From Terriglobia bacterium (GTDB lineage: Bacteria; Acidobacteriota; Terriglobia; Terriglobales; Acidobacteriaceae): a stretch of 64,000 bases of DNA. How positions within the stretch are numbered: the first letter of the stretch is position 1; each line of letters begins with the position of its first letter. The stretch lies in NCBI GenBank assembly GCA_020072585.1, contig JAIQGL010000010.1, forward strand, positions 124,001 to 188,000. The letters are read 5' to 3'. The position numbers were made by a program, and so were the translations under genes. Below, in pieces: positions 1 through 64,000 of this stretch. The notes beneath the pieces were generated by a model that had not been told where the DNA came from, did no database searches, and saw nothing but the letters and a program-made list of their open reading frames with translations.

Positions 1-339
1 GTTGGTCCGCGCTGCAAGCTCCTGAAATGAAAAAGGCTTGGTAATGTAATCGTCGGCGCCCAGGTTAAGTGATTGAATACGGTCAGAGACGCGATTGCGT
101 GCGCTCAGCACCATCACCGGGGTCTCCAGGCCATCAGCGCGCAATTTTTCCAACAACTTCAATCCGTCCGTCTGGCCGAAATTCAAATCCAGGATGATCA
201 GCTTATAGTTCTGCCGCTGCAGCTCGGAAATAACGCTATCTTCGTTGAGTGCGGTGTGCACGGAATAGCCTTCCGATTCCAGAGACTTGGATAAGAATGT
301 TGCCAGGTGAAGATCGTCATCGGCGAGGAGTATCGACAT
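1..339 (-). CDS. Response regulator receiver domain (OmpR type), C-terminus beyond window edge
   Basis: The leftward reading frame starts with ATG at 339 and stays open to base 1, so only the first 113 residues are present. It reads as a CheY-like receiver: acidic pair D7-D8 in MSILLADDD, phospho-acceptor Asp in LIILDLNFGQTDG (about residue 51), Ser/Thr switch in VMVLSAR and the conserved Lys in GADDYITKPF (about 102). The GADDYITKPF form is typical of OmpR/PhoB-type regulators, so a winged-helix output domain is expected outside the window, but it is not seen. A strong Shine-Dalgarno, AAGGAGGT, lies just upstream of the ATG. The histidine kinase partner is not visible. Confidence 0.88.
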   Translation of the reverse strand, partial: MSILLADDDLHLATFLSKSLESEGYSVHTALNEDSVISELQRQNYKLIILDLNFGQTDGLKLLEKLRADGLETPVMVLSARNRVSDRIQSLNLGADDYITKPFSFQELAARTN

Positions 340-706
340 GGCAATCTACCTCCTTCTATCTATGTGGGCCGCGATGGAAACTCTTAAGGCGCGCTTCCTC
401 ATCTAACCCGTTTCTTAAGCATCTACAAGAAAACTAATGGCTAGATGATGGTGATTCTAGAACATAAAAATACTCTATGCTCGACATTAGCGTAATTTTA
501 TGAAGCTAGACAGGTCGGCGTTGCAGATATTTTTCCCTGTCGGGCCACGCCCCGGACGCCGAGGCATTCAAAGCCCATGAAACCCTACTGTTATCATAGT
601 GTTCACGGAATGCTTGTTAAGGTATGCGCGGCGGGCGCGCCCCGCAACCTGCAAAATCTTGATACGATAGTGAGTTTGGATCTTGGGAAAGGCGGCGCCT
701 GCATTA
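340..706. other. Intergenic region between divergent genes
   Basis: About 365 bases between the leftward response regulator and the rightward aldehyde dehydrogenase. It must hold the promoters of both. I see the Shine-Dalgarno of the regulator at its left end but no convincing -35/-10 pair, RNA gene or repeat. Confidence 0.5.
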
Positions 707-2197
707 ATGGCAGCAAAAGTTTTCAAGAATTTCATCGGCGGCGAATGGGTTGAATCCCGCAGCGGCCAAACCTACGAAAACCTGAACCCTGCTGACACGC
801 GCGACGTGATCGGTGTGTTTCAACGTTCTGACAAGCGGGATGTGGATGATGCGGTTTCCGCCGCGCGCCAGGCATTTGAACGCTGGCGGCTGGTGCCTGC
901 TCCCAAACGCGCTGAGATCATCTACCGCGCAGGGGAGATACTGCTGGAACGCAAGGAAGAGTACGCTCGCCTGATGACACGCGAGATGGGTAAAGTGCTG
1001 AAAGAGACGCGCGGCGATGTGCAGGAAGCCGTGGACACCGCGTACTACATGGCCGGAGAGGGCCGGCGGCAGTTCGGCGCAACAGTCCCTTCAGAGCTCC
1101 CCAATAAATTTGCCATGGCGGTACGCATGCCGATTGGTGTATGCGGCATGATCGCTCCCTGGAATTTTCCCATGGCGATCCCCTCCTGGAAGCTCCTGCC
1201 GGCGCTGGTCTGCGGCAACACATGCGTGATCAAGCCTGCTGAAGACACGCCGCTTTCCACGCTGAACCTGTTGAAGGCACTGACTGACGCCGGCTTGCCT
1301 AAAGGCGTGGTCAACGTGGTGACAGGATTTGGCCCTGAGGTGGGCGCGCCGATAGCGGAGCATGCGAACGTGCAGGCAATTTCATTTACCGGCTCAAGCG
1401 AGGTCGGCCGCACCGTGGGTGTAACCGCGGCACAGAGTTTCAAACCGTGCTCGCTGGAGATGGGCGGCAAGAATGCCATCATTATTCTTGATGACGCTAA
1501 TCTCGATCTCGCGCTCGATGGCGTTCTGTGGGGCGCTTTTGGCACCACAGGACAACGCTGCACCGCTGCCAGCCGAGTGATTGTGCAGAAAGGTGTTTAC
1601 CGGCAGTTCGCTGACCGGCTGATCTATCGCGCTCAGCGCCTCAAGGTAGGCAACGGTCAGGACGAAAGCGTGGAGATGGGCCCGCAGATCAATGAACAGC
1701 AGGTGGCCACCACGGAGAAATACGTCCAGATTGGCAAGAATGAAGGCGCAAAGCTGGAAGCCGGCGGCAAGGCGCTGAATACTCCTGACCACGTTTATGG
1801 ATGGTTCTTTGAGCCGACCATCTTCACTGACGTGAATGAAAAGATGCGCATTGCCCAGGAAGAAATCTTTGGCCCTGTGCTCAGCCTGATTCCGGTTGAC
1901 TCGTTTGATCAGGCGATTGAGATCGCCAACGGCGTAACCTACGGGTTATCGTCGTCTGTTTACACGCGCGACGTGAATAAAGCTTTCCGTGCAATGCGCG
2001 ATATTTACGCCGGAATTACATATGTAAACGCGCCCACGATCGGGGCGGAGGTCCATCTGCCTTTCGGAGGTACCAAGTCAACGGGGAATGGACACCGCGA
2101 GGGCGGGCTGGGCGCAATCGATTTCTACACCCAATGGAAATCCATTTACGTTGATTACTCTGACCGGCTGCAGCGCGCCCAGATCGATACCGAATAA
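707..2197 (+). CDS. NAD(P)-dependent aldehyde dehydrogenase
   Basis: A full-length ALDH-superfamily enzyme (496 residues from the ATG at 707) that oxidises an aldehyde to its acid in the cytoplasm. Visible catalytic residues: oxyanion Asn in MIAPWNFPM (N153), cofactor Lys in [10 protein letters not shown] (K176), general base Glu in LEMGGKN (E251) and nucleophile Cys in [11 protein letters not shown] (C285). The C-terminal [17 protein letters not shown] stretch recalls semialdehyde dehydrogenases such as alpha-ketoglutaric or aminoadipic semialdehyde dehydrogenases, but the substrate cannot be read from the sequence. An in-frame TTG at 683 would add eight residues; I prefer 707 because [14 protein letters not shown] is the usual family start. 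The gene appears monocistronic. Confidence 0.9.
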
Positions 2198-2317
2198 CGG
2201 CGGGCTTTGGGAGCCAGTCAGGTAAAGCATGCTGCCTGCCACCGGATTTCGCAACGCGCAGTCCAGCTTATAATGAGTCGCAGGACTCGGGCGGAGTAGT
2301 AAAGAGACGCGCGAGCA

Positions 2318-4561
2318 GTGCTTGTGTCCGAAAAGAAACCGGATAAGAATAATCGTTCGCTTCCCCTGACGCAGCGGCGCGCTCTGCTGATCCCGCTCGC
2401 CCTGGGCATCGTCTTACTCTTCGGCGTGGTCTTTGCCCAGCAGGCATTCAATTTGAAGCAGCTGCGGCCGGATTCTGCTGGACAGACACTTGGCTTGGTG
2501 GCGCTTTCCGCCCTGGTTTTCCTGCTGCTGGTTGTTCTCACCTTTGTTCTGTTTCGTAATCTGCTCAAGCTCTATGCTGAACGCCGGCTCGGCGTGCTCG
2601 GCTCGCGCTTTCGTACACGCATGCTGATTGGTGCTCTGGTGCTCTCTTTCGCGCCGGCAATCGTGATGTTTATGTTCTCTTACGGGCTGATGAACCGGTC
2701 CATTGACAAATGGTTCTCTAGCCCCGTCAACGCGCTGCACCAGGGCTCCGGGCGCGTGGCTTCGCTGCTCTCCACCTCACAGGGAGACAGCGCGCGCCAC
2801 ACGGCCATGGATATTGCGGAGTCTCCTGAGATCCAGCACGCCTTTGAAACAGCAAGCTACGCTGGGGTTCTGCACGAATTTCGCCGCCACCAGCACACGC
2901 TGCAAAACGGTTTTGCCGTGGCGATCCGTGAAGGCGACGCTGTAGCTAGCTGGAACTTGCCGCGGCCATGGGCGCTATTGCGCCAGACCATTCCCGAGCC
3001 AAAGAGCCTGCAGAGCGCTCCACAAAAATGGGTCTACCAGAACACGGAATACCTGGTGGCCACGGCACCGGCCGGAAATTCGGGGGCAATCCTGATTGGT
3101 TTGCCTTTGCCAAAGGATTTCTCGCCGGCGCTGGAGCAGATCAACCAGGACCAGCATGATTATGAAACCCTGGGCCACGAGGCGAAGCGCATTCGCGGTC
3201 TGTACATGTTGCTGCTTACGCTGCTGACCGTGCTGGTGCTTTTTGTGGCTACTTGGTCGTCTCTCTTCGTCGCCAAGCTTGTAACGCGTCCGGTAGAGGC
3301 CCTGGCCGAGGCCACGCGGGAAATTTCCATTGGACATCTGGGACACCGGGTTGAGGTTTCCGCAGCCGATGAACTGGGCGAACTGGTTTCATCATTCAAC
3401 GATATGGCCGCCGACCTGGAATCAAGCCGCGAAAAGATTGACCAGTCCGCGCGCGCCCTTACGGAGTCAAATACGGAGCTGGAGCAGCGGCGCCGGCACA
3501 TCGAAACCATCCTGGAGAACATTCCTACGGGCGTGCTCTCACTGGATCCGGAGCGGCGCGTAACTCACAGCAACGTGGCCTTTGGACGAATGTTCTGGCC
3601 CAACGGTGGCGCGCCGATGATCGGCTCAACATTGCGGGAAGTCTTCAGCGCGGAAACAGCATCTGACCTGGAACACCTGCTGCGCCGCGCCGATCGCATG
3701 TCTGTGACCGCGGGACAATTTGAGATCCCGGTGGAAAAAGACAAACTCAACGTGAGCGTAACGGTTTCCTCAGTGCAGCACGGAAAGCAGCGGCTGGGCT
3801 ATGTGGTTGTGTTTGAAGACTATAGCGAACTGCTGAAGGCACAGCGCGAAGCGGCTTGGCGTGAGGTAGCGCGACGCGTGGCCCATGAGATCAAGAACCC
3901 ACTCACGCCCATTGCACTGTCCGCCGAACGCATACGGCGGCACCTGGAGCGCGGCACTGTGCCGGATGAGACTTCGCTTGCCGTGATCCATGGCTGTTCA
4001 GAAACCATTACTGAAGCGGTGCAGACCGTGCGCTCCCTGGTGGACGAGTTCTCTTCCCTGGCACGATTCCCGGCGGCCCAGCCGAGGCCCGCAGACATCA
4101 ATGAAATCGTGGAAGGAACGCTGGCTATGTTCAATGGAAGGCTGGACGGTATCCTGGTGGAGAAGCAGCTTGATTCACATCTGCCGCTGGCCATGGCCGA
4201 TCCTGAGGCGATCAAGCGCGCGCTGGCCAACTTGATCGACAACGCCGCAGAGGCCATGCAGGACTCACGAGTCCGCGAAATACATATCACCACAGCTCTG
4301 CTGGAAGGACGCGATGGGCTGGAGATCATGATTGCCGATACAGGCCATGGCATCAACCGCGAGGTGAAAGAAAAGCTTTTTCTGCCCTATTTCTCCACCA
4401 AAAAGCGCGGTACCGGCCTTGGTCTTGCGATTGTACGGCGCATTATTGAAGACCATCACGGCACGATTCGTGTGGAAGAAAACAAACCGGCAGGCGCAAA
4501 GTTTTTAGTGGAGCTGCCGCTGGCGGGCGAGATGGCCACAACGGAGTCGCAGAGTGCATAG
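2318..4561 (+). CDS. NtrY-like membrane sensor histidine kinase
   Basis: A 747-residue sensor kinase starting with GTG. Three hydrophobic segments lie near the N-terminus (about 21-41, 57-80, 101-121), then an extracytoplasmic region to about 290, a further membrane segment (about 292-318), a HAMP linker beginning at VTRPVEALAEATREIS, a PAS domain (about 395-500) and the kinase core. The phospho-accepting His is H523 in VAHEIKNPLTPIALSAERI; the N box (NLIDNAAEAM) and G boxes (DTGHGI, GTGLGLAI) are intact. This architecture and H box match NtrY, the nitrogen-related sensor kinase. The gene overlaps the downstream regulator by 8 bases, so the two are co-transcribed and probably translationally coupled. 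Confidence 0.9.
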   Translation: MLVSEKKPDKNNRSLPLTQRRALLIPLALGIVLLFGVVFAQQAFNLKQLRPDSAGQTLGLVALSALVFLLLVVLTFVLFRNLLKLYAERRLGVLGSRFRTRMLIGALVLSFAPAIVMFMFSYGLMNRSIDKWFSSPVNALHQGSGRVASLLSTSQGDSARHTAMDIAESPEIQHAFETASYAGVLHEFRRHQHTLQNGFAVAIREGDAVASWNLPRPWALLRQTIPEPKSLQSAPQKWVYQNTEYLVATAPAGNSGAILIGLPLPKDFSPALEQINQDQHDYETLGHEAKRIRGLYMLLLTLLTVLVLFVATWSSLFVAKLVTRPVEALAEATREISIGHLGHRVEVSAADELGELVSSFNDMAADLESSREKIDQSARALTESNTELEQRRRHIETILENIPTGVLSLDPERRVTHSNVAFGRMFWPNGGAPMIGSTLREVFSAETASDLEHLLRRADRMSVTAGQFEIPVEKDKLNVSVTVSSVQHGKQRLGYVVVFEDYSELLKAQREAAWREVARRVAHEIKNPLTPIALSAERIRRHLERGTVPDETSLAVIHGCSETITEAVQTVRSLVDEFSSLARFPAAQPRPADINEIVEGTLAMFNGRLDGILVEKQLDSHLPLAMADPEAIKRALANLIDNAAEAMQDSRVREIHITTALLEGRDGLEIMIADTGHGINREVKEKLFLPYFSTKKRGTGLGLAIVRRIIEDHHGTIRVEENKPAGAKFLVELPLAGEMATTESQSA

Positions 4562-5903
4562 CGTTCTGGTAGTGGATGATGAAAAAGATATCCGGGAGTC
4601 ACTGCGTGGCGTCCTGGAAGATGAAGGATATAAGGTCCTGCTGGCGGAGAGCGGCGAAACCTGCCTGGAGCAGTTGAAGAAGCGCTCCTGTGAAGTGGTG
4701 CTACTGGATATATGGCTGCCCGGCATGGACGGACTTGAAACTCTGGAGCGAATCCGGCAGACGGAAGATCCTCCAGAAGTGATCATTATCTCCGGTCATG
4801 GGACTATTGAGACCGCCGTCCGCGCCACCAAGCTTGGTGCGTTTGACTTTCTGGAAAAGCCCCTCTCGCTGGATAAGACGCTGATCGTGTTGAAAAACGC
4901 GGTGGAAGCGCACCGCCTTCGCCTGGAAAACGCGGAATTCAAAAAGCAGTTTCAAGCCAAGAGCGTGATCGTGGGCGAAAGCATCCCCATGAAGGCCTTG
5001 CGGCATGAGATCGCCGTGATGGCGCCAACGAATGGACGGGTCCTTATTTATGGAGAATCAGGGACGGGCAAGGAGCTGGTTGCGCACGCGATCCATGCGC
5101 ACAGCCTGCGAAAGGACAACCTGTTTGTAGAAGTGAACTGTGCCGCCATCCCAGAAGACTGGATTGAAAGCGAACTTTTTGGCCACCGCAAGGGCGCGCT
5201 GCCGGGCGCGGCGAGCGACAAAGAAGGAAAATTCGAAAAGGCGAGCGAAGGCACCTTGTTTCTGGATGAGGTTGGCGACATGAGCCTGAAGACCCAGTCC
5301 AAAGTACTGCGCACGCTCGACGAGCAAACGTTCACCCCGGTTGGCGACGATGAGCCGGTCAAGGTTGACGTGCGCGTGATCGCAGCAACAAACAAAGATC
5401 TGGAAGAAGAGATTTCCAAAGGCAACTTTCGAGAAGACCTTTTTTATCGCCTGAACGTGATCCCGTTTTATGTGCCTCCGCTGCGCGAGCGCAAAGAAGA
5501 CATCCCGCTCCTTTCGCGGCATTTTTTGAAAGAGTTTTCCGCCGCATACAGCCGGCGCTCCCGTGAAATTACAGACGACGCGATTGATACCCTGGCTCGC
5601 TACTCCTGGCCGGGTAACGTGCGCGAGTTGCGTAACGTGATTGAACGCCTGGTCATCATGAACCCTACGGCACAGAAGATCGAACGTAAACACCTGCCGC
5701 CGCTGATTCATCGCGAGGGAGGCCGCGCCACTGCCGGATTTTCCACGCTGCACCAGGCCCGTGCCGCATATGAGCGAGACTATATTCTCAAAAAACTGGA
5801 TGAGAACCACGGCAACGTTACCCGCGCCGCGGAGGTCCTTGGACTGGAGCGCAGCCATCTGTATCGCAAAATGAAGACGCTGGGGATTGCAGTGAAGGAG
5901 TAA
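4554..5903 (+). CDS. NtrX/NtrC-like AAA+ response regulator with degenerate GAFTGA loop
   Basis: A 449-residue response regulator starting at GTG inside the end of the kinase gene. Order: receiver domain (phospho-Asp D52 in VVLLDIWLPG), AAA+ domain with Walker A GESGTGKE and Walker B GTLFLDEVGDM, and a Fis-type helix-turn-helix (NVTRAAEVLGLERSHLYRKM). The sigma-54 contact loop, normally GAFTGA, reads GALPGA at residues 214-219 (5193-5210). In the NtrC family the Phe-Thr pair is needed to engage sigma-54, and NtrX-type proteins often lack it, so this regulator may act on sigma-70 promoters. It pairs with the NtrY-like kinase upstream. Confidence 0.9.
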   Translation: MHSVLVVDDEKDIRESLRGVLEDEGYKVLLAESGETCLEQLKKRSCEVVLLDIWLPGMDGLETLERIRQTEDPPEVIIISGHGTIETAVRATKLGAFDFLEKPLSLDKTLIVLKNAVEAHRLRLENAEFKKQFQAKSVIVGESIPMKALRHEIAVMAPTNGRVLIYGESGTGKELVAHAIHAHSLRKDNLFVEVNCAAIPEDWIESELFGHRKGALPGAASDKEGKFEKASEGTLFLDEVGDMSLKTQSKVLRTLDEQTFTPVGDDEPVKVDVRVIAATNKDLEEEISKGNFREDLFYRLNVIPFYVPPLRERKEDIPLLSRHFLKEFSAAYSRRSREITDDAIDTLARYSWPGNVRELRNVIERLVIMNPTAQKIERKHLPPLIHREGGRATAGFSTLHQARAAYERDYILKKLDENHGNVTRAAEVLGLERSHLYRKMKTLGIAVKE

Positions 5904-5906
5904 ACA

Positions 5907-5934
5907 ATTAGCAAATGACGATTAGCGTGTGACG
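5907..5934 (+). repeat. Two imperfect tandem copies of a 14-base unit
   Basis: ATTAGCAAATGACG is followed directly by ATTAGCGTGTGACG, 11 of 14 bases alike, just after the ntrX-like stop codon. Too short to assign a role; may be debris of a dispersed intergenic repeat. Confidence 0.4.
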
Positions 5935-5988
5935 CGAATGGCCAAAGCGGCATATCTCACTTCAAAATTCCTTACAATGATTAGATAA

Positions 5989-6618
5989 ATGAATATTGAG
6001 ATTCAATGGCCGGGAAGGAAACGGATTTTGCTCAGACAAAAACTCTGCTTGTTGTTATTGATTGCTGCTCTGTTGGCGATGCCATTGCGGAACGCTGCGC
6101 AAAGCAAGCCGCAGCAGTCCGCCATCACGATCCATGTTTCCAAGTCAGGATTGTTCTCCGGTTTTGCGCACAATCACATTGTGGTGGCGCCAATCAATCA
6201 CGCAACCGTCGACCCCGCACATCTGTCCGCGGAAATCACCGTCGTGTCCAAAGAGATGAAGGTCACCGATCCGGAAGTTTCAGAGAAAGACCGCGCTGAG
6301 ATCCAAAGCACCATGCTTGGCCCAAAGGTGCTTGATCACGAGAAATATCCGGAGATACATTTCAAGTCTTCGCATATCGAGCAAACCAGCCCTCAGCATT
6401 ATCGCGTTGCGGGAACCCTGGAACTGCATGGCACGAAACGGGAAATCACGCTGGAAGTCACGGGCGGGGCTGAACATTATCACGGTGCGACAAAACTGAA
6501 GCAGTCTGACTTTGGCATCAAGCCAATTTCACTGGGTGGCGGGTCCATAAAAGTAAAAGACGAGCTGGAACTGGAATTTGATGTTTACACGACCGAGCCA
6601 GCCCGGGATGTACGCTAA
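5989..6618 (+). CDS. YceI-family secreted lipid-binding protein
   Basis: A 209-residue protein with a basic start and a hydrophobic signal segment (LCLLLLIAALLAM, residues 19-31), followed by a YceI-like lipocalin fold: the early GLFSGFAHNHIV stretch, a central KYPEIHFKS strand and the closing LHGTKREITLEV and KDELELEFDV strands. YceI proteins are periplasmic and bind polyisoprenoid or amphiphilic compounds; the ligand here is unknown. It is separated by 85 bases from the regulator upstream and 56 bases from the DUF1223 gene downstream, so the last two may be co-transcribed. The signal peptide start at 5989 gives slightly long N-terminal residues; no strong ribosome site is visible. Confidence 0.82.
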   Translation: MNIEIQWPGRKRILLRQKLCLLLLIAALLAMPLRNAAQSKPQQSAITIHVSKSGLFSGFAHNHIVVAPINHATVDPAHLSAEITVVSKEMKVTDPEVSEKDRAEIQSTMLGPKVLDHEKYPEIHFKSSHIEQTSPQHYRVAGTLELHGTKREITLEVTGGAEHYHGATKLKQSDFGIKPISLGGGSIKVKDELELEFDVYTTEPARDVR

Positions 6619-6674
6619 AAACTACCCGCTGAAATAACGCCAGATGAACAGATGTTGTAACCAAATGGTGTGCG

Positions 6675-7463
6675 ATGCATCTTATGGCCATGGGACGTTT
6701 CGTTGCGCTCGCAATTTTCCTGTTCACAGCTATCTATCTGTCCGTTGTGTTCGCCAAGCCTCCTGCGCCCGCTGGCTCCCACAAAGCCGTGGTGGTGGAG
6801 CTATTTACCTCTGAAGGCTGCTCCAGTTGTCCGCCCGCCGATGAGTTGCTGGGCCATTTACGCCAGGACTTGGCCGCCAGGAACATACAGGTCATTCCTC
6901 TGGGGTTCCATGTTGATTACTGGAATTCTCTGGGATGGAAGGACCGGTTCTCAGCAGCTGAATTCAGCCAGCGGCAAGAGCAATATGCGCATAGCCTGCG
7001 CGTGGATGGCCCCTATACCCCGCAAATGGTGGTGGATGGCCAACTTGAGTTTGTCGGCAATAATGCCGGACAGGCGCAGCGCGCCATCAACCAAGCCGCA
7101 AGCCAGCCGGAAATAGTAGAAGTAAAGATCAGCGTGGCAGACGCGGACCAATTGATAGTCCAGGTTAAAGCTCCTGCTTCAGCCAATGACGCGAATGTGA
7201 TGCTGGCGATTACAGAAGACAATCTCACCACTAAGGTTGGCTCGGGAGAAAATGGTGGCCGCACGCTGCATCACACCGCAGTGGTCCGCGAGCTACGACA
7301 GATTGCGCGGCTCCATGATGGCGGCTTTGAAGCGAACGTGCCGTTCAAAGTAGAGAAAGAATGGAAGCGCGAAGATCTGCGCGCGACGGTCTTTGTTCAG
7401 CAGGGGCCCAGCGGGAAGATCCAGGGCGCGGCTTCAGTTGCCCTGATGGTTCATCCGCGCTGA
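6675..7463 (+). CDS. DUF1223 secreted thioredoxin-fold protein
   Basis: A 262-residue protein with an N-terminal signal segment and the characteristic DUF1223 opening VVELFTSEGCSSCPPADELL, in which Cys-x-x-Cys (CSSC) occupies the thioredoxin active-site position. HVDYWNSLGWKDRF and VDGPYTPQMVVDG are further family hallmarks. The function of DUF1223 is not established; a periplasmic redox role is a reasonable inference. Three near starts exist (6675, 6684, 6690) and none has a clear ribosome site. Its last 30 bases overlap the 3' end of the convergent gene at 7434. Confidence 0.85.
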   Translation: MHLMAMGRFVALAIFLFTAIYLSVVFAKPPAPAGSHKAVVVELFTSEGCSSCPPADELLGHLRQDLAARNIQVIPLGFHVDYWNSLGWKDRFSAAEFSQRQEQYAHSLRVDGPYTPQMVVDGQLEFVGNNAGQAQRAINQAASQPEIVEVKISVADADQLIVQVKAPASANDANVMLAITEDNLTTKVGSGENGGRTLHHTAVVRELRQIARLHDGGFEANVPFKVEKEWKREDLRATVFVQQGPSGKIQGAASVALMVHPR

Positions 7464-8333
7464 GGTGCGGTTCAGCTTTGCCAGTTCCTCAAGGAACAGC
7501 GGGTTGTTGGGAAACTGCTGATGCAGGTCTTCCAGCTTCTTACGGGCTTCGGCGGGATTGTTGCGGCGTACATCCTCAAAAGCCACTAAAATCCGGGCAA
7601 ACGGAGCCAGATAGCGGGCATGTTCAGCGGCCATGGCAAGTTCTTTCATGCCTTCCTGTTCGTCTCCTTTGATACCACCCAGACGCAACATCCACCGCAC
7701 AGGAGCTGATTTGCGGCCAACAATGTATTTGCCCATGCCAGTCGCAACGTACGCATCATAGGAATCGGGAGACTGTGCCAGCAGCTTTTCTGAGTACCCT
7801 GTTGCCGCCTTGATATAGGAAATGGCCTTGAGGTCTCGCTTGGTGAAGATGCCCAGATCGTCACCGTGAAGCCCATTGCTGAGTGAGAGCGCCAGCAACG
7901 CACGTGGATCATTCGCATCATGACTCAGGCGGTCCTGTGCCAGCTTTTCCGCACGGTCCAGGGCGCCATCAAAAATCTTCTTGTTCGCCGGCTCCCAGGC
8001 ATAGGAATCGCGGGCGTTGAAACCATCGTCAGTGGTAAATACTTCGCTGCGGAGGGCGTGTAAACGGCTGAGTTCACCGAAAAATGCCACCCATGCCTGC
8101 GCCACATAAGGCAACGGATCATCCTGAGCAACAGCTTTGGCTTCATCGGCCGCCTTGAAGGCATCCTGGAACTTGAGATCAAACATGGCGCGATAGGACT
8201 GGGCCAATTTTTCGTCCACTGAGGGCGCCTTGTAGGCCACTTGCTGGACCTGCCCCGGGGCGCGGGAAATAAGCGTCAGCAGGGCAAGGATCAACAAAGC
8301 GACAGTCTTTTGGCGGTTTCCGATTTCCAACAT
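7434..8333 (-). CDS. Secreted alpha-helical (TPR-like) protein, paralogue 1
   Basis: A 299-residue protein with an N-terminal signal segment (TVALLILALLTLISRAPGQ) and no catalytic motif I recognise. The rest is rich in Ala/Leu/Asp helices of TPR/SEL1 style (for example DAFKAADEAKAVAQDDPLPY and ARKKLEDLHQQFPNNPLFLE). It is clearly paralogous to the gene at 8507: both share the ATGYSEKLLA, YDAYVATGMGKYI, APVRWMLRLGG.KGD and NNPLF..E.AKLNR blocks in the same order. The 3' end overlaps the convergent DUF1223 gene by 30 bases. A short-spaced GGGAGA precedes the ATG. Exported and unknown in function. Confidence 0.8.
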   Translation of the reverse strand: MLEIGNRQKTVALLILALLTLISRAPGQVQQVAYKAPSVDEKLAQSYRAMFDLKFQDAFKAADEAKAVAQDDPLPYVAQAWVAFFGELSRLHALRSEVFTTDDGFNARDSYAWEPANKKIFDGALDRAEKLAQDRLSHDANDPRALLALSLSNGLHGDDLGIFTKRDLKAISYIKAATGYSEKLLAQSPDSYDAYVATGMGKYIVGRKSAPVRWMLRLGGIKGDEQEGMKELAMAAEHARYLAPFARILVAFEDVRRNNPAEARKKLEDLHQQFPNNPLFLEELAKLNRTSARMNHQGN

Positions 8334-8506
8334 TCTCTCCCAGTCTTTCAGGGTATCGGCATGCTAACAGGTCGCGTTAGGTTTGCCGATGTACGAAAGG
8401 GTATGTCCCTCATCGCCCCATCCATGGCCTGCGGGCAGCTATTCTTGGCGGGGCTCAAACTACCGGAAACTTCTATTGTAAATGAGAGCTGAAAGAAAAC
8501 ACCCCG

Positions 8507-9409
8507 TTAGTGCTGCCCTAGTCCCACCGATGGACGGTTCAGCTTGGCAATTTCCTGGGAAAACAGGGGATTATTGGGGAAATGTTCACGCAGCCACTCG
8601 AGTTTCTTGCGGGCTTCTTTAGGGTTCTTGCGGCGCAGATCGTCAAATGCCAGCAGAATGCGGGCAAAAGGCGCAAGAAAGCGGCCGTGATCAGCCACCA
8701 GGGCCAACTCTTTCACGCCCTGTTCCTGGTCTCCCTTGAATCCACCCAGGCGCAGCATCCAGCGGACCGGCGCGGCTTTGCCGCCAATAATGTATTTGCC
8801 CATCCCGGTGGCAATGTAGGCGTCATAATAATCAGGGAAGCGTGCCAGAAGACGCTCAGAGTATCCGGTAGCCGTTTTTGTATAAGAAAGGGCGCTGAAC
8901 TTCTTCTTGGAGATCAAAGCAGCGTCATCAGCACGCAACCCGCTTGCCAGGGAGAGAGAAAAAAGCGCCCTGGGATCATCTTTGGCCTGCTTCAGCCGTT
9001 CCTGTGCCAGTTTTTCCGCGGTGCTTAGCGCATTATCAAAATCCTTGCGCGACTGCGGATCCCACGCAATGGCGGCGCCATCAATAAACCCATTGTCGGA
9101 GCCGAATAGTTCGCTGCGCAGGATGTGCATGCGATCGAATTCCCGAAAAAGCACGGCACATGCCTGTGCCACCCAGGGGACGGGATCGTCTTTGGCCAGA
9201 TTTTTTGCAACCTCAGCCAGCCGCCGCGCTTCATCAAACCGCAGGTTATACATTGAACTGAAACTTTGGTCCAGCAGGGAATCCATGTTCTGCGTCTGCG
9301 CGGAGATGCTGGGTTGAGCTGCCACCTGGGCAATAGCCGGCTTCGGCCATGACAAAACAATCAGCACAAGTGCCGCAAAAACAACCTTATTTTGAGTACT
9401 AATCAACAA
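8507..9409 (-). CDS. Secreted alpha-helical (TPR-like) protein, paralogue 2
   Basis: A 300-residue exported protein beginning at TTG (9409), supported by the ribosome site AGAGGAAA upstream. The signal segment is VVFAALVLIVLSWPKPAIAQ. Its body matches the neighbouring paralogue along the full length: ATGYSERLLARFPDYYDAY, GMGKYIIGGKAAPVRWMLRL and the C-terminal FPNNPLFSQEIAKLNR. The two genes are tandem, same strand, 173 bases apart, so a local duplication is the simplest origin. No domain beyond TPR-like helices is recognised; the role is unknown. Confidence 0.8.
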   Translation of the reverse strand: MLISTQNKVVFAALVLIVLSWPKPAIAQVAAQPSISAQTQNMDSLLDQSFSSMYNLRFDEARRLAEVAKNLAKDDPVPWVAQACAVLFREFDRMHILRSELFGSDNGFIDGAAIAWDPQSRKDFDNALSTAEKLAQERLKQAKDDPRALFSLSLASGLRADDAALISKKKFSALSYTKTATGYSERLLARFPDYYDAYIATGMGKYIIGGKAAPVRWMLRLGGFKGDQEQGVKELALVADHGRFLAPFARILLAFDDLRRKNPKEARKKLEWLREHFPNNPLFSQEIAKLNRPSVGLGQH

Positions 9410-9546
9410 AAATTTCCTCTCCGGGCGGCTACTGCCGCAGCATATTAACAGGTTTGATGCATTCCAAGCCGCCTTCGGAGACAGCGGACAGAATTTGCGC
9501 GTCGTGTACCTGAAATGATCATAAACAAGGAACTTTTCCGGCTTCG

Positions 9547-9560
9547 GGAATATTTATTCC
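9547..9560. promoter_or_regulatory. 14-base inverted repeat upstream of the phosphoesterase operon
   Basis: GGAATATTTATTCC consists of 6-base arms around TT and sits 68 bases before the ATG of the rightward operon, in the divergent gap with the leftward gene at 9409. It could be an operator for either gene; chance is not excluded. Confidence 0.35.
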
Positions 9561-9627
9561 GCCGCACAGTTATTTAGCCAGATGGCCGCGTAGCTGCACC
9601 GAAACGCGCGTCTCCAAGGAGGAACGA

Positions 9628-10596
9628 ATGGCCAGCAACCCGAAGGACGAGATTCTGCATGACCACAACCATGATGGCATTGATCGCCGCGGCTTTTTAA
9701 AGTGCATGGCCTGGGCAGGCACCGGCGCCTTTTGCGTGATGCAAGGCGGCGTGCTCAAGTCATACAGCCTGAGCGCATTTTCCGGGCTCAAGGAAAAACA
9801 AATGAAAGGCGAGCTCAGTTTTGTTCAGATCAGTGACAGTCATATGGGCTTCAACAAGCCGGCCAACACTGATGTGGCAGGCACGCTTAAGGCTGCCATT
9901 GACAAGATCAACGCTCTGCCAAAAGCGCCCAGCTTTATTCTCCATACCGGTGACATCACTCATCTCTCAAAACCGGAAGAGTTTGATGGCGTGGATCAAC
10001 TGCTGAAAAACGCCAGCGCCAAAGACGTGTTCTACGTTCCCGGCGAACATGACGTAATTGGCGACGATGGCAAACAATATCTTGAACGCTACGGTAAGAA
10101 CGCCAAAGGTGCGGGATGGTACAGCTTTGATCAAAAAGGCGTCCACTTTATCGGACTGGTCAATGTGATGAACCTGAAGGCCGGAGGACTGGGCAGCCTG
10201 GGCAAAGAACAACTGGAATGGATAGAAAGCGATGTGAAGCACCTTTCCAAGAGCACCCCAATCGTGGTGTTTGCGCACATCCCGCTGTGGAGCGTTTATC
10301 CGGAATGGGGCTGGGGGACTGACGACAGCGCGCAGGCACTCTCTTACTTGAAGAAATTCGGATCCGTCACCGTCTTGAACGGACATATCCATCAGACGAT
10401 GCAAAAAGTGGAAGGCAATGTTACTTTCCACACGGCGGCCTCCACGGCATTTCCCCAGCCCAAGCCAGGATCAGCGCCGTCCCCCGGGCCAATGAAGGTC
10501 CCGGCTGAACAACTGCGAAGTGTTTTGGGCATACGGGACGTGAACTACGTTGCCGGTCAACATGCGCTGGCCGTGGTGGATTCAAGCCTGGAATAA
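9628..10596 (+). CDS. Tat-exported metallophosphoesterase
   Basis: A 322-residue calcineurin-like phosphoesterase. The N-terminus carries a twin-arginine signal, DRRGFLKCMAWAGTGAF (Arg20-Arg21), so it is exported folded. Metal-binding motifs follow in order: D-x-H (ISDSHMG, D70/H72), GDITH, GEHD (the usual GNHD with Glu for Asn), AHIPL and GHIH. Substrate is unknown; such enzymes cleave phosphomono- or diesters. The ribosome site AAGGAGGAACGA lies directly before the ATG. It is the first gene of a rightward operon with a cupredoxin, DUF2231 protein, ECF sigma factor and anti-sigma factor. The Asn-to-Glu change in the third motif is worth noting because the Asn normally ligates metal. Confidence 0.88.
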   Translation: MASNPKDEILHDHNHDGIDRRGFLKCMAWAGTGAFCVMQGGVLKSYSLSAFSGLKEKQMKGELSFVQISDSHMGFNKPANTDVAGTLKAAIDKINALPKAPSFILHTGDITHLSKPEEFDGVDQLLKNASAKDVFYVPGEHDVIGDDGKQYLERYGKNAKGAGWYSFDQKGVHFIGLVNVMNLKAGGLGSLGKEQLEWIESDVKHLSKSTPIVVFAHIPLWSVYPEWGWGTDDSAQALSYLKKFGSVTVLNGHIHQTMQKVEGNVTFHTAASTAFPQPKPGSAPSPGPMKVPAEQLRSVLGIRDVNYVAGQHALAVVDSSLE

Positions 10597-10643
10597 AATT
10601 TCCGAACGTCAACCAATAGAACAGAAACCAAGGAGCAGTAAAA

Positions 10644-10997
10644 GTGAAAAGGTCTATTTGCAGATTGGGTATCGCGGGGCTCGTCATCATTCTTTTGATG
10701 GTGGCGGGCCGTGCAAAAAATTCCGGCTTTACCGCCATGGAAGAAAAGCCGCCAGCGGAAATCAAGATCGATAATTTTGTCTTCTCGCCCAGCACCCTCA
10801 CGGTACCAGCAGGCAGCACGGTGCGCTGGACGAACCACGACGACATTCCGCACAATGTTGTCAGCGACGACAAGAGTATCAAATCAAAAGTGATGGATAC
10901 CGACGAGAGCTTCAGCTACACGTTTGCCAAACCGGGCACTTATAACTACTTTTGCTCAATCCATCCTAAGATGACGGGCAAGATCGTGGTTCAGTAG
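10644..10997 (+). CDS. Plastocyanin-like cupredoxin, exported
   Basis: A 117-residue type-1 copper protein beginning at GTG after the ribosome site AAGGAG. A signal segment (LGIAGLVIILLMVAGRA) precedes the cupredoxin fold; the strand FSPSTLTVPAGSTVRWTNHD is the family hallmark. All four copper ligands are present: H70 (DIPHNVV), C104 (YFCSIHPKM), H107 and M110. It should transfer electrons or carry copper in the periplasm. It lies 47 bases after the phosphoesterase and one base before the DUF2231 gene, so it belongs to the same operon. Confidence 0.9.
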   Translation: MKRSICRLGIAGLVIILLMVAGRAKNSGFTAMEEKPPAEIKIDNFVFSPSTLTVPAGSTVRWTNHDDIPHNVVSDDKSIKSKVMDTDESFSYTFAKPGTYNYFCSIHPKMTGKIVVQ

Positions 10998-10998
10998 G

Positions 10999-11451
10999 AT
11001 GGCCATGAACCCTTTCGATCTTAAATCTGTCCTGCTGGCGCGGCATGCGCAACACGTGGTGCTCATACACTTTCCCATCGCGTTGTTTCTGGCCGGTGTG
11101 GCTTTTGATTTTGCCGGGCGATGGAAGCATGACGCCATACTTACCGCAGTTGCGTATTACAACATGACGCTGGCTGCCATTACATCTTTGCCCGTGGTGG
11201 CCACCGGGTTGATGGCGTGGCGCTGGCAGCTTGAGGGCCAGCGGCTTAAAGGAATATTGCTTCAGCATCTGGTCCTGGGCTTGTCTGCAAGCGCCCTGAT
11301 CTGGCTGGTATGGTGCATCCATTTTTATGCCCGCAGGCATGCACGCACCCCTTCGAATTACCGGCTTCCTCTGGAAGCCCTTGCTACCGTCCTGGTGGCG
11401 ATCACAGCACATCTGGGCGGATTTCTGAGTGGCGTTAACGCGCCTGTATGA
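10999..11451 (+). CDS. DUF2231 integral membrane protein
   Basis: A 150-residue protein with four hydrophobic segments (about 20-38, 46-72, 84-106, 125-142). The sequence HFPIALFLAGVAFDF near the start and TAHLGGFLSGVNAP at the end are DUF2231 signatures; the conserved His residues (H17, H24, H137) could bind haem or metal, which would fit the adjacent cupredoxin, but this is inference. It starts one base after the cupredoxin stop, so translation is probably coupled. Function unknown. Confidence 0.82.
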   Translation: MAMNPFDLKSVLLARHAQHVVLIHFPIALFLAGVAFDFAGRWKHDAILTAVAYYNMTLAAITSLPVVATGLMAWRWQLEGQRLKGILLQHLVLGLSASALIWLVWCIHFYARRHARTPSNYRLPLEALATVLVAITAHLGGFLSGVNAPV

Positions 11452-11508
11452 AACGGGTCTGAATAAACGCGCTCAAGCAAGAAAAACGCAGGCAAGAGGA
11501 ATAGAATC

Positions 11509-12084
11509 ATGGCCGCAACAGTTATTACCAGAGGAAACGTGAGCGGCCTGGGAAGCAAGGATTTTGAGCGATTGGCGGTCCCGTTGCTGGACGGGTTATT
11601 CAACTTTGCCTGCTGGCTGAGCGGTGACCCGGACGAGGCACGCGATCTGGTGCAGGAGACGTTCGTCAAATCGCTCAAGGGCTTCTCTTCTTTTCGCGAA
11701 GGCACAAACTTTCGCGCATGGATGTTCAGGATCCTGCGTAATACGTTCCTGACCAGCAGGACAGGGTTGGAACGGCGCAATACCCAGCAGGAAGACGAAG
11801 ACGGCTTTGAAGAAAGCTACGTCAGCGGGGAAACGCCGGAGATCGCGCTGATTCGCCGCGCGGACACGGAGCTGGTGCAGGCCGCGATTACTCAACTGGC
11901 GCCCGCCTTCCAGGAAGTCATCTTGCTCGCCGACCTGGAAGAGATGAAATATCAGGAAGTGGCTGAGGCGCTGGATATACCGATCGGCACAGTGATGTCA
12001 CGGTTGGCGCGCGCAAGACGGCAGATTCGCAACCATATTGTTGCGGCTGCGGGTAAAAAGAAGATTGTAGGTATAAGGTCATGA
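11509..12084 (+). CDS. ECF-type RNA polymerase sigma factor
   Basis: A 191-residue sigma-70 family protein with region 2 (GLFNFACWLSGDPDEARDLVQETF, FRAWMFRILRN) and region 4 (LAPAFQEVILLADLEEMKYQ then EVAEALDIPIGTVMSRLARARRQ, a helix-turn-helix). Regions 1.1 and 3 are absent, so it is extracytoplasmic-function type. The stop codon overlaps the ATG of the anti-sigma gene by four bases (ATGA), a typical coupling. The sigma factor probably controls its own operon in response to a periplasmic redox or copper signal; this is inferred from the operon content. Confidence 0.92.
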   Translation: MAATVITRGNVSGLGSKDFERLAVPLLDGLFNFACWLSGDPDEARDLVQETFVKSLKGFSSFREGTNFRAWMFRILRNTFLTSRTGLERRNTQQEDEDGFEESYVSGETPEIALIRRADTELVQAAITQLAPAFQEVILLADLEEMKYQEVAEALDIPIGTVMSRLARARRQIRNHIVAAAGKKKIVGIRS

Positions 12085-12815
12085 ACTGCCAATGGCGGGA
12101 AAAAGTCGGTCCCTACGTTGATGGCGAATTGGAGCCTTCCGTGCAGCAAGCCGTTGCCGACCATCTGCAAAGCTGTGCGGATTGCTCGGCTGCGGCGGCG
12201 GAGCAGCAGGAGATCAAGAAAGCGGTGCGCGTGGCCGGCAAGCGCTTCAGCGCGCCGCCGGAGTTGTACGCCAGCGTACGCAAACAGATCCACCCGGGCG
12301 GAAACGTATGGCCCTGGTGGAAATTCAGTGCGATCGCGGCAGCCTTGATTGTTGTCGCCGCGCTAAGCTTTGCATGGTTCACACGCGCGCGCACTGAAAA
12401 TGCGGTGGTGGCACAATTGATTGACCAGCACGTGACCATGCTGGCCAGCGCCAATCCGGTGGACGTGATTTCCAGCAACAAGCACGTGGTCAAGCCCTGG
12501 TTCCAGGGAAAACTGTCTTTTACGTTTAATCCGCCAGAGTTGGCAGCGGATTCGCCGTTTACGCTGCTTGGCGGCAAATTGGTTTACACGCAACACTACC
12601 CCGGCGCGGAGCTGGTCTATCAGGTACGCCAACACAAGATTTCTGTTTTTATTTTCCAGGCGCGTGATGTCCGTGGCGAACCTTCCGCCACGGACCAGAC
12701 TTTTACCGTAAAGGGCTGGCAACAGGGCGGACTTCAGTACTATGTGGTGACGGATGCCGCCCGGGAAGACGCCGACCGGCTCGCCGCGATCTTTAAGGAC
12801 GCGAACCAGCAATGA
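12081..12815 (+). CDS. Zinc-finger anti-sigma factor, membrane-anchored
   Basis: A 244-residue protein whose N-terminus holds the zf-HC2 anti-sigma zinc finger (YVDGELEPSVQQAVADHL followed by QSCADC, the H-x3-C-x2-C pattern). One transmembrane helix (about 79-94, FSAIAAALIVVAALSFAW) separates it from a roughly 145-residue periplasmic domain with no family I can name. It overlaps the sigma gene by ATGA, so it should sequester that ECF sigma factor in the cytoplasm and release it on a periplasmic cue. Confidence 0.88.
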   Translation: MNCQWREKVGPYVDGELEPSVQQAVADHLQSCADCSAAAAEQQEIKKAVRVAGKRFSAPPELYASVRKQIHPGGNVWPWWKFSAIAAALIVVAALSFAWFTRARTENAVVAQLIDQHVTMLASANPVDVISSNKHVVKPWFQGKLSFTFNPPELAADSPFTLLGGKLVYTQHYPGAELVYQVRQHKISVFIFQARDVRGEPSATDQTFTVKGWQQGGLQYYVVTDAAREDADRLAAIFKDANQQ

Positions 12816-12830
12816 AGCGCCATTCTGCGG

Positions 12831-13352
12831 CTATTCTTTGCCCGTCGGTTTCGACGGTCCCTTAGGCACCACGGAACTGACCTTGGATACATAGCGGTTG
12901 GCCAGCTTCCATGTGTCTCCATCTTTCTTCCACAGGTCCACAACAAAAAAGTCTCCGCTATCGGCAATGCCCTTATGAGTGGCCTCCTGAGGGCGGTCAA
13001 ACTTAACAACCGCGGCATTCCCCAAATCTGCTACGGACATCTGACGTACACCAAAATTCTTGAGGATGTAATCCTTGGCCATCACCGAGTCCAGCCAGTC
13101 ATCGCCTGGCAGCCGATCGGCATTGGGCATATCGATGGCGAAGTCGTCCGTCAGCATGGCTTGCAATCCGGCCTTATCTTTTTTGCGCACCGCTTCAAGC
13201 AATTGAATTTCCAGATTGCTAAATATTGTGACCTGCCTGGTTGCGGTGATGATCCGGGGATTCAGTTTAGGTTTCACCGGCTCTTGGGCCGTCGCGAAAA
13301 TGGTAACTGCAATCAGGGCTGATAATAAACTTCCTCTAAAGTAACTCGGCAT
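12831..13352 (-). CDS. Exported NTF2-like (SnoaL/DUF4440) protein
   Basis: A 173-residue protein with a signal segment (LLSALIAVTIFATAQ) and a DUF4440/SnoaL-like cone fold: EIQLLEAVRKKDKAGLQAML, DDFAIDMPNADRLPGDDWL, and the closing strand GDFFVVDLWKKDGDTWKLAN. Such proteins bind small ligands or act as diverse enzymes; nothing here identifies which. It is convergent with the anti-sigma gene, 15 bases away. GAGGAG lies 11 bases before the ATG. Confidence 0.8.
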   Translation of the reverse strand: MPSYFRGSLLSALIAVTIFATAQEPVKPKLNPRIITATRQVTIFSNLEIQLLEAVRKKDKAGLQAMLTDDFAIDMPNADRLPGDDWLDSVMAKDYILKNFGVRQMSVADLGNAAVVKFDRPQEATHKGIADSGDFFVVDLWKKDGDTWKLANRYVSKVSSVVPKGPSKPTGKE

Positions 13353-13397
13353 GTTTCAGCATTCTCCTCGGGTAATCATTCTGACTTTCAGAAGAAA

Positions 13398-13421
13398 AGC
13401 CGCCCAGCGGACTGGACGGCT
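13398..13421 (-). terminator. Intrinsic terminator of exordium-like gene 1
   Basis: Read leftward the RNA forms an 8-pair stem (AGCCGTCC with GGGCGGCT, one G-U pair) with an 8-base loop, followed by TTTTCTTC. It lies 23 bases after the stop codon at 13444. Confidence 0.7.
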
Positions 13422-13443
13422 CTTTGCAGAATGTAATGAAAGT

Positions 13444-14403
13444 TTACTGGAACGTTCCGCCCAGAGTCTGGTCGCAACCGCCACCGCGGCTGTTTTCCCA
13501 GTTCATCTGAAGGAGGAAGTTGAGACCGCCCAAGGTCTGGTTGAAGTGAGATCCGTTGGCAGCGGTCGATGTGGTGCCAAAGCGGAAGTTGCACTTGTCG
13601 GCATTCTCCTGGCCGCTGGAATCAAACCAGGCATTGAGGTCAGGATCAGAAATGGCTTCTTCTGTCTCGTGCGCAATCACGTTGGCCATTCCATCGGCGC
13701 CACCGCCGCTTCCGGCAGTGCTGTTAGGGCCAGTGGTCTGGGCTTCGCAGCCGGAGGGACACTGGTCAACATTTCCGATAAAGGCCCACTTAATGTCGGC
13801 GCCGTTGAGCGTTTGACGGGTGTGGAAGCCGCAGAACTGGGTGCAGAATCCGCTCTCTTTAACGTCTGATGAGGTCAGGAACAGATACACACCGCTGGCA
13901 TCGGTAGGCAGGTTGCCGCTGGTGAGCTGGGCAGAGATGGCCGACGAAATCCTGCTATTCCTGAGCCTCGTGCCCTGGGAGCCCGAATCAAAAACTTCCT
14001 TGACCAGGGTCATCGCGCCGCTGACGTTTCCGGTGGCGTCGCCGTAGGTAGAATTGATTTTCTCGTAGCCGCTGTTGCTGAGACCTCCGATGAGAGTCTC
14101 AATGATGGTGCGCGTGGCGGCAGTATTAGAGCCTGTGCCATTCCAGTTGCCGTACCAGATGATGTAGATCGGTACAGTACCTTTCAGGACCGGGCCGCCG
14201 TTATAGTTGATGCCGTTGCCGGTGACCACCGCCTGCCCGGTGGGTCCTGCTGCCACAGCAGCAGCGCTGCCGTCGCCGTTGGGGACGTTCTTCATTCCAT
14301 CGGGAGCACTTCCTTCGCGCACCTTCTGTGCCACCAGAAAATTCGCTGCCAGGAGGACGAAAAGAAAGGCTAGCGCATATTTCATTTTTCCAAGAGTTTT
14401 CAT
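13444..14403 (-). CDS. Exordium-like secreted protein 1 with HExxE motif
   Basis: A 319-residue exported protein. The start at 14403 is chosen because it follows TGAGGTCA, a ribosome site shared in position with the paralogue downstream, and gives a clean signal peptide (ALAFLFVLLAANFLVAQ). The body has the IYIIWYGNWNGTG strand typical of phosphate-induced/EXORDIUM-like proteins, conserved Cys pairs (C187/C191 around H194, C215/C219), and HETEEAISDPD at residues 245-255. That HE..E...DP pattern resembles metal-binding segments of secreted peptidase-like proteins, so a hydrolase role is possible but not shown. The plant EXORDIUM family has a growth-linked cell-wall role; no function can be transferred here. 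Confidence 0.78.
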   Translation of the reverse strand: MKTLGKMKYALAFLFVLLAANFLVAQKVREGSAPDGMKNVPNGDGSAAAVAAGPTGQAVVTGNGINYNGGPVLKGTVPIYIIWYGNWNGTGSNTAATRTIIETLIGGLSNSGYEKINSTYGDATGNVSGAMTLVKEVFDSGSQGTRLRNSRISSAISAQLTSGNLPTDASGVYLFLTSSDVKESGFCTQFCGFHTRQTLNGADIKWAFIGNVDQCPSGCEAQTTGPNSTAGSGGGADGMANVIAHETEEAISDPDLNAWFDSSGQENADKCNFRFGTTSTAANGSHFNQTLGGLNFLLQMNWENSRGGGCDQTLGGTFQ

Positions 14404-14695
14404 CTTGCATGACCTCATTATCTTAATTTGCTGCGTTCTGCTGAATACAGAAGAAGCCGGAAAAATTGTTGGCCGAGAATGAATAATGGCTGATCCCTGA
14501 TTCGCGGCGCCCCGGAATCGGTAGAGCAGATTGCCGGAGAGACTATCACGGCTGCGGGCTGGGCACAATCACGATTCTCGCTGTCGTCGCTAGCAACGTC
14601 GCATTCTGCAAAAAGATTAAAAAACGCAAATTTATCGATTTTTATCTTCCCTAATCGGTATTTTGCATCTGGTTATAGTCGACAACCACAAAAAA
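14404..14695. other. Leader and promoter region of exordium-like gene 1
   Basis: About 290 bases before the terminator of the upstream paralogue. The segment next to the gene shares blocks with the leader of the paralogue: reverse-strand CGGCTTCTTCTGT (14447-14459), ACGCAGCA and TGAGGTCA, so both genes keep a homologous 5' leader of about 70 bases. The remainder shows no gene. Confidence 0.5.
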
Positions 14696-14720
14696 CAGGG
14701 CCGCCGTGGAGACGGCCCTG
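14696..14720 (-). terminator. Intrinsic terminator of exordium-like gene 2
   Basis: An 8-pair stem, CAGGGCCG with CGGCCCTG, and a 9-base loop, followed in leftward transcription by six T residues (A run at 14690-14695). It lies just after the stop codon at 14729. Confidence 0.8.
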
Positions 14721-14728
14721 AATGTTGT

Positions 14729-15739
14729 TTAGAGGTGCTGAGCGCAAGCGCCGGCGCCTGAGTTACGCCAGTTCTGTTGGAGGAGGTAATCATTGCCGCC
14801 AAAAGACTGGTTGAACTTGGCAGCAGCCGCTTTCCCTGCCGCGCTGCAAATGCTGGTGGATGTGCAGGTGGAAGTTGTGCCGAAATTAAAGTTGCACTTA
14901 TCGGCGTTTTCCTGGCCGCTGGAATCAAACCAAGCATTCAGGTCAGGATCAGAAATGGCTTCTTCCAGCTCGTGCGAGATGACGTTTGCCATACCGTCAA
15001 TGCCGCCCTGGCCAGATACGGGGCTGTTGGGGCCGGTCGTTTGGGATTCGCAGCCTGAGGGGCAGCGATCTACGTTGCCGACGAATGAGTACTTCACGTC
15101 CGTTCCGCCGAGCGAAGCATGGGTGTGGAAGCCACAATACTGCGTGCAGAAGCCCGAGGTCTCATTGATGTTAGAAGAACTCAATACAAAATAGACGCCA
15201 TTGGAATCCCGGGGAAGTGCGCCTGAGCTGATCGCATTGTTGACGGTTGTCCGCAGGCTGGTATCGGTCAAGTTGGTTGAGCTGCTGACGATCGTGCTGC
15301 CGCCAAAACGCACGTTTCCAGTCACGTTGCCGGTAGTGTCACCATAAGTGCTGTTGACGAGCTCGAGAGCAGAGCCGCCGATGGTGCCGAGGAAATGCTC
15401 GATCGCGCTGCGTGTGGCAGCCGTGTTCGATCCGGTACCATTCCAGTTTCCATACCAGATTACGTACACATTGGGCGTGCCCTTCATCACGGGGCCGTTG
15501 TGATAATTAATGCCATGGCCTGTTGAAACGGCCTGACCAATGGGGCCGGGAACAGCGGGCAATGCCTGATTTGGATTGCCACGGTGGCTGTGGGTGATAT
15601 CGTCAGGCACCGGGTCCATCGCCGTCTGGCCCGGGTTATCAACATGCTGCTTGACTGCCTGGGCCATCAAGAAATTGGCGGCCAAAAGCATGAAAAGGAA
15701 AACTGATGCAAATCTAATCTTTCCCTGGGGAAGTTTCAT
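14729..15739 (-). CDS. Exordium-like secreted protein 2 with HExxE motif
   Basis: A 336-residue paralogue of the protein at 13444. The start at 15739 follows GTGAGGTCA at the same distance as in the other copy, and the upstream open frame up to 16072 is not needed. Signal segment FASVFLFMLLAANFLMAQ; then the shared VYVIWYGNWNGTGSNTAATR block, paired Cys in GFCTQYCGFHTH and DRCPSGCESQ, and HELEEAISDPD, followed by LNAWFDSSGQENADKCNF. It carries an extra Cys-rich insertion before the C-terminus (TSTCTSTSICSAAGKAAAAK). Exported; substrate or partner unknown. Confidence 0.78.
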   Translation of the reverse strand: MKLPQGKIRFASVFLFMLLAANFLMAQAVKQHVDNPGQTAMDPVPDDITHSHRGNPNQALPAVPGPIGQAVSTGHGINYHNGPVMKGTPNVYVIWYGNWNGTGSNTAATRSAIEHFLGTIGGSALELVNSTYGDTTGNVTGNVRFGGSTIVSSSTNLTDTSLRTTVNNAISSGALPRDSNGVYFVLSSSNINETSGFCTQYCGFHTHASLGGTDVKYSFVGNVDRCPSGCESQTTGPNSPVSGQGGIDGMANVISHELEEAISDPDLNAWFDSSGQENADKCNFNFGTTSTCTSTSICSAAGKAAAAKFNQSFGGNDYLLQQNWRNSGAGACAQHL

Positions 15740-16145
15740 TACACTGACCTCACTGTTTTGTAGGATTGTGCTGCGTCTGTTTGAAAAAAGGAACAGAAGA
15801 AGCCGAGACTGCCTATGAATTGATTCACACGAATGACCTTCCCGTTTTTTATTCAGGTGTTGATATCCCACTGTTCGAAATGCTTGACGGCTCGCGCTAA
15901 AACCGGAAGTCAGCGTGCAATGTTGATGGAGTCTACTACGGCGAAGGGAACTCTCATTAAAAAAAAATAAATGTTCTGAATGCGGAACAAGAAAAAATTT
16001 TGATATTAAAATTTTTTCAAGCAATGCCGGCCAGGTTCCAGGCAAATGAGCACCCTTTGCGAACTGGACCACGCCTGTCAGACAACAAATGTTCGGAGAA
16101 AAACTTCACTCGCCGTCTATCCATGAAACTAATTCCGGGATTGGT
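15740..16145. other. Intergenic region downstream of the ubiquitin-like operon
   Basis: About 400 bases. It holds the leader of exordium-like gene 2 (reverse-strand CGGCTTCTTCTGT at 15793-15805) and an AT-rich stretch at 15955-16020 that could serve as its promoter. I do not see an intrinsic terminator for the leftward operon that ends at 16146. Confidence 0.45.
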
Positions 16146-16766
16146 TTAAGAAATTACGATCTTCTGTTCCCAGGGATCTTCGTCAGAACGAGGTGCGGCG
16201 CTGGGCTGCGCCTGAGAGGGAGTTCCAACCGGAGGCGGGATTTCTTGCGCGGCAGGCGTGGGCAGGGGTACCGACGCTGGTTCGGCTTGCGGTTGGTCCG
16301 CCAGCGGCGGAGCGATCGGTCGCGCATCCACGGGCAGCAGTTGGCTGTTTTGCGCGGCCCATTTTGCCGCCAGGCCGTTCAGCGGGCTCTTGGTGTTGTA
16401 CTCCTGATAAGAAATCATTCTTCCGATGCGGATAATGAGATCGTCCAGAGATTCTGAGGCGGCCCAGAAATCGCCGATGCAAACCGAACTGTCATCGAAA
16501 TTAGGATGAAAAACCGGCGTGAGCATGCGGCATTGCGGAGCGCGGCGCGGATAACCCAAAGAAAGATTGACCTCCAGCAGATGGTCATCGCGCTCCAGGA
16601 TGGCGCCATTGGGCGCCACGTACAGACCACGCACGAGATATTGAAAACGATACAGCTCGGGCGGCATTCCCGCCGTACCCACAATGCGGATCAAAGGCCA
16701 GCCGTTAAAGCGCTTGAATAGCGAATCGTGATCGAGCTTAAGGCGGCGAATTCTGGGTGACAACAT
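16146..16766 (-). CDS. E2 ubiquitin-conjugating-enzyme-like protein
   Basis: A 206-residue protein; the ATG at 16766 lies 7 bases after the DUF2752 stop. Residues 1-140 read as an E2 (UBC) fold: N-terminal helix RIRRLKLDHDSLFKRF, strands FQYLVRGLYV and DHLLEVNLSLGYPRRAPQCRM, then HPN (87-89) and, seven residues on, the candidate active-site Cys C96 in DDSSVCIGDFW, then the helix LDDLIIRIGRMI and SPLNGLAAKWAAQN, which matches the SPAN..AA.. helix of eukaryotic E2s. The HPN Asn, which stabilises the oxyanion in ubiquitin transfer, is present. A Pro/Ala/Gln-rich tail of about 65 residues follows. It is the last gene of the nine-gene operon and should receive the ubiquitin-like protein from the E1. 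Confidence 0.88.
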   Translation of the reverse strand: MLSPRIRRLKLDHDSLFKRFNGWPLIRIVGTAGMPPELYRFQYLVRGLYVAPNGAILERDDHLLEVNLSLGYPRRAPQCRMLTPVFHPNFDDSSVCIGDFWAASESLDDLIIRIGRMISYQEYNTKSPLNGLAAKWAAQNSQLLPVDARPIAPPLADQPQAEPASVPLPTPAAQEIPPPVGTPSQAQPSAAPRSDEDPWEQKIVIS

Positions 16767-16773
16767 AAGCGAC

Positions 16774-17154
16774 TCAAAAAGCGAACAGCGTATTTCTTGC
16801 AACGGTGAATAACAAGACAGTGACAACCAGACAAGCGACCAGTGCACGCGGGATTACCAGGCGCGGAAATTGATCATACCGCATCACGCGATAGGAGCAG
16901 TAGGCAATCCACAGGAAAGCAAATGGGGCCAGCACGGAAAACAAAGCGTTATAGTGAAGCGCGCTCTGCACGTCAAAGTGCAGAAGCGCATGCAACGCCC
17001 GCGTGGAGCCGCAGCCGGGACACAACCAGTGCGTTGTCGTATAGATTAGGCAACGGGGATAGAACCCGTACTCTGCCGGGGAAAACTTGTACACCACTGC
17101 CAGGCCGGCCAATATGGCGGCGGCTGCTGTCCCGGTAAGGATTCTCCGTTTCAT
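16774..17154 (-). CDS. DUF2752 membrane protein
   Basis: A 126-residue protein with three hydrophobic segments. HWLCPGCGSTRALHALLHFD is the DUF2752 signature (CPGCGSTRA), with a Cys pair and a following His. Function unknown in all members I know. The ATG at 17154 overlaps the stop of the GYF gene by one base (TAATG), so it is translated with that gene. An upstream in-frame start at 17190 would lie inside the preceding gene and is less likely. It is the eighth gene of the ubiquitin-like operon and may be a membrane partner or target. Confidence 0.82.
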   Translation of the reverse strand: MKRRILTGTAAAAILAGLAVVYKFSPAEYGFYPRCLIYTTTHWLCPGCGSTRALHALLHFDVQSALHYNALFSVLAPFAFLWIAYCSYRVMRYDQFPRLVIPRALVACLVVTVLLFTVARNTLFAF

Positions 17155-17864
17155 TAGCCCTGAGGTTGCAGAACTCCGCTTCTCTTCCATTCACTGATGC
17201 GGGAGAAGTGGTGCTGGAAATAGAAAACACCAAAGAAGAAAGTCATTACTCCATTCAGTTGCAGGTGAATGGGCTCCTGAATGTTGTAATAATCTTCAAG
17301 ATCGCCCTGCATCTGAAATAGTCCGACAAATAAAAGGACCAGACTCGACAGCAGCAACAACGCGCCCAGGGGACTGCCATCGTTCCTGGCCCCGGCGACG
17401 CCGGCGAACGAGAAACCGACAAAGGATGCGACCAGTGAAAGGATGACCAGGAGCAAGCCCTTGCTGTCTTGCCGGATTTTCCTGACATAGGCGGCTTCTA
17501 CAATGAGCCAGACGCAGTAAAACAGCCCGCACGTAACCAGGGAAATCACCAGGACCAATGCCCAGTGAAAATCCGGGGGCACCGGGCCGCCGGCGAATGG
17601 TGTTACAGTTTGTCCCCCATACATGGGCGCTCCGGTGTATACCGTTCCACCATAGACATTCGGAGTTCCGGGCATCTGCGCAGGCACGGCCGCAACGGGC
17701 ACTGGAATATTGCCTATCACTTGCGAGACCGGCACCCAATCCGTCATGCCTTCGCTGCGGGTCAGGTCGGTCATCAAGATACTTCCCTGACCGATATAAC
17801 GTTGCAAATCGGCCAGCGTGTACGGACCATACTCATTGAGTTCGCGTTGAATGTAATATTTCAT
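17154..17864 (-). CDS. GYF-domain membrane protein
   Basis: A 236-residue protein. Residues 1-50 form a bacterial GYF_2 domain (YYIQRELNEYGPYTLADLQR, then DWVPVSQ), a fold that binds proline-rich peptides. A Pro/Gly/Tyr linker follows, then about four hydrophobic helices, the first two of DUF4234-like form (ALVLVISLVTCGLFYCVWLI). Several operon partners have proline-rich tails (the E2, the JAB protein, the RING protein), which would be natural GYF ligands; this is inference. It starts 15 bases after the RING gene. Confidence 0.82.
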   Translation of the reverse strand: MKYYIQRELNEYGPYTLADLQRYIGQGSILMTDLTRSEGMTDWVPVSQVIGNIPVPVAAVPAQMPGTPNVYGGTVYTGAPMYGGQTVTPFAGGPVPPDFHWALVLVISLVTCGLFYCVWLIVEAAYVRKIRQDSKGLLLVILSLVASFVGFSFAGVAGARNDGSPLGALLLLSSLVLLFVGLFQMQGDLEDYYNIQEPIHLQLNGVMTFFFGVFYFQHHFSRISEWKRSGVLQPQG

Positions 17865-17879
17865 TCGTCATCCGGACAA

Positions 17880-18494
17880 TCAGCTGAAATTCAGACCAGT
17901 GCTGTCTTTTTCCACAATACAAATCTCAATGATGGCCCAGATCCAGGAGATGATACCAAGATAACCGAGCGTGAATATGCTAAGGCAGAGCTGCCCTACT
18001 CCTCGCCCAACATAACCGGCGTAGAAGTTGTGTATCCCCAGGGCGCCAAGAAAAATGCCGAGAACAATGTAAGTGGACCTGCTTTTTTGCTGCCGGCCAT
18101 AAGCGCCGTACTGGTATCCAACCGGCACTGCTGGTCCATATGTATATGGCGCTGAAGCCGGTGCGGACATGCCTGCGCTTTGCACTGGAGCAGGCGCTGC
18201 CGCCTGCGACAATCCCAACGGCCCACTATAAGCTGACGGCCTGTATGGCTGTGCAGGAACATACTGCTGCGCGGAAGGCGCATAAGGCTGGAGGGGCACG
18301 GCCTGCAAATCGCTTTGGGATACCTGGAGTTTTGGATCGTCCGCTGGGGCACACTTGCAACCGAAGACCGTGCAACCTCCATTTTCACGATAACAGTCTT
18401 CATGATGCGGCATGCCGCAAGCCGTGCAGAAAATCCGCGGCGGCGAGGCCTCGTCAAAAGGCATGCGGCAGTAAGGACAGACGGCGGCGCTCAT
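17880..18494 (-). CDS. Prokaryotic RING finger fused to TM2 membrane domain (E3-like)
   Basis: A 204-residue fusion. The N-terminus is a binuclear treble-clef zinc finger of the prokaryotic RING 1 type: C6-x2-C9, C23-x2-C26, H30/H31, C34, C41, C46 with the signature ENGGCTVFGC. A Pro/Ala/Tyr-rich linker (about 60-135) leads to a TM2 domain (YIVLGIFLGALGIHNFYAGY, then a second helix YLGIISWIWAIIEICIV). RING domains bring E2-charged modifier to targets, so this is the likely E3, held at the membrane. The ATG overlaps the FHA stop (TAATG). Confidence 0.87.
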   Translation of the reverse strand: MSAAVCPYCRMPFDEASPPRIFCTACGMPHHEDCYRENGGCTVFGCKCAPADDPKLQVSQSDLQAVPLQPYAPSAQQYVPAQPYRPSAYSGPLGLSQAAAPAPVQSAGMSAPASAPYTYGPAVPVGYQYGAYGRQQKSRSTYIVLGIFLGALGIHNFYAGYVGRGVGQLCLSIFTLGYLGIISWIWAIIEICIVEKDSTGLNFS

Positions 18495-19561
18495 TAGTTT
18501 CTCTGCCTTTCGCGGAAGTGAAACGCGTAGCGGCCAATCTGGAGAAGATCTCCGCTTTGCAACGCACGATTACGGGCAGGTGCGCCGGAAACAAAAATCG
18601 GCCCGTCAGCACGCAAAAATGTCTGCGCGCCGCGCAGCTCAATCATGCCATGCTGGGGAAGAATGGTGGTGTCTTTGAAAAGATAGATGTCGCACGACTG
18701 GCTGCTGCCAATGGTGGTGAGCGGTTTGTAAAGAATAAATTGCTTGCCTGCCAGCGGTCCTGAAGCGACATAAAGCCAGCGGTCTTTGAGCGCGCTTTCC
18801 ACGATCCCTATGGCCACGCCCGTGGCCAGTCCCACCAGACCGAAACCGACAGCACGGCTGACACTTCCTGTACGCGTGGCAAAACTGATTGGGTCAAAAA
18901 CCATTCCACCCAGGCCCGCGCCCAGCAGTCCACCGAGAATGCCATATTTGGTTTTGCGTCCTGAACGGTCTACCAGGCCGTATACCAGTCCGCCTGCAAC
19001 ACCGAACACCGCCCAGGCAATCCCGCGAACCAGCCAGAACGCAGGGTTCTTATTGGTTTCCACGCCGAGGGAGGCAATGATCTGCCGCCCGATGAAATAG
19101 ATGAGGTTGGCGAACCGGTCAAAGATAAAACCAAACACCAGGCCAAGAGCCAGCGCCAGGAGTCCGCGAATCAAGGCTTTTTTCGCTGAGCGCTCCACAA
19201 TGCTTTCCGCCACGCCCAGCCCCAAACAAACAAACATTACAGTCAGGGGAAGCATGAAATAGTTAGCCCAGCTTCCGCGGGCTCCCGGACCATCAGAAAA
19301 GAAAGGTTCACAGATTCCCCATCCCACCAGCGCCCCCACCAACCCGGCAGCGCCCAGATAGAACCAGCCTTGCAGAAAGATGCTTCCTTTTTCCTCGGCC
19401 ACGGCAACAGGTCCGTCACCAGGCGTAGCGATATTGCCGTATTTCTTTTCACCCGCCGCGGTCGCCACCATCGTCCCGCCCGGGGTTTGCGCGGGCAGCT
19501 CCACTTTGGCCAGGTCTTCCAGTGTGATCTTCAGCGTCGGCTTGTCATCAGTGCTTGCCAT
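18494..19561 (-). CDS. Polytopic membrane protein with C-terminal FHA domain
   Basis: A 355-residue protein. A soluble N-terminal 55 residues, then about six or seven Gly-rich hydrophobic segments (roughly 58-83, 100-121, 128-150, 175-198, 206-222, 236-258) and a C-terminal FHA domain (about 265-352) with the TTIGSSQSCDIYL strand, PQHGMIEL and GDLLQIGRYAFHF. FHA domains bind phosphothreonine peptides, so the protein may tie the conjugation system to Ser/Thr kinase signalling. It overlaps the JAB gene by 14 bases and the RING gene by one (TAATG). Confidence 0.85.
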   Translation of the reverse strand: MASTDDKPTLKITLEDLAKVELPAQTPGGTMVATAAGEKKYGNIATPGDGPVAVAEEKGSIFLQGWFYLGAAGLVGALVGWGICEPFFSDGPGARGSWANYFMLPLTVMFVCLGLGVAESIVERSAKKALIRGLLALALGLVFGFIFDRFANLIYFIGRQIIASLGVETNKNPAFWLVRGIAWAVFGVAGGLVYGLVDRSGRKTKYGILGGLLGAGLGGMVFDPISFATRTGSVSRAVGFGLVGLATGVAIGIVESALKDRWLYVASGPLAGKQFILYKPLTTIGSSQSCDIYLFKDTTILPQHGMIELRGAQTFLRADGPIFVSGAPARNRALQSGDLLQIGRYAFHFRERQRN

Positions 19562-20414
19562 TGTTTCCTTTTTCTGCGGGAGCTTTTGGTTGCGGCTGAG
19601 GCGCCGCCTGTTGTGGACTTTGTATGGGCGCTACCGCCCCATTCTGGTCAGGAGCGGCCTGCATATAGGGCTGCAACAGCACACGACACGCGTCCATGGG
19701 ATGCTCCAATATCTGCTGGTAGCTGCGAATGACCGGATCCACTTGCCGCGCCAGCCATTGATGACCTAAGACGAAACCCAGAACAACGGCGGCAATGTAT
19801 CCCATGGTCAGGCCAGTCCATTTCATCCAGGCCGGCTCCTGCCGGCCTCTCTCGCGAGGCGCCCGGGCCATGGAATCCATCGCGGGAGTGTCTTCATCAT
19901 CTTCGTAGTCGTTACCGCCGGTGTTTGTGATCTCTATTGACTCCGAATAGCCCATGCGGACGGCAGAAAGCTTTTCAATGTTGCCGCCAACCCAGCCAAA
20001 GCAGCCTTCCTCATCCGTGTGCGGATCGTAGACCCATGCAACCTGCTGAGGGTTGGAGAAAAAGTTCTGCTGGATGAAAAGGTCGTGCTCGGAAAGGAAC
20101 ACGCCGAATCCGGGATGCGAGTGGTACCAGCCGACAATCTTGTGCTCGGGGAAATCCTTATCCTTGATTTTGTAAATGTGCTCCCACGTATCCTGCGTAA
20201 AGGTGACGTGAGCGCCGCCCTGCGCCGCATTGATGCCGGCAATGCAGGCCTCAACGGTCATGCGCTCATGCTCGGTGCTGCCGATCAACACCCCGCATAC
20301 CTCCGCTTTCATGGAGCTGCGTGCGTGCTGGCGGATTTTGCGCGCCACCTCGGCTTCCATCACCACTACCGGGTGAGTGGATACTCTCACTTTTACTTTG
20401 GCCTGCTTTGCCAT
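19548..20414 (-). CDS. Membrane-anchored JAB/JAMM metallopeptidase (deconjugase-like)
   Basis: A 288-residue protein. Residues 12-150 are a JAB1/MPN domain with a complete JAMM centre: E38 (KAEVCGVLIG), H98-x-H100 (YHSHPG), S108 and D111 (FLSEHD), the H-x-H-x7-S-x2-D pattern. An acidic linker and one transmembrane helix (about 199-220, preceded by basic residues, so the peptidase should face the cytoplasm) are followed by a Gln/Pro/Ala-rich tail. JAMM peptidases trim ubiquitin-like precursors or cut isopeptide bonds. The ATG overlaps the E1 stop by one base (TGATG). Confidence 0.9.
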   Translation of the reverse strand: MAKQAKVKVRVSTHPVVVMEAEVARKIRQHARSSMKAEVCGVLIGSTEHERMTVEACIAGINAAQGGAHVTFTQDTWEHIYKIKDKDFPEHKIVGWYHSHPGFGVFLSEHDLFIQQNFFSNPQQVAWVYDPHTDEEGCFGWVGGNIEKLSAVRMGYSESIEITNTGGNDYEDDEDTPAMDSMARAPRERGRQEPAWMKWTGLTMGYIAAVVLGFVLGHQWLARQVDPVIRSYQQILEHPMDACRVLLQPYMQAAPDQNGAVAPIQSPQQAAPQPQPKAPAEKGNNGKH

Positions 20415-21619
20415 CAGTGCGCCATCCCCGTTGCCATCTGGCCCAGCACCTGCTTTTCATCGCCGGCGATCAAATACGCAATTTCGCGCTTCGGCGAGCG
20501 CGCGGTGAACACGTCAAAGATCGGAAGCCCGAGCTGATCAAGAGTCAAGCCGCCAAATTTCTCATTGCCGGAGTAGCTGTGCGCGGTGATAACCGCCCGC
20601 ATCTGGCCATCCGTGGCGCATTTGCCGCGAGCGTATGGCACCGTACCGACGGCCGCAAACAACTCTTCTTCCGCGCCGCAACCCGGGCACACCAGCTTGT
20701 GAATCACATCACGGCTGAACTCAAGAACAACGTTTTCTGAACCCAGATCGTGGCGCGCGCGCGCCAGCAATTGCGCCAGTGTAAGTTCGCGCGATGCTTC
20801 CTGAAGTCGAATGACCTCCGCAAACGTGTAATGGCTCATGCACTCCGCGTTCTCAGTGTATTCAACCTTATATGAGGTATGGTTCAGCCCCTCAAAGATG
20901 AAGCCCTTCCCGGCCAGCACGGGCAGGCCATGCAGCAGCTTCACCGCTTCCTGTACCTGCATTCCGGCGATGATGGAAGAGATGGTAGGCGTGGTAGCAA
21001 CCTTTCCTTCCGTATCGCTTTCCAGCGCCAGCAGGTTGCAGGACATGCGCTTGTTCAGGATGGCCCAATCGGTTTCGCCGAGCGTGCATTCATAGCAAGG
21101 CGGCTGCCCGGGCGCAAACATGCGGGCCACACCGTTGATACCTTCAATGGCGCCATCAATCCACGGCTTGTTCATCTTCCAGCAGGCACGATTGATCCAT
21201 AGACGCGCTTCGCGATTGTCCAGGCCGGCCAACACCACATCAGCCCATGCGAAAAGTCCCAGTCCCAGACCATGCACCACGTTGGCCGTGATGGGATGGA
21301 CCTTTGCCTCGGGAAAAATATTCCGTACTGCATCCGCTGCAACATCGGCTTTCTGCCGTCCAACATCGCTGGCGCGATAGAGAATGCTGCGCGAGAGATT
21401 GGAGGACTCAATGGAATCAAGATCGACGACCACGATGTTGGCAAAACCAAGCAGCGCCAGATTTTTCAGGATCTCATTGCCCAGCGCGCCCGCGCCGATC
21501 ACCAGCACGCGCGCCGAACGCAGCTTTTCCTGGTCCCACCAGCCGATGAGACGGAAGCGGCTGAACCGGTCCTCGTTCACGGTTACTGCGCCAGCCGGCA
21601 ATGTTACGGACTTGCTCAT
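20414..21619 (-). CDS. E1-like (ThiF/UBA3-type) activating enzyme
   Basis: A 401-residue E1-superfamily enzyme that should adenylate the C-terminus of the ubiquitin-like protein. Nucleotide site: VLVIGAGALGNEIL (G42/G44/G47), VVVDLD (acidic D67/D69), NLSRSIL (N74/R77), K90. CYECTL (C175/C178) with LVCPGC (C311/C314) should bind zinc. C194 in KRMSCNLLALE follows the first zinc pair at the spacing seen in UBA3, where the transthiolation Cys sits (CIECTL...FPMCT), so C194 is the candidate catalytic Cys. VATTPTISSIIAG continues the fold. About 85 extra residues follow the second zinc pair. Its ATG overlaps the ubiquitin-like stop by four bases (ATGA). Confidence 0.9.
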   Translation of the reverse strand: MSKSVTLPAGAVTVNEDRFSRFRLIGWWDQEKLRSARVLVIGAGALGNEILKNLALLGFANIVVVDLDSIESSNLSRSILYRASDVGRQKADVAADAVRNIFPEAKVHPITANVVHGLGLGLFAWADVVLAGLDNREARLWINRACWKMNKPWIDGAIEGINGVARMFAPGQPPCYECTLGETDWAILNKRMSCNLLALESDTEGKVATTPTISSIIAGMQVQEAVKLLHGLPVLAGKGFIFEGLNHTSYKVEYTENAECMSHYTFAEVIRLQEASRELTLAQLLARARHDLGSENVVLEFSRDVIHKLVCPGCGAEEELFAAVGTVPYARGKCATDGQMRAVITAHSYSGNEKFGGLTLDQLGLPIFDVFTARSPKREIAYLIAGDEKQVLGQMATGMAH

Positions 21620-21891
21620 CGTGCTCCCGCAGTGATTTCCGGCTGCAGGCGAAGGATGTCACCCTCTTTCACCGCGGCGTCCGCAAGCGTTTGTGAGTCC
21701 TGTATTTGCCGGCCTGAGTTTTTGTGGTGAAACTTGTAGCTGAGCGGAGCGCCATCAGGGCCGCTTTGCGGCAATTGCAGCTTGTCCACCAGCACGGCGA
21801 TGATGCGGTTTGCCGGCGCATCGTCCGGCAGTTCTACCGGGACGCGCTTGTTTTCCGTTGAATCGTAGACCGTAACAGTTATGTTAGCCAT
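21616..21891 (-). CDS. YukD-like ubiquitin-like modifier
   Basis: A 91-residue single-domain protein with beta-grasp layout: strands ITVTVYD and KRVPVELP, helix ANRIIAVLVDKLQL, then SYKFHHKNSGRQIQ, a QTLADAAV turn and the last strand GDILRLQPEI, like EsaB/YukD-family ubiquitin-like proteins. The tail is EITAGAR: no Gly-Gly, but Gly89 is followed by two residues (Ala-Arg) that the JAMM peptidase could remove to expose a C-terminal Gly. The ribosome site AGGAAG is 8 bases from the ATG. It sits between the protease and the E1 that overlaps its stop codon, which strongly marks it as the E1 substrate. Confidence 0.88.
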   Translation of the reverse strand: MANITVTVYDSTENKRVPVELPDDAPANRIIAVLVDKLQLPQSGPDGAPLSYKFHHKNSGRQIQDSQTLADAAVKEGDILRLQPEITAGAR

Positions 21892-21903
21892 TTTTTGAGC
21901 TTC

Positions 21904-23007
21904 CTATCGCACGGGTGCGGCGTCAGCCGGGGCCTTGCGTACTCTGGTCTGGTGCACGAAATCCGCAAGCAAGTTCTTGGGAGCACTTCCTCCGCTGACC
22001 ATCTCCCAGTCCGCCTCATGCAGAAGCGCATCTGTGCTGATGGCAAAATTCAGGTTCTCCGCCTCCGGCTCCAGGGACCGCGCCACCTTGGAAGTAACAA
22101 TGCCAAGCAGATTGCCAAACTCATCATAGACCGGCCCGCCGCTGTTTCCGGGACTGATAGGAGCTGAAACCTGCAACAGGTCATTCCCGGGCGTGCGCGA
22201 AACAATGCCGTTGCTGACGGAAAAATTCAAGCCTTCCGGGTGGCCGATAACAAAAATTCTTTCACCCATCTGGACGCTGTTATAGGTGGCCACGGGCTGG
22301 GTAAACTCGGCATCGCCAAAGTGCCGCTCCAGCCAGAGAAGCGCAACATCGAACCGCTTGTGGCGGCCCACCACCTGCGCTGACGCCCATCCATTCATGC
22401 CGACGGAAACCATTACTTTCTGTGTACCGTTGCGAGATTTCCAGCCTTCGCCATCGGCTACATGGCGCGCGGTGGCCAGCAGGTACCCGTGCGAATCAGA
22501 ATGGAGAATCAACGCGGCGCCCAGAAGGCCGGAAGCCCCATAGGTCTGCTGAAACCAGCGTTTCGCTGTGGGCGAGGCCAGCAGCACCAGCGGCTTCAGA
22601 GTCGAGCTCAGTTCCACCCCGGACATTACCTTGCCGGCTGGCAATGCCGGGAAATTGCTGCGTTCGTCCAGGTCAGAAAGTGAGGAACCAATGGCATCCG
22701 GCGCCGATATTGAGTCCAGTGAAATAGTGAACACCGCCAGCATGGTGGAAAAAAGGCCACTGATAATCAGCAACGTCAGCAGATAGGACGCCCAGGTTTG
22801 GCGTACGCGGGGCGCCTGGCCACGAATCGCCATGCGCAGGATCAGCGTCGCCAGACACAGCAACGGCAAAACCGGAACCAATAGAGCCAATAACAGCCGG
22901 ACCCACACGGGAACGGGGTTAGGTACTTTTGGGCGAACTTCCTGCGCTCCCTGTACGGGAATCTGCGCCTGGGCAACTTCCTGGTTTGTAATGACAATAG
23001 GATCCAT
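21904..23007 (-). CDS. Membrane trypsin-like serine protease
   Basis: A 367-residue protein, first gene of the operon. Two transmembrane helices (about 36-59 and 73-96) are joined by a basic loop (RMAIRGQAPRVR), which by the positive-inside rule puts the loop in the cytoplasm and the protease domain outside. The catalytic triad of the trypsin/DegP fold is complete: H182 (ATARHVADG), D220 (RFDVALLWL) and S289 (SPGNSGGPV). No PDZ domain is seen. It may signal across the membrane to the conjugation machinery, or process an envelope target; both are inference. The start ATG lacks a strong ribosome site. Confidence 0.85.
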   Translation of the reverse strand: MDPIVITNQEVAQAQIPVQGAQEVRPKVPNPVPVWVRLLLALLVPVLPLLCLATLILRMAIRGQAPRVRQTWASYLLTLLIISGLFSTMLAVFTISLDSISAPDAIGSSLSDLDERSNFPALPAGKVMSGVELSSTLKPLVLLASPTAKRWFQQTYGASGLLGAALILHSDSHGYLLATARHVADGEGWKSRNGTQKVMVSVGMNGWASAQVVGRHKRFDVALLWLERHFGDAEFTQPVATYNSVQMGERIFVIGHPEGLNFSVSNGIVSRTPGNDLLQVSAPISPGNSGGPVYDEFGNLLGIVTSKVARSLEPEAENLNFAISTDALLHEADWEMVSGGSAPKNLLADFVHQTRVRKAPADAAPVR

Positions 23008-23403
23008 TGGAAATAACTAGCTCACACCTGAGGGGGTCATGCGGCGGTGAGTGGTTCACAAATAAACTGGAATGCTCATTTTTATAATGGCTTGAATTCC
23101 AAAGCAAGGAAAACTGTTCGAATCAAGGAACACTCATCAGCTTCACTCTACTACTAGTGTATTTCGAGTGCATTTCGTACCAATGAATCTGCTTTAAATG
23201 CAGGATTTTGTTGATCTGAGGCGAAAGGGCTCGCGCCTGCCCTGCTTTATTTTTGTAGCCAAACTTCACCTTTTGATGTTAGATATATGCCCCAGACGGA
23301 AAGATTAGGGTTTACTAATTTTTGCGTTAAATGAGGAATCGAAAGCAGTACCCCTTATGGCCACAGGTGAAGCGAAAATCTGTCTTATAATATCAGGTAA
23401 AAA
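23008..23403. other. Divergent promoter region: ubiquitin-like operon and Lrp-type regulator
   Basis: About 400 bases between the leftward nine-gene operon and the rightward regulator. On the left side, reverse-strand CATTATAAAA (near 23085) is a plausible -10 for the operon. On the right, TATAAT at 23386-23391 lies only 12 bases before the regulator ATG, implying a very short leader if it is used; CAGGT at 23394-23398 could be its ribosome site. No -35 box is convincing for either. Confidence 0.4.
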
Positions 23404-23916
23404 ATGGAAACAAATTTAAGAACCGACAAACTGCTGGACCAGATAGGCTGGAAGCTGCTGCACGAGCTGCAAATCAACGGCCGACTCTCTTATGCTGAAT
23501 TGGGACGCCGCGTGGGCTTAACCACCCCAGCGGTGGTGGAGCGCGTAAAGCGCATGGAAGAAGCCGGCATCATTGTGGGCTACCACGCTGACGTTGACCC
23601 AATGAAAGTTGGCATGCCCATTACGGCGTTTATACGCATGTCAGTAGTTGGTGACGTGTTTACCCGGATCACGGCTGTGGTGAAGAACTCGCCTGAGGTG
23701 GTGGAATGCCACCGCGGCACTGGCGCTGACTCCTTCATCATGAAAGTGCACGTGCGTTCGGTGGAACATCTGGAATCGCTGATTGACCGGCTGACGCCTT
23801 TCGGTACAACCTCGACCTCCATCGTCTTATCGTCGCCGGTGGAGAAGCGCGCGATTAACCGAATAGAAGAGGTGCAGCAGGCAGCGCAAACGGCACAGGC
23901 AGCGCAGCGGAAATAA
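23404..23916 (+). CDS. Lrp/AsnC-family transcription regulator
   Basis: A 170-residue regulator: N-terminal helix-turn-helix ([41 protein letters not shown]) and C-terminal RAM ligand-binding domain ([40 protein letters not shown]). Lrp-family proteins sense amino acids and often control nearby genes. It is divergent from the ubiquitin-like operon and shares its upstream region, so it could control it, but there is no direct sign. A Gln/Ala-rich tail ([16 protein letters not shown]) ends the protein. Confidence 0.92.
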
Positions 23917-23963
23917 CTGCTGGCGGAATAAGAAGATCTGCGCTGTTCACGCTCCATCTGTTG

Positions 23964-23987
23964 AGATCCAGCGATTTCGCCGGATCT
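23964..23987 (+). terminator. Intrinsic terminator of the Lrp-type gene
   Basis: Stem AGATCC and GCG pairing with CGC and GGATCT (A-C mismatch between), loop ATTT, followed rightward by TATTTCTGCTTTG. It lies 48 bases after the stop codon. Confidence 0.6.
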
Positions 23988-25057
23988 TATTTCTGCTTTG
24001 CTCTTTCATACTGGACCGGCCATTGGATGTCCGTGCCCAGCGCCCGTGCTGCCAGGAGCGGCCAATATGGATCACGCAGAAATTGGCGCGCCAGAATCAC
24101 CACATCCGCCTGTCCGGAACGAATGATCTGATCAGCCTGGGCCGGATCAGTGATCATGCCCACAGCTCCAGTAGGGACGCCACTCTCGCGGCGGATTTGT
24201 TCAGCGAACGCCACCTGATAGCCAGGACCAAACGGTATTTTTGCGCTGGAGACATTTCCTCCAGATGAACTGTCAATCAAGTCGACGCCCAGCGGCTTAA
24301 GGATCCGCGCCAACTCAACGGACTCTTCCACGGTCCATCCACCTTCTGTCCAGTCCGTGGCGGAAATCCGCACCCAGAGCGGGTATTCCTCTGGCCAGAC
24401 CTTTCTTGCCGCCGTTACAACCTCACACAACATGCGTATGCGGTTCGTGAACGAACCACCATATTGATCCGTGCGCTGGTTGCTCAAGGGCGAGAGGAAA
24501 GAGTGCACCAGGTATCCGTGCGCGGCATGCAGCTCAACCAATTTTGCGCCAGCAGCGTGCGCGCGTCGCACGGCAGCGGCAAAAGCTTCCACCAGGGCGG
24601 TGATTTCAGGAACGCTCAGAGCATGCGGCACCTGGTAGCCATCGGCAAAGGCCAGTGGACTTGGGGCGGCAATAGGCGTCCAGCCGCCTTGAGGGGGCGA
24701 GATTGGTTTACCGCCATTCCATGGTTCGCTGGTGCTGGCTTTCCTGCCGGCGTGCGCCAATTGAATCCCCGGCACGGATCCTTGTTCGGCGACAAAAGCA
24801 AACACGCGCCGCAGCGGCTCTATGTGATCGTCAGTCCAGATGCCGAGGTCCCGCGGGCTGATGCGGCCATCCGCCGTAACAGCCGTGGCTTCCGCAATCA
24901 CGGCGGCAGCGCGTCCAACGGCGCGGCTACCGAGATGGACAAAATGCCAGTCCGTGGCAAAGCCGTTGGTGCAGGAATATTGACACATGGGAGAGACAAC
25001 AACGCGGTTGGCGAACTCCACGCCACGGAGCTTGAGAGAATCAAATAGATGGGCCAT
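23987..25057 (-). CDS. Old Yellow Enzyme family NADPH dehydrogenase (YqjM-like)
   Basis: A 356-residue FMN-dependent oxidoreductase that reduces activated C=C bonds with NADPH. The thermophilic-like/YqjM class is indicated by the active-site Cys in VVSPMCQYS (C25), Tyr27, the ligand-binding His pair in VELHAAHGYLVHSFLSP and DQYGGSFTNR after it. FMN phosphate contacts lie in GAVGMITDP and ADVVILARQFLRDPYW. Length and motifs are standard. It converges with the Lrp gene; the divergent upstream gene is a small membrane protein. Physiological substrate unknown; often a detoxification enzyme. Confidence 0.92.
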   Translation of the reverse strand: MAHLFDSLKLRGVEFANRVVVSPMCQYSCTNGFATDWHFVHLGSRAVGRAAAVIAEATAVTADGRISPRDLGIWTDDHIEPLRRVFAFVAEQGSVPGIQLAHAGRKASTSEPWNGGKPISPPQGGWTPIAAPSPLAFADGYQVPHALSVPEITALVEAFAAAVRRAHAAGAKLVELHAAHGYLVHSFLSPLSNQRTDQYGGSFTNRIRMLCEVVTAARKVWPEEYPLWVRISATDWTEGGWTVEESVELARILKPLGVDLIDSSSGGNVSSAKIPFGPGYQVAFAEQIRRESGVPTGAVGMITDPAQADQIIRSGQADVVILARQFLRDPYWPLLAARALGTDIQWPVQYERAKQK

Positions 25058-25213
25058 AGTAGACCGTTTATTGTAATTGCCGGCGCGACAACAGAGCTGC
25101 TATGCAAACTGTTTCATTCTTTTCCGTTTTCTAAAGGGCATGAACCTTGGAAAGTATCGATCTAGGCGGTTTTGCCAGTTGTATTTTTGCTTGAATTGAG
25201 TCAAATTTGGCTC

Positions 25214-25495
25214 ATGGCGCAGAAACGCTACAAAGACGAGTGGGGAACAGGAGCCCGCGAAGGCTACGAAGATCGCGGCACATTCAGGCCGCCGCGTGCA
25301 CGCCAGGTAGACCCCGGCAGCCCTCTTTTGCGATGGCTGGGTGCGCTGGCCATTGTGGGCGGAATATGCTGGGGCGTTTACCTGGCTACATCGTCCGGCG
25401 ACCCGATGGGCGCATTGCAGCAGAACCATGGGCCTGTCGCCATTGTCGGCCTTGGGGTAGTTTCATCAGTGGTCGGCAAATATCTGCGCGCGTAA
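25214..25495 (+). CDS. Small membrane protein
   Basis: A 93-residue protein from the ATG at 25214 (MAQKRYKDEWGTG); an upstream start at 25172 would add 14 hydrophobic residues and lacks a ribosome site. A polar N-terminal half rich in Arg/Asp/Gly is followed by two hydrophobic segments (LLRWLGALAIVGGICWGVYLA and VAIVGLGVVSSVVGKYL). No family recognised. Coding use looks like its neighbours. Confidence 0.6.
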   Translation: MAQKRYKDEWGTGAREGYEDRGTFRPPRARQVDPGSPLLRWLGALAIVGGICWGVYLATSSGDPMGALQQNHGPVAIVGLGVVSSVVGKYLRA

Positions 25496-25726
25496 GGACG
25501 CGAAATGTCAGCGATCCGCGTAGTGCCATCCCAGGCCTGCACCGTCAGGTCTTAGTTCTCGTCTACAAGCTGATTTTATTGAGATGCTGCTCTCCGCATC
25601 CGCGGGGTTGGCCCTATTCCTGTCACAGTACGCCATCGATCCGCCCAACCGGTAAAGACGCTAAAGCCCATATAAAAAGTAGCTTAGGGGCTCTTTGGGG
25701 CGCGGCAGAACAGGTCGCCATCTACA
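25496..25726. other. Intergenic region
   Basis: About 230 bases between the small membrane protein and the paired palindromes. No gene, repeat or hairpin recognised. Confidence 0.4.
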
Positions 25727-25738
25727 TGAACGTGTTCA
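25727..25738. promoter_or_regulatory. Operator-like palindrome, upstream copy
   Basis: TGAACGTGTTCA: 5-base arms around GT, identical in consensus (TGAACnnGTTCA) to the second copy at 25782-25793, centre-to-centre 55 bases. It lies just upstream of the -35 box of the promoter at 25748. Confidence 0.65.
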
Positions 25739-25747
25739 AAACTGCGC

Positions 25748-25776
25748 TTGACGCAGGCCCCAAATGGGGTTATCTT
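25748..25776 (+). promoter_or_regulatory. Sigma-70-type promoter for the membrane-protein gene
   Basis: TTGACG (25748-25753), 17 bases, then TATCTT (25771-25776). The expected start site near 25783 falls inside the second palindrome, so a repressor bound there would block initiation. Confidence 0.55.
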
Positions 25777-25780
25777 GTTT

Positions 25781-25794
25781 TTGAACTTGTTCAA
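25781..25794. promoter_or_regulatory. Operator-like palindrome, start-site copy
   Basis: TTGAACTTGTTCAA, 6-base arms around TT. With the copy at 25727 it brackets the promoter. The TetR-family protein encoded at 26893 is the natural candidate binder, as TetR proteins usually bind such palindromes near their own gene. Confidence 0.65.
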
Positions 25795-25821
25795 AATTCT
25801 TAAACGGAAGGACCTTGAACC

Positions 25822-26241
25822 ATGCACAGCACAGAAACCACAATCGTCGTCTCTTATCTTGTGTACCTCTTGATCAGCGTTACCTTGACCGTGTGGGTGG
25901 CGCGCACGCTGAGCAAACGCGGCGCTATCTTCCTGGTGGACGCATTCCACGGCAACGCTGAACTGGCCGCCTCAGTGAACCATCTGCTGGTGGTGGGCTT
26001 CTATCTGATCAACATCGGCTTTGTAACCCTGGCACTGAAAAGCAACGCCGAGGTCACCACGTCACGCGCGGCGATTGAGCTGCTGAGTGACAAGCTGGGC
26101 TTCGTCCTGCTGGCGCTGGGCGGCATGCACTTCTTCAATCTGTTTGTCTTCTCGCGGATTCGCGCCCACGGGCAACACAACGGTCCGCGGCGGCCTCCAG
26201 TAGCTCCCGACGCAGTGTTGAAGGTGGCGGTGCCACGGTAA
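25822..26241 (+). CDS. Integral membrane protein of unknown family
   Basis: A 139-residue protein with three hydrophobic segments (about 7-26, 47-68, 88-106), a His-containing loop (VDAFHGNAELAASVNHLLV) and a basic, Pro-rich tail. The ribosome site GGAAGGACC is before the ATG. I do not recognise the family. Its promoter is bracketed by paired palindromes, and a DCC-thioredoxin/TetR pair follows 200 bases downstream, so it is probably controlled by that TetR protein. Confidence 0.72.
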   Translation: MHSTETTIVVSYLVYLLISVTLTVWVARTLSKRGAIFLVDAFHGNAELAASVNHLLVVGFYLINIGFVTLALKSNAEVTTSRAAIELLSDKLGFVLLALGGMHFFNLFVFSRIRAHGQHNGPRRPPVAPDAVLKVAVPR

Positions 26242-26251
26242 AGGCTCGCTC

Positions 26252-26268
26252 AGGGACTAAAAGTCCCT
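26252..26268. terminator. Short hairpin after the membrane-protein gene
   Basis: AGGGACT, AAA loop, AGTCCCT: a perfect 7-pair stem 10 bases after the stop. It has no T run, so termination is uncertain. Confidence 0.35.
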
Positions 26269-26345
26269 TCAAGAAGAGCTAGTCGGCACGACTACGCAGG
26301 CCATCGGTCGTAAGCTCCCTCTGCCTAAACCTAAAAGTCATGCCC

Positions 26346-26359
26346 TGACACTAGTGTCA
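26346..26359. promoter_or_regulatory. Perfect 14-base palindrome upstream of the DCC/TetR pair
   Basis: TGACACTAGTGTCA is an uninterrupted palindrome 84 bases before the DCC gene. It overlaps where a -35 box would lie for a -10 near 26378 (TATAGC). It differs from the TGAACnnGTTCA sites upstream, so a different regulator may bind. Confidence 0.5.
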
Positions 26360-26443
26360 TTTCTTGAATAGAGCTGGTATAGCCCCGCCGTGCGATCAAG
26401 CCCGACGGAAACGAATCGACATGAACGGTCTGGAGTGAGGTGA

Positions 26444-26896
26444 ATGATGGAAAAGCTCTACGTGCTATATGATCCGAAATGCGAGCTGTGCGAACGGCTG
26501 AAAGACTGGCTGCTTATACAACGAACCTGGCTGGGCTTGTGTATGGTCCCGGCCGGTTCTGAGAAGGCGCAAAAGATGTTTCCTGAGCTGCAACAGGTGG
26601 CCACGTGCAACGACTTGGTCGTCATCAGCGATGATGGGCAGGTCTACCTGAACAACTCAGCCTGGATCATGGCGCTTTATGCCCTGGAAGACTATCGTGA
26701 ATGGGCCTGCCGGCTGGCGCATCCGATGATTGCGCCGTTTGTGCGGCAGGCCTTTGAGATGATTTCCAAAAACCGCCACACTATTTCCCGCTGGCTGAGC
26801 CATGACCGGCCGGAAGAGATAGCGGGCGAACTACGTAAAGTTCCGCTGGCGCCGTGTGCGGTGCCGGGCGAAACAGTATCGGATTATCTGCGATGA
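26444..26896 (+). CDS. DCC-family (DUF393) thiol-disulfide oxidoreductase-like protein
   Basis: A 150-residue protein with the DUF393 opening LYVLYDPKCELCERLKDWL, where C-x2-C (C14/C17) is the thioredoxin-like pair, though Asp-Pro replaces the usual Asp-Gly. The predicted role is disulfide or electron transfer, unproven for this family. Ribosome sites GGAG and GAGG suit the starts at 26444 and 26447. Its stop overlaps the ATG of the TetR gene (ATGA), so the two form an operon. Confidence 0.75.
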   Translation: MMEKLYVLYDPKCELCERLKDWLLIQRTWLGLCMVPAGSEKAQKMFPELQQVATCNDLVVISDDGQVYLNNSAWIMALYALEDYREWACRLAHPMIAPFVRQAFEMISKNRHTISRWLSHDRPEEIAGELRKVPLAPCAVPGETVSDYLR

Positions 26897-27576
26897 ATGT
26901 GCCTGCAATGAAAACACGTCCTACGCCGCGCGCGGAAGATACGCGCCGGCGGATCTATGAAGCTGCCATGGAACTCTTCCGCGAGAAGGGTTTTGAGCAG
27001 ACCACCATGCGTGACATTGCGGCCAAGGCCGGAGTGGCGCTGGGTGGCGCTTATTACTACTTCTCGCAAAAGGAAGCCATTGTCCTGGCTTTTTACCATG
27101 AGATGCAGGAGGGCAGCCACGAGGCCGTTCTTGAATCCATGGCCGGCCATAAGAAGCTGAAGGACCGTATCCGCTGCGTGGTGGAAAAGCGCTTTGAATT
27201 GCTCGCGCCCAACCGCAAGTTCTGTGATGCGCTTTTCCGCCATGCTCCGGACAGCAAAGATCCGCTTTCACCTTTCAGTGAAGAGACACGGCCCATCCGC
27301 GAACGCGCCATTGAGCATCTGCGCATTGCGCTTGAAGGCGGCGACGTAAAAGTGCCCGCCGATCTTAAGCCACAGCTTCCCTACCTGCTTTGGCTCTACC
27401 AGATGGGGCTGATTCTGTTCTGGCTCTATGACCGATCCGAAAACCAGCAACGCACACAAAAGCTTGTGGAAAAGAGCCTGGGACTGCTGGTGACTTTGCT
27501 CAAGCTTTCCGGCCTGCCGCTGATGAAGCCGGTAAGAAAGACGGCGCTGGAGCTAGTGGAGACGATTGCGCCGTAG
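26893..27576 (+). CDS. TetR-family transcription repressor
   Basis: A 227-residue regulator from the ATG at 26893, which overlaps the upstream stop by four bases; the longer frame from 26854 is not needed. The N-terminal helix-turn-helix is canonical: RRRIYEAAMELFREKGFEQT, then TMRDIAAKAGVALGGAYYYF. The C-terminal ligand-binding helices end with LLWLYQMGLILFWLYDRSENQ, a hydrophobic region that could bind a fatty or aromatic effector. It is the likely ligand of the TGAACnnGTTCA palindromes 1.1 kb upstream. Confidence 0.9.
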   Translation: MNVPAMKTRPTPRAEDTRRRIYEAAMELFREKGFEQTTMRDIAAKAGVALGGAYYYFSQKEAIVLAFYHEMQEGSHEAVLESMAGHKKLKDRIRCVVEKRFELLAPNRKFCDALFRHAPDSKDPLSPFSEETRPIRERAIEHLRIALEGGDVKVPADLKPQLPYLLWLYQMGLILFWLYDRSENQQRTQKLVEKSLGLLVTLLKLSGLPLMKPVRKTALELVETIAP

Positions 27577-28143
27577 CTAGGCGACTGCCGAGGACGAGTT
27601 TTCGGCTTGATGGTATTGCCGCCAGGCAAACCAAGCCAGCGTTCCCACCATTCCGGCCCAGGCCAGTAACCGCGTGAAGTTGCCGATCTGAATGGCATGG
27701 GGCAGCAAACCCAGGCTGGAGAAGATGCGCACCCAGTCATGCTGCGCCTCGTCGGCTGCGGCGCCGACGGTCACAAGCGGAAGCTCGAGCCTTAAGGCGT
27801 CCGCCATGTAAGTGGCGACGCCGGTGAGGCTGTGAAAAAACGCAAAAGCACAGAAGACCGTACCGGGAAGCTCGCGGCGAACGGCAAAGCTGACCGCCAG
27901 CGACGCGGGCACGATCAGTTGCAGCAGTGTTCCGCCCCAGAGCCCGAGCGTTTCTCCCAGCCAGCCAAAAAGAAGGTGCCCGCCTTCATGAATGGGCAGA
28001 TGGACGTTATCAAGCAGCGTGAGCTGGCCCCAGTTGCTGGCGAGATAGAAAAGCAGGATGGCGTAAAAGGCGAGCCAGCCGAAGAGCTGCGCCCTGGAGA
28101 TAGGCTTCCACTCGATTTCTGGAAGATGCATTGATTTATGCAT
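27577..28143 (-). CDS. Membrane protein with HEGGH zinc-peptidase motif
   Basis: A 188-residue protein with about four to five hydrophobic segments. HLPIHEGGHLLFGWLGETLG carries H52-E53-x2-H56, the HExxH zinc motif, set at the start of a membrane helix, as in M50-type intramembrane proteases. A later HDW (about 135) could give the third ligand. The family is not one I can name and activity is unproven. Start uncertain between 28143 and 28131, neither with a ribosome site. It converges with the TetR gene, stop codons adjacent. Confidence 0.7.
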   Translation of the reverse strand: MHKSMHLPEIEWKPISRAQLFGWLAFYAILLFYLASNWGQLTLLDNVHLPIHEGGHLLFGWLGETLGLWGGTLLQLIVPASLAVSFAVRRELPGTVFCAFAFFHSLTGVATYMADALRLELPLVTVGAAADEAQHDWVRIFSSLGLLPHAIQIGNFTRLLAWAGMVGTLAWFAWRQYHQAENSSSAVA

Positions 28144-28273
28144 ATCACAGGGAGAGCGGTGAAGGAGAGGTTATCAGCGCGGGAAACATTACTTTGGAGT
28201 GTGCCGCCCCACCAGAGCTCAGATCCTCCTTCGTTTACCCGGCGCTTACTCGCCCGCTACTTTTGACGGATAA

Positions 28274-30907
28274 TTACTGCTTTGGTGTTCCTTGCGTTCC
28301 CGCGTTCAGATCGATATCACGGACGTTGGCAGGCGCAGGCGATAAGATAACCGTCCGCGAGATTTCTTTCCCCTCGTGTTCCACTGCGATCGTGTACGTG
28401 CCGGCGGACAGGTTGCGGAAGATATACGCGCCGGTGGAACCGCTTTTAACTTCCAGAGAAAGCTCTTTCAACCGCACCACAGCGCCGGCGATCGGGACCG
28501 TCTGTAGAGTGGTCTTGTCATAGACCATCACGCGTCCGCTGATGGAGCGCAGGGCCTTGACGGTAAATTGAGTGCTGGCCGGATTGCCTGACTCCACGGT
28601 GATGTCTTGCGCGGCCAGGTCCTGCAGGGCATATCCGGCGGGGTAAGAGTTTGACAGGGTGGCCACCGAATAGGTTCCGGACGCAAGCCCGGTGAAAGCA
28701 AATTTGCCGGTGACGCCGGTCTGCCCGCGGCGCGTGACCTTCTCGCCTTTCAATTCCACGGTAACTCCGTTGATGCCGGTACCTGCGTCATTGAGCACAA
28801 AGCCGAAGATTTGTCCTTTGGCGAAGTTGACTCCAAAATCGACTGTGGCATTCATGTCTACAGTAGCCGGGGAATCAGTGGTGTAAAAAAAAGGCTCGGC
28901 GCTCTGCAGCTTTGCTTCAACACGATGTACGCCGAAGGGCACATGATGGAATGAGTAATAACCGCCGGAGTCAGTACGGGTGACGCGGTTCTCGTCGAGC
29001 CGGACTTCAACGCCGCTGAGCGCGGGCGCCCGCGCGTTGTAAAGACCGGCGGAGTCGTCGTCACGAAAGATGTGACCCTGGATCATGCCGTGGCGGCCGG
29101 GCAGCAGCAGTCCGGGGACGCTAAAGAAGCGGTGTTGCAATGAAATGCTGAACAGCGGATGCGTGGTGGCAACGCCGTTGTTGGCGGTGCGGACCATTGA
29201 CGCGGAGCCGACAATGTCATTGGCAGACCTGAGCCGTTGCGAGTAACTGACGGTGGCGGTGGTAAGAATAAAGTGGCCCTGCAACAGCTCAGTGTTGCTG
29301 TTGAAATAACTCAGGTCGAGCTTGCGCCGGGACTGGTTGCGTGAGATCCAGCTCATGGCTGCGCTCAGATCATTGCGCGAAGGAGCCAGGTTGACGGTGA
29401 AAGCATTGGTGAATCCCAGAAGCTGCAGCAGAGCGGTGTTGCGAAGCAGATCAGCAAGTTGCTCAGGCGTGGAAGCGACGATGCCGGCGCGGTCAAGCGC
29501 GTCCTGCAATCCGGGAATCTGCGAGAAGATAGCGGCAAGAGTGGGCACTTGAACGTCATGCCGGAAAAAACCGCTCAACTGAAATGCCCCGGCGGAAGCG
29601 CGCGCGTTGACGGCGAAATCATTGCCGCCGCCTCCACCTTCTATATTCACGGTGCGCTGATACTGGAATCCGGCACCGAAATGCCGCGATGAATAGTCCA
29701 CTCCAGTGGGCAGATTGAGCGTGGTGATGCGCGGCCCCGCGGGAATTTTGGATTGGAAAGTAGCGTAGGCGCCGCCGCCGTTCACGGAAAAGTAACGGTT
29801 CAACTTGAAGTTGAGAAGACTGCTGGTAGTGAAGGTGCTCTGGCTCAGCGTGGAAAAATTGTAGTCTGACTGGTTCAGGTCCAGGCTGGCGTAAAGCCGC
29901 TCACTCAGCTTGCGGCTGGCATTGACGTCAGCAAACGTTCCGTGTTGATTGTTGACAGCCAGAGAGGCAAAGTTGCGCGACTGGCTGCGGAAGCCGCCTG
30001 TGACGTGGGTGCGCTTGTCATCATAACTGCCACGCGCAGCAAAACCTACGCCATGGCTCATTCCCAGTTCGGCCAGGAAATTACCTTTATCAGTGAACTT
30101 GAGCCGGTACACCAGAGAACCAACCGCGCCATTGCTGGAGAACGCCCGCTGGCTATCAGGATTCTGGAAGTAATAAGCATTGGCTTCAAGAGAGTTTGCA
30201 TCATTGAGACGAAAGAGCCGCGAGATGCCCGCAGTGTACTCACGATCCGTAGCAAGGAAAAGCCCTTGAAACGTGGCGATGGAGGTAAAGCCACCATGGA
30301 ATTGCCATGGCCCCTGGCGCAGGTGGAAGCCGCGAACCAGAAAGCCATCCAGCGTAAGCGGCGAGTTGCCGACATTCTTGTCAACGAAAGTCATGTCAGT
30401 GTTGGGGTGGTTGATCTGGTACGCGAGAAAAGGAAAACCGACGACCGAAGTGGAATCGCCGGCGGAAAACAGGTTGGCGTTGATCACCTGCATTCGGGTG
30501 AAGGACTTCCCTTCTGTGCGCTTGAATTCAACGGAGTTGGTGATCTGACTGGGATCCGAGTTGTAGCGGAACTCATAGGTCCCGTTTTCACCGGTGCCCA
30601 GTCGTTCTGGCGGTTCAAAACCCGGAGGCAGCACCGGCGGCGGAATAGGAACGACCACTGCAAGAGTTTGAGCCCCGGCCGGAGTAACAATCATGATGTT
30701 CGTGGCGCCGGGCGCTTTGCCGAGAATTTCAACCATGCCATTGGCGGCGGTGGCGTCAGCGATGTTGGAATCGAGCGAGTACGCTGCGGTGGCGCCTGCA
30801 ACCGGAAGCTGCACGGTCTTCTGGTATGCGACGGAAAGCGGAGATTGCCCATGGGCCGCGATCATGCAGGCGGTCCATAGCAGGACAATGCTCCAGAAGC
30901 GTTTCAT
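28274..30907 (-). CDS. Usher-like outer-membrane barrel with Cna-B/carboxypeptidase-regulatory repeats
   Basis: An 877-residue exported protein (signal MKRFWSIVLLWTACMIAAHG). After an N-terminal domain of about 80 residues and a Pro-rich linker (VPIPPPVLPPGFEPPERLG), residues about 100-610 are alternating aromatic/polar strands of beta-barrel type (for example GPWQFHGGFTSIATFQGLFL). Residues about 615-870 hold three Cna-B-like modules of the carboxypeptidase-regulatory kind (GHIFRDDDSAGLYNARAPAL, GVEVRLDEN, DSGGYYSFHHVPFG). The gene order after four secreted subunits and a chaperone-like gene suggests the usher role. Usher plug and C-terminal domains were not recognised, so it is only usher-like. 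ATG overlaps the chaperone stop (ATGA). Confidence 0.7.
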   Translation of the reverse strand: MKRFWSIVLLWTACMIAAHGQSPLSVAYQKTVQLPVAGATAAYSLDSNIADATAANGMVEILGKAPGATNIMIVTPAGAQTLAVVVPIPPPVLPPGFEPPERLGTGENGTYEFRYNSDPSQITNSVEFKRTEGKSFTRMQVINANLFSAGDSTSVVGFPFLAYQINHPNTDMTFVDKNVGNSPLTLDGFLVRGFHLRQGPWQFHGGFTSIATFQGLFLATDREYTAGISRLFRLNDANSLEANAYYFQNPDSQRAFSSNGAVGSLVYRLKFTDKGNFLAELGMSHGVGFAARGSYDDKRTHVTGGFRSQSRNFASLAVNNQHGTFADVNASRKLSERLYASLDLNQSDYNFSTLSQSTFTTSSLLNFKLNRYFSVNGGGAYATFQSKIPAGPRITTLNLPTGVDYSSRHFGAGFQYQRTVNIEGGGGGNDFAVNARASAGAFQLSGFFRHDVQVPTLAAIFSQIPGLQDALDRAGIVASTPEQLADLLRNTALLQLLGFTNAFTVNLAPSRNDLSAAMSWISRNQSRRKLDLSYFNSNTELLQGHFILTTATVSYSQRLRSANDIVGSASMVRTANNGVATTHPLFSISLQHRFFSVPGLLLPGRHGMIQGHIFRDDDSAGLYNARAPALSGVEVRLDENRVTRTDSGGYYSFHHVPFGVHRVEAKLQSAEPFFYTTDSPATVDMNATVDFGVNFAKGQIFGFVLNDAGTGINGVTVELKGEKVTRRGQTGVTGKFAFTGLASGTYSVATLSNSYPAGYALQDLAAQDITVESGNPASTQFTVKALRSISGRVMVYDKTTLQTVPIAGAVVRLKELSLEVKSGSTGAYIFRNLSAGTYTIAVEHEGKEISRTVILSPAPANVRDIDLNAGTQGTPKQ

Positions 30908-31788
30908 TTTTTGAGGGCTTCAGTTTTAGGAGCTGGAGTTTTCGGCGCTTCGGTTTTGGGAACTTCAAATGCCGCTTCACTGGTGAGGGTCTTGCCTTCA
31001 AACTGGAATGAACAAAGTGCGCGGTAGCTTCCAGGAGGCAGGTCGCCAGGATACTCAGCGGAAAATTCCAGCCGCTCACCGGGCAGCAGCCGTTGTGGAT
31101 CAAATGTGGCCTTCCCCACCAGAGAGCCGCCGGAGTTCAACACTACCGCAGCGCCTTCCGGCAGCACAGGTTCGGCTCCGGAATTGGAAATCCATTGCGC
31201 AATCTTCATGTTTGCGGATTCGCTCGCAGGATTCACACGCACGGGCTCAGGCTGGAGCTTTACATTGTCAGTAAGGTTGAAGGTGATCAGCGCCCCGAGC
31301 GATGCCGTCATGCCGACGGCGCCGGAAGATGTGGGCAGTTTGTCTGTGCCGCGAAACATGGCCACTACAGCACGGATATTGGTCTGCGCCGGCAAGGTAA
31401 GACGGACATCGACCGAGACGGAAGAATAAGGTTTGACCAGAACAGTCTTTTGCGCAAAGACCGCGGTCGCGGCAATGCTATTGGGCGTTTCACCGGCGGC
31501 AACAAAGATGCGCTTACCGTTTTTGATGATCACATCTTCGGCAACCATCTCAAAGGCAAAGTCACGCGCCGTTTGATTTGTAAGCGTGAGAGTCTGCGTG
31601 AGTCCCTGGCCGAAATTGCCTTTGGCCATAACAACAGCAGGACTCAGCGAGATGGATGGCTTTTCCGCTACCGGAGCAGCGGCAGGACTCTGCGCTGGAG
31701 ACACGGGCGCAACCTGCGCGCCCAGAAAAGCAGAAAAGCAGAGAAACATGATGCAGACGCTGAGGCGCATTGGCGCGAGCAACGTCAT
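30904..31788 (-). CDS. Periplasmic chaperone-like protein (immunoglobulin-fold)
   Basis: A 294-residue exported protein. Start at 31788 is chosen because TAATATG links it to the preceding stop; the in-frame start at 31821 would overlap by 32 bases. Signal LSVCIMFLCFSAFLGAQ. The domain begins with SISLSPAVVMAKGNFGQGLT and TLTNQTARDFAFEMVAEDV, a PapD-like first-strand and second-strand pattern, followed by a second beta domain (KLQPEPVRVNPASESANMKI) and an Ala/Pro/Lys tail (KTEAPKTPAPKTEALKK). In chaperone-usher systems such proteins hold pilus subunits in the periplasm. The FGS/FGL-type invariant residues were not aligned. Confidence 0.68.
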   Translation of the reverse strand: MTLLAPMRLSVCIMFLCFSAFLGAQVAPVSPAQSPAAAPVAEKPSISLSPAVVMAKGNFGQGLTQTLTLTNQTARDFAFEMVAEDVIIKNGKRIFVAAGETPNSIAATAVFAQKTVLVKPYSSVSVDVRLTLPAQTNIRAVVAMFRGTDKLPTSSGAVGMTASLGALITFNLTDNVKLQPEPVRVNPASESANMKIAQWISNSGAEPVLPEGAAVVLNSGGSLVGKATFDPQRLLPGERLEFSAEYPGDLPPGSYRALCSFQFEGKTLTSEAAFEVPKTEAPKTPAPKTEALKK

Positions 31789-31789
31789 A

Positions 31790-32332
31790 TTAGTTTGGGA
31801 TGACCTGAAAAATAATCGCATTGTGCAGTTGAGAGTTCTTCTCCGTCAGAGATGTGGGCACTTCAATTTCGAGACGGTGCATGATCGTTGGTCCGATCCG
31901 CGCCTGGCCCTGAACAAGTTGTGGGACCGTTTCAAGAGCGATCCCGTCCAGGCGAAAAGTGTAAGCAGTGTCAGGTACGGCGAGAGCGGCCAGGACAGCA
32001 GCACTGGTTGCATGCTGCGAGCCATTCTGTATGCTCATGCCAAACCTGGTTGTAACAACAAAGCGTCCTGGAAGCTTTTGCACCTGGACGTTGGGGATCT
32101 GTGCCCCGCTTGCGTTAGAAACAGTTCCCAGATTCAGGCTGCGCTGGCCGGAGGCGCCGCCGGTCAAAGCGGCTCCATCCGGCGCGCTGACGAAATTCAC
32201 CGAGATAGTTCCTTCAGTTTCAGACTTCATGGAAATTGCGGTGGAGGTTCGTTTACTCGAGCCTTTGCGTTGCGCCCATCCGTTGGTCATGAGGGAGGAA
32301 CCGAACAACAATAACGGCAGGACAAAACGCAA
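31790..32332 (-). CDS. Secreted subunit-like protein, member D of a four-gene family
   Basis: A 180-residue exported protein starting with TTG; GGAGGT lies 11 bases upstream. Its signal is short (FVLPLLLFGSSLMTNGWAQ). The beta-rich body and the C-terminal strand LHNAIIFQVIPN resemble the other three secreted proteins upstream in this cluster, which end in ITFLATAN, INFTATAN and INYQATAN. It is the most diverged member and could be a tip adhesin or adaptor; this is a guess. Its stop is one base before the chaperone-like ATG. Confidence 0.62.
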   Translation of the reverse strand: MRFVLPLLLFGSSLMTNGWAQRKGSSKRTSTAISMKSETEGTISVNFVSAPDGAALTGGASGQRSLNLGTVSNASGAQIPNVQVQKLPGRFVVTTRFGMSIQNGSQHATSAAVLAALAVPDTAYTFRLDGIALETVPQLVQGQARIGPTIMHRLEIEVPTSLTEKNSQLHNAIIFQVIPN

Positions 32333-32411
32333 ATCTATGTCGCACCTCCGCGCCAGCTCTTAATCCATGTTCATGCCTTGCATACAAATACTGGCCACTT
32401 CCATTAAACCC

Positions 32412-32871
32412 TTAATTGGCCGTGGCCTGGTAATTAATGGTGTTGCTGATAACGGTTCCGCTGGCCAGCCGCGGACGCATTGGTGACCGGAGTGCCGCCA
32501 ACCGTCCATGCGTTCACTGCATCTGCCGCACCAAGTTGCGCTGTCAGGGTGTAGTTCGCGCTGGCCGAGTTGGTCTTGGAAACCTGCACATCAACCGCGG
32601 AGCTGACGGTAAAGTTGGTCGCGGTTGTTGTGCGGACAACGCCCGCGCCTACCGCGCCAAACGCCGACACGTTGCCGAAGGCCAGCGTGGCAGCGTTGGT
32701 GCCAGAGCCAGTCAAGGCAACGCCGGCGGCATCTGAGTTGAATACCAGTTGGATCGATCCATTCACCGTGGCGGTCACGGTAAGCGTGCCGTTGGCTGTG
32801 GTTTGGGCAACGGCAGCCGATGAAATCATCATCAGCGCCGCAAAGATGGTTAACAGTACTACTTTCCTCAT
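32412..32871 (-). pseudogene. Secreted subunit-like protein C, frame-shifted near its 3' end
   Basis: From the ATG at 32871 (ribosome site GAGGAGAGG) a signal peptide and the family body TVTATVNGSIQLVFNSDAAG are intact. Near 32465 the reading frame goes off: the in-frame continuation (AGQRNRYQQHH, stop at 32434) has no match in the family, while the +1 frame from about 32465 gives ASGTVISNTINYQATAN and a stop at 32412, exactly the closing strand of neighbours A and B. About 25 residues present in B (near NAGYNTDIAHNLDL) are missing at the same spot, so a deletion of non-triplet length is likely. An assembly error cannot be excluded. Confidence 0.7.
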
Positions 32872-32948
32872 TGTTGTTCCTCTCCTCAATTCGAACTTCA
32901 AAAGTTGTTACTCAACACCTGCTCTGCGAAATTCGCAGTGCGGAATCC

Positions 32949-33512
32949 TCAATTGGCCGTGGCCGTAAAATTAATCGTCGTCGTAATCGGCGCACCCACC
33001 GCTGGACCGCCAGCACCCGGCGCTGCCGTGGAGACCACCAGGTCCAAATTGTGCGCAATGTCCGTGTTGTAGCCGGCGTTGGTCTGAATCGTCTGCGACG
33101 CCGTGGTCAGGGTGACCGCATCCACCTTATAGCTAAGACCCGTAGGCGCCGCAGCGGCCAGATTGGCAGTCAGCGTATAGGTGGTGCTGGTCAATCCGCC
33201 CTGGATTACCTGCACATCAAAAATCGTCCGCACGGTGAAGTTAGCGGCAGTCACGCTGGGCCGGGTCACTCCAGCGGCAAGCGGACCGAAAGCAGAAACA
33301 GCGCCGAAGTTCGCGGTGGCGGCATTGGTGCCGGCAGCGCCCAGCGTTACGCCCGCGGGATCGGTATCAAATTGCAGCGAGATGCCATTCTTGTTGATCA
33401 AAACGCCATTGATCACGCCAGTGGCCGTGGTCTGGGCCAGGGCCGATCCGCCGCAAAGAAGCATTGCCGCCAGGGCCGCGCCGCGCATGATCGAGATGTA
33501 TGTCTTCAGCAT
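32949..33512 (-). CDS. Secreted subunit-like protein B (spore coat U-like)
   Basis: A 187-residue exported protein (signal MRGAALAAMLLCGGSALAQ, after an eight-residue lead). The body has the layout of a Csu/SCPU-like subunit: a donor-like N-terminal strand (TATGVINGVLINKNGISLQF), a GTNAATANFGAVSAFG turn, DVQVIQGG and a C-terminal INFTATAN strand. It is similar to members A and C on both sides. AGGT precedes the ATG by six bases; it starts eight bases after the stop of gene A. Confidence 0.72.
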   Translation of the reverse strand: MLKTYISIMRGAALAAMLLCGGSALAQTTATGVINGVLINKNGISLQFDTDPAGVTLGAAGTNAATANFGAVSAFGPLAAGVTRPSVTAANFTVRTIFDVQVIQGGLTSTTYTLTANLAAAAPTGLSYKVDAVTLTTASQTIQTNAGYNTDIAHNLDLVVSTAAPGAGGPAVGAPITTTINFTATAN

Positions 33513-33520
33513 CGCAATAC

Positions 33521-34093
33521 CTAATTCGCCGTTGCCAGGAAAGTGATCGTCTCCAGCAATACCTGCGCCGGCACGTTGTTCCTGACCTGGACCTGCAATG
33601 TCTTGGTGATCCGCTGGCCAAAATTGTCAGCGGCATCCAGCGCCGTAAAACCTGTGTTGGTCAGCGTGACGTTGTTGACGAGCCAGACAACGCCATTGGG
33701 CGGCGGCGTTGAAATCTGCGCGGCCAGCCGGTAGTTCGGGCTGCTGGAGTTGGCTTTGCTCACCACCACGTCAAACGCGCTTCTGACCTCATAAAATGCC
33801 GCCGTGATGTGCTGGTAATTCACGCAGGTTGAAGTATGGAAATTCCCGGGAAACGCGGCCGTACCTAGGTCGAGACCAACATTGTTGGTGCCAGCGTTGG
33901 TCAGGGGGCAGAAGCCAGTGGTCCCGACAGAAGGGTTGTCCTGGAAAACCAGGCTGATGGAAGACTGCACGCTCATGGTGATGGTGAGCTGGCCGGAGCT
34001 GGTCTGCGCACCGGCGCTGGCGGCTAGAAGGCAGAGCATGGCGCTGAGTATCAGCAGCACTTTTCTTCCGTCGAGATTGAATCTACAGTTCAT
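33521..34093 (-). CDS. Secreted subunit-like protein A (spore coat U-like)
   Basis: A 190-residue exported protein, first gene of the leftward chaperone-usher-like cluster. Signal VLLILSAMLCLLAASAGAQ. The motif TITMSVQSSISLVFQDN and the final strand ETITFLATAN match B and C. A Cys pair (GFCPLTN and HTSTCVN) could form a disulfide, as in Csu-type subunits. No ribosome site is obvious before the ATG. Surface filament formation is inferred only from the gene order. Confidence 0.72.
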   Translation of the reverse strand: MNCRFNLDGRKVLLILSAMLCLLAASAGAQTSSGQLTITMSVQSSISLVFQDNPSVGTTGFCPLTNAGTNNVGLDLGTAAFPGNFHTSTCVNYQHITAAFYEVRSAFDVVVSKANSSSPNYRLAAQISTPPPNGVVWLVNNVTLTNTGFTALDAADNFGQRITKTLQVQVRNNVPAQVLLETITFLATAN

Positions 34094-34583
34094 CGCGTCA
34101 AAAGCAAGTCACCAGTTACATGTCTGGAACGGCCCGGGGTACAGTGCGTAGCGGCCTTCAGTACATTGGTCTTTCGTGATGACAAAGAGTCTAAGCTGAG
34201 TCTCTCGATCAGCAAACGGTACTTCGGTCACCAGCAGAACCTAAAGAAAACACTTAGCTTTGAATGGATTACCTGAGTTTGGGCAAATCGTAAGCTTTGG
34301 TGGAACAGGGTGTCTATAAGGTTTTGCTTGCATTTGTGCCGGAATAGTCATGGTGGGCTGTTAGGGTCATTGGTGATGCCGGAGCGCTCGGTCGAGACCT
34401 AGTATTGGTCGATCACCGTTGCGCCAGCGCCGCGCCCGCCGCCGGTTCAGCCTCTGTGCCGAACTCGAACAAAACTCGTGCATCCACCGCCCTGGGTATC
34501 AGCAACCTTGTTTCTCCATTTAAAATGTTAAGCAGCAAACGCGGGGGATTCTCCGCATTCAGGTATTTCCCAGGTCACCGCGC
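34094..34583. other. Intergenic region upstream of the chaperone-usher-like cluster
   Basis: About 490 bases between the leftward cluster and the rightward DksA-like gene. It must hold two promoters. I see no hairpin, repeat or open frame worth reporting. Confidence 0.4.
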
Positions 34584-34931
34584 ATGGACAAGAGCAGAAT
34601 CAAAAAGTTTGAAGATATCCTCAGCAAAAAACGCGAGGAGCTACGCCTGAGCCTGAGCCGCTCACAGGAAGACCGGCAGGAGGCGCAGGAGTTTGGACGC
34701 GACGAAGGAGACCGCGCGACCGCGTCGCTCTCAAAGGAGATGGTCTTCCGGCAGAAGGCGCAGGAGCGCGGACTGCTGATGCTGGTGGATGCGGCGCTGG
34801 GCCGGATCAGCCAGGGCACGTTTGGCGAGTGCCTGAACTGCGGACAGGAGATTGGCGCGAACCGGCTGAATGCCGTCCCGTGGAGCCGCTATTGCATTAC
34901 CTGCCAGGAGCTGATCGTGGAGCAGGGCTAG
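34584..34931 (+). CDS. DksA/TraR-family C4 zinc-finger regulator
   Basis: A 115-residue protein with an N-terminal coiled-coil and a C-terminal four-Cys zinc finger (C83, C86, C104, C107; GECLNCGQEI and RYCITCQEL). The coiled-coil tip carries D40-x2-D43-x-A45, the DxxDxA motif by which DksA acts in the RNA polymerase secondary channel. Shorter than E. coli DksA (151), like TraR. It may mediate a stringent-type response; without ppGpp data this is inference. Confidence 0.87.
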   Translation: MDKSRIKKFEDILSKKREELRLSLSRSQEDRQEAQEFGRDEGDRATASLSKEMVFRQKAQERGLLMLVDAALGRISQGTFGECLNCGQEIGANRLNAVPWSRYCITCQELIVEQG

Positions 34932-35019
34932 GGCAAGATTGCCAGAATTCCACAATTAAAGAAAGATCTCACCCGCTTCCGTCTTGCCGCGCTAAATTCT
35001 TTACCTAATGAACACCAGA

Positions 35020-35067
35020 GAATCCGAGGCACGCGGTCTATTTAAGCGATGTGGAGCGCTGCGACAA
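35020..35067 (+). repeat. Direct repeat, copy 1
   Basis: Shares GAATCC..GGCACGCG, TCTATTTAAGCG and GTGTGGAGCG..GCGACA-type blocks with copy 2 at 35141, about 85% alike. TATTTAAGCGATGTGGAGCG is its central part. Confidence 0.6.
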
Positions 35068-35140
35068 GCACGTCATCGCAACCCCAGAAATGCGGCGAGG
35101 CCGGCTTGCGCGCCGAGCCCATTGCATCAGGAGCATCAGG

Positions 35141-35189
35141 GAATCCCAGGGCACGCGATCTATTTAAGCGGTGTGGAGCGTAGCGACAG
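35141..35189 (+). repeat. Direct repeat, copy 2
   Basis: Second copy of the unit at 35020, with TATTTAAGCGGTGTGGAGCG in the centre. The shared TATTTAAG core could carry a -10 element, but no gene follows in this direction. Confidence 0.6.
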
Positions 35190-35208
35190 AAACAAAGACA
35201 AAAAAAAT

Positions 35209-35236
35209 CCCCTCCTGCCACTAAGGGCAAGAGGGG
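35209..35236 (-). terminator. Intrinsic terminator of the OmpA-family gene
   Basis: Stem CCCCTC with GAGGGG and inner TGCC with GGCA; in leftward transcription it is followed by AT then seven T residues (A run 35200-35207). 36 bases after the stop codon at 35273. Confidence 0.85.
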
Positions 35237-35272
35237 TGCGTTTGGTTAGTGAGGTCTAGCGCGAAATCTTGC

Positions 35273-36217
35273 TTACCGTTGCGGCGGCTTCTGGGCGGGC
35301 TGCTCAGTCGTGGTCGGCTGAGTAGCGGGCTGGGTTGCAGGTGAAGTGCCCGGAGTTGCCGTTACGCCGCTGGTGGAAGCCGGAGCCGAGCTGTTGCTGG
35401 CATTGAGGTCGGCCAGGCCGTTCTTCAACAGGCTGATCTCAACTTTTCCACCCTTCTGGCGGCGCATCTTGCCGTCTTCTGCCTGGATGGGAGCATTGCC
35501 CATGCCAACGGTGTAAATGCGGTACACGGGAATCTCATGGTTCAGAACCAGATAACGGACAACCATCTGCGCCATTTCACGCGAGTTCTCAATGGCGGCG
35601 CTGCCGTTGCCGGGCGAGAAGCCCTGCACTTCCACAATGTAGCCCTTCTGGCCCTTCAGCGTGGTCGCCATCTGATCAAGCGCGTCTTTGGCGTTCTTGC
35701 TCAGGGCGCTCTGGCCGGGGCGGAAGCGGATCTCAGCCTGGGTAATCGGCTGGTACTGGTCAATCTTGCTGACCGTATCTTCCACGGTAGCGATGCGGGT
35801 GTGGGCCTGCTGCGCCGTCTGCTGGGCCTGGTTGGCGCGATTGCCCGCGTCCAGCGCGTGCGTATCGGCTTCATTGGCCTTGCTCATGGCGTTGCGAATA
35901 CCTTCGGTCGCCCGCGCATCAACGTCAGCGATCATCTTGGCGTTCTTCGCGGTGAGCTCGTCCAGCTCATTCACGCGGCCGCGGACTGGATCAAGCTGCC
36001 GGTTGACATACTTTTTGCGGGCAAACGGATTGAGATGGCCCCAAAAGCCCTCTTTACGCTGATAGGTCAACGGATCCTTGCCGGTTGCGGTCTGATCGCT
36101 GCTCTGCGTTTGTTGCGCCTGTGGTTGGTCTGATGGTGTGGTCTGTTGGTTCTGCTGCGCGACCGCGGGAATTGCGACGGCGGCGGCAAGCGATAACGAC
36201 AATAGATAATTCTTCAT
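35273..36217 (-). CDS. OmpA-family envelope protein
   Basis: A 314-residue exported protein. The ATG at 36217 follows GGAGGA and opens a signal peptide (NYLLSLSLAAAVAIPAVAQ); the longer frame to 36355 is not used. A Gln/Thr/Ser-rich segment, a coiled-coil region (DARATEGIRNAMSKANEADTH) and an OmpA-like peptidoglycan-binding domain (IRFRPGQSALSKNAKDALDQ, VQGFSPGNGSAAIENSREMA, YTVGMGNAPIQ) follow, then a Thr/Pro/Gln-rich tail. It probably tethers the outer envelope to peptidoglycan; SRE-type substitution for the usual RA motif is visible but not diagnostic. Confidence 0.83.
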   Translation of the reverse strand: MKNYLLSLSLAAAVAIPAVAQQNQQTTPSDQPQAQQTQSSDQTATGKDPLTYQRKEGFWGHLNPFARKKYVNRQLDPVRGRVNELDELTAKNAKMIADVDARATEGIRNAMSKANEADTHALDAGNRANQAQQTAQQAHTRIATVEDTVSKIDQYQPITQAEIRFRPGQSALSKNAKDALDQMATTLKGQKGYIVEVQGFSPGNGSAAIENSREMAQMVVRYLVLNHEIPVYRIYTVGMGNAPIQAEDGKMRRQKGGKVEISLLKNGLADLNASNSSAPASTSGVTATPGTSPATQPATQPTTTEQPAQKPPQR

Positions 36218-36590
36218 TTGGAAAAAATCCTCCGAACCGGGGGTCGTTTCGAGCATCGGGGCCACGCTTTGTGACAGGGTTTCCAGCAAACCCCCGAGTG
36301 CGCATAACGCTACGCTTCCTACTAATGCATTGCGAATGCCAAACTCTTGATTCAAAAGGACGGAATGTAGCCCTTTATTTTCATTATTTTACGGTTAATA
36401 CCTTAGGCCCGGCTAGTTCCGGCGTAAGAAGAACTGAGTAAATATTGCTCGGAAGGACGGGGCCAAAATGCATGGTGCCAGATTTAGTCAACCTGAATCC
36501 ACAGGCATTGCTTGCAGGGGGTCTGTTGTTCAACCACTAGGCGAAGTACAATTAACACAATTTCCTTAGCTCTCCTGAGGGACAAAACCC
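36218..36590. other. Intergenic region between divergent genes
   Basis: About 370 bases between the leftward OmpA gene and the rightward zinc-ribbon gene. It should hold both promoters; the A/T-rich part at 36378-36400 is the best candidate. No hairpin, repeat or gene seen. Confidence 0.4.
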
Positions 36591-37418
36591 ATGGCTGAAT
36601 TTTGCACAAACTGCGGAGCGCCGCTTGCCGGTGCATTTTGCGGACGATGCGGACAGCGCGCGCATGCACAGGATACGCCGGCACAGCCCGCTGCCAGCCA
36701 GCCGCCCGCAGGTCTGCCCAAATCTTCCGCGCCGCTGCTGATCATTGGCGGAATAGTGCTGGTCATGTTTCTGGCTGCATTGGGCGCCACGCTTTTTGGT
36801 GTCCATTGGTTAAAAAGTAAGGTCTCAAGCCTCACCGGCGGAGCTCTGGGGCAAACAGAAGTCACGCAAGGTGACGCCTGCAGATTGCTCTCGCCGGCAG
36901 AATTACAGCAGGTGCTGGGCGTAACCGTGGAACGCAGCGCGGAAATCATGGAGGGCAACGAACCCGGCTGCGCGTATTACACCAACCCGGCTGCCTTTGC
37001 TGATCTGCAAAAGGTCGCCGTGGAACAGGCGCGGAGAGATTCAGAAAAAGCCTCAAAGGACCCGGCAATGAATCCAAAAAGCGATAATCCGCTGGAGCTG
37101 CTGAAACACACGCGGGAGATGGAAGGCATTGTGAAAGGTTTTGGGCTCACTCAACCGGATAAAGACGGCAAGGTGTTTGCCTTCACCGTGGACCGCAAGT
37201 TTGGCAGCAAAAACTGGGCACCATTGCGTGCCACCATGTCTGTTGTGCCCGGTTTTGATGAAATCAGCGGCGTTGGCGATCGCGCCATGATTGGATCATT
37301 CGGCCATGCGCTCTATGTGCTTAAGGGTGACAGCGTGTTCCACCTGGATACCATGTATGTGCCGGAAGCGCGCACGCGCGGCTCCGATATCGCGCGCAAA
37401 ATGATTTCGCATCTATAA
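36591..37418 (+). CDS. Zinc-ribbon membrane protein
   Basis: A 275-residue protein: N-terminal zinc ribbon (FCTNCGAPLAGAFCGRCGQ, C-x2-C twice), a Pro/Ala/Gln linker, one transmembrane helix (APLLIIGGIVLVMFLAALGAT) and an outer domain with GDACRLLSPAELQQVLG, a pattern seen in lipoprotein/DUF3558-like outer domains. Ribosome site GAGGGAC. Function unknown; the ribbon inside and the domain outside suggest a sensor or an anchor. Confidence 0.72.
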   Translation: MAEFCTNCGAPLAGAFCGRCGQRAHAQDTPAQPAASQPPAGLPKSSAPLLIIGGIVLVMFLAALGATLFGVHWLKSKVSSLTGGALGQTEVTQGDACRLLSPAELQQVLGVTVERSAEIMEGNEPGCAYYTNPAAFADLQKVAVEQARRDSEKASKDPAMNPKSDNPLELLKHTREMEGIVKGFGLTQPDKDGKVFAFTVDRKFGSKNWAPLRATMSVVPGFDEISGVGDRAMIGSFGHALYVLKGDSVFHLDTMYVPEARTRGSDIARKMISHL

Positions 37419-37473
37419 AAGCGCCAAAGCCGCGGCGGAAACATCGATTCAGACCAAAGCTCCCTGTGTTCCA

Positions 37474-38058
37474 TTACTTGTGCAGGTTAATGCTTCCAGC
37501 GGTTGCATGCACATGGAGTCTGTATCTGCCTGGGCCTTTCCACTGAAATGACCGGAACAATCCGCCCTTTTGCGCTTGAAAAGCCGACGCATGCAGGTCG
37601 CCTGCAACCACTGAGGCATCCACATCGCCCCAATCACTGGTGTTTCCGCAGGAGACTTTCACGTCACCGGCATTAATTTCAATGTCTTTGTCGCCTTTAA
37701 TTTCGCCCACGGTCAGCGCTCCCGCGGTAAGACGTATACGCAGGTTCGTTACTGCCGGAATTTCTATGGTTGCATGAAAGTTATTGGGTGTCTTTTCCAC
37801 CCTCAGATCGCCCATCTTGCCGTTGATGGTGAGCTTCACGGCCACGCCTTTGCCGCTGGCTTCATTCCACCTGACATGGATCCGATTATCGGCGCTTGGC
37901 CGAATATCGTAGCCGCCTGACTCAAGCGTTATCTCAATCTTGCCGCCGGAAACAAAATCTTTTTCCAACGGGCTGCCAGCAGTCTGACCCTGGAGCCACA
38001 TTGAAGCCAGCAAAAAACCTGCCTGAAGTATTACTGCTCGCGCGATCGCCCGTCTCAT
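37474..38058 (-). CDS. DUF4097-like secreted beta-helix protein
   Basis: A 194-residue exported protein. After the signal peptide, repeated short strands with NxxxxxV spacing (GGKIEITLESGGYDIR, TNLRIRLTAGALTVGEIKGDKDIEI, TSDWGDVDASVVAGDLHAS) match the DUF4097 putative adhesin beta-helix. Ribosome site GGAGAGAAG. Role unknown; usual members sit in the cell envelope. Confidence 0.75.
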   Translation of the reverse strand: MRRAIARAVILQAGFLLASMWLQGQTAGSPLEKDFVSGGKIEITLESGGYDIRPSADNRIHVRWNEASGKGVAVKLTINGKMGDLRVEKTPNNFHATIEIPAVTNLRIRLTAGALTVGEIKGDKDIEINAGDVKVSCGNTSDWGDVDASVVAGDLHASAFQAQKGGLFRSFQWKGPGRYRLHVHATAGSINLHK

Positions 38059-38222
38059 CTTCTCTCCTTTACACTATGTTGTACGCGCCTTCCGCCGCTC
38101 TGGTTCCATGGGCAAAAGATGACTTTCTGTTCCGGCTTTAGCCTCCGCAGGTATCTGGGCACGAGTTTACTTGTGCAATTAAGCAACAAATAGGAATTGG
38201 GCTTTGGCCCCTGAAGAAAGAC

Positions 38223-39356
38223 TTACAATCCGACCTTCTTCTTCGGCGAACAGAACCGGCGATGCTGCTCCAGAATGTAGCTGTCCGTCATTCCGGCTAC
38301 GTAATCGCAAACAATGCGGTGGAGCGGTTCAATCCGCGTTTTCTCCTGGTAGCTGGCCGGCAGCTCTCGCGGTGACTTGATAAAGAACGCGAACATCTCT
38401 GCGATCACCTGCTCCGCCTGCTTCTTGTCCCGCTGCAGCACTGGGCTAAAATAGACGTTCTGATAGAGAAAGTCTTTGATCTGCCGCCTCTCCTGGTCAA
38501 CCCCGGCGCTGAAGGAACAGAGCCTGTGCGCGAACTTGCGAACATCCACCACCGAACCCACGCCTGACTGGCTGACCTGGTTGCGCGTGTGGACAATCAA
38601 ATCGCTCACCAACCGGTCCAGCACGCGCTTGAGCGTCTCATTGAATTTTAGTTTCTCCGTGGCCGTGGGATATAGGCGCTCAACTTCTTCATAGAGGCGC
38701 GCAAAAACGGGGACCTCCCGGCGCACCTGCTCGCGCGTCAGGATCTTCGCTTCCACGCCATCGTCAAGGTCGGCCGTGGAATAGGCGATCTCATCGGTAA
38801 AGTCGATCAACTGCGCTTCCAGGGGTGGCTGCTGGTCCAGCAGGTATTCCGCCAGTTGCGGAAAGTCCTGTACATCGTAGTCACGTGAGTGCTTCACAAT
38901 GCCCTCGCGCACCTCAAACGTCAGATTCAGTCCTGGGAAATCGGCATAGCGCTGCTCAAACTGCTCCACCGTGCGCAGCGCGTGCAGGTTGTGGTCAAAC
39001 TGGTCGCCATGCTCCTGCATTGCCACGTTGAGAATGCGCTCGCCCGCGTGTCCGAATGGTGGATGGCCCACGTCATGCACTAGCGCCAGCGCCTCCACCA
39101 GGTCTTCATTCAGTTGCAACTCGGCGGCGATCGTGCGCGAAATCTGCGCTACTTCAATGGTGTGCGTAAGCCGGTTGCGGAAATGATCGGAGTGCCGCCG
39201 CGTAAAAACCTGCGTCTTATTTTCCAAACGGCGGAAAGCCCGCGAGTACACAACGCGATCGCGATCACGCTGGAAGTCGTTGCGATAGGCATGACCAGCC
39301 TCAGGATAGCGCCGTCCACGGCTCTCCTCGGCGCGCAACGCGTAGGGAGCAAGCAT
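38223..39356 (-). CDS. dGTP triphosphohydrolase-like HD-domain protein
   Basis: A 377-residue enzyme of the dGTPase family, which splits dGTP to deoxyguanosine and tripolyphosphate. YRNDFQRDRDRVVYSRAFRRLENKTQVF is the family hallmark; HD metal ligands are H65 (RNRLTHTIEVAQ), H94/D95 (LVHDVGHPPFGHAGE) and a later Asp (LIDFTDEIAYSTADLDDG). An in-frame TTG at 39404 would add 16 residues; I prefer the ATG. It is flanked by unrelated genes, so it is probably monocistronic. Confidence 0.87.
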   Translation of the reverse strand: MLAPYALRAEESRGRRYPEAGHAYRNDFQRDRDRVVYSRAFRRLENKTQVFTRRHSDHFRNRLTHTIEVAQISRTIAAELQLNEDLVEALALVHDVGHPPFGHAGERILNVAMQEHGDQFDHNLHALRTVEQFEQRYADFPGLNLTFEVREGIVKHSRDYDVQDFPQLAEYLLDQQPPLEAQLIDFTDEIAYSTADLDDGVEAKILTREQVRREVPVFARLYEEVERLYPTATEKLKFNETLKRVLDRLVSDLIVHTRNQVSQSGVGSVVDVRKFAHRLCSFSAGVDQERRQIKDFLYQNVYFSPVLQRDKKQAEQVIAEMFAFFIKSPRELPASYQEKTRIEPLHRIVCDYVAGMTDSYILEQHRRFCSPKKKVGL

Positions 39357-39595
39357 GAAAAGAGTGTAACTTAGATTGCGATTTAGAACCTCTACCAAAC
39401 CCAAGTACTGGGTTCACAGCTGCCTGGAGATTCGCGGCTACCAGCTTTTCTCCGTGTCTCTCGCGAAAATGCGGCTACCCCTGAAAAATGCTACGCTGAG
39501 GGACAGACGCCATCCCGAGAGATCCCGTAAATTTGGCTGCGCTGTCATCGGCAGCCAAATAGGTGTAGCAAAAAAAATTGGCGCCAAAAAACAAA

Positions 39596-39618
39596 CCCCT
39601 CGCGGTTTACGCGAGGGG
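39596..39618 (-). terminator. Intrinsic terminator of the large TPR gene
   Basis: A 9-pair perfect stem, CCCCTCGCG with CGCGAGGGG and loop GTTTA; leftward transcription continues into TTTGTTTTTTGG. It lies 27 bases past the stop at 39646. Confidence 0.88.
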
Positions 39619-39645
39619 CCAATTACCAAGTACCCAATACCGCTT

Positions 39646-41802
39646 TTACTGCTTCGGCGTCTGCTGCGCCAGCTTCACCTTGGTGCTTTCCAGCTTTTTC
39701 GTCACGCGGGCCACATCCTGCTGGTCCACGTCCGCTGGGGCTGATTTGCTCCACTCGTCCAGCGCGTGCTCCCAATGCGCGGCGGCAAGCTTGAACCGGT
39801 TGGTGCGGGCATAGAGTTCGCCCAGGTGGTCCTGGACGGTCGCATCATTCGGGCTCTTGTCCGCGGCGCGGCGCAGGTTTTCTTCCGCCTGGTCATAGTT
39901 GCCCAGTTTGAAGTAGACCCATCCCAGCGAATCAAGATACGCGCCATTCTGCGGATCAAAATCCAGCGCCTTTTTGATCAGCGTGAGCGCTTCTTCCAGA
40001 TGGCTGTTGTGGTCGGCCAGCATGTAGCCCAGGTAATTCAGAGCCATGCTGTTGCTGGGATTCTGTTGCAACACCTGGCGGAATGCCTGCTCCGCCAGCT
40101 CAAATTTCTTCTGCCGCTCGTAGATGGAGCCTTGCAGGAAGCGGATGTATTCTCTCTCTTCCGCTCGGGTAGCGAACTTCTCCGCCTGGGCAATCGCGTC
40201 TTCTGATTCCTTCCAGCGCTTCAGCCGCATGTAGATCTGCGAAAGCATGATGTACGTGTCGCGGTCTTCCGCTCCACCCTTTAATACTGACTTGGCGATT
40301 TGAACGCTCTCATCAGGCTTGCCGGAATCCGCGAGCTGCTGGGCAAGTGTGAGCTTCAGGCCTTTGTCATTGGGCAGCTTCTTTACCGCTTCATGCGCGG
40401 TGCGCGTGGCGTCACTCCATTGCTTCTGGTCGCGATACGCGTCAATCACGTCCTGATAGCCGCGTGCCGCCTCATCTCCTCCCAGATCAACAATCTTGCG
40501 GAACGTCTCCATCGCCAGCAACGGCCGTCCGGCTTCACGATAAATATTTCCCAACCGTTCCAGAAACAGCGCTCTGTTGCCCTTGTCGCCGGAGCGCGCA
40601 TCCGCCGGCAATGGCCGGCTCACCATCTTCTGTAGGACAGCGGCGGCCTCTTCATACTTGCCTTGCGCTTCCAGAATCAACGCCTCGTTGTAAGGGATTT
40701 CCAGTGAATCCTGCACCAGCGCGCCGGCTTTCTTCAGGTTCTCCATGGCCAGGTCAAACTTGCCCATGCGCCGGTAAATCTCAGCCACGCGCAACGCCGC
40801 GGTTGCATCTTGCGGATCTGCGTCCTGGATGGTCCTGTACTGGTCCAGCGCAGCGTCAATCTGGTTGTCATTGGAGAGGTTCTGGGCCAGACCGCGCATG
40901 GCATCCAGGTTCTCCTTGTCCATCGTCAGCGCCTGGCGGAAAGCGGCGATCGCGTTCTTGTAATCTTTCTGCTGCTCATAGGTCCCGCCCAGAGCGGTAT
41001 AGATCTTTGCCGAGCGTCGCCCCTCAGGCACTGATTTCAACAGATCGGTGGCCTTCTTGTTGTCGCCCTCTTCGTTGTACAGATAAGCCAGATTGGTGAT
41101 GGCCTCTTCTGAATTTGGATCCAGGCTGATGGCGGTCTTGAATTCGCTCTCGGCCTTGATCAGGTCCTTGTTCAGAAAGTACAAGCGGCCCAGCAGCAGA
41201 TGATTGTCCGCGCTCTTGGGCTCGATTCTTGTCATGGCTTCATACTGCTCAATGGCCAGGGTAAGCACTTCGCGGGATTGCGTTCCCGGCTGTAGGTCGC
41301 CCAGCGACCGCAGATAGATTCTTCCCAGCAGTTTGTGCGCTTCCAGATTGTTCGGATCGCGTTTGATGATTTCCTGGGCTTCCAGGACCGCGTCGCGAAT
41401 GCGTCCGGTCTTGGCGTAAAGTTCCGCCAGCGCGGCATTCAGATATTCTGACGAAGGATCGCTCTCAATGGCCAGCCGGTATTCTTCAATGGCCTTGGTG
41501 GCATATTCGGACCGCCCGTACATGGCCATCATCTCTTCGTACATGTGCGCCAGCGCGAAGTGATAGTAAGCGGCTGCCTGATCGGGCTTTTTGTCCGTTT
41601 TGTTTTCCGTTTTTGGCTGGCTGGGCTTCGCAGCCTGGTTTGCATCCTTTGCTTCCTTGGTCGCGGCCCCTTTCTGGGGCGCAGCGTCTTTCGGCGCGGG
41701 AGCAGCGGGGGCCTTGGGGCGCATGCCTTGCTGGGCAAACACACTTACGGTTGCGAGCAGGAACAACGTTGATAGAAGAGAGCGGGTTTTCATGAAAGTC
41801 AT
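39646..41802 (-). CDS. Large exported TPR-repeat protein
   Basis: A 718-residue protein with a signal peptide (SLLSTLFLLATVSVFAQQ), an Ala/Lys/Pro-rich stretch (about 28-75) and some 15-17 tetratricopeptide repeats (for example AYYHFALAHMYEEMMAMYGR, LLLGRLYFLNKDLIKAESEF, ALNYLGYMLADHNSHLEEAL). It ends with a Lys/Gln/Thr-rich tail. TPR arrays scaffold protein complexes; no specific partner can be named. The TPR array is followed directly by a terminator. Confidence 0.85.
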   Translation of the reverse strand: MTFMKTRSLLSTLFLLATVSVFAQQGMRPKAPAAPAPKDAAPQKGAATKEAKDANQAAKPSQPKTENKTDKKPDQAAAYYHFALAHMYEEMMAMYGRSEYATKAIEEYRLAIESDPSSEYLNAALAELYAKTGRIRDAVLEAQEIIKRDPNNLEAHKLLGRIYLRSLGDLQPGTQSREVLTLAIEQYEAMTRIEPKSADNHLLLGRLYFLNKDLIKAESEFKTAISLDPNSEEAITNLAYLYNEEGDNKKATDLLKSVPEGRRSAKIYTALGGTYEQQKDYKNAIAAFRQALTMDKENLDAMRGLAQNLSNDNQIDAALDQYRTIQDADPQDATAALRVAEIYRRMGKFDLAMENLKKAGALVQDSLEIPYNEALILEAQGKYEEAAAVLQKMVSRPLPADARSGDKGNRALFLERLGNIYREAGRPLLAMETFRKIVDLGGDEAARGYQDVIDAYRDQKQWSDATRTAHEAVKKLPNDKGLKLTLAQQLADSGKPDESVQIAKSVLKGGAEDRDTYIMLSQIYMRLKRWKESEDAIAQAEKFATRAEEREYIRFLQGSIYERQKKFELAEQAFRQVLQQNPSNSMALNYLGYMLADHNSHLEEALTLIKKALDFDPQNGAYLDSLGWVYFKLGNYDQAEENLRRAADKSPNDATVQDHLGELYARTNRFKLAAAHWEHALDEWSKSAPADVDQQDVARVTKKLESTKVKLAQQTPKQ

Positions 41803-41921
41803 AGAACGACCGAAATCACCTTTTCATTGGATGCACAGGCGCTGTTTCCGGTAGCGGCTATTCACCACATCTAATTCTAGCCCTTAGTTCCGGACTTTTC
41901 TCATCAGATTGCAATTCTTCA

Positions 41922-43484
41922 CTAGTGACGGAAGTGACGCACGCCCGTAAGTACCATTGCCAAACCTAAGCGGTTTGCCGTATCAATCACTTCCTGGTCG
42001 CGCATTGAGCCGCCCGGTTGAATAATGGCCGTGGCGCCGGCTTTGGCAATTTCTTCCACCCCGTCCGGAAACGGGAAAAAAGCGTCCGATGCGGCCACCG
42101 TGCCCTGCAAAGGTAAGATCGCTTTCATCGCGCCAATCTTGCAGGAATCAACTCGCGACATCTGCCCTGCACCCACACCCACCGTCTGTCCCTCCCGGGC
42201 ATAAACAATGGCATTTGATTTCACATGTTTGCAGACTTTCCAGGCAAATAGTAAGGCCCGCATCTCTTCTGCGGTCGGTGGGCGAGTACTGGCCACCTTC
42301 AGGTCCGCTTCGATCAGAGGACGCACATCGGCATCCTGCACCAGCATCCCGCCGGAAACCTGCTTCATGGCAGTTTTTTGCGCGCTTGCCTTCACCTCCA
42401 CCAGCCGCAGGTTTTTCTTGGCGGCAAACTTCTCTTTCGCTTCAGGTGAGTAACCGGGCGCGGCGATCGCCTCCACAAACAGCTTGGCAATCTCCTCCGC
42501 GGCGGCCCCATCAATCACCCGATTCACACCGATCACGCCCCCAAAAGCTGAAACCGGATCTGTCTCTTTGGCGCGCAGATAGGCTTCCAGCAGGGTCTTG
42601 CCCGTGGCCGCGCCGCTGGGATTGGTGTGTTTGATGATGGCGCATGCTATCTCATCAAAATCCTGGGCCAGGTCCCACGCCGCCTGCAGGTCAACAATGT
42701 TGTTAAAAGAAAGTTCTTTACCCTGCAACTGCTTGCCGTTGGCCACACCCACGCCGGAACCGTCCGAGTACATGGCGGCCCGCTGATGCGGATTCTCCCC
42801 GTAACGCAGGTCCATCACTTTATTTAACGAAAAACGCAAGATCGCAGGAAAATCGTTGCCGGCCTGCGGAAGCCCAAAATCAATTTCGCTGAATGACGTC
42901 GCGGCCAGTGTGGCTGCAATCGCGCTGTCATAGGCCGCCGTCGTGGCGAAGGCTTTTTGTGCCAGACGCCAGCGCGTCGCCAGCCCCAGCTCTCCGCCGG
43001 AAGCTGTCATCTCCTGTGCGATGGCAGCATAGTCATCGGGAGAAGTAACGATGGCAACATCGCGAAAATTCTTGGCCGAGGAGCGCACCATAGAAGGTCC
43101 GCCAATGTCGATATTCTCAATCACCTCGTCAAAATGCACGCCCGGCTTTGACGCCGTCTTTTCAAACGCGTAGAGGTTCACCACCACCATATCGATCGGC
43201 TGTATGCCGTGCTCTTTTGCTGCCGCAACGTGACTCGCGTTTCCACGGATGTGCAGAATTCCGCCATGCACCTTGGGATGGAGCGTCTTGACCCGGCCAT
43301 CCATCATCTCCGGAAAGCCGGTCAGCTCAGAGATGTCTTTCACGGTAATGCCGGCCTCACGCAGTAGCTTGGCCGTGCCGCCGGTGGACACCAATTCCAC
43401 TTTCAGAGCCGCCAGTTGGCGGGCAAAGTCGACCAGACCAGTCTTATCGGTAACGCTAAGGATCGCGCGCTGAATTTTGGGCAC
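41922..43484 (-). CDS. purH: Bifunctional AICAR transformylase/IMP cyclohydrolase
   Basis: A 520-residue enzyme for the last two steps of IMP synthesis. The GTG start at 43484, preceded by GAGGAA, yields the expected opening of the IMP cyclohydrolase (MGS-like) domain: PKIQRAILSVTDKTGLVDFA, LVSTGGTAKLLREAG, FPEMMDGRVKTLHPKVHGG. The transformylase domain has LRYGENPHQRAA and IIKHTNPSGAATG (its catalytic Lys-His pair) and ends with IQPGGSMRDQEVIDTANRLG. The longer frame to 43574 is not used. Full length. Confidence 0.95.
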   Translation of the reverse strand: MPKIQRAILSVTDKTGLVDFARQLAALKVELVSTGGTAKLLREAGITVKDISELTGFPEMMDGRVKTLHPKVHGGILHIRGNASHVAAAKEHGIQPIDMVVVNLYAFEKTASKPGVHFDEVIENIDIGGPSMVRSSAKNFRDVAIVTSPDDYAAIAQEMTASGGELGLATRWRLAQKAFATTAAYDSAIAATLAATSFSEIDFGLPQAGNDFPAILRFSLNKVMDLRYGENPHQRAAMYSDGSGVGVANGKQLQGKELSFNNIVDLQAAWDLAQDFDEIACAIIKHTNPSGAATGKTLLEAYLRAKETDPVSAFGGVIGVNRVIDGAAAEEIAKLFVEAIAAPGYSPEAKEKFAAKKNLRLVEVKASAQKTAMKQVSGGMLVQDADVRPLIEADLKVASTRPPTAEEMRALLFAWKVCKHVKSNAIVYAREGQTVGVGAGQMSRVDSCKIGAMKAILPLQGTVAASDAFFPFPDGVEEIAKAGATAIIQPGGSMRDQEVIDTANRLGLAMVLTGVRHFRH

Positions 43485-43647
43485 TATTTGTTCCTCAGGA
43501 AGGAGTAGAAGGACTAAAGAATAAGGTACCAGCGCGAAACGAGTGCGCGCAACCGCCGGCGCAGAGAGCGCCACGGGAATTCTGGGATTTGCAAGTTGGA
43601 ATTTGAAAATTTTAAATCCGCTTAATCACTCGATTACCAAACAAATT

Positions 43648-43679
43648 GGGCCACGGTGGCAAAGGAGCGACCGCGGCCC
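43648..43679 (-). terminator. Intrinsic terminator of the small exported-protein gene
   Basis: Leftward RNA forms a 10-pair stem, GGGCCGCGGT with ACCGTGGCCC (one G-U), loop 12 bases, then AATTTGTTTGG. 27 bases past the stop at 43707. Confidence 0.65.
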
Positions 43680-43706
43680 ATCAAACCTGGATCTGGGATC
43701 AGCGGT

Positions 43707-44039
43707 CTAGCCTGGGCCCAGATGCCCTACGTCGTACACCATGATCTCATCGCCCTTCATCTCGCATTTAATTTTCACCTTCTTGCCTGACATTCCTGCC
43801 AGCATCTTTGGGTTGGCGATCTTGGTGGCCTTGCCCTGATCGTCAATGAACACCATGTCGGGGCTTTTTCCGCCTTTTGTCTCGTCGCACACCGCCTTGC
43901 CTTCGGTCGTGACAACGCTGTCGGCATTACAGACCATGCCGGTCATCTCCGTCCCTTTGCTCTTGTCCTGCGCCTCCTGCGCATGCAGCAAGATGATGGA
44001 ACACAGAGCAAACGCTAAAATTCCCGCGGTTCTTTTCAT
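43707..44039 (-). CDS. Small exported protein of unknown function
   Basis: A 110-residue exported protein (signal AGILAFALCSIILLHAQ; ribosome site AGGAGGGA). Two Cys residues (MVCNADSVV and AVCDETKGG) could form a disulfide; a third follows in KIKCEMKGDEIMVY. The C-terminal strand-rich half resembles OB-like exported domains. Not recognised further. Confidence 0.72.
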   Translation of the reverse strand: MKRTAGILAFALCSIILLHAQEAQDKSKGTEMTGMVCNADSVVTTEGKAVCDETKGGKSPDMVFIDDQGKATKIANPKMLAGMSGKKVKIKCEMKGDEIMVYDVGHLGPG

Positions 44040-44171
44040 TAAACTTCCCTCCTACGGTAAGGCCCTGTTCCGGGCCATTCGCGCGTGAGATGCGGCAGCG
44101 TGGGGAAAGTTGCACGGGGAAAAATAAGTTTTTTTTGTTCTTCAGCTCGGAATGGGCTGGGCAGCCTGGCC

Positions 44172-44774
44172 TCACTTCGGCTTGGCCTTCAGCTTGGCTT
44201 GCCCGTTCCGCATCTCCACTGTGTACTCCACCGCCGTGCAGCCATATTCCTTCCTGAGCTGTGCGGTCTTCTGCTGAACGAACTTCTTGAACGAATCCAG
44301 ATTCGCAGGATTATTTTCGCCGGCCTTCTTGCGCGCCTCTGTAAGCGCCTGGAAGAGGGACTCCACCTGCTTCTGGTCTGCATTCACATCAGAGAATGAA
44401 GTAATGAATGGGCGGTCTTCGGTGACCGGGCCGTGATGGCTCAGTGCCCTCTGGGCTTCATGCTCTTCGTCGGTCCGCAGTCCCTGGATTCCCAGAACCG
44501 CGTCCTGCGGCCGCCTGTAGCCTTCTTCCTTGATGATAAGTTTCTGTTGCCATAGTGCGTTATACAAGGCGTAGCGCTGCTGGATTGTGGTGTAGCGGAA
44601 GCGCTGCGCATAATTCATGCGGTGCCCGTCAGAATACTTTTTAAGCAGCGTCTTGACTTTCCATTCGATCTCGGCCGGGGGTTTCTTGGAACCTCCGCCA
44701 AAATACATGTCGTACTCCACCTTCAGCCGGCGAAGCTGGTCTTCCAACACGGAAAGTTCGTCGTCAATCGCCAA
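44172..44774 (-). CDS. MXAN_5187-like cytoplasmic protein
   Basis: A 200-residue soluble protein with no signal peptide, starting at TTG after GGAG. ELSVLEDQLRRLKVEYDMYF and the basic helical LLKKYSDGHRMNYAQRFRYTTIQQRYALYN run match my recollection of the MXAN_5187 C-terminal domain of Myxococcus and Acidobacteria; its biochemical role is unknown. About half the residues are charged. A frame starting elsewhere is unlikely because the ribosome site fixes the TTG. Confidence 0.6.
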   Translation of the reverse strand: MAIDDELSVLEDQLRRLKVEYDMYFGGGSKKPPAEIEWKVKTLLKKYSDGHRMNYAQRFRYTTIQQRYALYNALWQQKLIIKEEGYRRPQDAVLGIQGLRTDEEHEAQRALSHHGPVTEDRPFITSFSDVNADQKQVESLFQALTEARKKAGENNPANLDSFKKFVQQKTAQLRKEYGCTAVEYTVEMRNGQAKLKAKPK

Positions 44775-44905
44775 AGGCGGGGCTCCATTTCCAGGAAAGG
44801 ATCGCTCGAGGAGAGCATTTCAGGGCGGAATATACCACAGGCGCCCCCGCCCTCCTACGTGCTCAAGGTACAGGGACTCCACCCGCACCGCGGTACTTGC
44901 CTCGG

Positions 44906-44926
44906 CGGGCCTTTGGCCCGTTTTTT
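44906..44926 (+). terminator. Intrinsic terminator with no visible gene, rightward
   Basis: A 6-pair perfect stem CGGGCC with GGCCCG, loop TTT, followed by TTTTTT (44921-44926). No protein gene on this strand ends here, so a small RNA in 44775-44905 is possible. Confidence 0.7.
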
Positions 44927-45046
44927 CCTGCCCGGGCCAATGCGCCATGCAGCTCTGGTTTGCGCCCCTCTTCACATTTCATGCCTACCAGCCAACCTGA
45001 AAGTCCTCCGTTTCATCCGCTGATAAATTGCATCTAAGGATTAAGT

Positions 45047-45715
45047 ATGGTTCCTAAAAGTCCCTCTAATCATCGCACTCGTATCGTCATTGCCGACGAT
45101 CACACGGTCCTGCGTGAGTCGCTGGCAGCTTTGCTTTCTACTCAATCAGATTTCATTGTCGAAGGCCGCGCCGCCAACGGACAAGAGGCGCTTGCGATTG
45201 TGCATGAGCACCCGCCGGACGTCCTTCTGCTGGACCTGTTTATGCCCGAAGGCGACGGTTTTGAAGTTCTGCGTACCCTGGACCGGGCCGGCAGCCGCGT
45301 GGCCGCTGTTGTTCTTACCGGATCAGACAACGAGCTGGACTATGCGCAGGTGGTCAAATTGGGTGCTCGCGGCCTGGTGCTCAAGAGCGATGGCCCCGAG
45401 AAACTTTTTGCCGCCATCCGCACTGTTGCCAACGGCGAGCTCGCGTTCTCTGATGAACTTGCGCAACAGGTTCTCTCCACCATGACCGCGGAGTCAAAAA
45501 ATTCCGCCAACACCATGGGGCGTCTTTCTACCCGGGAGCGCCAGATCGCCTACCATGTGGCCCGTGGCATGAAGAACAAAGACATTGGACTGGCCCTCAC
45601 GATCAGCGAAAACACAGTCAAACGTCACCTACAGAGTATTTTCACCAAAACCGGCGCACGCGACCGGCTGGAGTTGGCGGTGCTGGCGCTGAGCGAGGCG
45701 AGCAAGGCGGCTTAA
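45047..45715 (+). CDS. NarL/FixJ-type response regulator with LuxR HTH
   Basis: A 222-residue response regulator. Receiver: D17-D18, phospho-Asp D63 (VLLLDLFMPEGDG), Thr (VVLTGSDNE) and Lys (LVLKSDG). Output: LuxR helix-turn-helix (LSTRERQIAYHVARGMKNKDIG, SENTVKRHLQSIFTKTGAR). AAGGA is seven bases before the ATG. No kinase gene is adjacent. Confidence 0.93.
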   Translation: MVPKSPSNHRTRIVIADDHTVLRESLAALLSTQSDFIVEGRAANGQEALAIVHEHPPDVLLLDLFMPEGDGFEVLRTLDRAGSRVAAVVLTGSDNELDYAQVVKLGARGLVLKSDGPEKLFAAIRTVANGELAFSDELAQQVLSTMTAESKNSANTMGRLSTRERQIAYHVARGMKNKDIGLALTISENTVKRHLQSIFTKTGARDRLELAVLALSEASKAA

Positions 45716-45724
45716 AGAGCAGTC

Positions 45725-45880
45725 AGCACTCAGCCGTCAGCATTCAGCCAAAGCGTACGAACGCCGCCGCAGATTTCCGTTTCGCGGATAAACACGAATC
45801 ACAACCTGGTTATTGATTCGCGGATCGTCCACTTTGGCTAGTTGCCAGTCGCTAGATGCTTTGGCTGAAAGCTGAGTGCT
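45725..45880. repeat. Large inverted repeat between convergent genes
   Basis: AGCACTCAGC (45725-45734) and CAGCCAAAGC (45745-45754) pair with GCTTTGGCTG (45858-45867) and GCTGAGTGCT (45871-45880). The arms would fold the convergent gap of two genes. The loop contains a variant of the dispersed repeat seen again at 53216. Confidence 0.6.
45763..45835 (-). repeat. Dispersed intergenic repeat, copy 1
   Basis: Reverse strand reads TGATTCGTGTTTATCCGCG ... AATCTGCGGC, the same block order as the copy at 53216-53305. It lies in the convergent gap. Function unknown. Confidence 0.45.
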
Positions 45881-46251
45881 TACTTCCCCGCGCCTGCCGC
45901 CATTTTTTTCACCATGGCCAGCACCAGCTTGCGGTCGCTGTCATTCAGGCTGATAGAGTATCGGCGGATCTGGGTAAGAAAGCGCACCTCATCTTCAGTG
46001 AGCGGAGGAAGGTTCTTGGCCGAGCCGTTGGAAAAGTGGTCGGCAAAAAATTGGCCCAGGGGCAATTCCATGGCGCCTGCAATTTTGGAAAGCGTATCCA
46101 GAGACGGAATCGTATGGCCGTTTTCCACGCGGGAAAGGTAGCAGCGCAAAAGTCCGGTGCGCTTCTCAATGTCGCCTTGTGACATGCCCTTTTGCAGACG
46201 ATATGTCCTGATTGTTTCGCCGATATTCATGTTGGAGCCAGCTTCTGACAT
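45880..46251 (-). CDS. XRE-family helix-turn-helix regulator
   Basis: A 123-residue regulator. The ATG at 46251 (GGTGGA upstream) opens MSEAGSNMNIGETIRTYRLQ; the longer frame to 46419 is not needed. HTH: GMSQGDIEKRTGLLRCYLSR then VENGHTIPSLDTLSKIAGAM, the classical Cro/C1 form. The C-terminal half (LTEDEVRFLTQIRRYSISLN) is a coiled tail. An inverted repeat at 46389-46428 upstream is a candidate operator. Confidence 0.88.
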   Translation of the reverse strand: MSEAGSNMNIGETIRTYRLQKGMSQGDIEKRTGLLRCYLSRVENGHTIPSLDTLSKIAGAMELPLGQFFADHFSNGSAKNLPPLTEDEVRFLTQIRRYSISLNDSDRKLVLAMVKKMAAGAGK

Positions 46252-46576
46252 AAGGTCCACCGGGTTGCTTGGATAGTAATCAGAGCAACAACTTTCTGCA
46301 AGCACATTTTTTGTCAGCAATCTTGTTCGCCCCGCGTTTTCAAGCACGTTCTCCGCAAATTTGCTCGTTATCCTTCCCGGTTTCTTTCTTATATCTACAC
46401 GGAACTGTATATTTACCATTAGATATAAAACCAGCGCCTTGGAACGCTTTGTTTACGATTTCATAACTAGCCGGAATCGCGCGGTTCCACCGGAGCATAA
46501 TGCAGTTCCATCCATACGGTTGACCGACCGGAGTTTCGCAATAAGAAGAGGCTTCCACAACCAGTTCGCGGTGAAC
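46252..46576. other. Region upstream of the XRE gene with an inverted repeat
   Basis: About 325 bases between the XRE gene and the DUF2238 gene. It holds an inverted repeat (see next entry) in an AT-rich context that probably contains the XRE promoter. Confidence 0.45.
46389..46428. promoter_or_regulatory. Inverted repeat upstream of the XRE gene (candidate operator)
   Basis: Arms TTATATCTA (46389-46397) and TAGATATAA (46420-46428), perfect 9-base arms with a 22-base spacer, so half-sites lie three helical turns apart. The spacer holds GTATATTTAC, a loose palindrome. Confidence 0.5.
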
Positions 46577-47218
46577 TCATCCCTTAGCTTCCGCCACGGC
46601 TTTGTTTTCCATTCTGCCGATGAGCCGGTCATGCCAGCGCGAAAAGAGCAGCAGCGCAGTCAGCGCGCCGGCAACGGCGGTCGCCATGTCTTCCTGCGTG
46701 TCCCATGGATCGCCTTGCGTGCCCAGGAAGGCGTCTGCCGCGGAACCGCTGGCCACCGCGATGCGCCATTCCAGCAACTCATAAGCGGCGCTCACCGCCA
46801 GGCAGATACTCAATACAATGAAAAATAGCCAGCCGCGCCGCAAAACAATTCTTTGCCGCAGCAGAACCTCACGCGCCACCAACGCCGGCACAAAGCCCTG
46901 GGCAAAATGTCCCACGCGATCATAGTCATTGCGGGCCAGGTGAAAATGGTCGCGGATCCAATTGAAGAGCGGCACCTCCGCATAGGTGTAATGTCCGCCT
47001 ACAAAGAGAATGCACGCATGCACAAGAATCAACGTGTAAACGAATGTGGTGAACTGAAACCGGCGATAGGTAATGGCCAGGGCCGCAAGCACCAGCAATG
47101 CGGGAAAGACCTCCAGCGACCAGGTGAAATAGTCGTGCGGATGGGCTGCGGACCATGCCAGAGCAACCGCGAACCCGCACAGCAGTAATATCAGAGCATG
47201 CTTCTGTTCCGGCAGCAT
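46577..47218 (-). CDS. DUF2238 membrane protein
   Basis: A 213-residue protein with about five to six transmembrane helices. DF-type motif GDPWDTQEDMATAVAGAL and YDRVGHFAQGFVPALVAREVLL are DUF2238 (YjdF-type) hallmarks. The ATG at 47218 has GGAG eight bases upstream; the frame to 47344 is not used. Function unknown; possibly transport. It ends 325 bases before the XRE gene. Confidence 0.82.
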   Translation of the reverse strand: MLPEQKHALILLLCGFAVALAWSAAHPHDYFTWSLEVFPALLVLAALAITYRRFQFTTFVYTLILVHACILFVGGHYTYAEVPLFNWIRDHFHLARNDYDRVGHFAQGFVPALVAREVLLRQRIVLRRGWLFFIVLSICLAVSAAYELLEWRIAVASGSAADAFLGTQGDPWDTQEDMATAVAGALTALLLFSRWHDRLIGRMENKAVAEAKG

Positions 47219-47311
47219 CAGGTAAACTCCAGCATGATTCTCGCCATTTAATTTTCCAGACTTTGTCTCACATTCTAATTCCCTGGCGGAAAAATCCTCC
47301 CCTGAAGCAAA

Positions 47312-47335
47312 AAAGCCTCGCCGGAGCGAGGCTTT
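47312..47335 (-). terminator. Intrinsic terminator of the CHRD gene
   Basis: A 10-pair stem, AAAGCCTCGC with GCGAGGCTTT and loop CGGA; leftward transcription continues into TTTTTTGC. 17 bases past the stop at 47353. Confidence 0.85.
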
Positions 47336-47352
47336 CGCTAACAACAGCGCAG

Positions 47353-47925
47353 TCAGTCGTGATCGTGACGCCGATCATCTCTGTCACCGTCGCCAACGTG
47401 GACTACCCCGCGAATCTCGCCGCCGGGAGACCGTGAGGAGTGGACATTCGCGTAAGACGCTCCCTCACGGATCGCCTGAATAACCTTATCAAAATCCGTG
47501 CCGGGGGTAATGCCTTGACCATTCGGGCCAACGACGTTGGCTGCAGTGATTGTGCCGCTCACTGTGCCAGAAGTGGTGTCCGGGCAGGTGGGCACTCCCG
47601 GATCGCTAGCAGGAGCTGGAGCGGCCGCGGTTTGGCACAACCACACCATAATGCCGCCGGTCTCTTTGGAAAGTCCAAAGTGAATATGCGATTGGGTCAC
47701 TTGAGCATTCAGATTGCTATAGGTGATTGTGTAACTGAGGGTGGTTCCATCGCTGCTGAGAGTAGCGTGGAAGGAACCCGTGGCCTGAGTCGCAACCGGC
47801 CCCGGAGTTTCATTAATGCCCCGGAGGGTAGCGTGGAAAGTGTTACGGTCATCATTATCGGTCGCCGCCATACTGATGGCGCACAGCCCAATGACACAAA
47901 GAACCGCTAGCAGCAGTTTTTTCAT
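47353..47925 (-). CDS. CHRD-domain exported protein
   Basis: A 190-residue exported protein (signal KLLLAVLCVIGLCAISMAA; ribosome site AGGAGA). The CHRD domain reads FHATLRGINETPGPVATQAT, FHATLSSDGTTLSYTITYSN and QSHIHFGLSKETGGIMVWL with the terminal ANVHSSRSPGGEIRGVV. CHRD domains occur in BMP-antagonist chordin and many bacterial secreted proteins of unknown function. A Cys pair (WLCQTAA, VPTCPDT) could form a disulfide. C-terminus is an Asp/Arg/His run. Confidence 0.85.
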   Translation of the reverse strand: MKKLLLAVLCVIGLCAISMAATDNDDRNTFHATLRGINETPGPVATQATGSFHATLSSDGTTLSYTITYSNLNAQVTQSHIHFGLSKETGGIMVWLCQTAAAPAPASDPGVPTCPDTTSGTVSGTITAANVVGPNGQGITPGTDFDKVIQAIREGASYANVHSSRSPGGEIRGVVHVGDGDRDDRRHDHD

Positions 47926-48226
47926 GCAGTTTTCTCCTAGAAGTCGAGATTCTTAGTTTGGGTGGGACCCACAGACTCGGTCACAAAAATGGGTTTGCGC
48001 CATCAATGAGCAACTGCTGTCAGTGCAACTCTTGTTCCAATACGGGCGAATACTCAATGCTTTGCTGGTCCGATTTTTTTGAAAAAAGCTTTCTTATTGA
48101 TAAGAAAAAGCTTAGGCGTAGAAAAAGGCAGACTTGTCTTTCGCAAAAAAATACATAGCAAAATCTTTCATCATTCAAAAAATACACATTTCCATTGAAA
48201 AATATAAAAATATGTAGGGTGGGCCC
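47926..48226. other. AT-rich gap
   Basis: About 300 bases, AT-rich from 48067 to 48220 and holding the hairpin at 48086. A 66-codon open frame at 47958 has no ribosome site or family and is not a gene. Confidence 0.4.
48086..48113 (-). terminator. Weak AT-rich hairpin downstream of fabG
   Basis: AAGCTTTCTTAT pairs with ATAAGAAAAAGCTT (two-base bulge), loop TG; leftward RNA continues into TTTTTTC. 114 bases past fabG in an AT-rich gap. Weak by sequence. Confidence 0.4.
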
Positions 48227-48973
48227 TCATCCCATCAGCATTCCGCCATTCACTTTGAGCACATGCCCGGTGATGTAGGCTGCCTCTTCTGAGGCCAGAA
48301 ATCGCACAGCGTACGCTACTTCCATGTCTGTTCCGGGGCGGCCCAGGGGAATCGCTTCATTCACCTTGGCTTTCAATTCAGCGGCGAGTCCCTCCGTCAT
48401 GGCGGTATCAATGTATCCGGGAGCCACGGCGTTCACCGTGATGCTCCGCGACGCTACCTCGCGCGCCATCGCCATGGTAAAACCAATCAACCCGGCTTTC
48501 GAAGCGGAGTAATTCGCCTGCCCCGCCTGGCCCATCTGTCCAAAGATGCTGGTGATATTGATGATTCTTCCCCATCGCGGCCTCAGCATGGAACCAATGA
48601 CGGCTTGCGTGGTGTAAAACGCGCCACTCAGGTTGGTCTGGATCACAGTGTCCCATTCTTCCTTTTTCATCCGCATCAGAAGCGTGTCACGGGTGACACC
48701 GGCGTTGTTGACCAGGATTTCTATCTTTCCAAAACGTTGCAACACGGCCTTTACGGCGTTCTTAACTTCATCTTCTTTGCTCACGTCCATGGGAAACGTG
48801 GCCGCCTGCCCGCCTCTGCTTTCAATCTCTTTGGCTACCTCTTCCAGCTTTTTTACATTACGCGCTGCCAGCGCAATGGATGCGCCGCCTTCTGCCAGTG
48901 CCAGCGCGCATGCGCGGCCAATCCCCTGGGATGCTCCCGTAATCAGCGCAACACGCCCTGTAACTCCCGGCAT
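48227..48973 (-). CDS. fabG: 3-oxoacyl-ACP reductase
   Basis: A 248-residue short-chain dehydrogenase, the ketoreductase of fatty-acid elongation. TGASQGIG (12-19), NNAG (89-92), N114, S142, Y155 (QANYSASKAG) and K159 are the cofactor site and catalytic tetrad. VNAVAPGYIDTAM and ITGHVLKVNGG are FabG-type closures. The ribosome site AAGGAG is 10 bases before the ATG. It is monocistronic and separated from other fab genes. Confidence 0.92.
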   Translation of the reverse strand: MPGVTGRVALITGASQGIGRACALALAEGGASIALAARNVKKLEEVAKEIESRGGQAATFPMDVSKEDEVKNAVKAVLQRFGKIEILVNNAGVTRDTLLMRMKKEEWDTVIQTNLSGAFYTTQAVIGSMLRPRWGRIINITSIFGQMGQAGQANYSASKAGLIGFTMAMAREVASRSITVNAVAPGYIDTAMTEGLAAELKAKVNEAIPLGRPGTDMEVAYAVRFLASEEAAYITGHVLKVNGGMLMG

Positions 48974-49045
48974 TGAGTTTGCTCTCCTTAAAAAGTTAAC
49001 TGCGAATTATACCCAATGCAGGCAAGGGGCAAGCCAATGCGCCCC

Positions 49046-50239
49046 TCACATGGCCGTGCTTCTTCGTTCCGTCAGCGCAGGCTCGTTCACCGCTTCGTCA
49101 CGGAAGGCGAGTTTCATGATAGGAGGCGCCACCAGCGTTGTAATGCCCGTCATAAAGATGACCAGCGCATAGGCCGATTCAGAAACAATGTTCATCTGTA
49201 GCCCAACCAGGGCCACAATCAACCCCACCTCGCCGCGCGGAACCATGCCAATCCCGACCTTGAGCGCCGTTCTCCAGCCGGAGTGCAGCACGGGCAGACC
49301 GCAGCCCACCAGCTTGGAAACGATCGCCAGCAGCGAAATCACAATCGCTGAAACCAGCAGCTTGCTGTCAAAGACTCCCATATTCATGCGCGCGCCCATA
49401 CTGAAAAAGAAAAAAGGCGCCAGGAATTCATTGATGGAGAAGACGCGCGAACGCAGGTTCCATCGCGGTGAGTACTCGGCAAACGCCAGCCCGGCAAAAA
49501 ATGCGCCGATAATAGCGGCCATGCCGATCTTCACCGCGGCGTAAGACAGTCCCAGGCAAATGGCCATGGCAATAATGAGCGGCGCATCCTGCGTGGACAT
49601 CCGCTCCATCCCCGGCTCCATGCGTTTTACCACGCGTGGCGCGTAAAACATCATGATCAACGCAAAACCGATGGCCTCAATTGCGGTGATCAGTAGCTGG
49701 GCCCACTCCAGTCCCGTGGAAGAAACCAGGCCTACCACCACGGCCAGCACGATCATGCCCAGCACATCGTCAAAAACCGCTGCCCCCAGAATGATCCTGG
49801 CTGAAACCGTTTGCAGCAGATTCATGTCCCCCAATACACGTGCCGTGATGCCGACACTGGTAGCAACCATGGCGGCTGCCACAAACACGGCTTCATGCGT
49901 GGGATGATGACGCAGCAACATGTAAGTGACTCCAAACAGAAAGGGCGCCGCGATCCCGGCCAGAGCCACGTACAGAGAAGTCCGGCCCACACTGATCAGG
50001 TCTTTGGGCTGCGTCTCCAGACCAACGGTAAACAGCAGGAATATCGCTCCAATGCCCGCGATCGCATAGATGGCGTCCGTGGGGACCACCAGGCGGGCGC
50101 CGTACGGTCCCAGGAGCACTCCGGCAAGAATCTCACCCAGTACTGCCGGCAGGCGCATCCTCTCAAAGGCTTCGCCAAAGAGTTTGGCCCACACGAAGAT
50201 GAAAAATAGCTGAAAGAGAAATGGATCAGCAGTATGCAT
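49046..50239 (-). CDS. CPA2-family Na+(K+)/H+ antiporter
   Basis: A 397-residue membrane protein with about 12 helices. GAIFLLFTVGLETQPKDL and AAVFDDVLGMIVLAVV (a DD motif where Na+/H+ antiporters have ND) are CPA2 hallmarks. FFFFSMGARMNMGV and MVPRGEVGLIVALVGLQ further match KefB/NapA-type exchangers. No RCK domain. Substrate ion cannot be told by sequence. The ATG lacks a ribosome site. Confidence 0.87.
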   Translation of the reverse strand: MHTADPFLFQLFFIFVWAKLFGEAFERMRLPAVLGEILAGVLLGPYGARLVVPTDAIYAIAGIGAIFLLFTVGLETQPKDLISVGRTSLYVALAGIAAPFLFGVTYMLLRHHPTHEAVFVAAAMVATSVGITARVLGDMNLLQTVSARIILGAAVFDDVLGMIVLAVVVGLVSSTGLEWAQLLITAIEAIGFALIMMFYAPRVVKRMEPGMERMSTQDAPLIIAMAICLGLSYAAVKIGMAAIIGAFFAGLAFAEYSPRWNLRSRVFSINEFLAPFFFFSMGARMNMGVFDSKLLVSAIVISLLAIVSKLVGCGLPVLHSGWRTALKVGIGMVPRGEVGLIVALVGLQMNIVSESAYALVIFMTGITTLVAPPIMKLAFRDEAVNEPALTERRSTAM

Positions 50240-50487
50240 GGAACATGAATTTTGATTGCAGAGCCCGGCGAAACTTTAATTGTATAGATGCTGGAATACC
50301 AGCAAAAACCAGAGTTGCTGAATTTTAAAACCCATAGAAAACACGTGCGCGGCAGGGGCGCGTTTGTGTATCCAATCGTCACGCAATGCATCTTTATAAC
50401 GCACCGGACAAAAGCGGCCAGCCAGCTCTCGATTTTTCCCACAGCAACCCTGCCTTTTGTCATCCTATGTAAAGAGAACAAAATCGC

Positions 50488-50886
50488 ATGCAGCTAGCTC
50501 AATTCATCAGTAAAACCGCCATGAAAACAGCCGCAGGAAAGCTTTGGACCCTGCCGCTTATGGATGCGGCCATCGGCGGAGTTCTTTGCGGCATTGCCGC
50601 TGTTGGCGCCAGCGCAGCGGCCGGTGGGCATACGTGGAAAAACCTCGTACCCCTGATTTTCACTTCGATCCTGCTGGTCATCGCGGCATTGTTCGGGGCA
50701 CGGGCGGGAATTTTTGGCACCATCCTTGCGGGACTGGTATTTGCTGAATTCCTGTTTTCTCCAACGGGAAGCGTCAGCGTGGCCAATGAATCGGCACGTT
50801 CCAACCTGGGCTGGATGTTGCTGATAGGGATCGGGTTTTCATTCCTGTTTGCACCTCCAGGGCCCGGATTTCGCCGCCCCGAATAG
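50488..50886 (+). CDS. Small membrane protein, DUF4118-like
   Basis: A 132-residue protein with about three helices. FGARAGIFGTILAGLVFAEFL resembles the DUF4118 region of sensor KdpD, but no kinase is present. AAAGAGAAC is the closest ribosome site, to the ATG at 50488; an ATG at 50521 is also possible. Function unknown. Confidence 0.58.
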   Translation: MQLAQFISKTAMKTAAGKLWTLPLMDAAIGGVLCGIAAVGASAAAGGHTWKNLVPLIFTSILLVIAALFGARAGIFGTILAGLVFAEFLFSPTGSVSVANESARSNLGWMLLIGIGFSFLFAPPGPGFRRPE

Positions 50887-50982
50887 ACGGCAGGCACACA
50901 ACAACGCCCACCAGCCAAGCATCCTACAAAGAATCAGGAACACTCAATCGGGGTCACTGCCCGATGACTGAAGGGAATCTTC

Positions 50983-51693
50983 ATGGCTACGGCACCTCAG
51001 TTGCCCACAACCCGGCCGCTTTGGGCGCGCTCGCCTTTTTATTTCAACTCCACCGCTCACCTGCTGAGAATCGGGCGGGGGAAGGCAAATAATCTTCAGG
51101 AACTGCTGGAAGCCCTGCGCCTCTGCCCAGATTCGTCCATTTTTCGGCATACGTTCCAGACCCTGGAAGAGCACCACTTTATCAAAGAGGGTTTTTCCAA
51201 CGACTTTTCTCACTGGGCTTTTGCCGCGTGCAATGAAGTCGAGCTGGCCGAGCGGCTCGCAATCATCGATGTGCGCGAATTCACCTCGATTGCCACGCTG
51301 CGGGACCGCCTGGTCCTCATCATTGAGGAATACCTGCAGAAGAATCCCCGGGCAGCCACACGCACCGCAATGGAGCCTTTTTACCTGATGGACTCTGACC
51401 TGGTGGTTGTGCCCACGCCGTACGTCGCGCGCAACCTTGAGGAGTTTGCCGACGGGCTTCACAAAATTAGTATCCACTCGATCTATTACCACTTTATTGA
51501 TGCCCGGCTCCGCTTGAAGCTCAACAACAATGATTTTTCCATCTGGCTGGAGAAGGAACTGGATTTAGCGCAGGCCGCTGATCGGATCAATCGCATTGAT
51601 ATTTACACCTCCACGCTGGAAGGCGTGCGACAAAACATTTTGAAAATTATTGAAATCGAATTGGCCACGCCTGATTCGGCTGGGCCTGACTAA
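50983..51693 (+). CDS. DUF5752-family protein
   Basis: A 236-residue soluble protein of the DUF5752 family (FYFNSTAHLLRIGRGKANNL, IFRHTFQTLEEHHFIKEGF, WLEKELDLAQAADRINRIDI). Members neighbour trehalose-synthase glycosyltransferases, exactly as here, where the GT4 gene starts 29 bases downstream. Its likely job is to assist or regulate that enzyme. The exact function is unknown. Confidence 0.78.
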   Translation: MATAPQLPTTRPLWARSPFYFNSTAHLLRIGRGKANNLQELLEALRLCPDSSIFRHTFQTLEEHHFIKEGFSNDFSHWAFAACNEVELAERLAIIDVREFTSIATLRDRLVLIIEEYLQKNPRAATRTAMEPFYLMDSDLVVVPTPYVARNLEEFADGLHKISIHSIYYHFIDARLRLKLNNNDFSIWLEKELDLAQAADRINRIDIYTSTLEGVRQNILKIIEIELATPDSAGPD

Positions 51694-51721
51694 ATGAGCA
51701 GCGGATGGTGGAGTGCAGTCA

Positions 51722-53200
51722 ATGAAAGATAAAAACCCGGATCGGAAAACGGCCGTGGAAGAAAAAAACGCAGAGAAAAATTCCAAAGCCCGCGATCCGA
51801 AGCAGCAGCAGGAACCAGCAACTCCCGCGGGACAGGCGGCGCCGCAGGAGCTTGCCGTTCCCGCAGCTCCTTCTGGTACACGTGAACGCCGGTTCCGTCA
51901 GACAGATCTGCCCGCCCGCGTTATTGAACGGCGCAAGCATCCGCGTATCAGCATGGAGCAGCCATTACCTCCAGCACCGCCGTGCCTGGATGACTATGTA
52001 TCCATCATTGGCCAGCCGGAGCTGGATGAGATTCGTTTTCTTGCCCGCCGCCTTCGCGGCAAAACGGTCAAGATGGTGAACTCCACCGCAGTAGGCGGAG
52101 GCGTGGCCGAGATCCTGAACCGGTTGATTCCGCTGATGAATGAACTGGAAGTCCCCACCCGCTGGGACGTAATCACCGGCGGCAATGATTTTTATGAGGT
52201 CACAAAAGGATTTCACAATGCGCTGCACGGCGGCGAGTACAACCTGACGCAGCAGATCAAGGACATCTTCATGTCCTACAGCGAACAAACGCGCCAGCGC
52301 ATGGAATTTACTGAAGACCTTTTCATTATTCACGACCCCCAGCCGGTCGGGCTTGTCCATTCCAAATCACAAGAACGCGGCAAATGGATCTGGCGCTGCC
52401 ATATGGATCTCTCCAACGCGCACCAGGGAGTGTGGGATTTTCTAAAGCCGATGATCGAGCAGTACGATGCCGCCGTTTTTTCCGCGCCGGCGTTTGCCTG
52501 CCAGCTCCCCATCCCGCAATATCTTTTCTATCCTTCCATCGATCCGCTTTCAGAAAAGAACAGAGAACTTCCAGAGGAATACATCAACAAGGTTTGTGAC
52601 GACTTCGGCATTGACCGGTCGCGTCCCGTGATTACGCAGATCTCCCGCTTTGACCGCCTCAAGGATCCGGTGGGCGTGATTGAGGCTTACAAGCTGGTCA
52701 AAAAATATGTGGACTGCCAGTTGGTGCTCGCAGGCGGCGGCGCCACAGATGATCCTGAAGGGGCCGTGGTGTTGCAGGAAGTCATTGAGGCCGCGGGTGA
52801 CGACCCTGACGTGATCATTCTGAATCTGCCGCCATGGTCTGCGCTGGAAATCAATGCGCTACAGCGCGCTTCCACCGTAATCGTGCAGAAGTCTCTCAAA
52901 GAGGGCTTTGGTCTTACCGTGACGGAAGGTCTATGGAAAGAAAAGCCCGTGGTCGCGGGCGCCGTGGGCGGTATCCCTATGCAGATCATTCACAAACTTA
53001 CCGGCGTGCTGGTGCATTCGGTGGAGGGTTGCGCGTACCAGATCCGCTATCTGCTTACGCATCCGGAGTTCGCCACACAACTGGGCAAAAACGGCAAGGA
53101 GCACGCCAAGGAAAATTTTCTGATCACCGTAAACTTGAAGCGCTGGCTGGTCTTGTTCCAGATTCTGCTGGGGATGGCCAAGCCGAACGCCACGATTTGA
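51722..53200 (+). CDS. TreT-like trehalose synthase (GT4 glycosyltransferase)
   Basis: A 492-residue enzyme. After a charged, Pro/Ala/Gln-rich N-terminal segment, the GT4 fold opens with VKMVNSTAVGGGVAEILNRL and WDVITGGNDFYEVTK. FSAPAFACQLPIPQYLFYPS and ITQISRFDRLKDPVGVIEAY, then VQKSLKEGFGLTVTEGLWKE (EX7E-type) are the nucleotide-sugar site. TreT joins NDP-glucose and glucose to trehalose; the DUF5752 partner upstream supports that, but the reaction was not tested. ATG at 51722 follows GGAG by eight bases; GTG at 51713 is an alternative. Confidence 0.83.
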   Translation: MKDKNPDRKTAVEEKNAEKNSKARDPKQQQEPATPAGQAAPQELAVPAAPSGTRERRFRQTDLPARVIERRKHPRISMEQPLPPAPPCLDDYVSIIGQPELDEIRFLARRLRGKTVKMVNSTAVGGGVAEILNRLIPLMNELEVPTRWDVITGGNDFYEVTKGFHNALHGGEYNLTQQIKDIFMSYSEQTRQRMEFTEDLFIIHDPQPVGLVHSKSQERGKWIWRCHMDLSNAHQGVWDFLKPMIEQYDAAVFSAPAFACQLPIPQYLFYPSIDPLSEKNRELPEEYINKVCDDFGIDRSRPVITQISRFDRLKDPVGVIEAYKLVKKYVDCQLVLAGGGATDDPEGAVVLQEVIEAAGDDPDVIILNLPPWSALEINALQRASTVIVQKSLKEGFGLTVTEGLWKEKPVVAGAVGGIPMQIIHKLTGVLVHSVEGCAYQIRYLLTHPEFATQLGKNGKEHAKENFLITVNLKRWLVLFQILLGMAKPNATI

Positions 53201-53215
53201 GATCAAAAGCTGTTT

Positions 53216-53305
53216 TGGATCCATGCTGATTCGCGTTTTTCGCGTTGATTCGCGGTTAAATCGTTCTCGATTTGCGTTCATCTGCGCAGATTTGCGGCAA
53301 AAGTC
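53216..53305 (+). repeat. Dispersed intergenic repeat, copy 2
   Basis: TGATTCGCG and CATCTGCGCAGATTTGCGGC, with TTGATTCGCGGTTAAATCG in the middle, matching the reverse strand of copy 1 at 45763. Short internal inverted repeats (CTGCGCAG). It lies in the convergent gap of the TreT-like and DUF2071 genes. Confidence 0.5.
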
Positions 53306-53306
53306 G

Positions 53307-54044
53307 TCAGATCTTCTCCGGCCACCATACAAGCACTTCGATTTTCCTGGAAAAATGCAGTACCGGCTTCAAGTCAGGCAGTTCAATCCCTGCTGCCTGC
53401 GCCATGGTATTCACGCCAAATTCCGCCTCTGCATCCTGCAACTGCCATGGCGCGTGATGGATGTAGGCCCGCAGCACGTGGCCACGATCAACGGTATAGA
53501 GGCAATAGCGCTCAGTGAGAAAATATTCCAGCGATCCTTTTTCCCGTACTCGCGGCGCTGAAACCGGCCAATAGCGCGCTTGAAAGTTTGCTGGCCTTGG
53601 CATCTCCAGGCGGCTGCTGGTGTATTCAAACGATTCCCCGGAAGACCGGACCAGCATGGCCGCGTGGAAATACGGTAGCTTGTAGGCTGCGCGTGCGCCC
53701 AGCACCGCGGGGAGGCTGCCCGCATCCAGGCTAAAAAAATAAACTCCCGGTACGCCTTTGTAGCGAACATACGTCCTGACGTTCAGCTCGCAAAACTTGT
53801 AGAGAAAGGGCAACGGCGGCGCCAGACGGCCGCGGATACCGCTCATCCAAAACGGCGCTACAGCAACGTAAGCCATTCCATCGCGCAAATCCAATTCCAA
53901 TTCTTTCGGAACCAGTGACCGGAGCTTTTCCGGCGCAAGCGGCCAATGGGCAAACAGCAAATCATGCCAGTTCTGTTTCATGATCCACTGAGCGCTGGGC
54001 ATGGGGATGGGGCGGTGTGCGGTTTCAAGCAGCAGTGGATGCAT
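53307..54044 (-). CDS. DUF2071 (YqjF) family protein
   Basis: A 245-residue protein of the DUF2071 family: MKQNWHDLLFAHWPLAPEKL, YKFCELNVRTYVRYKGVPGVYFFSLDAG, AAYKLPYFHAAMLV. Function unknown; the Bacillus YqjF is an uncharacterised protein. Start at 54044 is used, but the family typically begins at a Met like M22 (53981). It diverges from the DUF488 gene 29 bases away. Confidence 0.85.
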   Translation of the reverse strand: MHPLLLETAHRPIPMPSAQWIMKQNWHDLLFAHWPLAPEKLRSLVPKELELDLRDGMAYVAVAPFWMSGIRGRLAPPLPFLYKFCELNVRTYVRYKGVPGVYFFSLDAGSLPAVLGARAAYKLPYFHAAMLVRSSGESFEYTSSRLEMPRPANFQARYWPVSAPRVREKGSLEYFLTERYCLYTVDRGHVLRAYIHHAPWQLQDAEAEFGVNTMAQAAGIELPDLKPVLHFSRKIEVLVWWPEKI

Positions 54045-54073
54045 GGTTCAGCAATTGTAAATAGAATCGCTTT

Positions 54074-54610
54074 GTGGCCACCATCTTCACCATAGGGCAC
54101 TCCACGCGCGACCTTGCGGACTTCTCTCGCGTTCTGCAATCCCATGACATTCGCCTGCTGGAAGATATTCGCGCCTTCCCCATGTCGCGACGGCATCCGC
54201 ATTTCAACCGGGAAAATCTGGAGCTATGGCTGCCGGAGATTGGCTGTGACTATATCTGGGAAAAAGACCTTGGCGGACGCCGCGGCAAGCAAATGCCGCC
54301 CGATGAATCGCCCAACATCGCGCTGCGCAACCCATCGTTCCGCAACTATGCCGACTACATGCTGTCCGAGCCATTCCGCATGGCCGTCGAGCGACTGGTG
54401 GCGCGCGCTGATAAAACCAACACCGCGATCATGTGCGCAGAGCAGCTTTATTTTCGCTGCCATCGCATGCTGGTTTCTGATTATCTGGTGGAGCAGGGCC
54501 ACACTGTACTGCATATTCTGGATGAAAAACCGCCCAAGTCCCACGTTCTGACCAAAGAGGCCCGCACGGTCGAAGGACGCCTGGTCTACCGTGGAGACTA
54601 CCTGCTATAA
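54074..54610 (+). CDS. DUF488 family protein
   Basis: A 178-residue protein starting with GTG. TIFTIGHSTRDLADFSRVLQ, LLEDIRAFPMSRRHPHFN and LDEKPPKSHVLTKEART are DUF488 hallmarks. CAEQLYFRCHRML carries the conserved C-x7-C. Function unknown, with a suggested nucleic-acid link in the literature I recall. Confidence 0.87.
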   Translation: MATIFTIGHSTRDLADFSRVLQSHDIRLLEDIRAFPMSRRHPHFNRENLELWLPEIGCDYIWEKDLGGRRGKQMPPDESPNIALRNPSFRNYADYMLSEPFRMAVERLVARADKTNTAIMCAEQLYFRCHRMLVSDYLVEQGHTVLHILDEKPPKSHVLTKEARTVEGRLVYRGDYLL

Positions 54611-54691
54611 GCGGATGGCGGAAGCCTTGCTGGTGTTTTTGCGCCAGCCGAAACAAACGATATGATTGACCCGCCCTGACGGGCATAAATC

Positions 54692-56413
54692 ATGGCCCAG
54701 ACAAAACTCGCTACACTGCTTCCACGGCTGGAGCAGGCACGCACCGCGATCGGCACAATCAAAGAACGGGAAATTGTCCGGCTCCTCTCAGAGGCCAACC
54801 CCGCAACGGTTGGTAAAGACGCCGAATCTCTTATTCGCTTTCACGATCTGCTCCTGTTCTTTCGCGCCTTTCCGCCTGGGCCTGCGGTATTGCGGCTGGC
54901 GGACGCGCTTCTAGGCAAGATTGAATTGAAGGTCAAAGCCGCGCTAGACGCGGGCGCTGACGCTGATGACTTTGCGCCGGAAGAAGTAGTGGGCATCACT
55001 GGAACGGTAGTTGAAGCCAGTTATAGCTATCCCATGGTCTGCTGGCTGGTGAAGCACCATCCTAAAGCAATATCCATTCAATGGGACGGCTATGAGCGTG
55101 AGGTCCAGCGCGCCGCAATCTGGCCGCGCTTCTTTCCGCTGATGGAAGAAGACTCTCTCACGGAAGCCAACGTCCCCTACCTTGATTGGCTCAAGGCTGC
55201 GCGTGGAAGACGGGATGAGCTTTCCTGGCTGGTCGAGCAATTCCAGCGATTGCCTATCAGCGAAAAAGAAAAAGGCGCGTACTACGATTCCCTGGAAATC
55301 ATGGTTCGCTGGGACATGAGCGGCTCACCGGCATCGCGCACCCGGTCACGCAAACCCGTGAGGCATTTCTATTTTCATCAAGAGCCACTCCTGCAGCGCC
55401 GCCAGGTTTCGCTGGCCCAGGAACTGGCCAAACCGAAGCTGCCCGTGAAGATATTACCGTCACACCAAGCGGAGAAAACGCTCGACCTGGTGAAAGAGGC
55501 AACTGGGGTACGCTATCGCGAGCTTTACGGCACCAGCAACGCTGGTCCCAAGTGGGTGGTGCAAGCGGACGTTGGCCGAGGAGTGGAGATTTGTTTCTGG
55601 GGTCTGCCGCCGGAAAAGCGGCTTCCGTTACGCGCCTACCTTGCCGGGTTCACCATAAAAAACGGCGTGCCCATCAACTATGTGGAGTGTATTTCGCTCT
55701 TTGACTGGACAGAGATTGGCTTTAACACTTTCCCTGCGTATCGCGATGGCGAAACAGCCTGGGTCTACGCGCAAACGCTGCGCCTTTTGCGCCAACTGCA
55801 TGGCGTGAGCGCCATTTCCGTGTATCCATATCAGATTGGCGATGGCAATGAAGAAGCTATCGACTCCGGCGCATTCTGGTTTTACCGCAAGCTGGGCTTT
55901 CGCTCCATGCATCCTGCACTGGAGAAGCTGGCGCAGGCGGAGGAAAAGAAAGTCCAGGCGAACTCTAAATACCGGACGCCCACCCGTACCCTGCGCCGCC
56001 TGAGCAAGGCACACGTGGTGTATGAACTGCCTCAGGCCGAACGCGGCGCGTGGGACAGGTTTTCCATGCGTAACATCGGCTTGGCTGTGCAGCGCCGCAT
56101 GGCGCGCGATTTCAACGGCGATGCTGAGAGCATGCGCACGTCTGCTGCCACACAAGTTGCGCGCGATATTGGACTGAATCCATCCCGGCTCAACCGCCAG
56201 GAGCAGATTGTGTTTGCCGAATTTGCCATGGCGCTTAGCTTGGTGCCGGACCTTGCCCGGTGGTCAGCGGATGAGAAAGCTGGACTGTGCGCCATCATCG
56301 CCGCCAAGGGATCCAGGACGGAGCAACACTACCAGCACCTGCTACTAAAGCATGCCAGGCTGCGCAGGGCCCTGCTGCGGCTGGGGTCGCAAAAAGCTGT
56401 AATCGCTGCATAA
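54692..56413 (+). CDS. 573-residue protein of unknown function
   Basis: A large soluble protein I do not recognise. Helical N-terminal third (EREIVRLLSEANPATVGKDA), a Lys/Arg-rich middle (RSRKPVRHFYFHQEPLLQRR), then VQADVGRGVEICFWGLPPEK and, at about 365-415, VYPYQIGDGNEEAIDSGAFW and FYRKLGFRSM, which recall a GNAT acetyltransferase (Gly-rich loop then FY.K.GF). No signal peptide or membrane helix. Codon use is like that of its neighbours. It sits between the DUF488 and VIT/vWA genes in the same direction. Confidence 0.7.
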   Translation: MAQTKLATLLPRLEQARTAIGTIKEREIVRLLSEANPATVGKDAESLIRFHDLLLFFRAFPPGPAVLRLADALLGKIELKVKAALDAGADADDFAPEEVVGITGTVVEASYSYPMVCWLVKHHPKAISIQWDGYEREVQRAAIWPRFFPLMEEDSLTEANVPYLDWLKAARGRRDELSWLVEQFQRLPISEKEKGAYYDSLEIMVRWDMSGSPASRTRSRKPVRHFYFHQEPLLQRRQVSLAQELAKPKLPVKILPSHQAEKTLDLVKEATGVRYRELYGTSNAGPKWVVQADVGRGVEICFWGLPPEKRLPLRAYLAGFTIKNGVPINYVECISLFDWTEIGFNTFPAYRDGETAWVYAQTLRLLRQLHGVSAISVYPYQIGDGNEEAIDSGAFWFYRKLGFRSMHPALEKLAQAEEKKVQANSKYRTPTRTLRRLSKAHVVYELPQAERGAWDRFSMRNIGLAVQRRMARDFNGDAESMRTSAATQVARDIGLNPSRLNRQEQIVFAEFAMALSLVPDLARWSADEKAGLCAIIAAKGSRTEQHYQHLLLKHARLRRALLRLGSQKAVIAA

Positions 56414-56483
56414 ATCGCGTGAAAATTCCCTGCAAGAACTCTGGATTCTTCCGTTCATCCTGCAAGAAGCAGGGAGCACCAAC

Positions 56484-59003
56484 ATGAAAGCTCGACTGTC
56501 AGCGGCTGCCATAGTGGCCGCATTTTTCCTCTATGTTCTTATAGTTGCCACTCCGCAGAATGCCTCCGCAGGCCAGCCGGAAGGCAATAGCCAACTGCAA
56601 ATCCTGGGCAAAGACGGCAAGGTGACCGGCTTTGTCCCGCTCAAACACACCGGCATCAAGACCGAGATCAGCGGTTTTGTCGCGCGGACTGAAGTCACGC
56701 AGGAATTTGAGAATGTCCTGCCGGATGCGGTGGAGGCTGTTTATGTCTTTCCACTGCCGCATAGCAGCGCCGTGGATGGAATGACCATGACGGTGGGCGA
56801 GCGTGAGATCCGCGCCGTGATCAAGGAACGCGACGAGGCCCGCAAGATCTATGAGCAGGCGCGCAATACCGGCCATACAGCGGCGCTGCTGGAACAGGAG
56901 CGACCGAATATCTTCACGCAGTCCGTCACCAACATTCCTCCCAGCGGAAAAGTACAGATCAAGTTGACCGTAATTGAGCTGCTCAAGTATGAAGCGGGCG
57001 TTTACGAGTTTGCCTTCCCTCTGGTAGTGGGGCCGCGTTATATCCCCGGCACTCCTGCTTCCGCAGGCGACCACGGCACCATGCCAAATACCGACCAGGT
57101 CCCGGATGCCTCACGCATCAGCCCGCCCGTGGCAGGCGTGCACACCGCGGATGGTCATGCGGGACATAATGTATCGATGGAGGTAAATCTGGTTGCCGGC
57201 GTTCCGGTAGGCGATGTGGAATCAACGTCGCACAAAATCTTTGCTGACCGCACCGGCCCCGATTCGTATCACATCACGCTGGCAGATGGCGCCGTTCTGC
57301 CGGACAAGGATTTCATTCTCAAATATCAGGTCTCTGGTACCGGTGTGAATGACGCGGTTCTGGCGCACTCTGATAAATCAGGCGGATACTTTACGCTGAT
57401 CCTTCAGCCCCCGAACCGGCCGGTGGAAAAAACGCTGGTGCCACGCCAACTTATCTTTGTCGTCGATACGTCAGGCTCCATGTGGGGCTTTCCTCTGGAT
57501 ATGGCGAAGAAAACTATCCAGCGCGCGCTCGATAATCTGCGTAAAGACGAGACTTTCAACCTGATCACCTTTTCCGGAGATACCAGAATTCTCTTTCCCG
57601 AGCCGGTGCCGGCCACGCCGGAAAATATTGCCGCCGCACAGAAGGTGCTGGCAGGCGCTTACGGCAGCGGCGGCACGGAGATGATGAAGGCCATCCGCAC
57701 CGCGCTGGGTGACGATGCCGGCGCGGACAAACCCATGGAGGCCGATCCGATCCGCGTAGTCTGCTTTATGACGGACGGCTACGTAGGCAATGACGCTGAC
57801 ATTATTGCCGAAATCAAAAAGCACTCGGATGCCCGCGTCTTTTCTTTTGGAATTGGCACGTCAGTCAATCGCTTCTTGCTCACCAAGATGGCGGAAGAAG
57901 GCCACGGGGATGTGGAGTTTGTCACAGCTCCCGGAGAAGCGCAGGCCGCAGCCGACCGATTCTATGAACGTGTACATTCGCCGGTGCTGACCAACATCTC
58001 CATCGATTGGAATGGGCTGCCGGTTACCGATGTTTATCCCAAAAACGTGCGCGATCTTTTCTCCGCCAAGCCGGTCATCATCACCGGACGTTACACGGGC
58101 CATCCTTCCGGCAAGATCACGATCAAAGGCTACCGGGGAACCGGCGACTACAGTCGCACAATCCCAGTAGATTTCTCTTCGGCGGGCGAGAGCAACGCGG
58201 CCCTGGAAAAAATCTGGGCCCGGCACAAAGTGGAAGACCTGATGTCACAGGACTGGAACGGCATCCAGAGCGGCAATTCCAAATACAAAGCAGACATCAT
58301 CAAGGTGGGGCTGGAGCATAGCCTGGCCACACAATATACCTCGTTCGTCGCGGTGGAAGAAAAAACGGTGGTCTCTGACGGCAAGCCGGTCAAGGTTGAA
58401 GTCCCAGTGGAGCTGCCTTCAGGCGTTTCGCCGCTGGCGGTGCCGGGCCAGGGATACGATCGACTGCAGACCTTTGCCAAGCTGTCATCGGCTCCATCTG
58501 TAATGCAAGCTCCCACGTATGCCGGCTCAGCCTCTACCACAGTTGAGGTCACAGCTGAAGCGCCGCTTGTCGATACTTCTACTGCCCAGATCACTCACAC
58601 TTTCTCCGGAAAGGAGTTACATGGGCCGGGAGGAGATGCGAATGGAACCCCCATCATCAGCGGATTGAAGAACCACTTTGAAGACAAACAGAAAGCCGAG
58701 TGGGACGCCAATCTCAAGCTGGTCCAACCCAAATTCAGCGCTGACCTGCTGTCGTTGTATCAATGCGCCAGCATCGGCTCCACACCGGACGGAAAAACCT
58801 GCGAGCCGCCTGCTTCCAAGGTGGTAAAGATCAAACTTGAGCTTACCGCCGCAAGCGCCGCCATCGCGCAGAAGCTTGCACTTGCGGGGTTCAAAGTGGA
58901 ATCTGGGAAAGGGTCATTGCAATTAACCGGCAGCATTCTTACTTACCGGCTTAAACAGCTGGCACAAATCGCGGAGGTGAAATCCGTATCGCTGATCCAA
59001 TGA
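56484..59003 (+). CDS. VIT and von Willebrand A domain exported protein with TonB-plug-like segment
   Basis: An 839-residue exported protein (signal AAIVAAFFLYVLIVATPQNA). VIT domain about 45-180 (LKHTGIKTEISGFVARTEVT, VFPLPHSSAVDGMTMTVGER), then a vWA domain at about 318-490 with the MIDAS motif VVDTSGSMWG (D328 and Ser residues). The C-terminal part has TVEVTAEAPLVDTSTAQITH (about 683-702), which resembles the signal-proximal repeats of acidobacterial TonB-dependent receptors. The rest of the C-terminus is unknown. VIT/vWA proteins may bind metal-dependent partners at the surface. Confidence 0.82.
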   Translation: MKARLSAAAIVAAFFLYVLIVATPQNASAGQPEGNSQLQILGKDGKVTGFVPLKHTGIKTEISGFVARTEVTQEFENVLPDAVEAVYVFPLPHSSAVDGMTMTVGEREIRAVIKERDEARKIYEQARNTGHTAALLEQERPNIFTQSVTNIPPSGKVQIKLTVIELLKYEAGVYEFAFPLVVGPRYIPGTPASAGDHGTMPNTDQVPDASRISPPVAGVHTADGHAGHNVSMEVNLVAGVPVGDVESTSHKIFADRTGPDSYHITLADGAVLPDKDFILKYQVSGTGVNDAVLAHSDKSGGYFTLILQPPNRPVEKTLVPRQLIFVVDTSGSMWGFPLDMAKKTIQRALDNLRKDETFNLITFSGDTRILFPEPVPATPENIAAAQKVLAGAYGSGGTEMMKAIRTALGDDAGADKPMEADPIRVVCFMTDGYVGNDADIIAEIKKHSDARVFSFGIGTSVNRFLLTKMAEEGHGDVEFVTAPGEAQAAADRFYERVHSPVLTNISIDWNGLPVTDVYPKNVRDLFSAKPVIITGRYTGHPSGKITIKGYRGTGDYSRTIPVDFSSAGESNAALEKIWARHKVEDLMSQDWNGIQSGNSKYKADIIKVGLEHSLATQYTSFVAVEEKTVVSDGKPVKVEVPVELPSGVSPLAVPGQGYDRLQTFAKLSSAPSVMQAPTYAGSASTTVEVTAEAPLVDTSTAQITHTFSGKELHGPGGDANGTPIISGLKNHFEDKQKAEWDANLKLVQPKFSADLLSLYQCASIGSTPDGKTCEPPASKVVKIKLELTAASAAIAQKLALAGFKVESGKGSLQLTGSILTYRLKQLAQIAEVKSVSLIQ

Positions 59004-59034
59004 AATAACAATTCGAGGAGAGAGAACCAAACAA

Positions 59035-59065
59035 AATGGGGACGCCACCGCAGCGTCCCCATTTG
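59035..59065. terminator. Bidirectional intrinsic terminator
   Basis: A 12-pair perfect stem AAATGGGGACGC with GCGTCCCCATTT, loop CACCGCA. Rightward it runs into TGTTTTG, leftward into TGTTTGG, so it ends both the VIT/vWA gene and the lipoprotein gene. Confidence 0.88.
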
Positions 59066-59099
59066 TTTTGCGAATTTGCCCTGTGCCATGGAAGCAGTA

Positions 59100-59786
59100 C
59101 TATCGCACTTCAACTGCCTGTTTGAGTTTAAAGCTCAAGGCTGTTTCTGCCGGAAGAACGATTTCCTTGTTGCCGGTAAAAGCTGCGCCCGCCGTACCAG
59201 CGCCCGCGCCCGCTGCTGCGCCAATGGCAGCTCCTTTGCCGCCTCCAGCCAAAGCGCCGATCAGTGCTCCGGCGCCAGCGCCACCGCCGATGAATCCAGC
59301 CGAGCGCTTTCCTTTGCCTGCCACGGAACGTGCCACCATGCTGGTTTGAACAGGCGTCTCCTTTCCATGGATGGTCACGGAATTAAGCCTCACTTCAAGC
59401 AGCGCTCCGCCTTTAAAGTGGCCCATGGCTTTGGCGTCAACCACCATGCCACGCGCGGCGGCGCCCTGCTCAATCACGGTCTTGCCGCCCACAACCACCG
59501 GCTCGCCAACCGTCGCGGAGAATTCCTGCCCGGCACTGCTGCTCTTTGAGCTGAGAGTTTCACCCAGCCGCACGGTGATCTGCGTCCCTGCAGGAATGTT
59601 GATGGTTTGTGCAACAGGCTTGTTTTCCGCGGCTTTAGTGCCGCCTGCTCCGCTGCTCCCCGCACTGCCGCTGGCCGCATTGGGGTTGTCGGTTGAAGAT
59701 GCCGGCGTGTTCGAAGTATTCGAACATCCAAGCGCAAGAGATAGCGCACCTAGCGCCACCATATTCAGCATGCGTGTAGCTTTCAC
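59100..59786 (-). CDS. Lipoprotein with Gly-zipper
   Basis: A 228-residue lipoprotein. GTG at 59786 (GGGGG upstream) opens MKATRMLNMVALGALSLALGC, with the lipobox LALGC. After a Ser/Ala/Asn-rich segment a beta domain follows (INIPAGTQITVRLGETLSSK, QEFSATVGEPVVVGGKTVIEQ) and then a glycine-rich helix pair (FIGGGAGAGALIGALAGGGK, AAIGAAAGAGAGTAGAAF), then a closing strand (AETALSFKLKQAVEVR). The Gly-zipper suggests a membrane-inserted oligomer. No specific function. Confidence 0.78.
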   Translation of the reverse strand: MKATRMLNMVALGALSLALGCSNTSNTPASSTDNPNAASGSAGSSGAGGTKAAENKPVAQTINIPAGTQITVRLGETLSSKSSSAGQEFSATVGEPVVVGGKTVIEQGAAARGMVVDAKAMGHFKGGALLEVRLNSVTIHGKETPVQTSMVARSVAGKGKRSAGFIGGGAGAGALIGALAGGGKGAAIGAAAGAGAGTAGAAFTGNKEIVLPAETALSFKLKQAVEVR

Positions 59787-59844
59787 AGAAACCCCCTTAT
59801 CGACACCTGCTAGTGTCAGTGAATTATAGCCTCGGGCGGAAGGT

Positions 59845-60960
59845 CTACTTCTTCTCACTCGCCGCGGTGTTTGAGCTTTGTGGTTGGCTTGAATCAAGCT
59901 GGCCTGAATCAAGCCGGGTTGGATCAGACTGGGCAGCATCCTGTGGGCCCGCTTCCGGCCCTGCCGCAGCAGTAGCAGCACCGTTCCCGGATTTCATTTT
60001 ATCCAGATATTTTTTGGAATTGAGCAGCGGCCGCTCCAGACTGGAATTATAGGTGGTCCATTCAGCTTCCGGCTCCCGCCCAAAGTGTGCGCGCATGCTC
60101 TCCATTTTGGAATCAAGATCATCAAGGTAATGCAGCATGAGCGCTTCAGGAAACATGGGCAGCTTGGGACTGCCGAACTCGTACTTACCGTGATGGCTGA
60201 TGATGAGATGCTCGATCAGCGTCTTATATTCACCCGGAAAGCCCGGCACCTGCGCGATTTTCTCCTGCAACATTTCCAGTTCGATAATCATGTGCCCCAG
60301 GAGCTGTCCGCGCGTGGTGTAAGTAAAGGATCGCGCAAAAGTCAGCTCGTGCACCTTGCCAATGTCATGGAGAAACGCGCCCGTCAACAACAGATCGCGA
60401 TTGATGGTTTCCGGATAGTTGCGACATGCCAGATCGCAGAGGTTAAACAGGGAAACCACGTGGTCCAACAGGCCGCCGATAAAAGCGTGGTGCAGCGTTT
60501 TGGCTGCGGGCGCGCTTTTGTACGCCTGTTCAATCTGCGGATCAGCCATGAAGGCGCGCACCAGCGCCTGCAAGTGCGGATCGCGAAAGCTATCGACAAA
60601 GCCGCGCACTGTCTCCCACAAGGCGCCAATGTCTTTTGTGGTGCGGGGCAGGTAGTCGTCAAAATCGACCTCTGACTCCTGCATGGACCGGACTTTGTGG
60701 ACGGTAAGCTGAAAGCGTCCGTTGAACTTGTTGAGCAGCCCGCGCACTTTGACGAAATCATCCTGCTCAAAGCAGTTGATATGTTCTGATACGTTGTCCC
60801 ACATCTTGGCGTCAAGGTGGCCGGTGCGGTCCGCCAGAGTCATGGCCAGGTACAGCTCACCACTCTTTTTCGGCTTGGCCTGCTTGGAAACCACAACAAA
60901 CGAGGTGGTGACCACCTGGTTTTCAAAACGAACACAGTCAGAGATATAAAACTCTTTCAT
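59845..60960 (-). CDS. YhaM-like 3'-5' exoribonuclease
   Basis: A 371-residue protein with an N-terminal OB fold (FENQVVTTSFVVVSKQAKPK, DRTGHLDAKMWD) and an HD domain (LLDHVVSLFNLCDL, GAFLHDIGK with H198/D199, ISHHGKYEFGSP). YhaM-type enzymes degrade RNA or single-stranded DNA 3'-5'. An Ala/Gln/Ser tail of about 50 residues (SGQLDSSQPQSSN) with short DNA repeats ends the protein. The ATG lacks a ribosome site. Confidence 0.87.
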   Translation of the reverse strand: MKEFYISDCVRFENQVVTTSFVVVSKQAKPKKSGELYLAMTLADRTGHLDAKMWDNVSEHINCFEQDDFVKVRGLLNKFNGRFQLTVHKVRSMQESEVDFDDYLPRTTKDIGALWETVRGFVDSFRDPHLQALVRAFMADPQIEQAYKSAPAAKTLHHAFIGGLLDHVVSLFNLCDLACRNYPETINRDLLLTGAFLHDIGKVHELTFARSFTYTTRGQLLGHMIIELEMLQEKIAQVPGFPGEYKTLIEHLIISHHGKYEFGSPKLPMFPEALMLHYLDDLDSKMESMRAHFGREPEAEWTTYNSSLERPLLNSKKYLDKMKSGNGAATAAAGPEAGPQDAAQSDPTRLDSGQLDSSQPQSSNTAASEKK

Positions 60961-61009
60961 GGTTATAAGTGAGTTTACTGCAATTTATTGCCGGATGGGT
61001 GTGCGAAAC

Positions 61010-63046
61010 TCAGTAGGCGCGTGGCTCTACTTTCCAGCGGTCGTAGATCCTGGCGGACAGGAAAATTTCGAACAGGCCCCGGTCAAGCTCACCGTCATCC
61101 ACTGAGGTCTCCAATATTTCCAGAGCGCTTTCAATAGAAACGGCTTTTTTATAGGGACGGTCAGCGGCAGCAAGGGCGTCAAAGATGTCAGAGATCGTCA
61201 TCATGCGGGTCTGCACGGGAATTTCCGGGGCTGACAATTTATACGGATATCCCGTGCCATTTAGTTTTTCATGGTGCCCGCGGGCGATCTCAGGAACGTT
61301 ACGCAGCTCATTGGTCCATGGGATCTTCTGGAGAAAGCTCACCGTATGGAGCACGTGCGATTCGATTTGCAGCCGCTCCATCTCGTCGAGCGACCCCTTG
61401 CGGATGGAAAGCATCTGTATCTCTTCCCCGGTCAGCACAGGGCGCTTTTTTCCATCAATGTCTTCGTAGTGAAGATTGGCGATCTCCAGAAGCTGGTCAA
61501 AGTTGCCTTCAGGCAGTACCGTGGGCTCGTTGGCCCAGATAATAGCTTCAGCGTATTCGTCCACGCCGTGCAACTGGGCCGCCAGCCTGGCATCAAATTC
61601 CTTTTGCGCGGCCATGAATTCTTCACGCCCGTTCTTCAGCAGGAAGTCGAGTCTGGATTTAAGGCTCTCATTTTCCAGCGTGCGCCTGACCAGTCCAAAG
61701 CGTTGCCGGATCACCTCAAGCTGGGCGGGATAGAGTTTTTTTGCTTTCACCAGCACTTCTTCGCGAACGCCGACTTTGCCAAAGTCGTGCAGCAGGCTGG
61801 CGTAGCGGATTTCACGCACCTGGTCACGGGAAAAGCGCATGCTCGCATAGGGTCCGCTATCCGCACGATCCACGGCTTCAGCCAGCGCCACGGTGAGGTT
61901 GGCAACGCGGAAGGAGTGGCCGGAGGTTGCGGGATCGCGCGTTTCAATAGCAGTAACGGAGGCGCGCACAAAGCCTTCAAACAGGCGCTGAATCGAGTCA
62001 TACAGCTGGCTGTTCTCCAGCGCCACAGCGGCCTGGCCGGCGAGCGATTGCACGATTTCCTGCTGGCGCGGCGTGTAAGGAAGCACCTGCTGGTCCACGG
62101 CTTCAGATGAATCGAGCCGCGCCGCGAAATCGCGTTTGGCGTTGATCAGTTGCAGCACCGCGATGATCTTTTCCTTCTGGTTGCGTATGGGCACGGCCAG
62201 AATGGATTTGGTGCGGTAACCCGAATCCTCATCAAATTTGCGGTTGATGGAGTACGGAACATCAGCGGGAAGATGGTACGCATCTTCAATGTTTACGATC
62301 TCACCGGTCAGCGCCACATAGCCCGCTATGGAATGCTCGTTGATATCGATGGCAACTTCGCGGAACGGTACCGCCACGGTGTCATTCTGCGCCAGCTTGA
62401 AGCGCAAGTGTTCGCTCGCTTCCTGCTCCTGCACGGGTGCACCGGGCTCGGCAGGCGGAAACTGTAATGACTGGCGGCCACCATCACCGGTGCTCTCCAC
62501 CAGGTAGACGGAACCAGCGTCACTGCTGGTAAATTCGCGCGACTTGGTAAGAATCAACTCCAGAAGTTTGCCGGGATCATGCTCCGCGGAGAGCGCCATG
62601 CCGATCTGGTTCAGCTCATGGATCTCCTGGCTCGCACCGGCCAGACGCTGGTTTACCTCATGCCGGGTATGCACAAGATGAATGTGATCAAGAGCGTTGT
62701 CCGCCATGCGTTCCAGAAGCGATTCAGGAACGTCATACGGCAAGTAGGCATAGACCGCGCCATCGTTGCGCGGATCTTTGAAACGGGAATTGGCCAACGC
62801 CAGAACGCGCGTATTGGGAACGCGAAGCTGGTTATAGTGCTGTTCCACCAGGTCTTCCTTGGAAACCAGAATGATCCGTTCCACGTCAGCGTGCTCGCCG
62901 GAGATTTCCCCAAAGAGCATGCGGCGGAAGCGCTGAACACCATTGAAATATTTGGCCGCAATCGCATCCTCTGCAAAATACGCAAGGATAGGCAGGGCCC
63001 GCATGCCCGGCGTTTCGCGTCGCTTTGGAAGCACGGCCGAACTCAT
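61010..63046 (-). CDS. GAF and HD-GYP-like signalling protein
   Basis: A 678-residue soluble protein. N-terminal region (about 17-130) with ALPILAYFAEDAIAAKYFNG, a coiled linker, then a GAF domain (about 150-345), then an HD-GYP-like phosphodiesterase domain: HSFRVANLTVALAEA, LLHDFGKVGVREE (H420/D421) and HHEKLNGTGYP (591-601). Around 110 extra residues sit between HD and GYP (about 440-560), longer than in classical HD-GYP. Typical HD-GYPs hydrolyse cyclic di-GMP; activity here is not shown. No kinase or GGDEF domain is adjacent. Confidence 0.85.
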   Translation of the reverse strand: MSSAVLPKRRETPGMRALPILAYFAEDAIAAKYFNGVQRFRRMLFGEISGEHADVERIILVSKEDLVEQHYNQLRVPNTRVLALANSRFKDPRNDGAVYAYLPYDVPESLLERMADNALDHIHLVHTRHEVNQRLAGASQEIHELNQIGMALSAEHDPGKLLELILTKSREFTSSDAGSVYLVESTGDGGRQSLQFPPAEPGAPVQEQEASEHLRFKLAQNDTVAVPFREVAIDINEHSIAGYVALTGEIVNIEDAYHLPADVPYSINRKFDEDSGYRTKSILAVPIRNQKEKIIAVLQLINAKRDFAARLDSSEAVDQQVLPYTPRQQEIVQSLAGQAAVALENSQLYDSIQRLFEGFVRASVTAIETRDPATSGHSFRVANLTVALAEAVDRADSGPYASMRFSRDQVREIRYASLLHDFGKVGVREEVLVKAKKLYPAQLEVIRQRFGLVRRTLENESLKSRLDFLLKNGREEFMAAQKEFDARLAAQLHGVDEYAEAIIWANEPTVLPEGNFDQLLEIANLHYEDIDGKKRPVLTGEEIQMLSIRKGSLDEMERLQIESHVLHTVSFLQKIPWTNELRNVPEIARGHHEKLNGTGYPYKLSAPEIPVQTRMMTISDIFDALAAADRPYKKAVSIESALEILETSVDDGELDRGLFEIFLSARIYDRWKVEPRAY

Positions 63047-63267
63047 TTGATGGAGGGGCTTGAGGGGAATTGGCCCGAAATTCGTGAAATAGTGGAGAGA
63101 TATTATCAGATCGATGCGCGTTGGAACAGATTGATGACTGCGGTACTCAAGGCCCTTGACCTTTAGGTGCGTATCGGCAATTGTCAGCTGAAAACCCTAG
63201 GTAAAGCGGTACAACTCTCCGGGGCAGACTGGTACACGGCCGAGAAGATCTGCGCAAAATTACTTCT

Positions 63268-64000
63268 TCATTTTTTCCCCAGAGCTTTTTTCAGCTGGAC
63301 AATGATCTCTTTGACTGAGGGCGCCATGCTTCCTTCAGGATCAAGTCGCAGGCACTCCTCGAATTCAGCCAGAGCGGCCTCCGGATCTTCCTGCTGGAGA
63401 AAGACATTCCCCATGAGCGCGTGTGGTCCGGCATAGTCCTTATTGAGTTCGATTGCCTGGCGCAAATGCGGTTCAGCGGTCTGCCATTTACCAAGTCCCC
63501 ACAAGCTGCGCGCCAGTTCGTAGTGCGCTTCAGCCGAGTCAGGGCGAATCTCCAGGCTGCGCTGTAGGGCCTTTTGCGCAGCTACATAATCCTTCTGCTC
63601 ATTTAGTGCGGACCCCGCACCCAAATACGCTTTGGCATTGCCCGGTTCCACCTTGGCGGCTTCTTCAAAGGCCCACTGTGCGTCATTCCATTGCTGCAGT
63701 TGCATTTGCGCGAGCCCCAGCAGCAAGTACGCCTGGCCATACCATGGATCAAGTTTGGTGGCGCGCTTGAACTCGTCAATGCTGGCTTTGGCATCGTGCT
63801 TTTTGAACAGCAGGTCCTGGCCCTTGCTCATGGCTTCTTCCACTTCGACCACCGAACGGCGTTTCCGGGTTTCCGGCGTGGGCGTGGGAGTAGCGGCAGG
63901 ATTTGCGGCGCGCGTGGTCTGACTGGAACTCTCCTGCGAAAAAGAAAGAGACGCTGTGAGACATGAAAAAAGAATACCGATTAAGAAATGAGTGCTGCGC
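63268..64000 (-). CDS. Exported TPR protein, N-terminus beyond window edge
   Basis: The leftward frame is open to base 64000, so the start lies outside. The visible N-terminus RSTHFLIGILFSCLTASLSF is a signal segment, followed by a Ser/Thr/Pro stretch (AATPTPTPETRKRRS) and then about four or five TPR repeats (GQDLLFKKHDAKASIDEFKR, AYLLLGLAQMQLQQWNDAQW, AYLGAGSALNEQKDYVAAQK, AHYELARSLWGLGKWQTAEP). A GTG at 63852 would leave out the signal and is not preferred. Ends with KEIIVQLKKALGKK. Confidence 0.83.
   Translation of the reverse strand, partial: RSTHFLIGILFSCLTASLSFSQESSSQTTRAANPAATPTPTPETRKRRSVVEVEEAMSKGQDLLFKKHDAKASIDEFKRATKLDPWYGQAYLLLGLAQMQLQQWNDAQWAFEEAAKVEPGNAKAYLGAGSALNEQKDYVAAQKALQRSLEIRPDSAEAHYELARSLWGLGKWQTAEPHLRQAIELNKDYAGPHALMGNVFLQQEDPEAALAEFEECLRLDPEGSMAPSVKEIIVQLKKALGKK

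Follow-up and report, generated by a model that had tools for sequence, protein, structure and literature searches.

A run of nine tightly packed genes, all leftward on the minus strand, occupies positions 16146-23007 of the window, which is the whole 64,000-nucleotide stretch of Terriglobia bacterium DNA analyzed here. All nine reading frames are open. The genes and their principal features, read from right to left, are the following:

21904..23007, minus strand: TRYP, two predicted N-terminal TM helices and then a trypsin/HtrA-like protease domain (Pfam Trypsin_2, 5e-20)
21616..21891, minus strand: YukD-type ubiquitin-like protein (Ubl), 91 aa (Pfam YukD, 2.4e-14)
21625..21642, minus strand: Ubl C-terminal PEITAG, residues 84-89; proposed mature end Gly89, with A90-R91 as a removable tail
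20414..21619, minus strand: E1, 401 aa, adenylation domain and a C-terminal domain read as UFD-like (Pfam ThiF, 1.8e-57)
21038..21040, minus strand: E1 Cys194, proposed thioester cysteine (42/42)
19548..20414, minus strand: JAMM peptidase with a C-terminal TM segment (Pfam JAB, 4.7e-17)
18494..19561, minus strand: FHA protein, about five hydrophobic segments and a C-terminal FHA-type domain (Pfam FHA, 2.1e-5)
18506..18769, minus strand: FHA/YscD-like domain (Pfam), closest solved sequences GarA/OdhI
17880..18494, minus strand: RING-TM2, N-terminal C4HC3 zinc finger, Pro-rich linker and TM2 domain (Pfam TM2, 2.5e-13)
18357..18479, minus strand: RING zinc ligands C6, C9, C23, C26, H31, C34, C41, C46 (29/29)
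17154..17864, minus strand: GYF protein, GYF_2 domain and three predicted TM helices (Pfam GYF_2, 3.2e-9)
16774..17154 (alternative start 17190), minus strand: DUF2752 membrane protein (Pfam DUF2752, 3e-17)
16146..16766, minus strand: E2, 206 aa, Pro-rich tail, C-terminal DPW...IVIS (Pfam UQ_con, 2.3e-8)
16479..16481, minus strand: E2 Cys96 (35/36)

The Ubl/E1 junction reads ATGA and the E1/JAMM junction TGATG, the JAMM and FHA genes overlap by 14 bases, and TAATG is found at FHA/RING and also at GYF/DUF2752 if the DUF2752 start is 17154 and not 17190. Short gaps separate TRYP from Ubl (12 b), RING from GYF (15 b), and DUF2752 from E2 (7 b). A first-pass annotation of this DNA had described a nine-gene leftward run at this place and on this strand with overlapping stop/start codons, and had located C194, C96, HPN, and HxH-x7-S-x2-D; the run and the positions of these residues were confirmed. 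Its proposal of a complete Ubl/E1/E2/RING/JAMM set with membrane partners agrees with the Pfam results, and the set is conserved across genera and phyla. Significant matches to curated profiles and the recurrence of the set in other genomes put the nine genes beyond chance. Six of the nine products are predicted membrane proteins.

Ubl, E1, E2, RING, and JAB are encoded together at this locus and in its relatives. After removal of duplicate loci from the same genome (L001, L132, L133, L137), 62 loci have a match, and 9 of them, the window included, carry all nine genes; reduced or reordered versions of the operon occur in Planctomycetes and others. The gene order recurs in other loci, whereas an order unique to this genome would have counted against the annotation.

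The Ubl, a beta-grasp protein of YukD type and the only one in the genome to match YukD, ends in AG and has no GG end. YukD-like Ubls have reportedly been described in bacterial ubiquitylation operons by Burroughs, Iyer, and Aravind in 2011. The motif P-E-[IVM]-x-A-G is present in 35 of the 38 closer Ubls (those scoring >=95, out of 53 matches), of which 17 stop exactly at the Gly and 18 carry variable tails, and a wider Gly pattern assembled after looking fits 48/53. The Ubl of locus L096 reads PEIIAA, and the extra Ubl copies in L003 and L004 (two) have no Gly end. In every locus of the pairwise table (17/17) the Ubl is the product with the highest identity to the window; in L005 it is 90% identical, against 62% for E1 and 64% for E2. 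The Gly end with variable tails offers new evidence, at the level of sequence, that the Ubl may be conjugated.

The 401-aa E1 contains one ThiF domain, and C175, C178, C194, C311, and C314 are each kept in 42/42 aligned proteins, namely the window and 41 other E1 matches of 53 in all (matches below 250 bits were dropped, and L130, L094, and L049, with cut coverage, and L043 were omitted). The AF2 model (pLDDT 91.3, pTM 0.90) predicts an adenylation fold, to which MoeB/ThiF align in structure comparison over residues ~14-265 (208-233 residues). The alignments of UBA1, UBA6, UBA7, one SAE2 row, and one UBA3 row extend to model residue 386-387 and cover 290-311 residues at an rmsd of 3.5-7.3; other SAE2 and UBA3 chains align only up to 265-369. 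The rows in which the ends of UBA1/UBA3/SAE2 align to the C-terminus of the model are favorable to a putative UFD-like C-terminal domain. A C-terminal UFD in E1 and an HPN-type E2 are defining features of prokaryotic RING-containing Ubl/E1/E2/JAB operons.

The single E2 match in the genome is the 206-residue protein of the operon. Among the 36 of 53 E2 matches that were aligned (those at or below 99 bits were left out), HPN is kept in 36/36 and Cys96 in 35/36, the L007 protein having Asn in its place. The family profile retrieves ubiquitin-conjugating enzymes from the PDB (best 8.1e-11), and this sequence profile supports the predicted E2 fold of the first-pass annotation. The Pro content of the E2 tail does not separate loci with a GYF gene from those without one; a [DAE]PW motif, picked after looking, does so (9/12 versus 0/16), in a count that leaves out 8/36 E2s for which the script found no core end.

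The 204-residue protein had been called a RING, and its sequence upholds this assignment. With 27.2 bits, the window RING falls short of the Prok-RING_1 cut-off (29.1), but each of the 29 aligned relatives, the window among them, matches that profile at E<=0.01 (best 2.5e-16) and keeps the eight C4HC3 zinc ligands (29/29); the alignment covers 29 of 38 matches, without L007, the second finger of L082, and those below 45 bits. By structure, the RING model found only weak matches: Foldseek returned mostly PHD fingers and one RING-H2 (best E 1.0), and VIA-align gave a single row out of 58, at Z 2.3 and lying in the TM part.

HxH..S..D is found in 49/53 JAMM matches, and the four without it are all weak and distant. 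The TM segment of JAMM lies at about residues 199-222, and the Lys/Arg counts around it give no clear orientation signal. A JAMM TM segment accompanies the FHA membrane gene in 25/27 loci with that gene versus 5/17 without it (Fisher p 1.9e-5, in a test that ignores shared ancestry and includes FHA-minus loci, such as L009 and L098, that stop at a contig edge). In L003 and L004 the JAMM has no TM segment and the TRYP no GNSGG motif.

The closest solved sequences to the FHA domain are GarA/OdhI (best 2.6e-6), and Yop-YscD_cpl gives a better E-value on this protein (8.5e-8) than FHA, yet falls just below its own cut-off. The annotation had taken the FHA protein for a phosphopeptide reader, an assignment that we reject: at the positions aligned to GarA GR and S-x-x-H, Arg is found in 0/27, Ser in 0/27, and His in 27/27 FHA domains (27 of 31 matches, score >=150). 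The Arg of the GR motif and the Ser three residues before the His are phosphothreonine contacts of FHA domains, and the phosphopeptide site here is degenerate. The system had also been described as kinase-linked, and this too finds no support: Pfam shows no kinase family in any of the nine proteins. TRYP has TM segments at 38-56 and 77-95 and, in the window, the catalytic Ser and His motifs GNSGG and TARHVA. Lys/Arg is usually more frequent in its inter-TM loop than in the stretch that follows, and its N-terminus is not clearly poor in Lys/Arg; positive-inside counting is only suggestive of a protease domain in the periplasm. DUF2752 has three TM segments on its 138-aa version.

Sequence and structure prediction show the components, catalytic residues, Gly-ended Ubl, E1 adenylation fold, membrane segments, and conserved gene set; the UFD reading, reaction steps, partner contacts, substrates, and role are inferred. 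The operon quite probably encodes a membrane-docked ubiquitin-like protein ligase. By analogy with BilC, as presented in the accessible part of PMC11354881, the membrane JAMM would trim the Ubl tail and expose Gly89 of PEITAG. The ThiF-type E1 would adenylate Gly89 and then hold the Ubl as a thioester on Cys194, and its UFD-like C-terminal domain would recruit E2, to whose Cys96 the Ubl would pass. The RING, which its TM2 domain would anchor in the membrane, would engage E2~Ubl and direct the Ubl onto lysines of proteins in or near the membrane, and JAMM could also take the tag off. The FHA-type and GYF membrane proteins may serve as scaffolds, with GYF perhaps contacting E2 or RING at their Pro-rich or PW-containing parts. 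The HtrA-like protease, which probably lies in the periplasm, may be an envelope-side sensor or effector. With six predicted membrane proteins among the nine products, envelope proteins, which the annotation had also named, may be the targets. The sole proteasome-family match in the genome (PF00227) reads by eye as HslV; a 20S proteasome was rejected on this ground, and tagging is probably not proteasomal. A more specific model, in which an inner-membrane ligase senses the envelope through its periplasmic HtrA-like domain, FHA/GYF scaffolds switch a cytosolic E1-E2-RING, and a Ubl under ubiquitin-like constraint tags membrane proteins without a 20S proteasome, is tentative and in its entirety rather unlikely.

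The same chemistry could serve another role, anti-phage defense, with phage or membrane proteins tagged during infection as in Bil, which the available text of PMC11354881 describes as a phage defense. The operon comes and goes as one unit at a single chromosomal site within the genus (three members do not have it; one of them, L136, has the oxidoreductase gene without either adjoining flank and is uninformative on the site), and it is sparse, the E2 profile matching 22/396 phylum genomes and the Ubl profile 13/200 family genomes. PADLOC matches point the same way: for E1 these are CBASS E1-E2 models (best 4.2e-17) and BilD (2.3e-11), over parts of the adenylation domain; for JAMM, JAB models (best 1.3e-7); and for TRYP, RT-Protease_XI (1.7e-10). 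The superfamilies concerned are, however, widespread, and Ubl, E2, RING, and three others of the nine proteins have no PADLOC match at E<=0.01. Moreover, the site is common to the genus rather than varying, and among 72,556 plasmid records a single one matches E1 at E<=1e-40 (37.6% identity over ~80% of the query). We consider a defensive role doubtful.

The YukD-like protein might instead have a structural role without being conjugated, as in type VII secretion, with the E1/E2 homologues acting otherwise; the Pfam YukD match, a weak NCBIfam EccD match (0.0011), and the unconjugated Bacillus YukD reported in the accessible part of PMC1779556 would fit. Against this stand the Gly end with its variable tails and the E1/E2/JAMM genes that share the operon with the Ubl. 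The genome, furthermore, has no WXG100 match over the cut-off, the one sub-threshold match scoring 24.6 versus 27.3 bits, for which reason type VII secretion was rejected, and this explanation is highly improbable. A sulfur-carrier system of the ThiS/MoaD type, to which the ThiF/MoeB-type adenylation domain of E1 might point, is more improbable still: the Ubl ends in AG rather than GG, none of the nine proteins matches rhodanese or another sulfur-transfer family in Pfam, and the operon contains E2 and RING, which are not known to have a role in sulfur carriers.

Should the chemistry of the proposed membrane-docked ligase work, bacteria would have a compact, membrane-docked cascade of E1, E2, RING, and JAMM that resembles the eukaryotic pathway in layout but uses a YukD-type modifier. 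With the predicted Gly89 end, the removable tail, and the conserved cysteines to work from, a few purified proteins would be enough for a direct test, which would bear on the origin of ubiquitin signaling. A literature search, with most subscription papers outside its scope, found no laboratory test of such an operon.

Type II CBASS (Cap2/Cap3) and Bub resemble the window in having bacterial E1/E2-type conjugation machinery. Type II CBASS combines a CD-NTase with an E1-E2 fusion; the window, in contrast, has no CD-NTase among its nine Pfam results and encodes E1 and E2 as separate genes. Bub is attributed to Gong 2025 and Ye 2026 in the accessible part of PMC13373217. Bil (BilABCD) shares Ubl, E1, E2, and JAB with the window, and its JAB trims the Ubl and frees its Gly; according to the same portion of PMC11354881 cited above, BilA has two Ubl domains as against the single 91-aa Ubl here, BilD has an inactive and an active adenylation domain as against one, and BilB has a CEHH motif as against an HPN-type E2, in whose consensus Cys96 is followed by I-G-D-F-W with no Glu/His of the CEHH pattern in that stretch. 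The RING and the membrane proteins further set the operon apart from Bil as described there. That source gives the prokaryotic RING as C4HC3 with a longer last pair and adds that two of the zinc-ligand pairs are missing from bacterial RING domains, whereas the window RING keeps all four.

Operons of this kind have already been predicted from other genomes. According to the accessible part of PMC4197634, Actinobacteria, Planctomycetes, and Acidobacteria have operons akin to the archaeal Ub-E1-E2-RING-DUB cluster; their distribution is sporadic, close relatives often do not have them, and they were uncharacterized in 2014. That source credits Burroughs 2011 (Burroughs, Iyer, Aravind) for the bacterial RING operons. 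The Caldiarchaeum subterraneum ubiquitin operon described there, like the window, clusters a single-copy modifier, E1, E2, RING, and a JAMM-type peptidase. Unlike it, the window has a YukD-type, AG-ended Ubl and a membrane-anchored RING and JAMM, and adds four membrane proteins, TRYP, FHA, GYF, and DUF2752.

The first-pass annotation proposed a nine-gene operon for ubiquitin-like conjugation, and this proposal holds. Nine minus-strand frames are present, neighbouring frames overlap or sit at most 15 bases apart, a Pfam family is assigned to each product, and the residues named as key in E1, E2, RING and JAMM are all found as stated.

16146-23007, minus strand: nine-gene operon, open frames in the order TRYP, Ubl (YukD-type ubiquitin-like protein), E1, JAMM, FHA, RING-TM2, GYF, DUF2752, E2
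16146-16200: E2 tail with a [DAE]PW-type end

All nine genes occur in 9 of 62 matching loci, a count that takes in the window itself (window, L002, L005, L037, L124, L125, L127, L128 and L129, L-numbers being loci from relatives' genomes); in L125, TRYP is broken into two frames and E2 is cut by the contig end. The nine-gene system is real and conserved, and a working membrane-docked Ubl ligase is its most likely reading.

In E1, residues C175, C178, C194, C311, C314 and C334 are invariant in all 42 aligned proteins. C260, H263 and C334 of the window E1 (20414-21619) are also kept in 42/42, in addition to the two expected zinc pairs. The E1 model is of high confidence (pLDDT 91.3, pTM 0.90). 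In structure comparison, ThiF and MoeB cover about residues 14-265 of it, and UBA1, UBA6, UBA7, one SAE2 and one UBA3 row reach residue 386-387 with 290-311 residues aligned. The best of these far-reaching rows is 9dqb_B (Z 28.8, rmsd 3.5, 306 aligned), the others having rmsd up to 7.3; the remaining SAE2 and UBA3 chains end at residues 265-369. From the model we infer that E1 after about residue 265 would be a ubiquitin-fold domain (UFD) with a zinc-binding insertion. Burroughs 2011 reportedly described YukD-like Ubls together with UFD-bearing E1s.

The HPN motif is present in 36/36 aligned E2s and C96 in 35/36, the exception being L007, whose homologue (L007:3666-4382) has HPN and Asn instead of the catalytic Cys; a search of that genome with the alignment profile A3 gave no Ubl match. 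Against the PDB, the E2 profile finds 263 sequences at E<=0.01 (best 8.1e-11), and each of the best 60 of the 263 carries the name of a ubiquitin-conjugating enzyme or a ubiquitin carrier protein. In 9 of 12 GYF-bearing operons, against 0 of 16 without GYF, the E2 tail closes with [DAE]PW and a short hydrophobic run; the E2s of L086, L090 and L092 have acidic-LIIE ends, recalling SUMO-interacting motifs. The JAMM HxH..S..D motif is found in 49 of 53 matches.

The window RING is the weak assignment among the nine (27.2 bits against a Prok-RING_1 cut-off of 29.1). This weakness is repaired by the family, because Prok-RING_1 matches 29/29 aligned members at E<=0.01 (best 2.5e-16) and the ligands C6, C9, C23, C26, H31, C34, C41 and C46 are kept in all 29. 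Prokaryotic RING fingers, in the portion of PMC11354881 consulted, are C4HC3 with a longer last pair, and the operon finger is likewise C4HC3, its last pair enclosing four residues; the same portion describes bacterial RING domains missing two ligand pairs, whereas the operon finger retains them. The RING-TM2 model is confident in the finger only (block means 92-95 at residues 21-50; overall pLDDT 67.9, pTM 0.33), and fold searches with this model gave no decision between RING and PHD.

By hydropathy, TRYP is predicted to have two transmembrane segments, JAMM one, FHA about five, and GYF and DUF2752 three each; the TM2 domain of RING forms two helices in the model. Two hydropathy peaks in E1 were discounted, both lying inside the Rossmann core. 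Among 44 loci having E1 and JAMM, the JAMM segment is present in 25 of 27 with an FHA gene versus 5 of 17 without, kinship being ignored and some FHA-minus stretches stopping at a contig edge. The two FHA-plus loci without a call are L002 (1.43, just below the 1.5 threshold) and L003 (0.3).

The FHA domain had been taken for a phosphopeptide reader linked to a kinase. Aligned with GarA and OdhI, the window FHA has neither the Arg following the conserved Gly nor the Ser three before His. Across 27 FHA members the Arg position holds Ser in 25, Lys in one and Gly in one, and Ser is found three before His in 0/27, the His itself in 27/27. The domain retains G-x5-[DET]-[IV]-[YF]-[LI]-F-[KN]-D, and the later N-G is kept in Planctomycete members. 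Neither phosphothreonine reading nor the kinase link that depends on it is supported by these sequences.

In the 17 loci compared for identity, Ubl is the most conserved operon product; ubiquitin is similarly highly conserved in eukaryotes. Of the 38 Ubls with scores of 95 bits or more, 35 have P-E-[IVM]-x-A-G near the C-terminus; the motif Gly is the last residue in 17, and a tail of up to 51 residues follows it in 18. The window Ubl ends PEITAG followed by A-R. The remaining three are the additional copies of L003 and L004 and the L096 Ubl, which reads PEIIAA. A fixed Gly with a tail of free length is the pattern expected of a precursor that is cut back to a reactive C-terminus, as BilA is by BilC (PMC11354881, in part). 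In L003 (5084-5356) and L004 (3373-3729) the second Ubl gene lies directly upstream of the first, and since its product has no PE-x-x-AG end it is probably not conjugated. Ubls of more distant operons (L047:9118-9402, L049:9031-9318) end in NTRGG plus a tail, a diglycine form of this layout. The Ubl frame of L044 (9861-10610) apparently holds two beta-grasp segments and ends in REEIAG plus a tail, with an FHA match in the same locus. The Ubl profile gives a weak polyubiquitin match in the PDB (best 8.9e-4 over 25 residues; no individual stretch passes alone).

Among the matches listed, the operon is present in 5 of 8 genus genomes. An Lrp/AsnC regulator on one side and tandem Phi_1 genes on the other flank it in the window, L124, L137 (=L002) and L037; in L133 (=L009) only the regulator flank is visible before the contig end. 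In the operon-free L135 and L134 the same flanks are separated by about 0.4 and 1 kb that hold none of the operon genes, and within the genus the operon is thus gained or lost whole, at a single site; L136, the third operon-free genome, is uninformative about the site. The Phi_1 array (window 13444-16072; phosphate-induced protein 1, plant EXORDIUM type) adjoins the operon and is found too in two operon-free relatives. The genome that carries the operon has a single match each for E2 and YukD, none over cut-off for WXG100, and one PF00227 match that reads as HslV.

The eight loci from an E1 scan belong to assemblies labelled as Acidobacteria, as Planctomycete groups and, in one case, as Verrucomicrobia. 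With a threshold of E<=0.001, profile surveys, in which many matches are distant relatives, gave E2 in 22/396 genomes of the window's phylum and Ubl in 28/343 of the phylum of a Thermoguttaceae assembly, 4/240 of that of the Verrucomicrobia-labelled assembly and 13/200 of the window's own family. DUF2752 is the sole missing gene in L038, L039 and L126; the short contig L130 is without it and without a separate JAMM frame. Planctomycete L084, L087, L088, L089 and L091 have Ubl, E1, JAMM, FHA, RING, TRYP and E2 in a different order, with a weak DUF2752 match (21-39 bits) and no GYF. Reduced sets, e.g. L086, L090, L092, L101, L139 and L140, hold just E1, Ubl, E2 and JAMM of the nine; within the stretch covered these six show no membrane genes, and their JAMM is short and anchor-free. 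The sole plasmid match to E1 is on the Crinalium plasmid NC_019754.1 (38831-39796, 37.6% identity, annotated ThiF family).

This kind of operon is already known in silico, since the part of PMC4197634 consulted, citing Burroughs 2011, reports operons related to an archaeal cluster in Actinobacteria, Planctomycetes and Acidobacteria, uncharacterized as of 2014, sporadic and often missing from close relatives. We found no experiment in the literature searched on an operon of this predicted kind. For Bub, another bacterial ubiquitin-like system, phage protection is described as not demonstrated in the part of PMC13373217 consulted. Bil is the nearest studied pathway among those compared, and the operon departs from it in three defining features. 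The operon is a further example of a predicted kind, to which are added a Ubl with a Gly end and removable tails, an E1 whose modelled C-terminal end matches UFD-bearing E1s, a JAMM anchor tied to membrane genes, presence or absence as a whole unit, and the removal of the phosphopeptide-reader idea.
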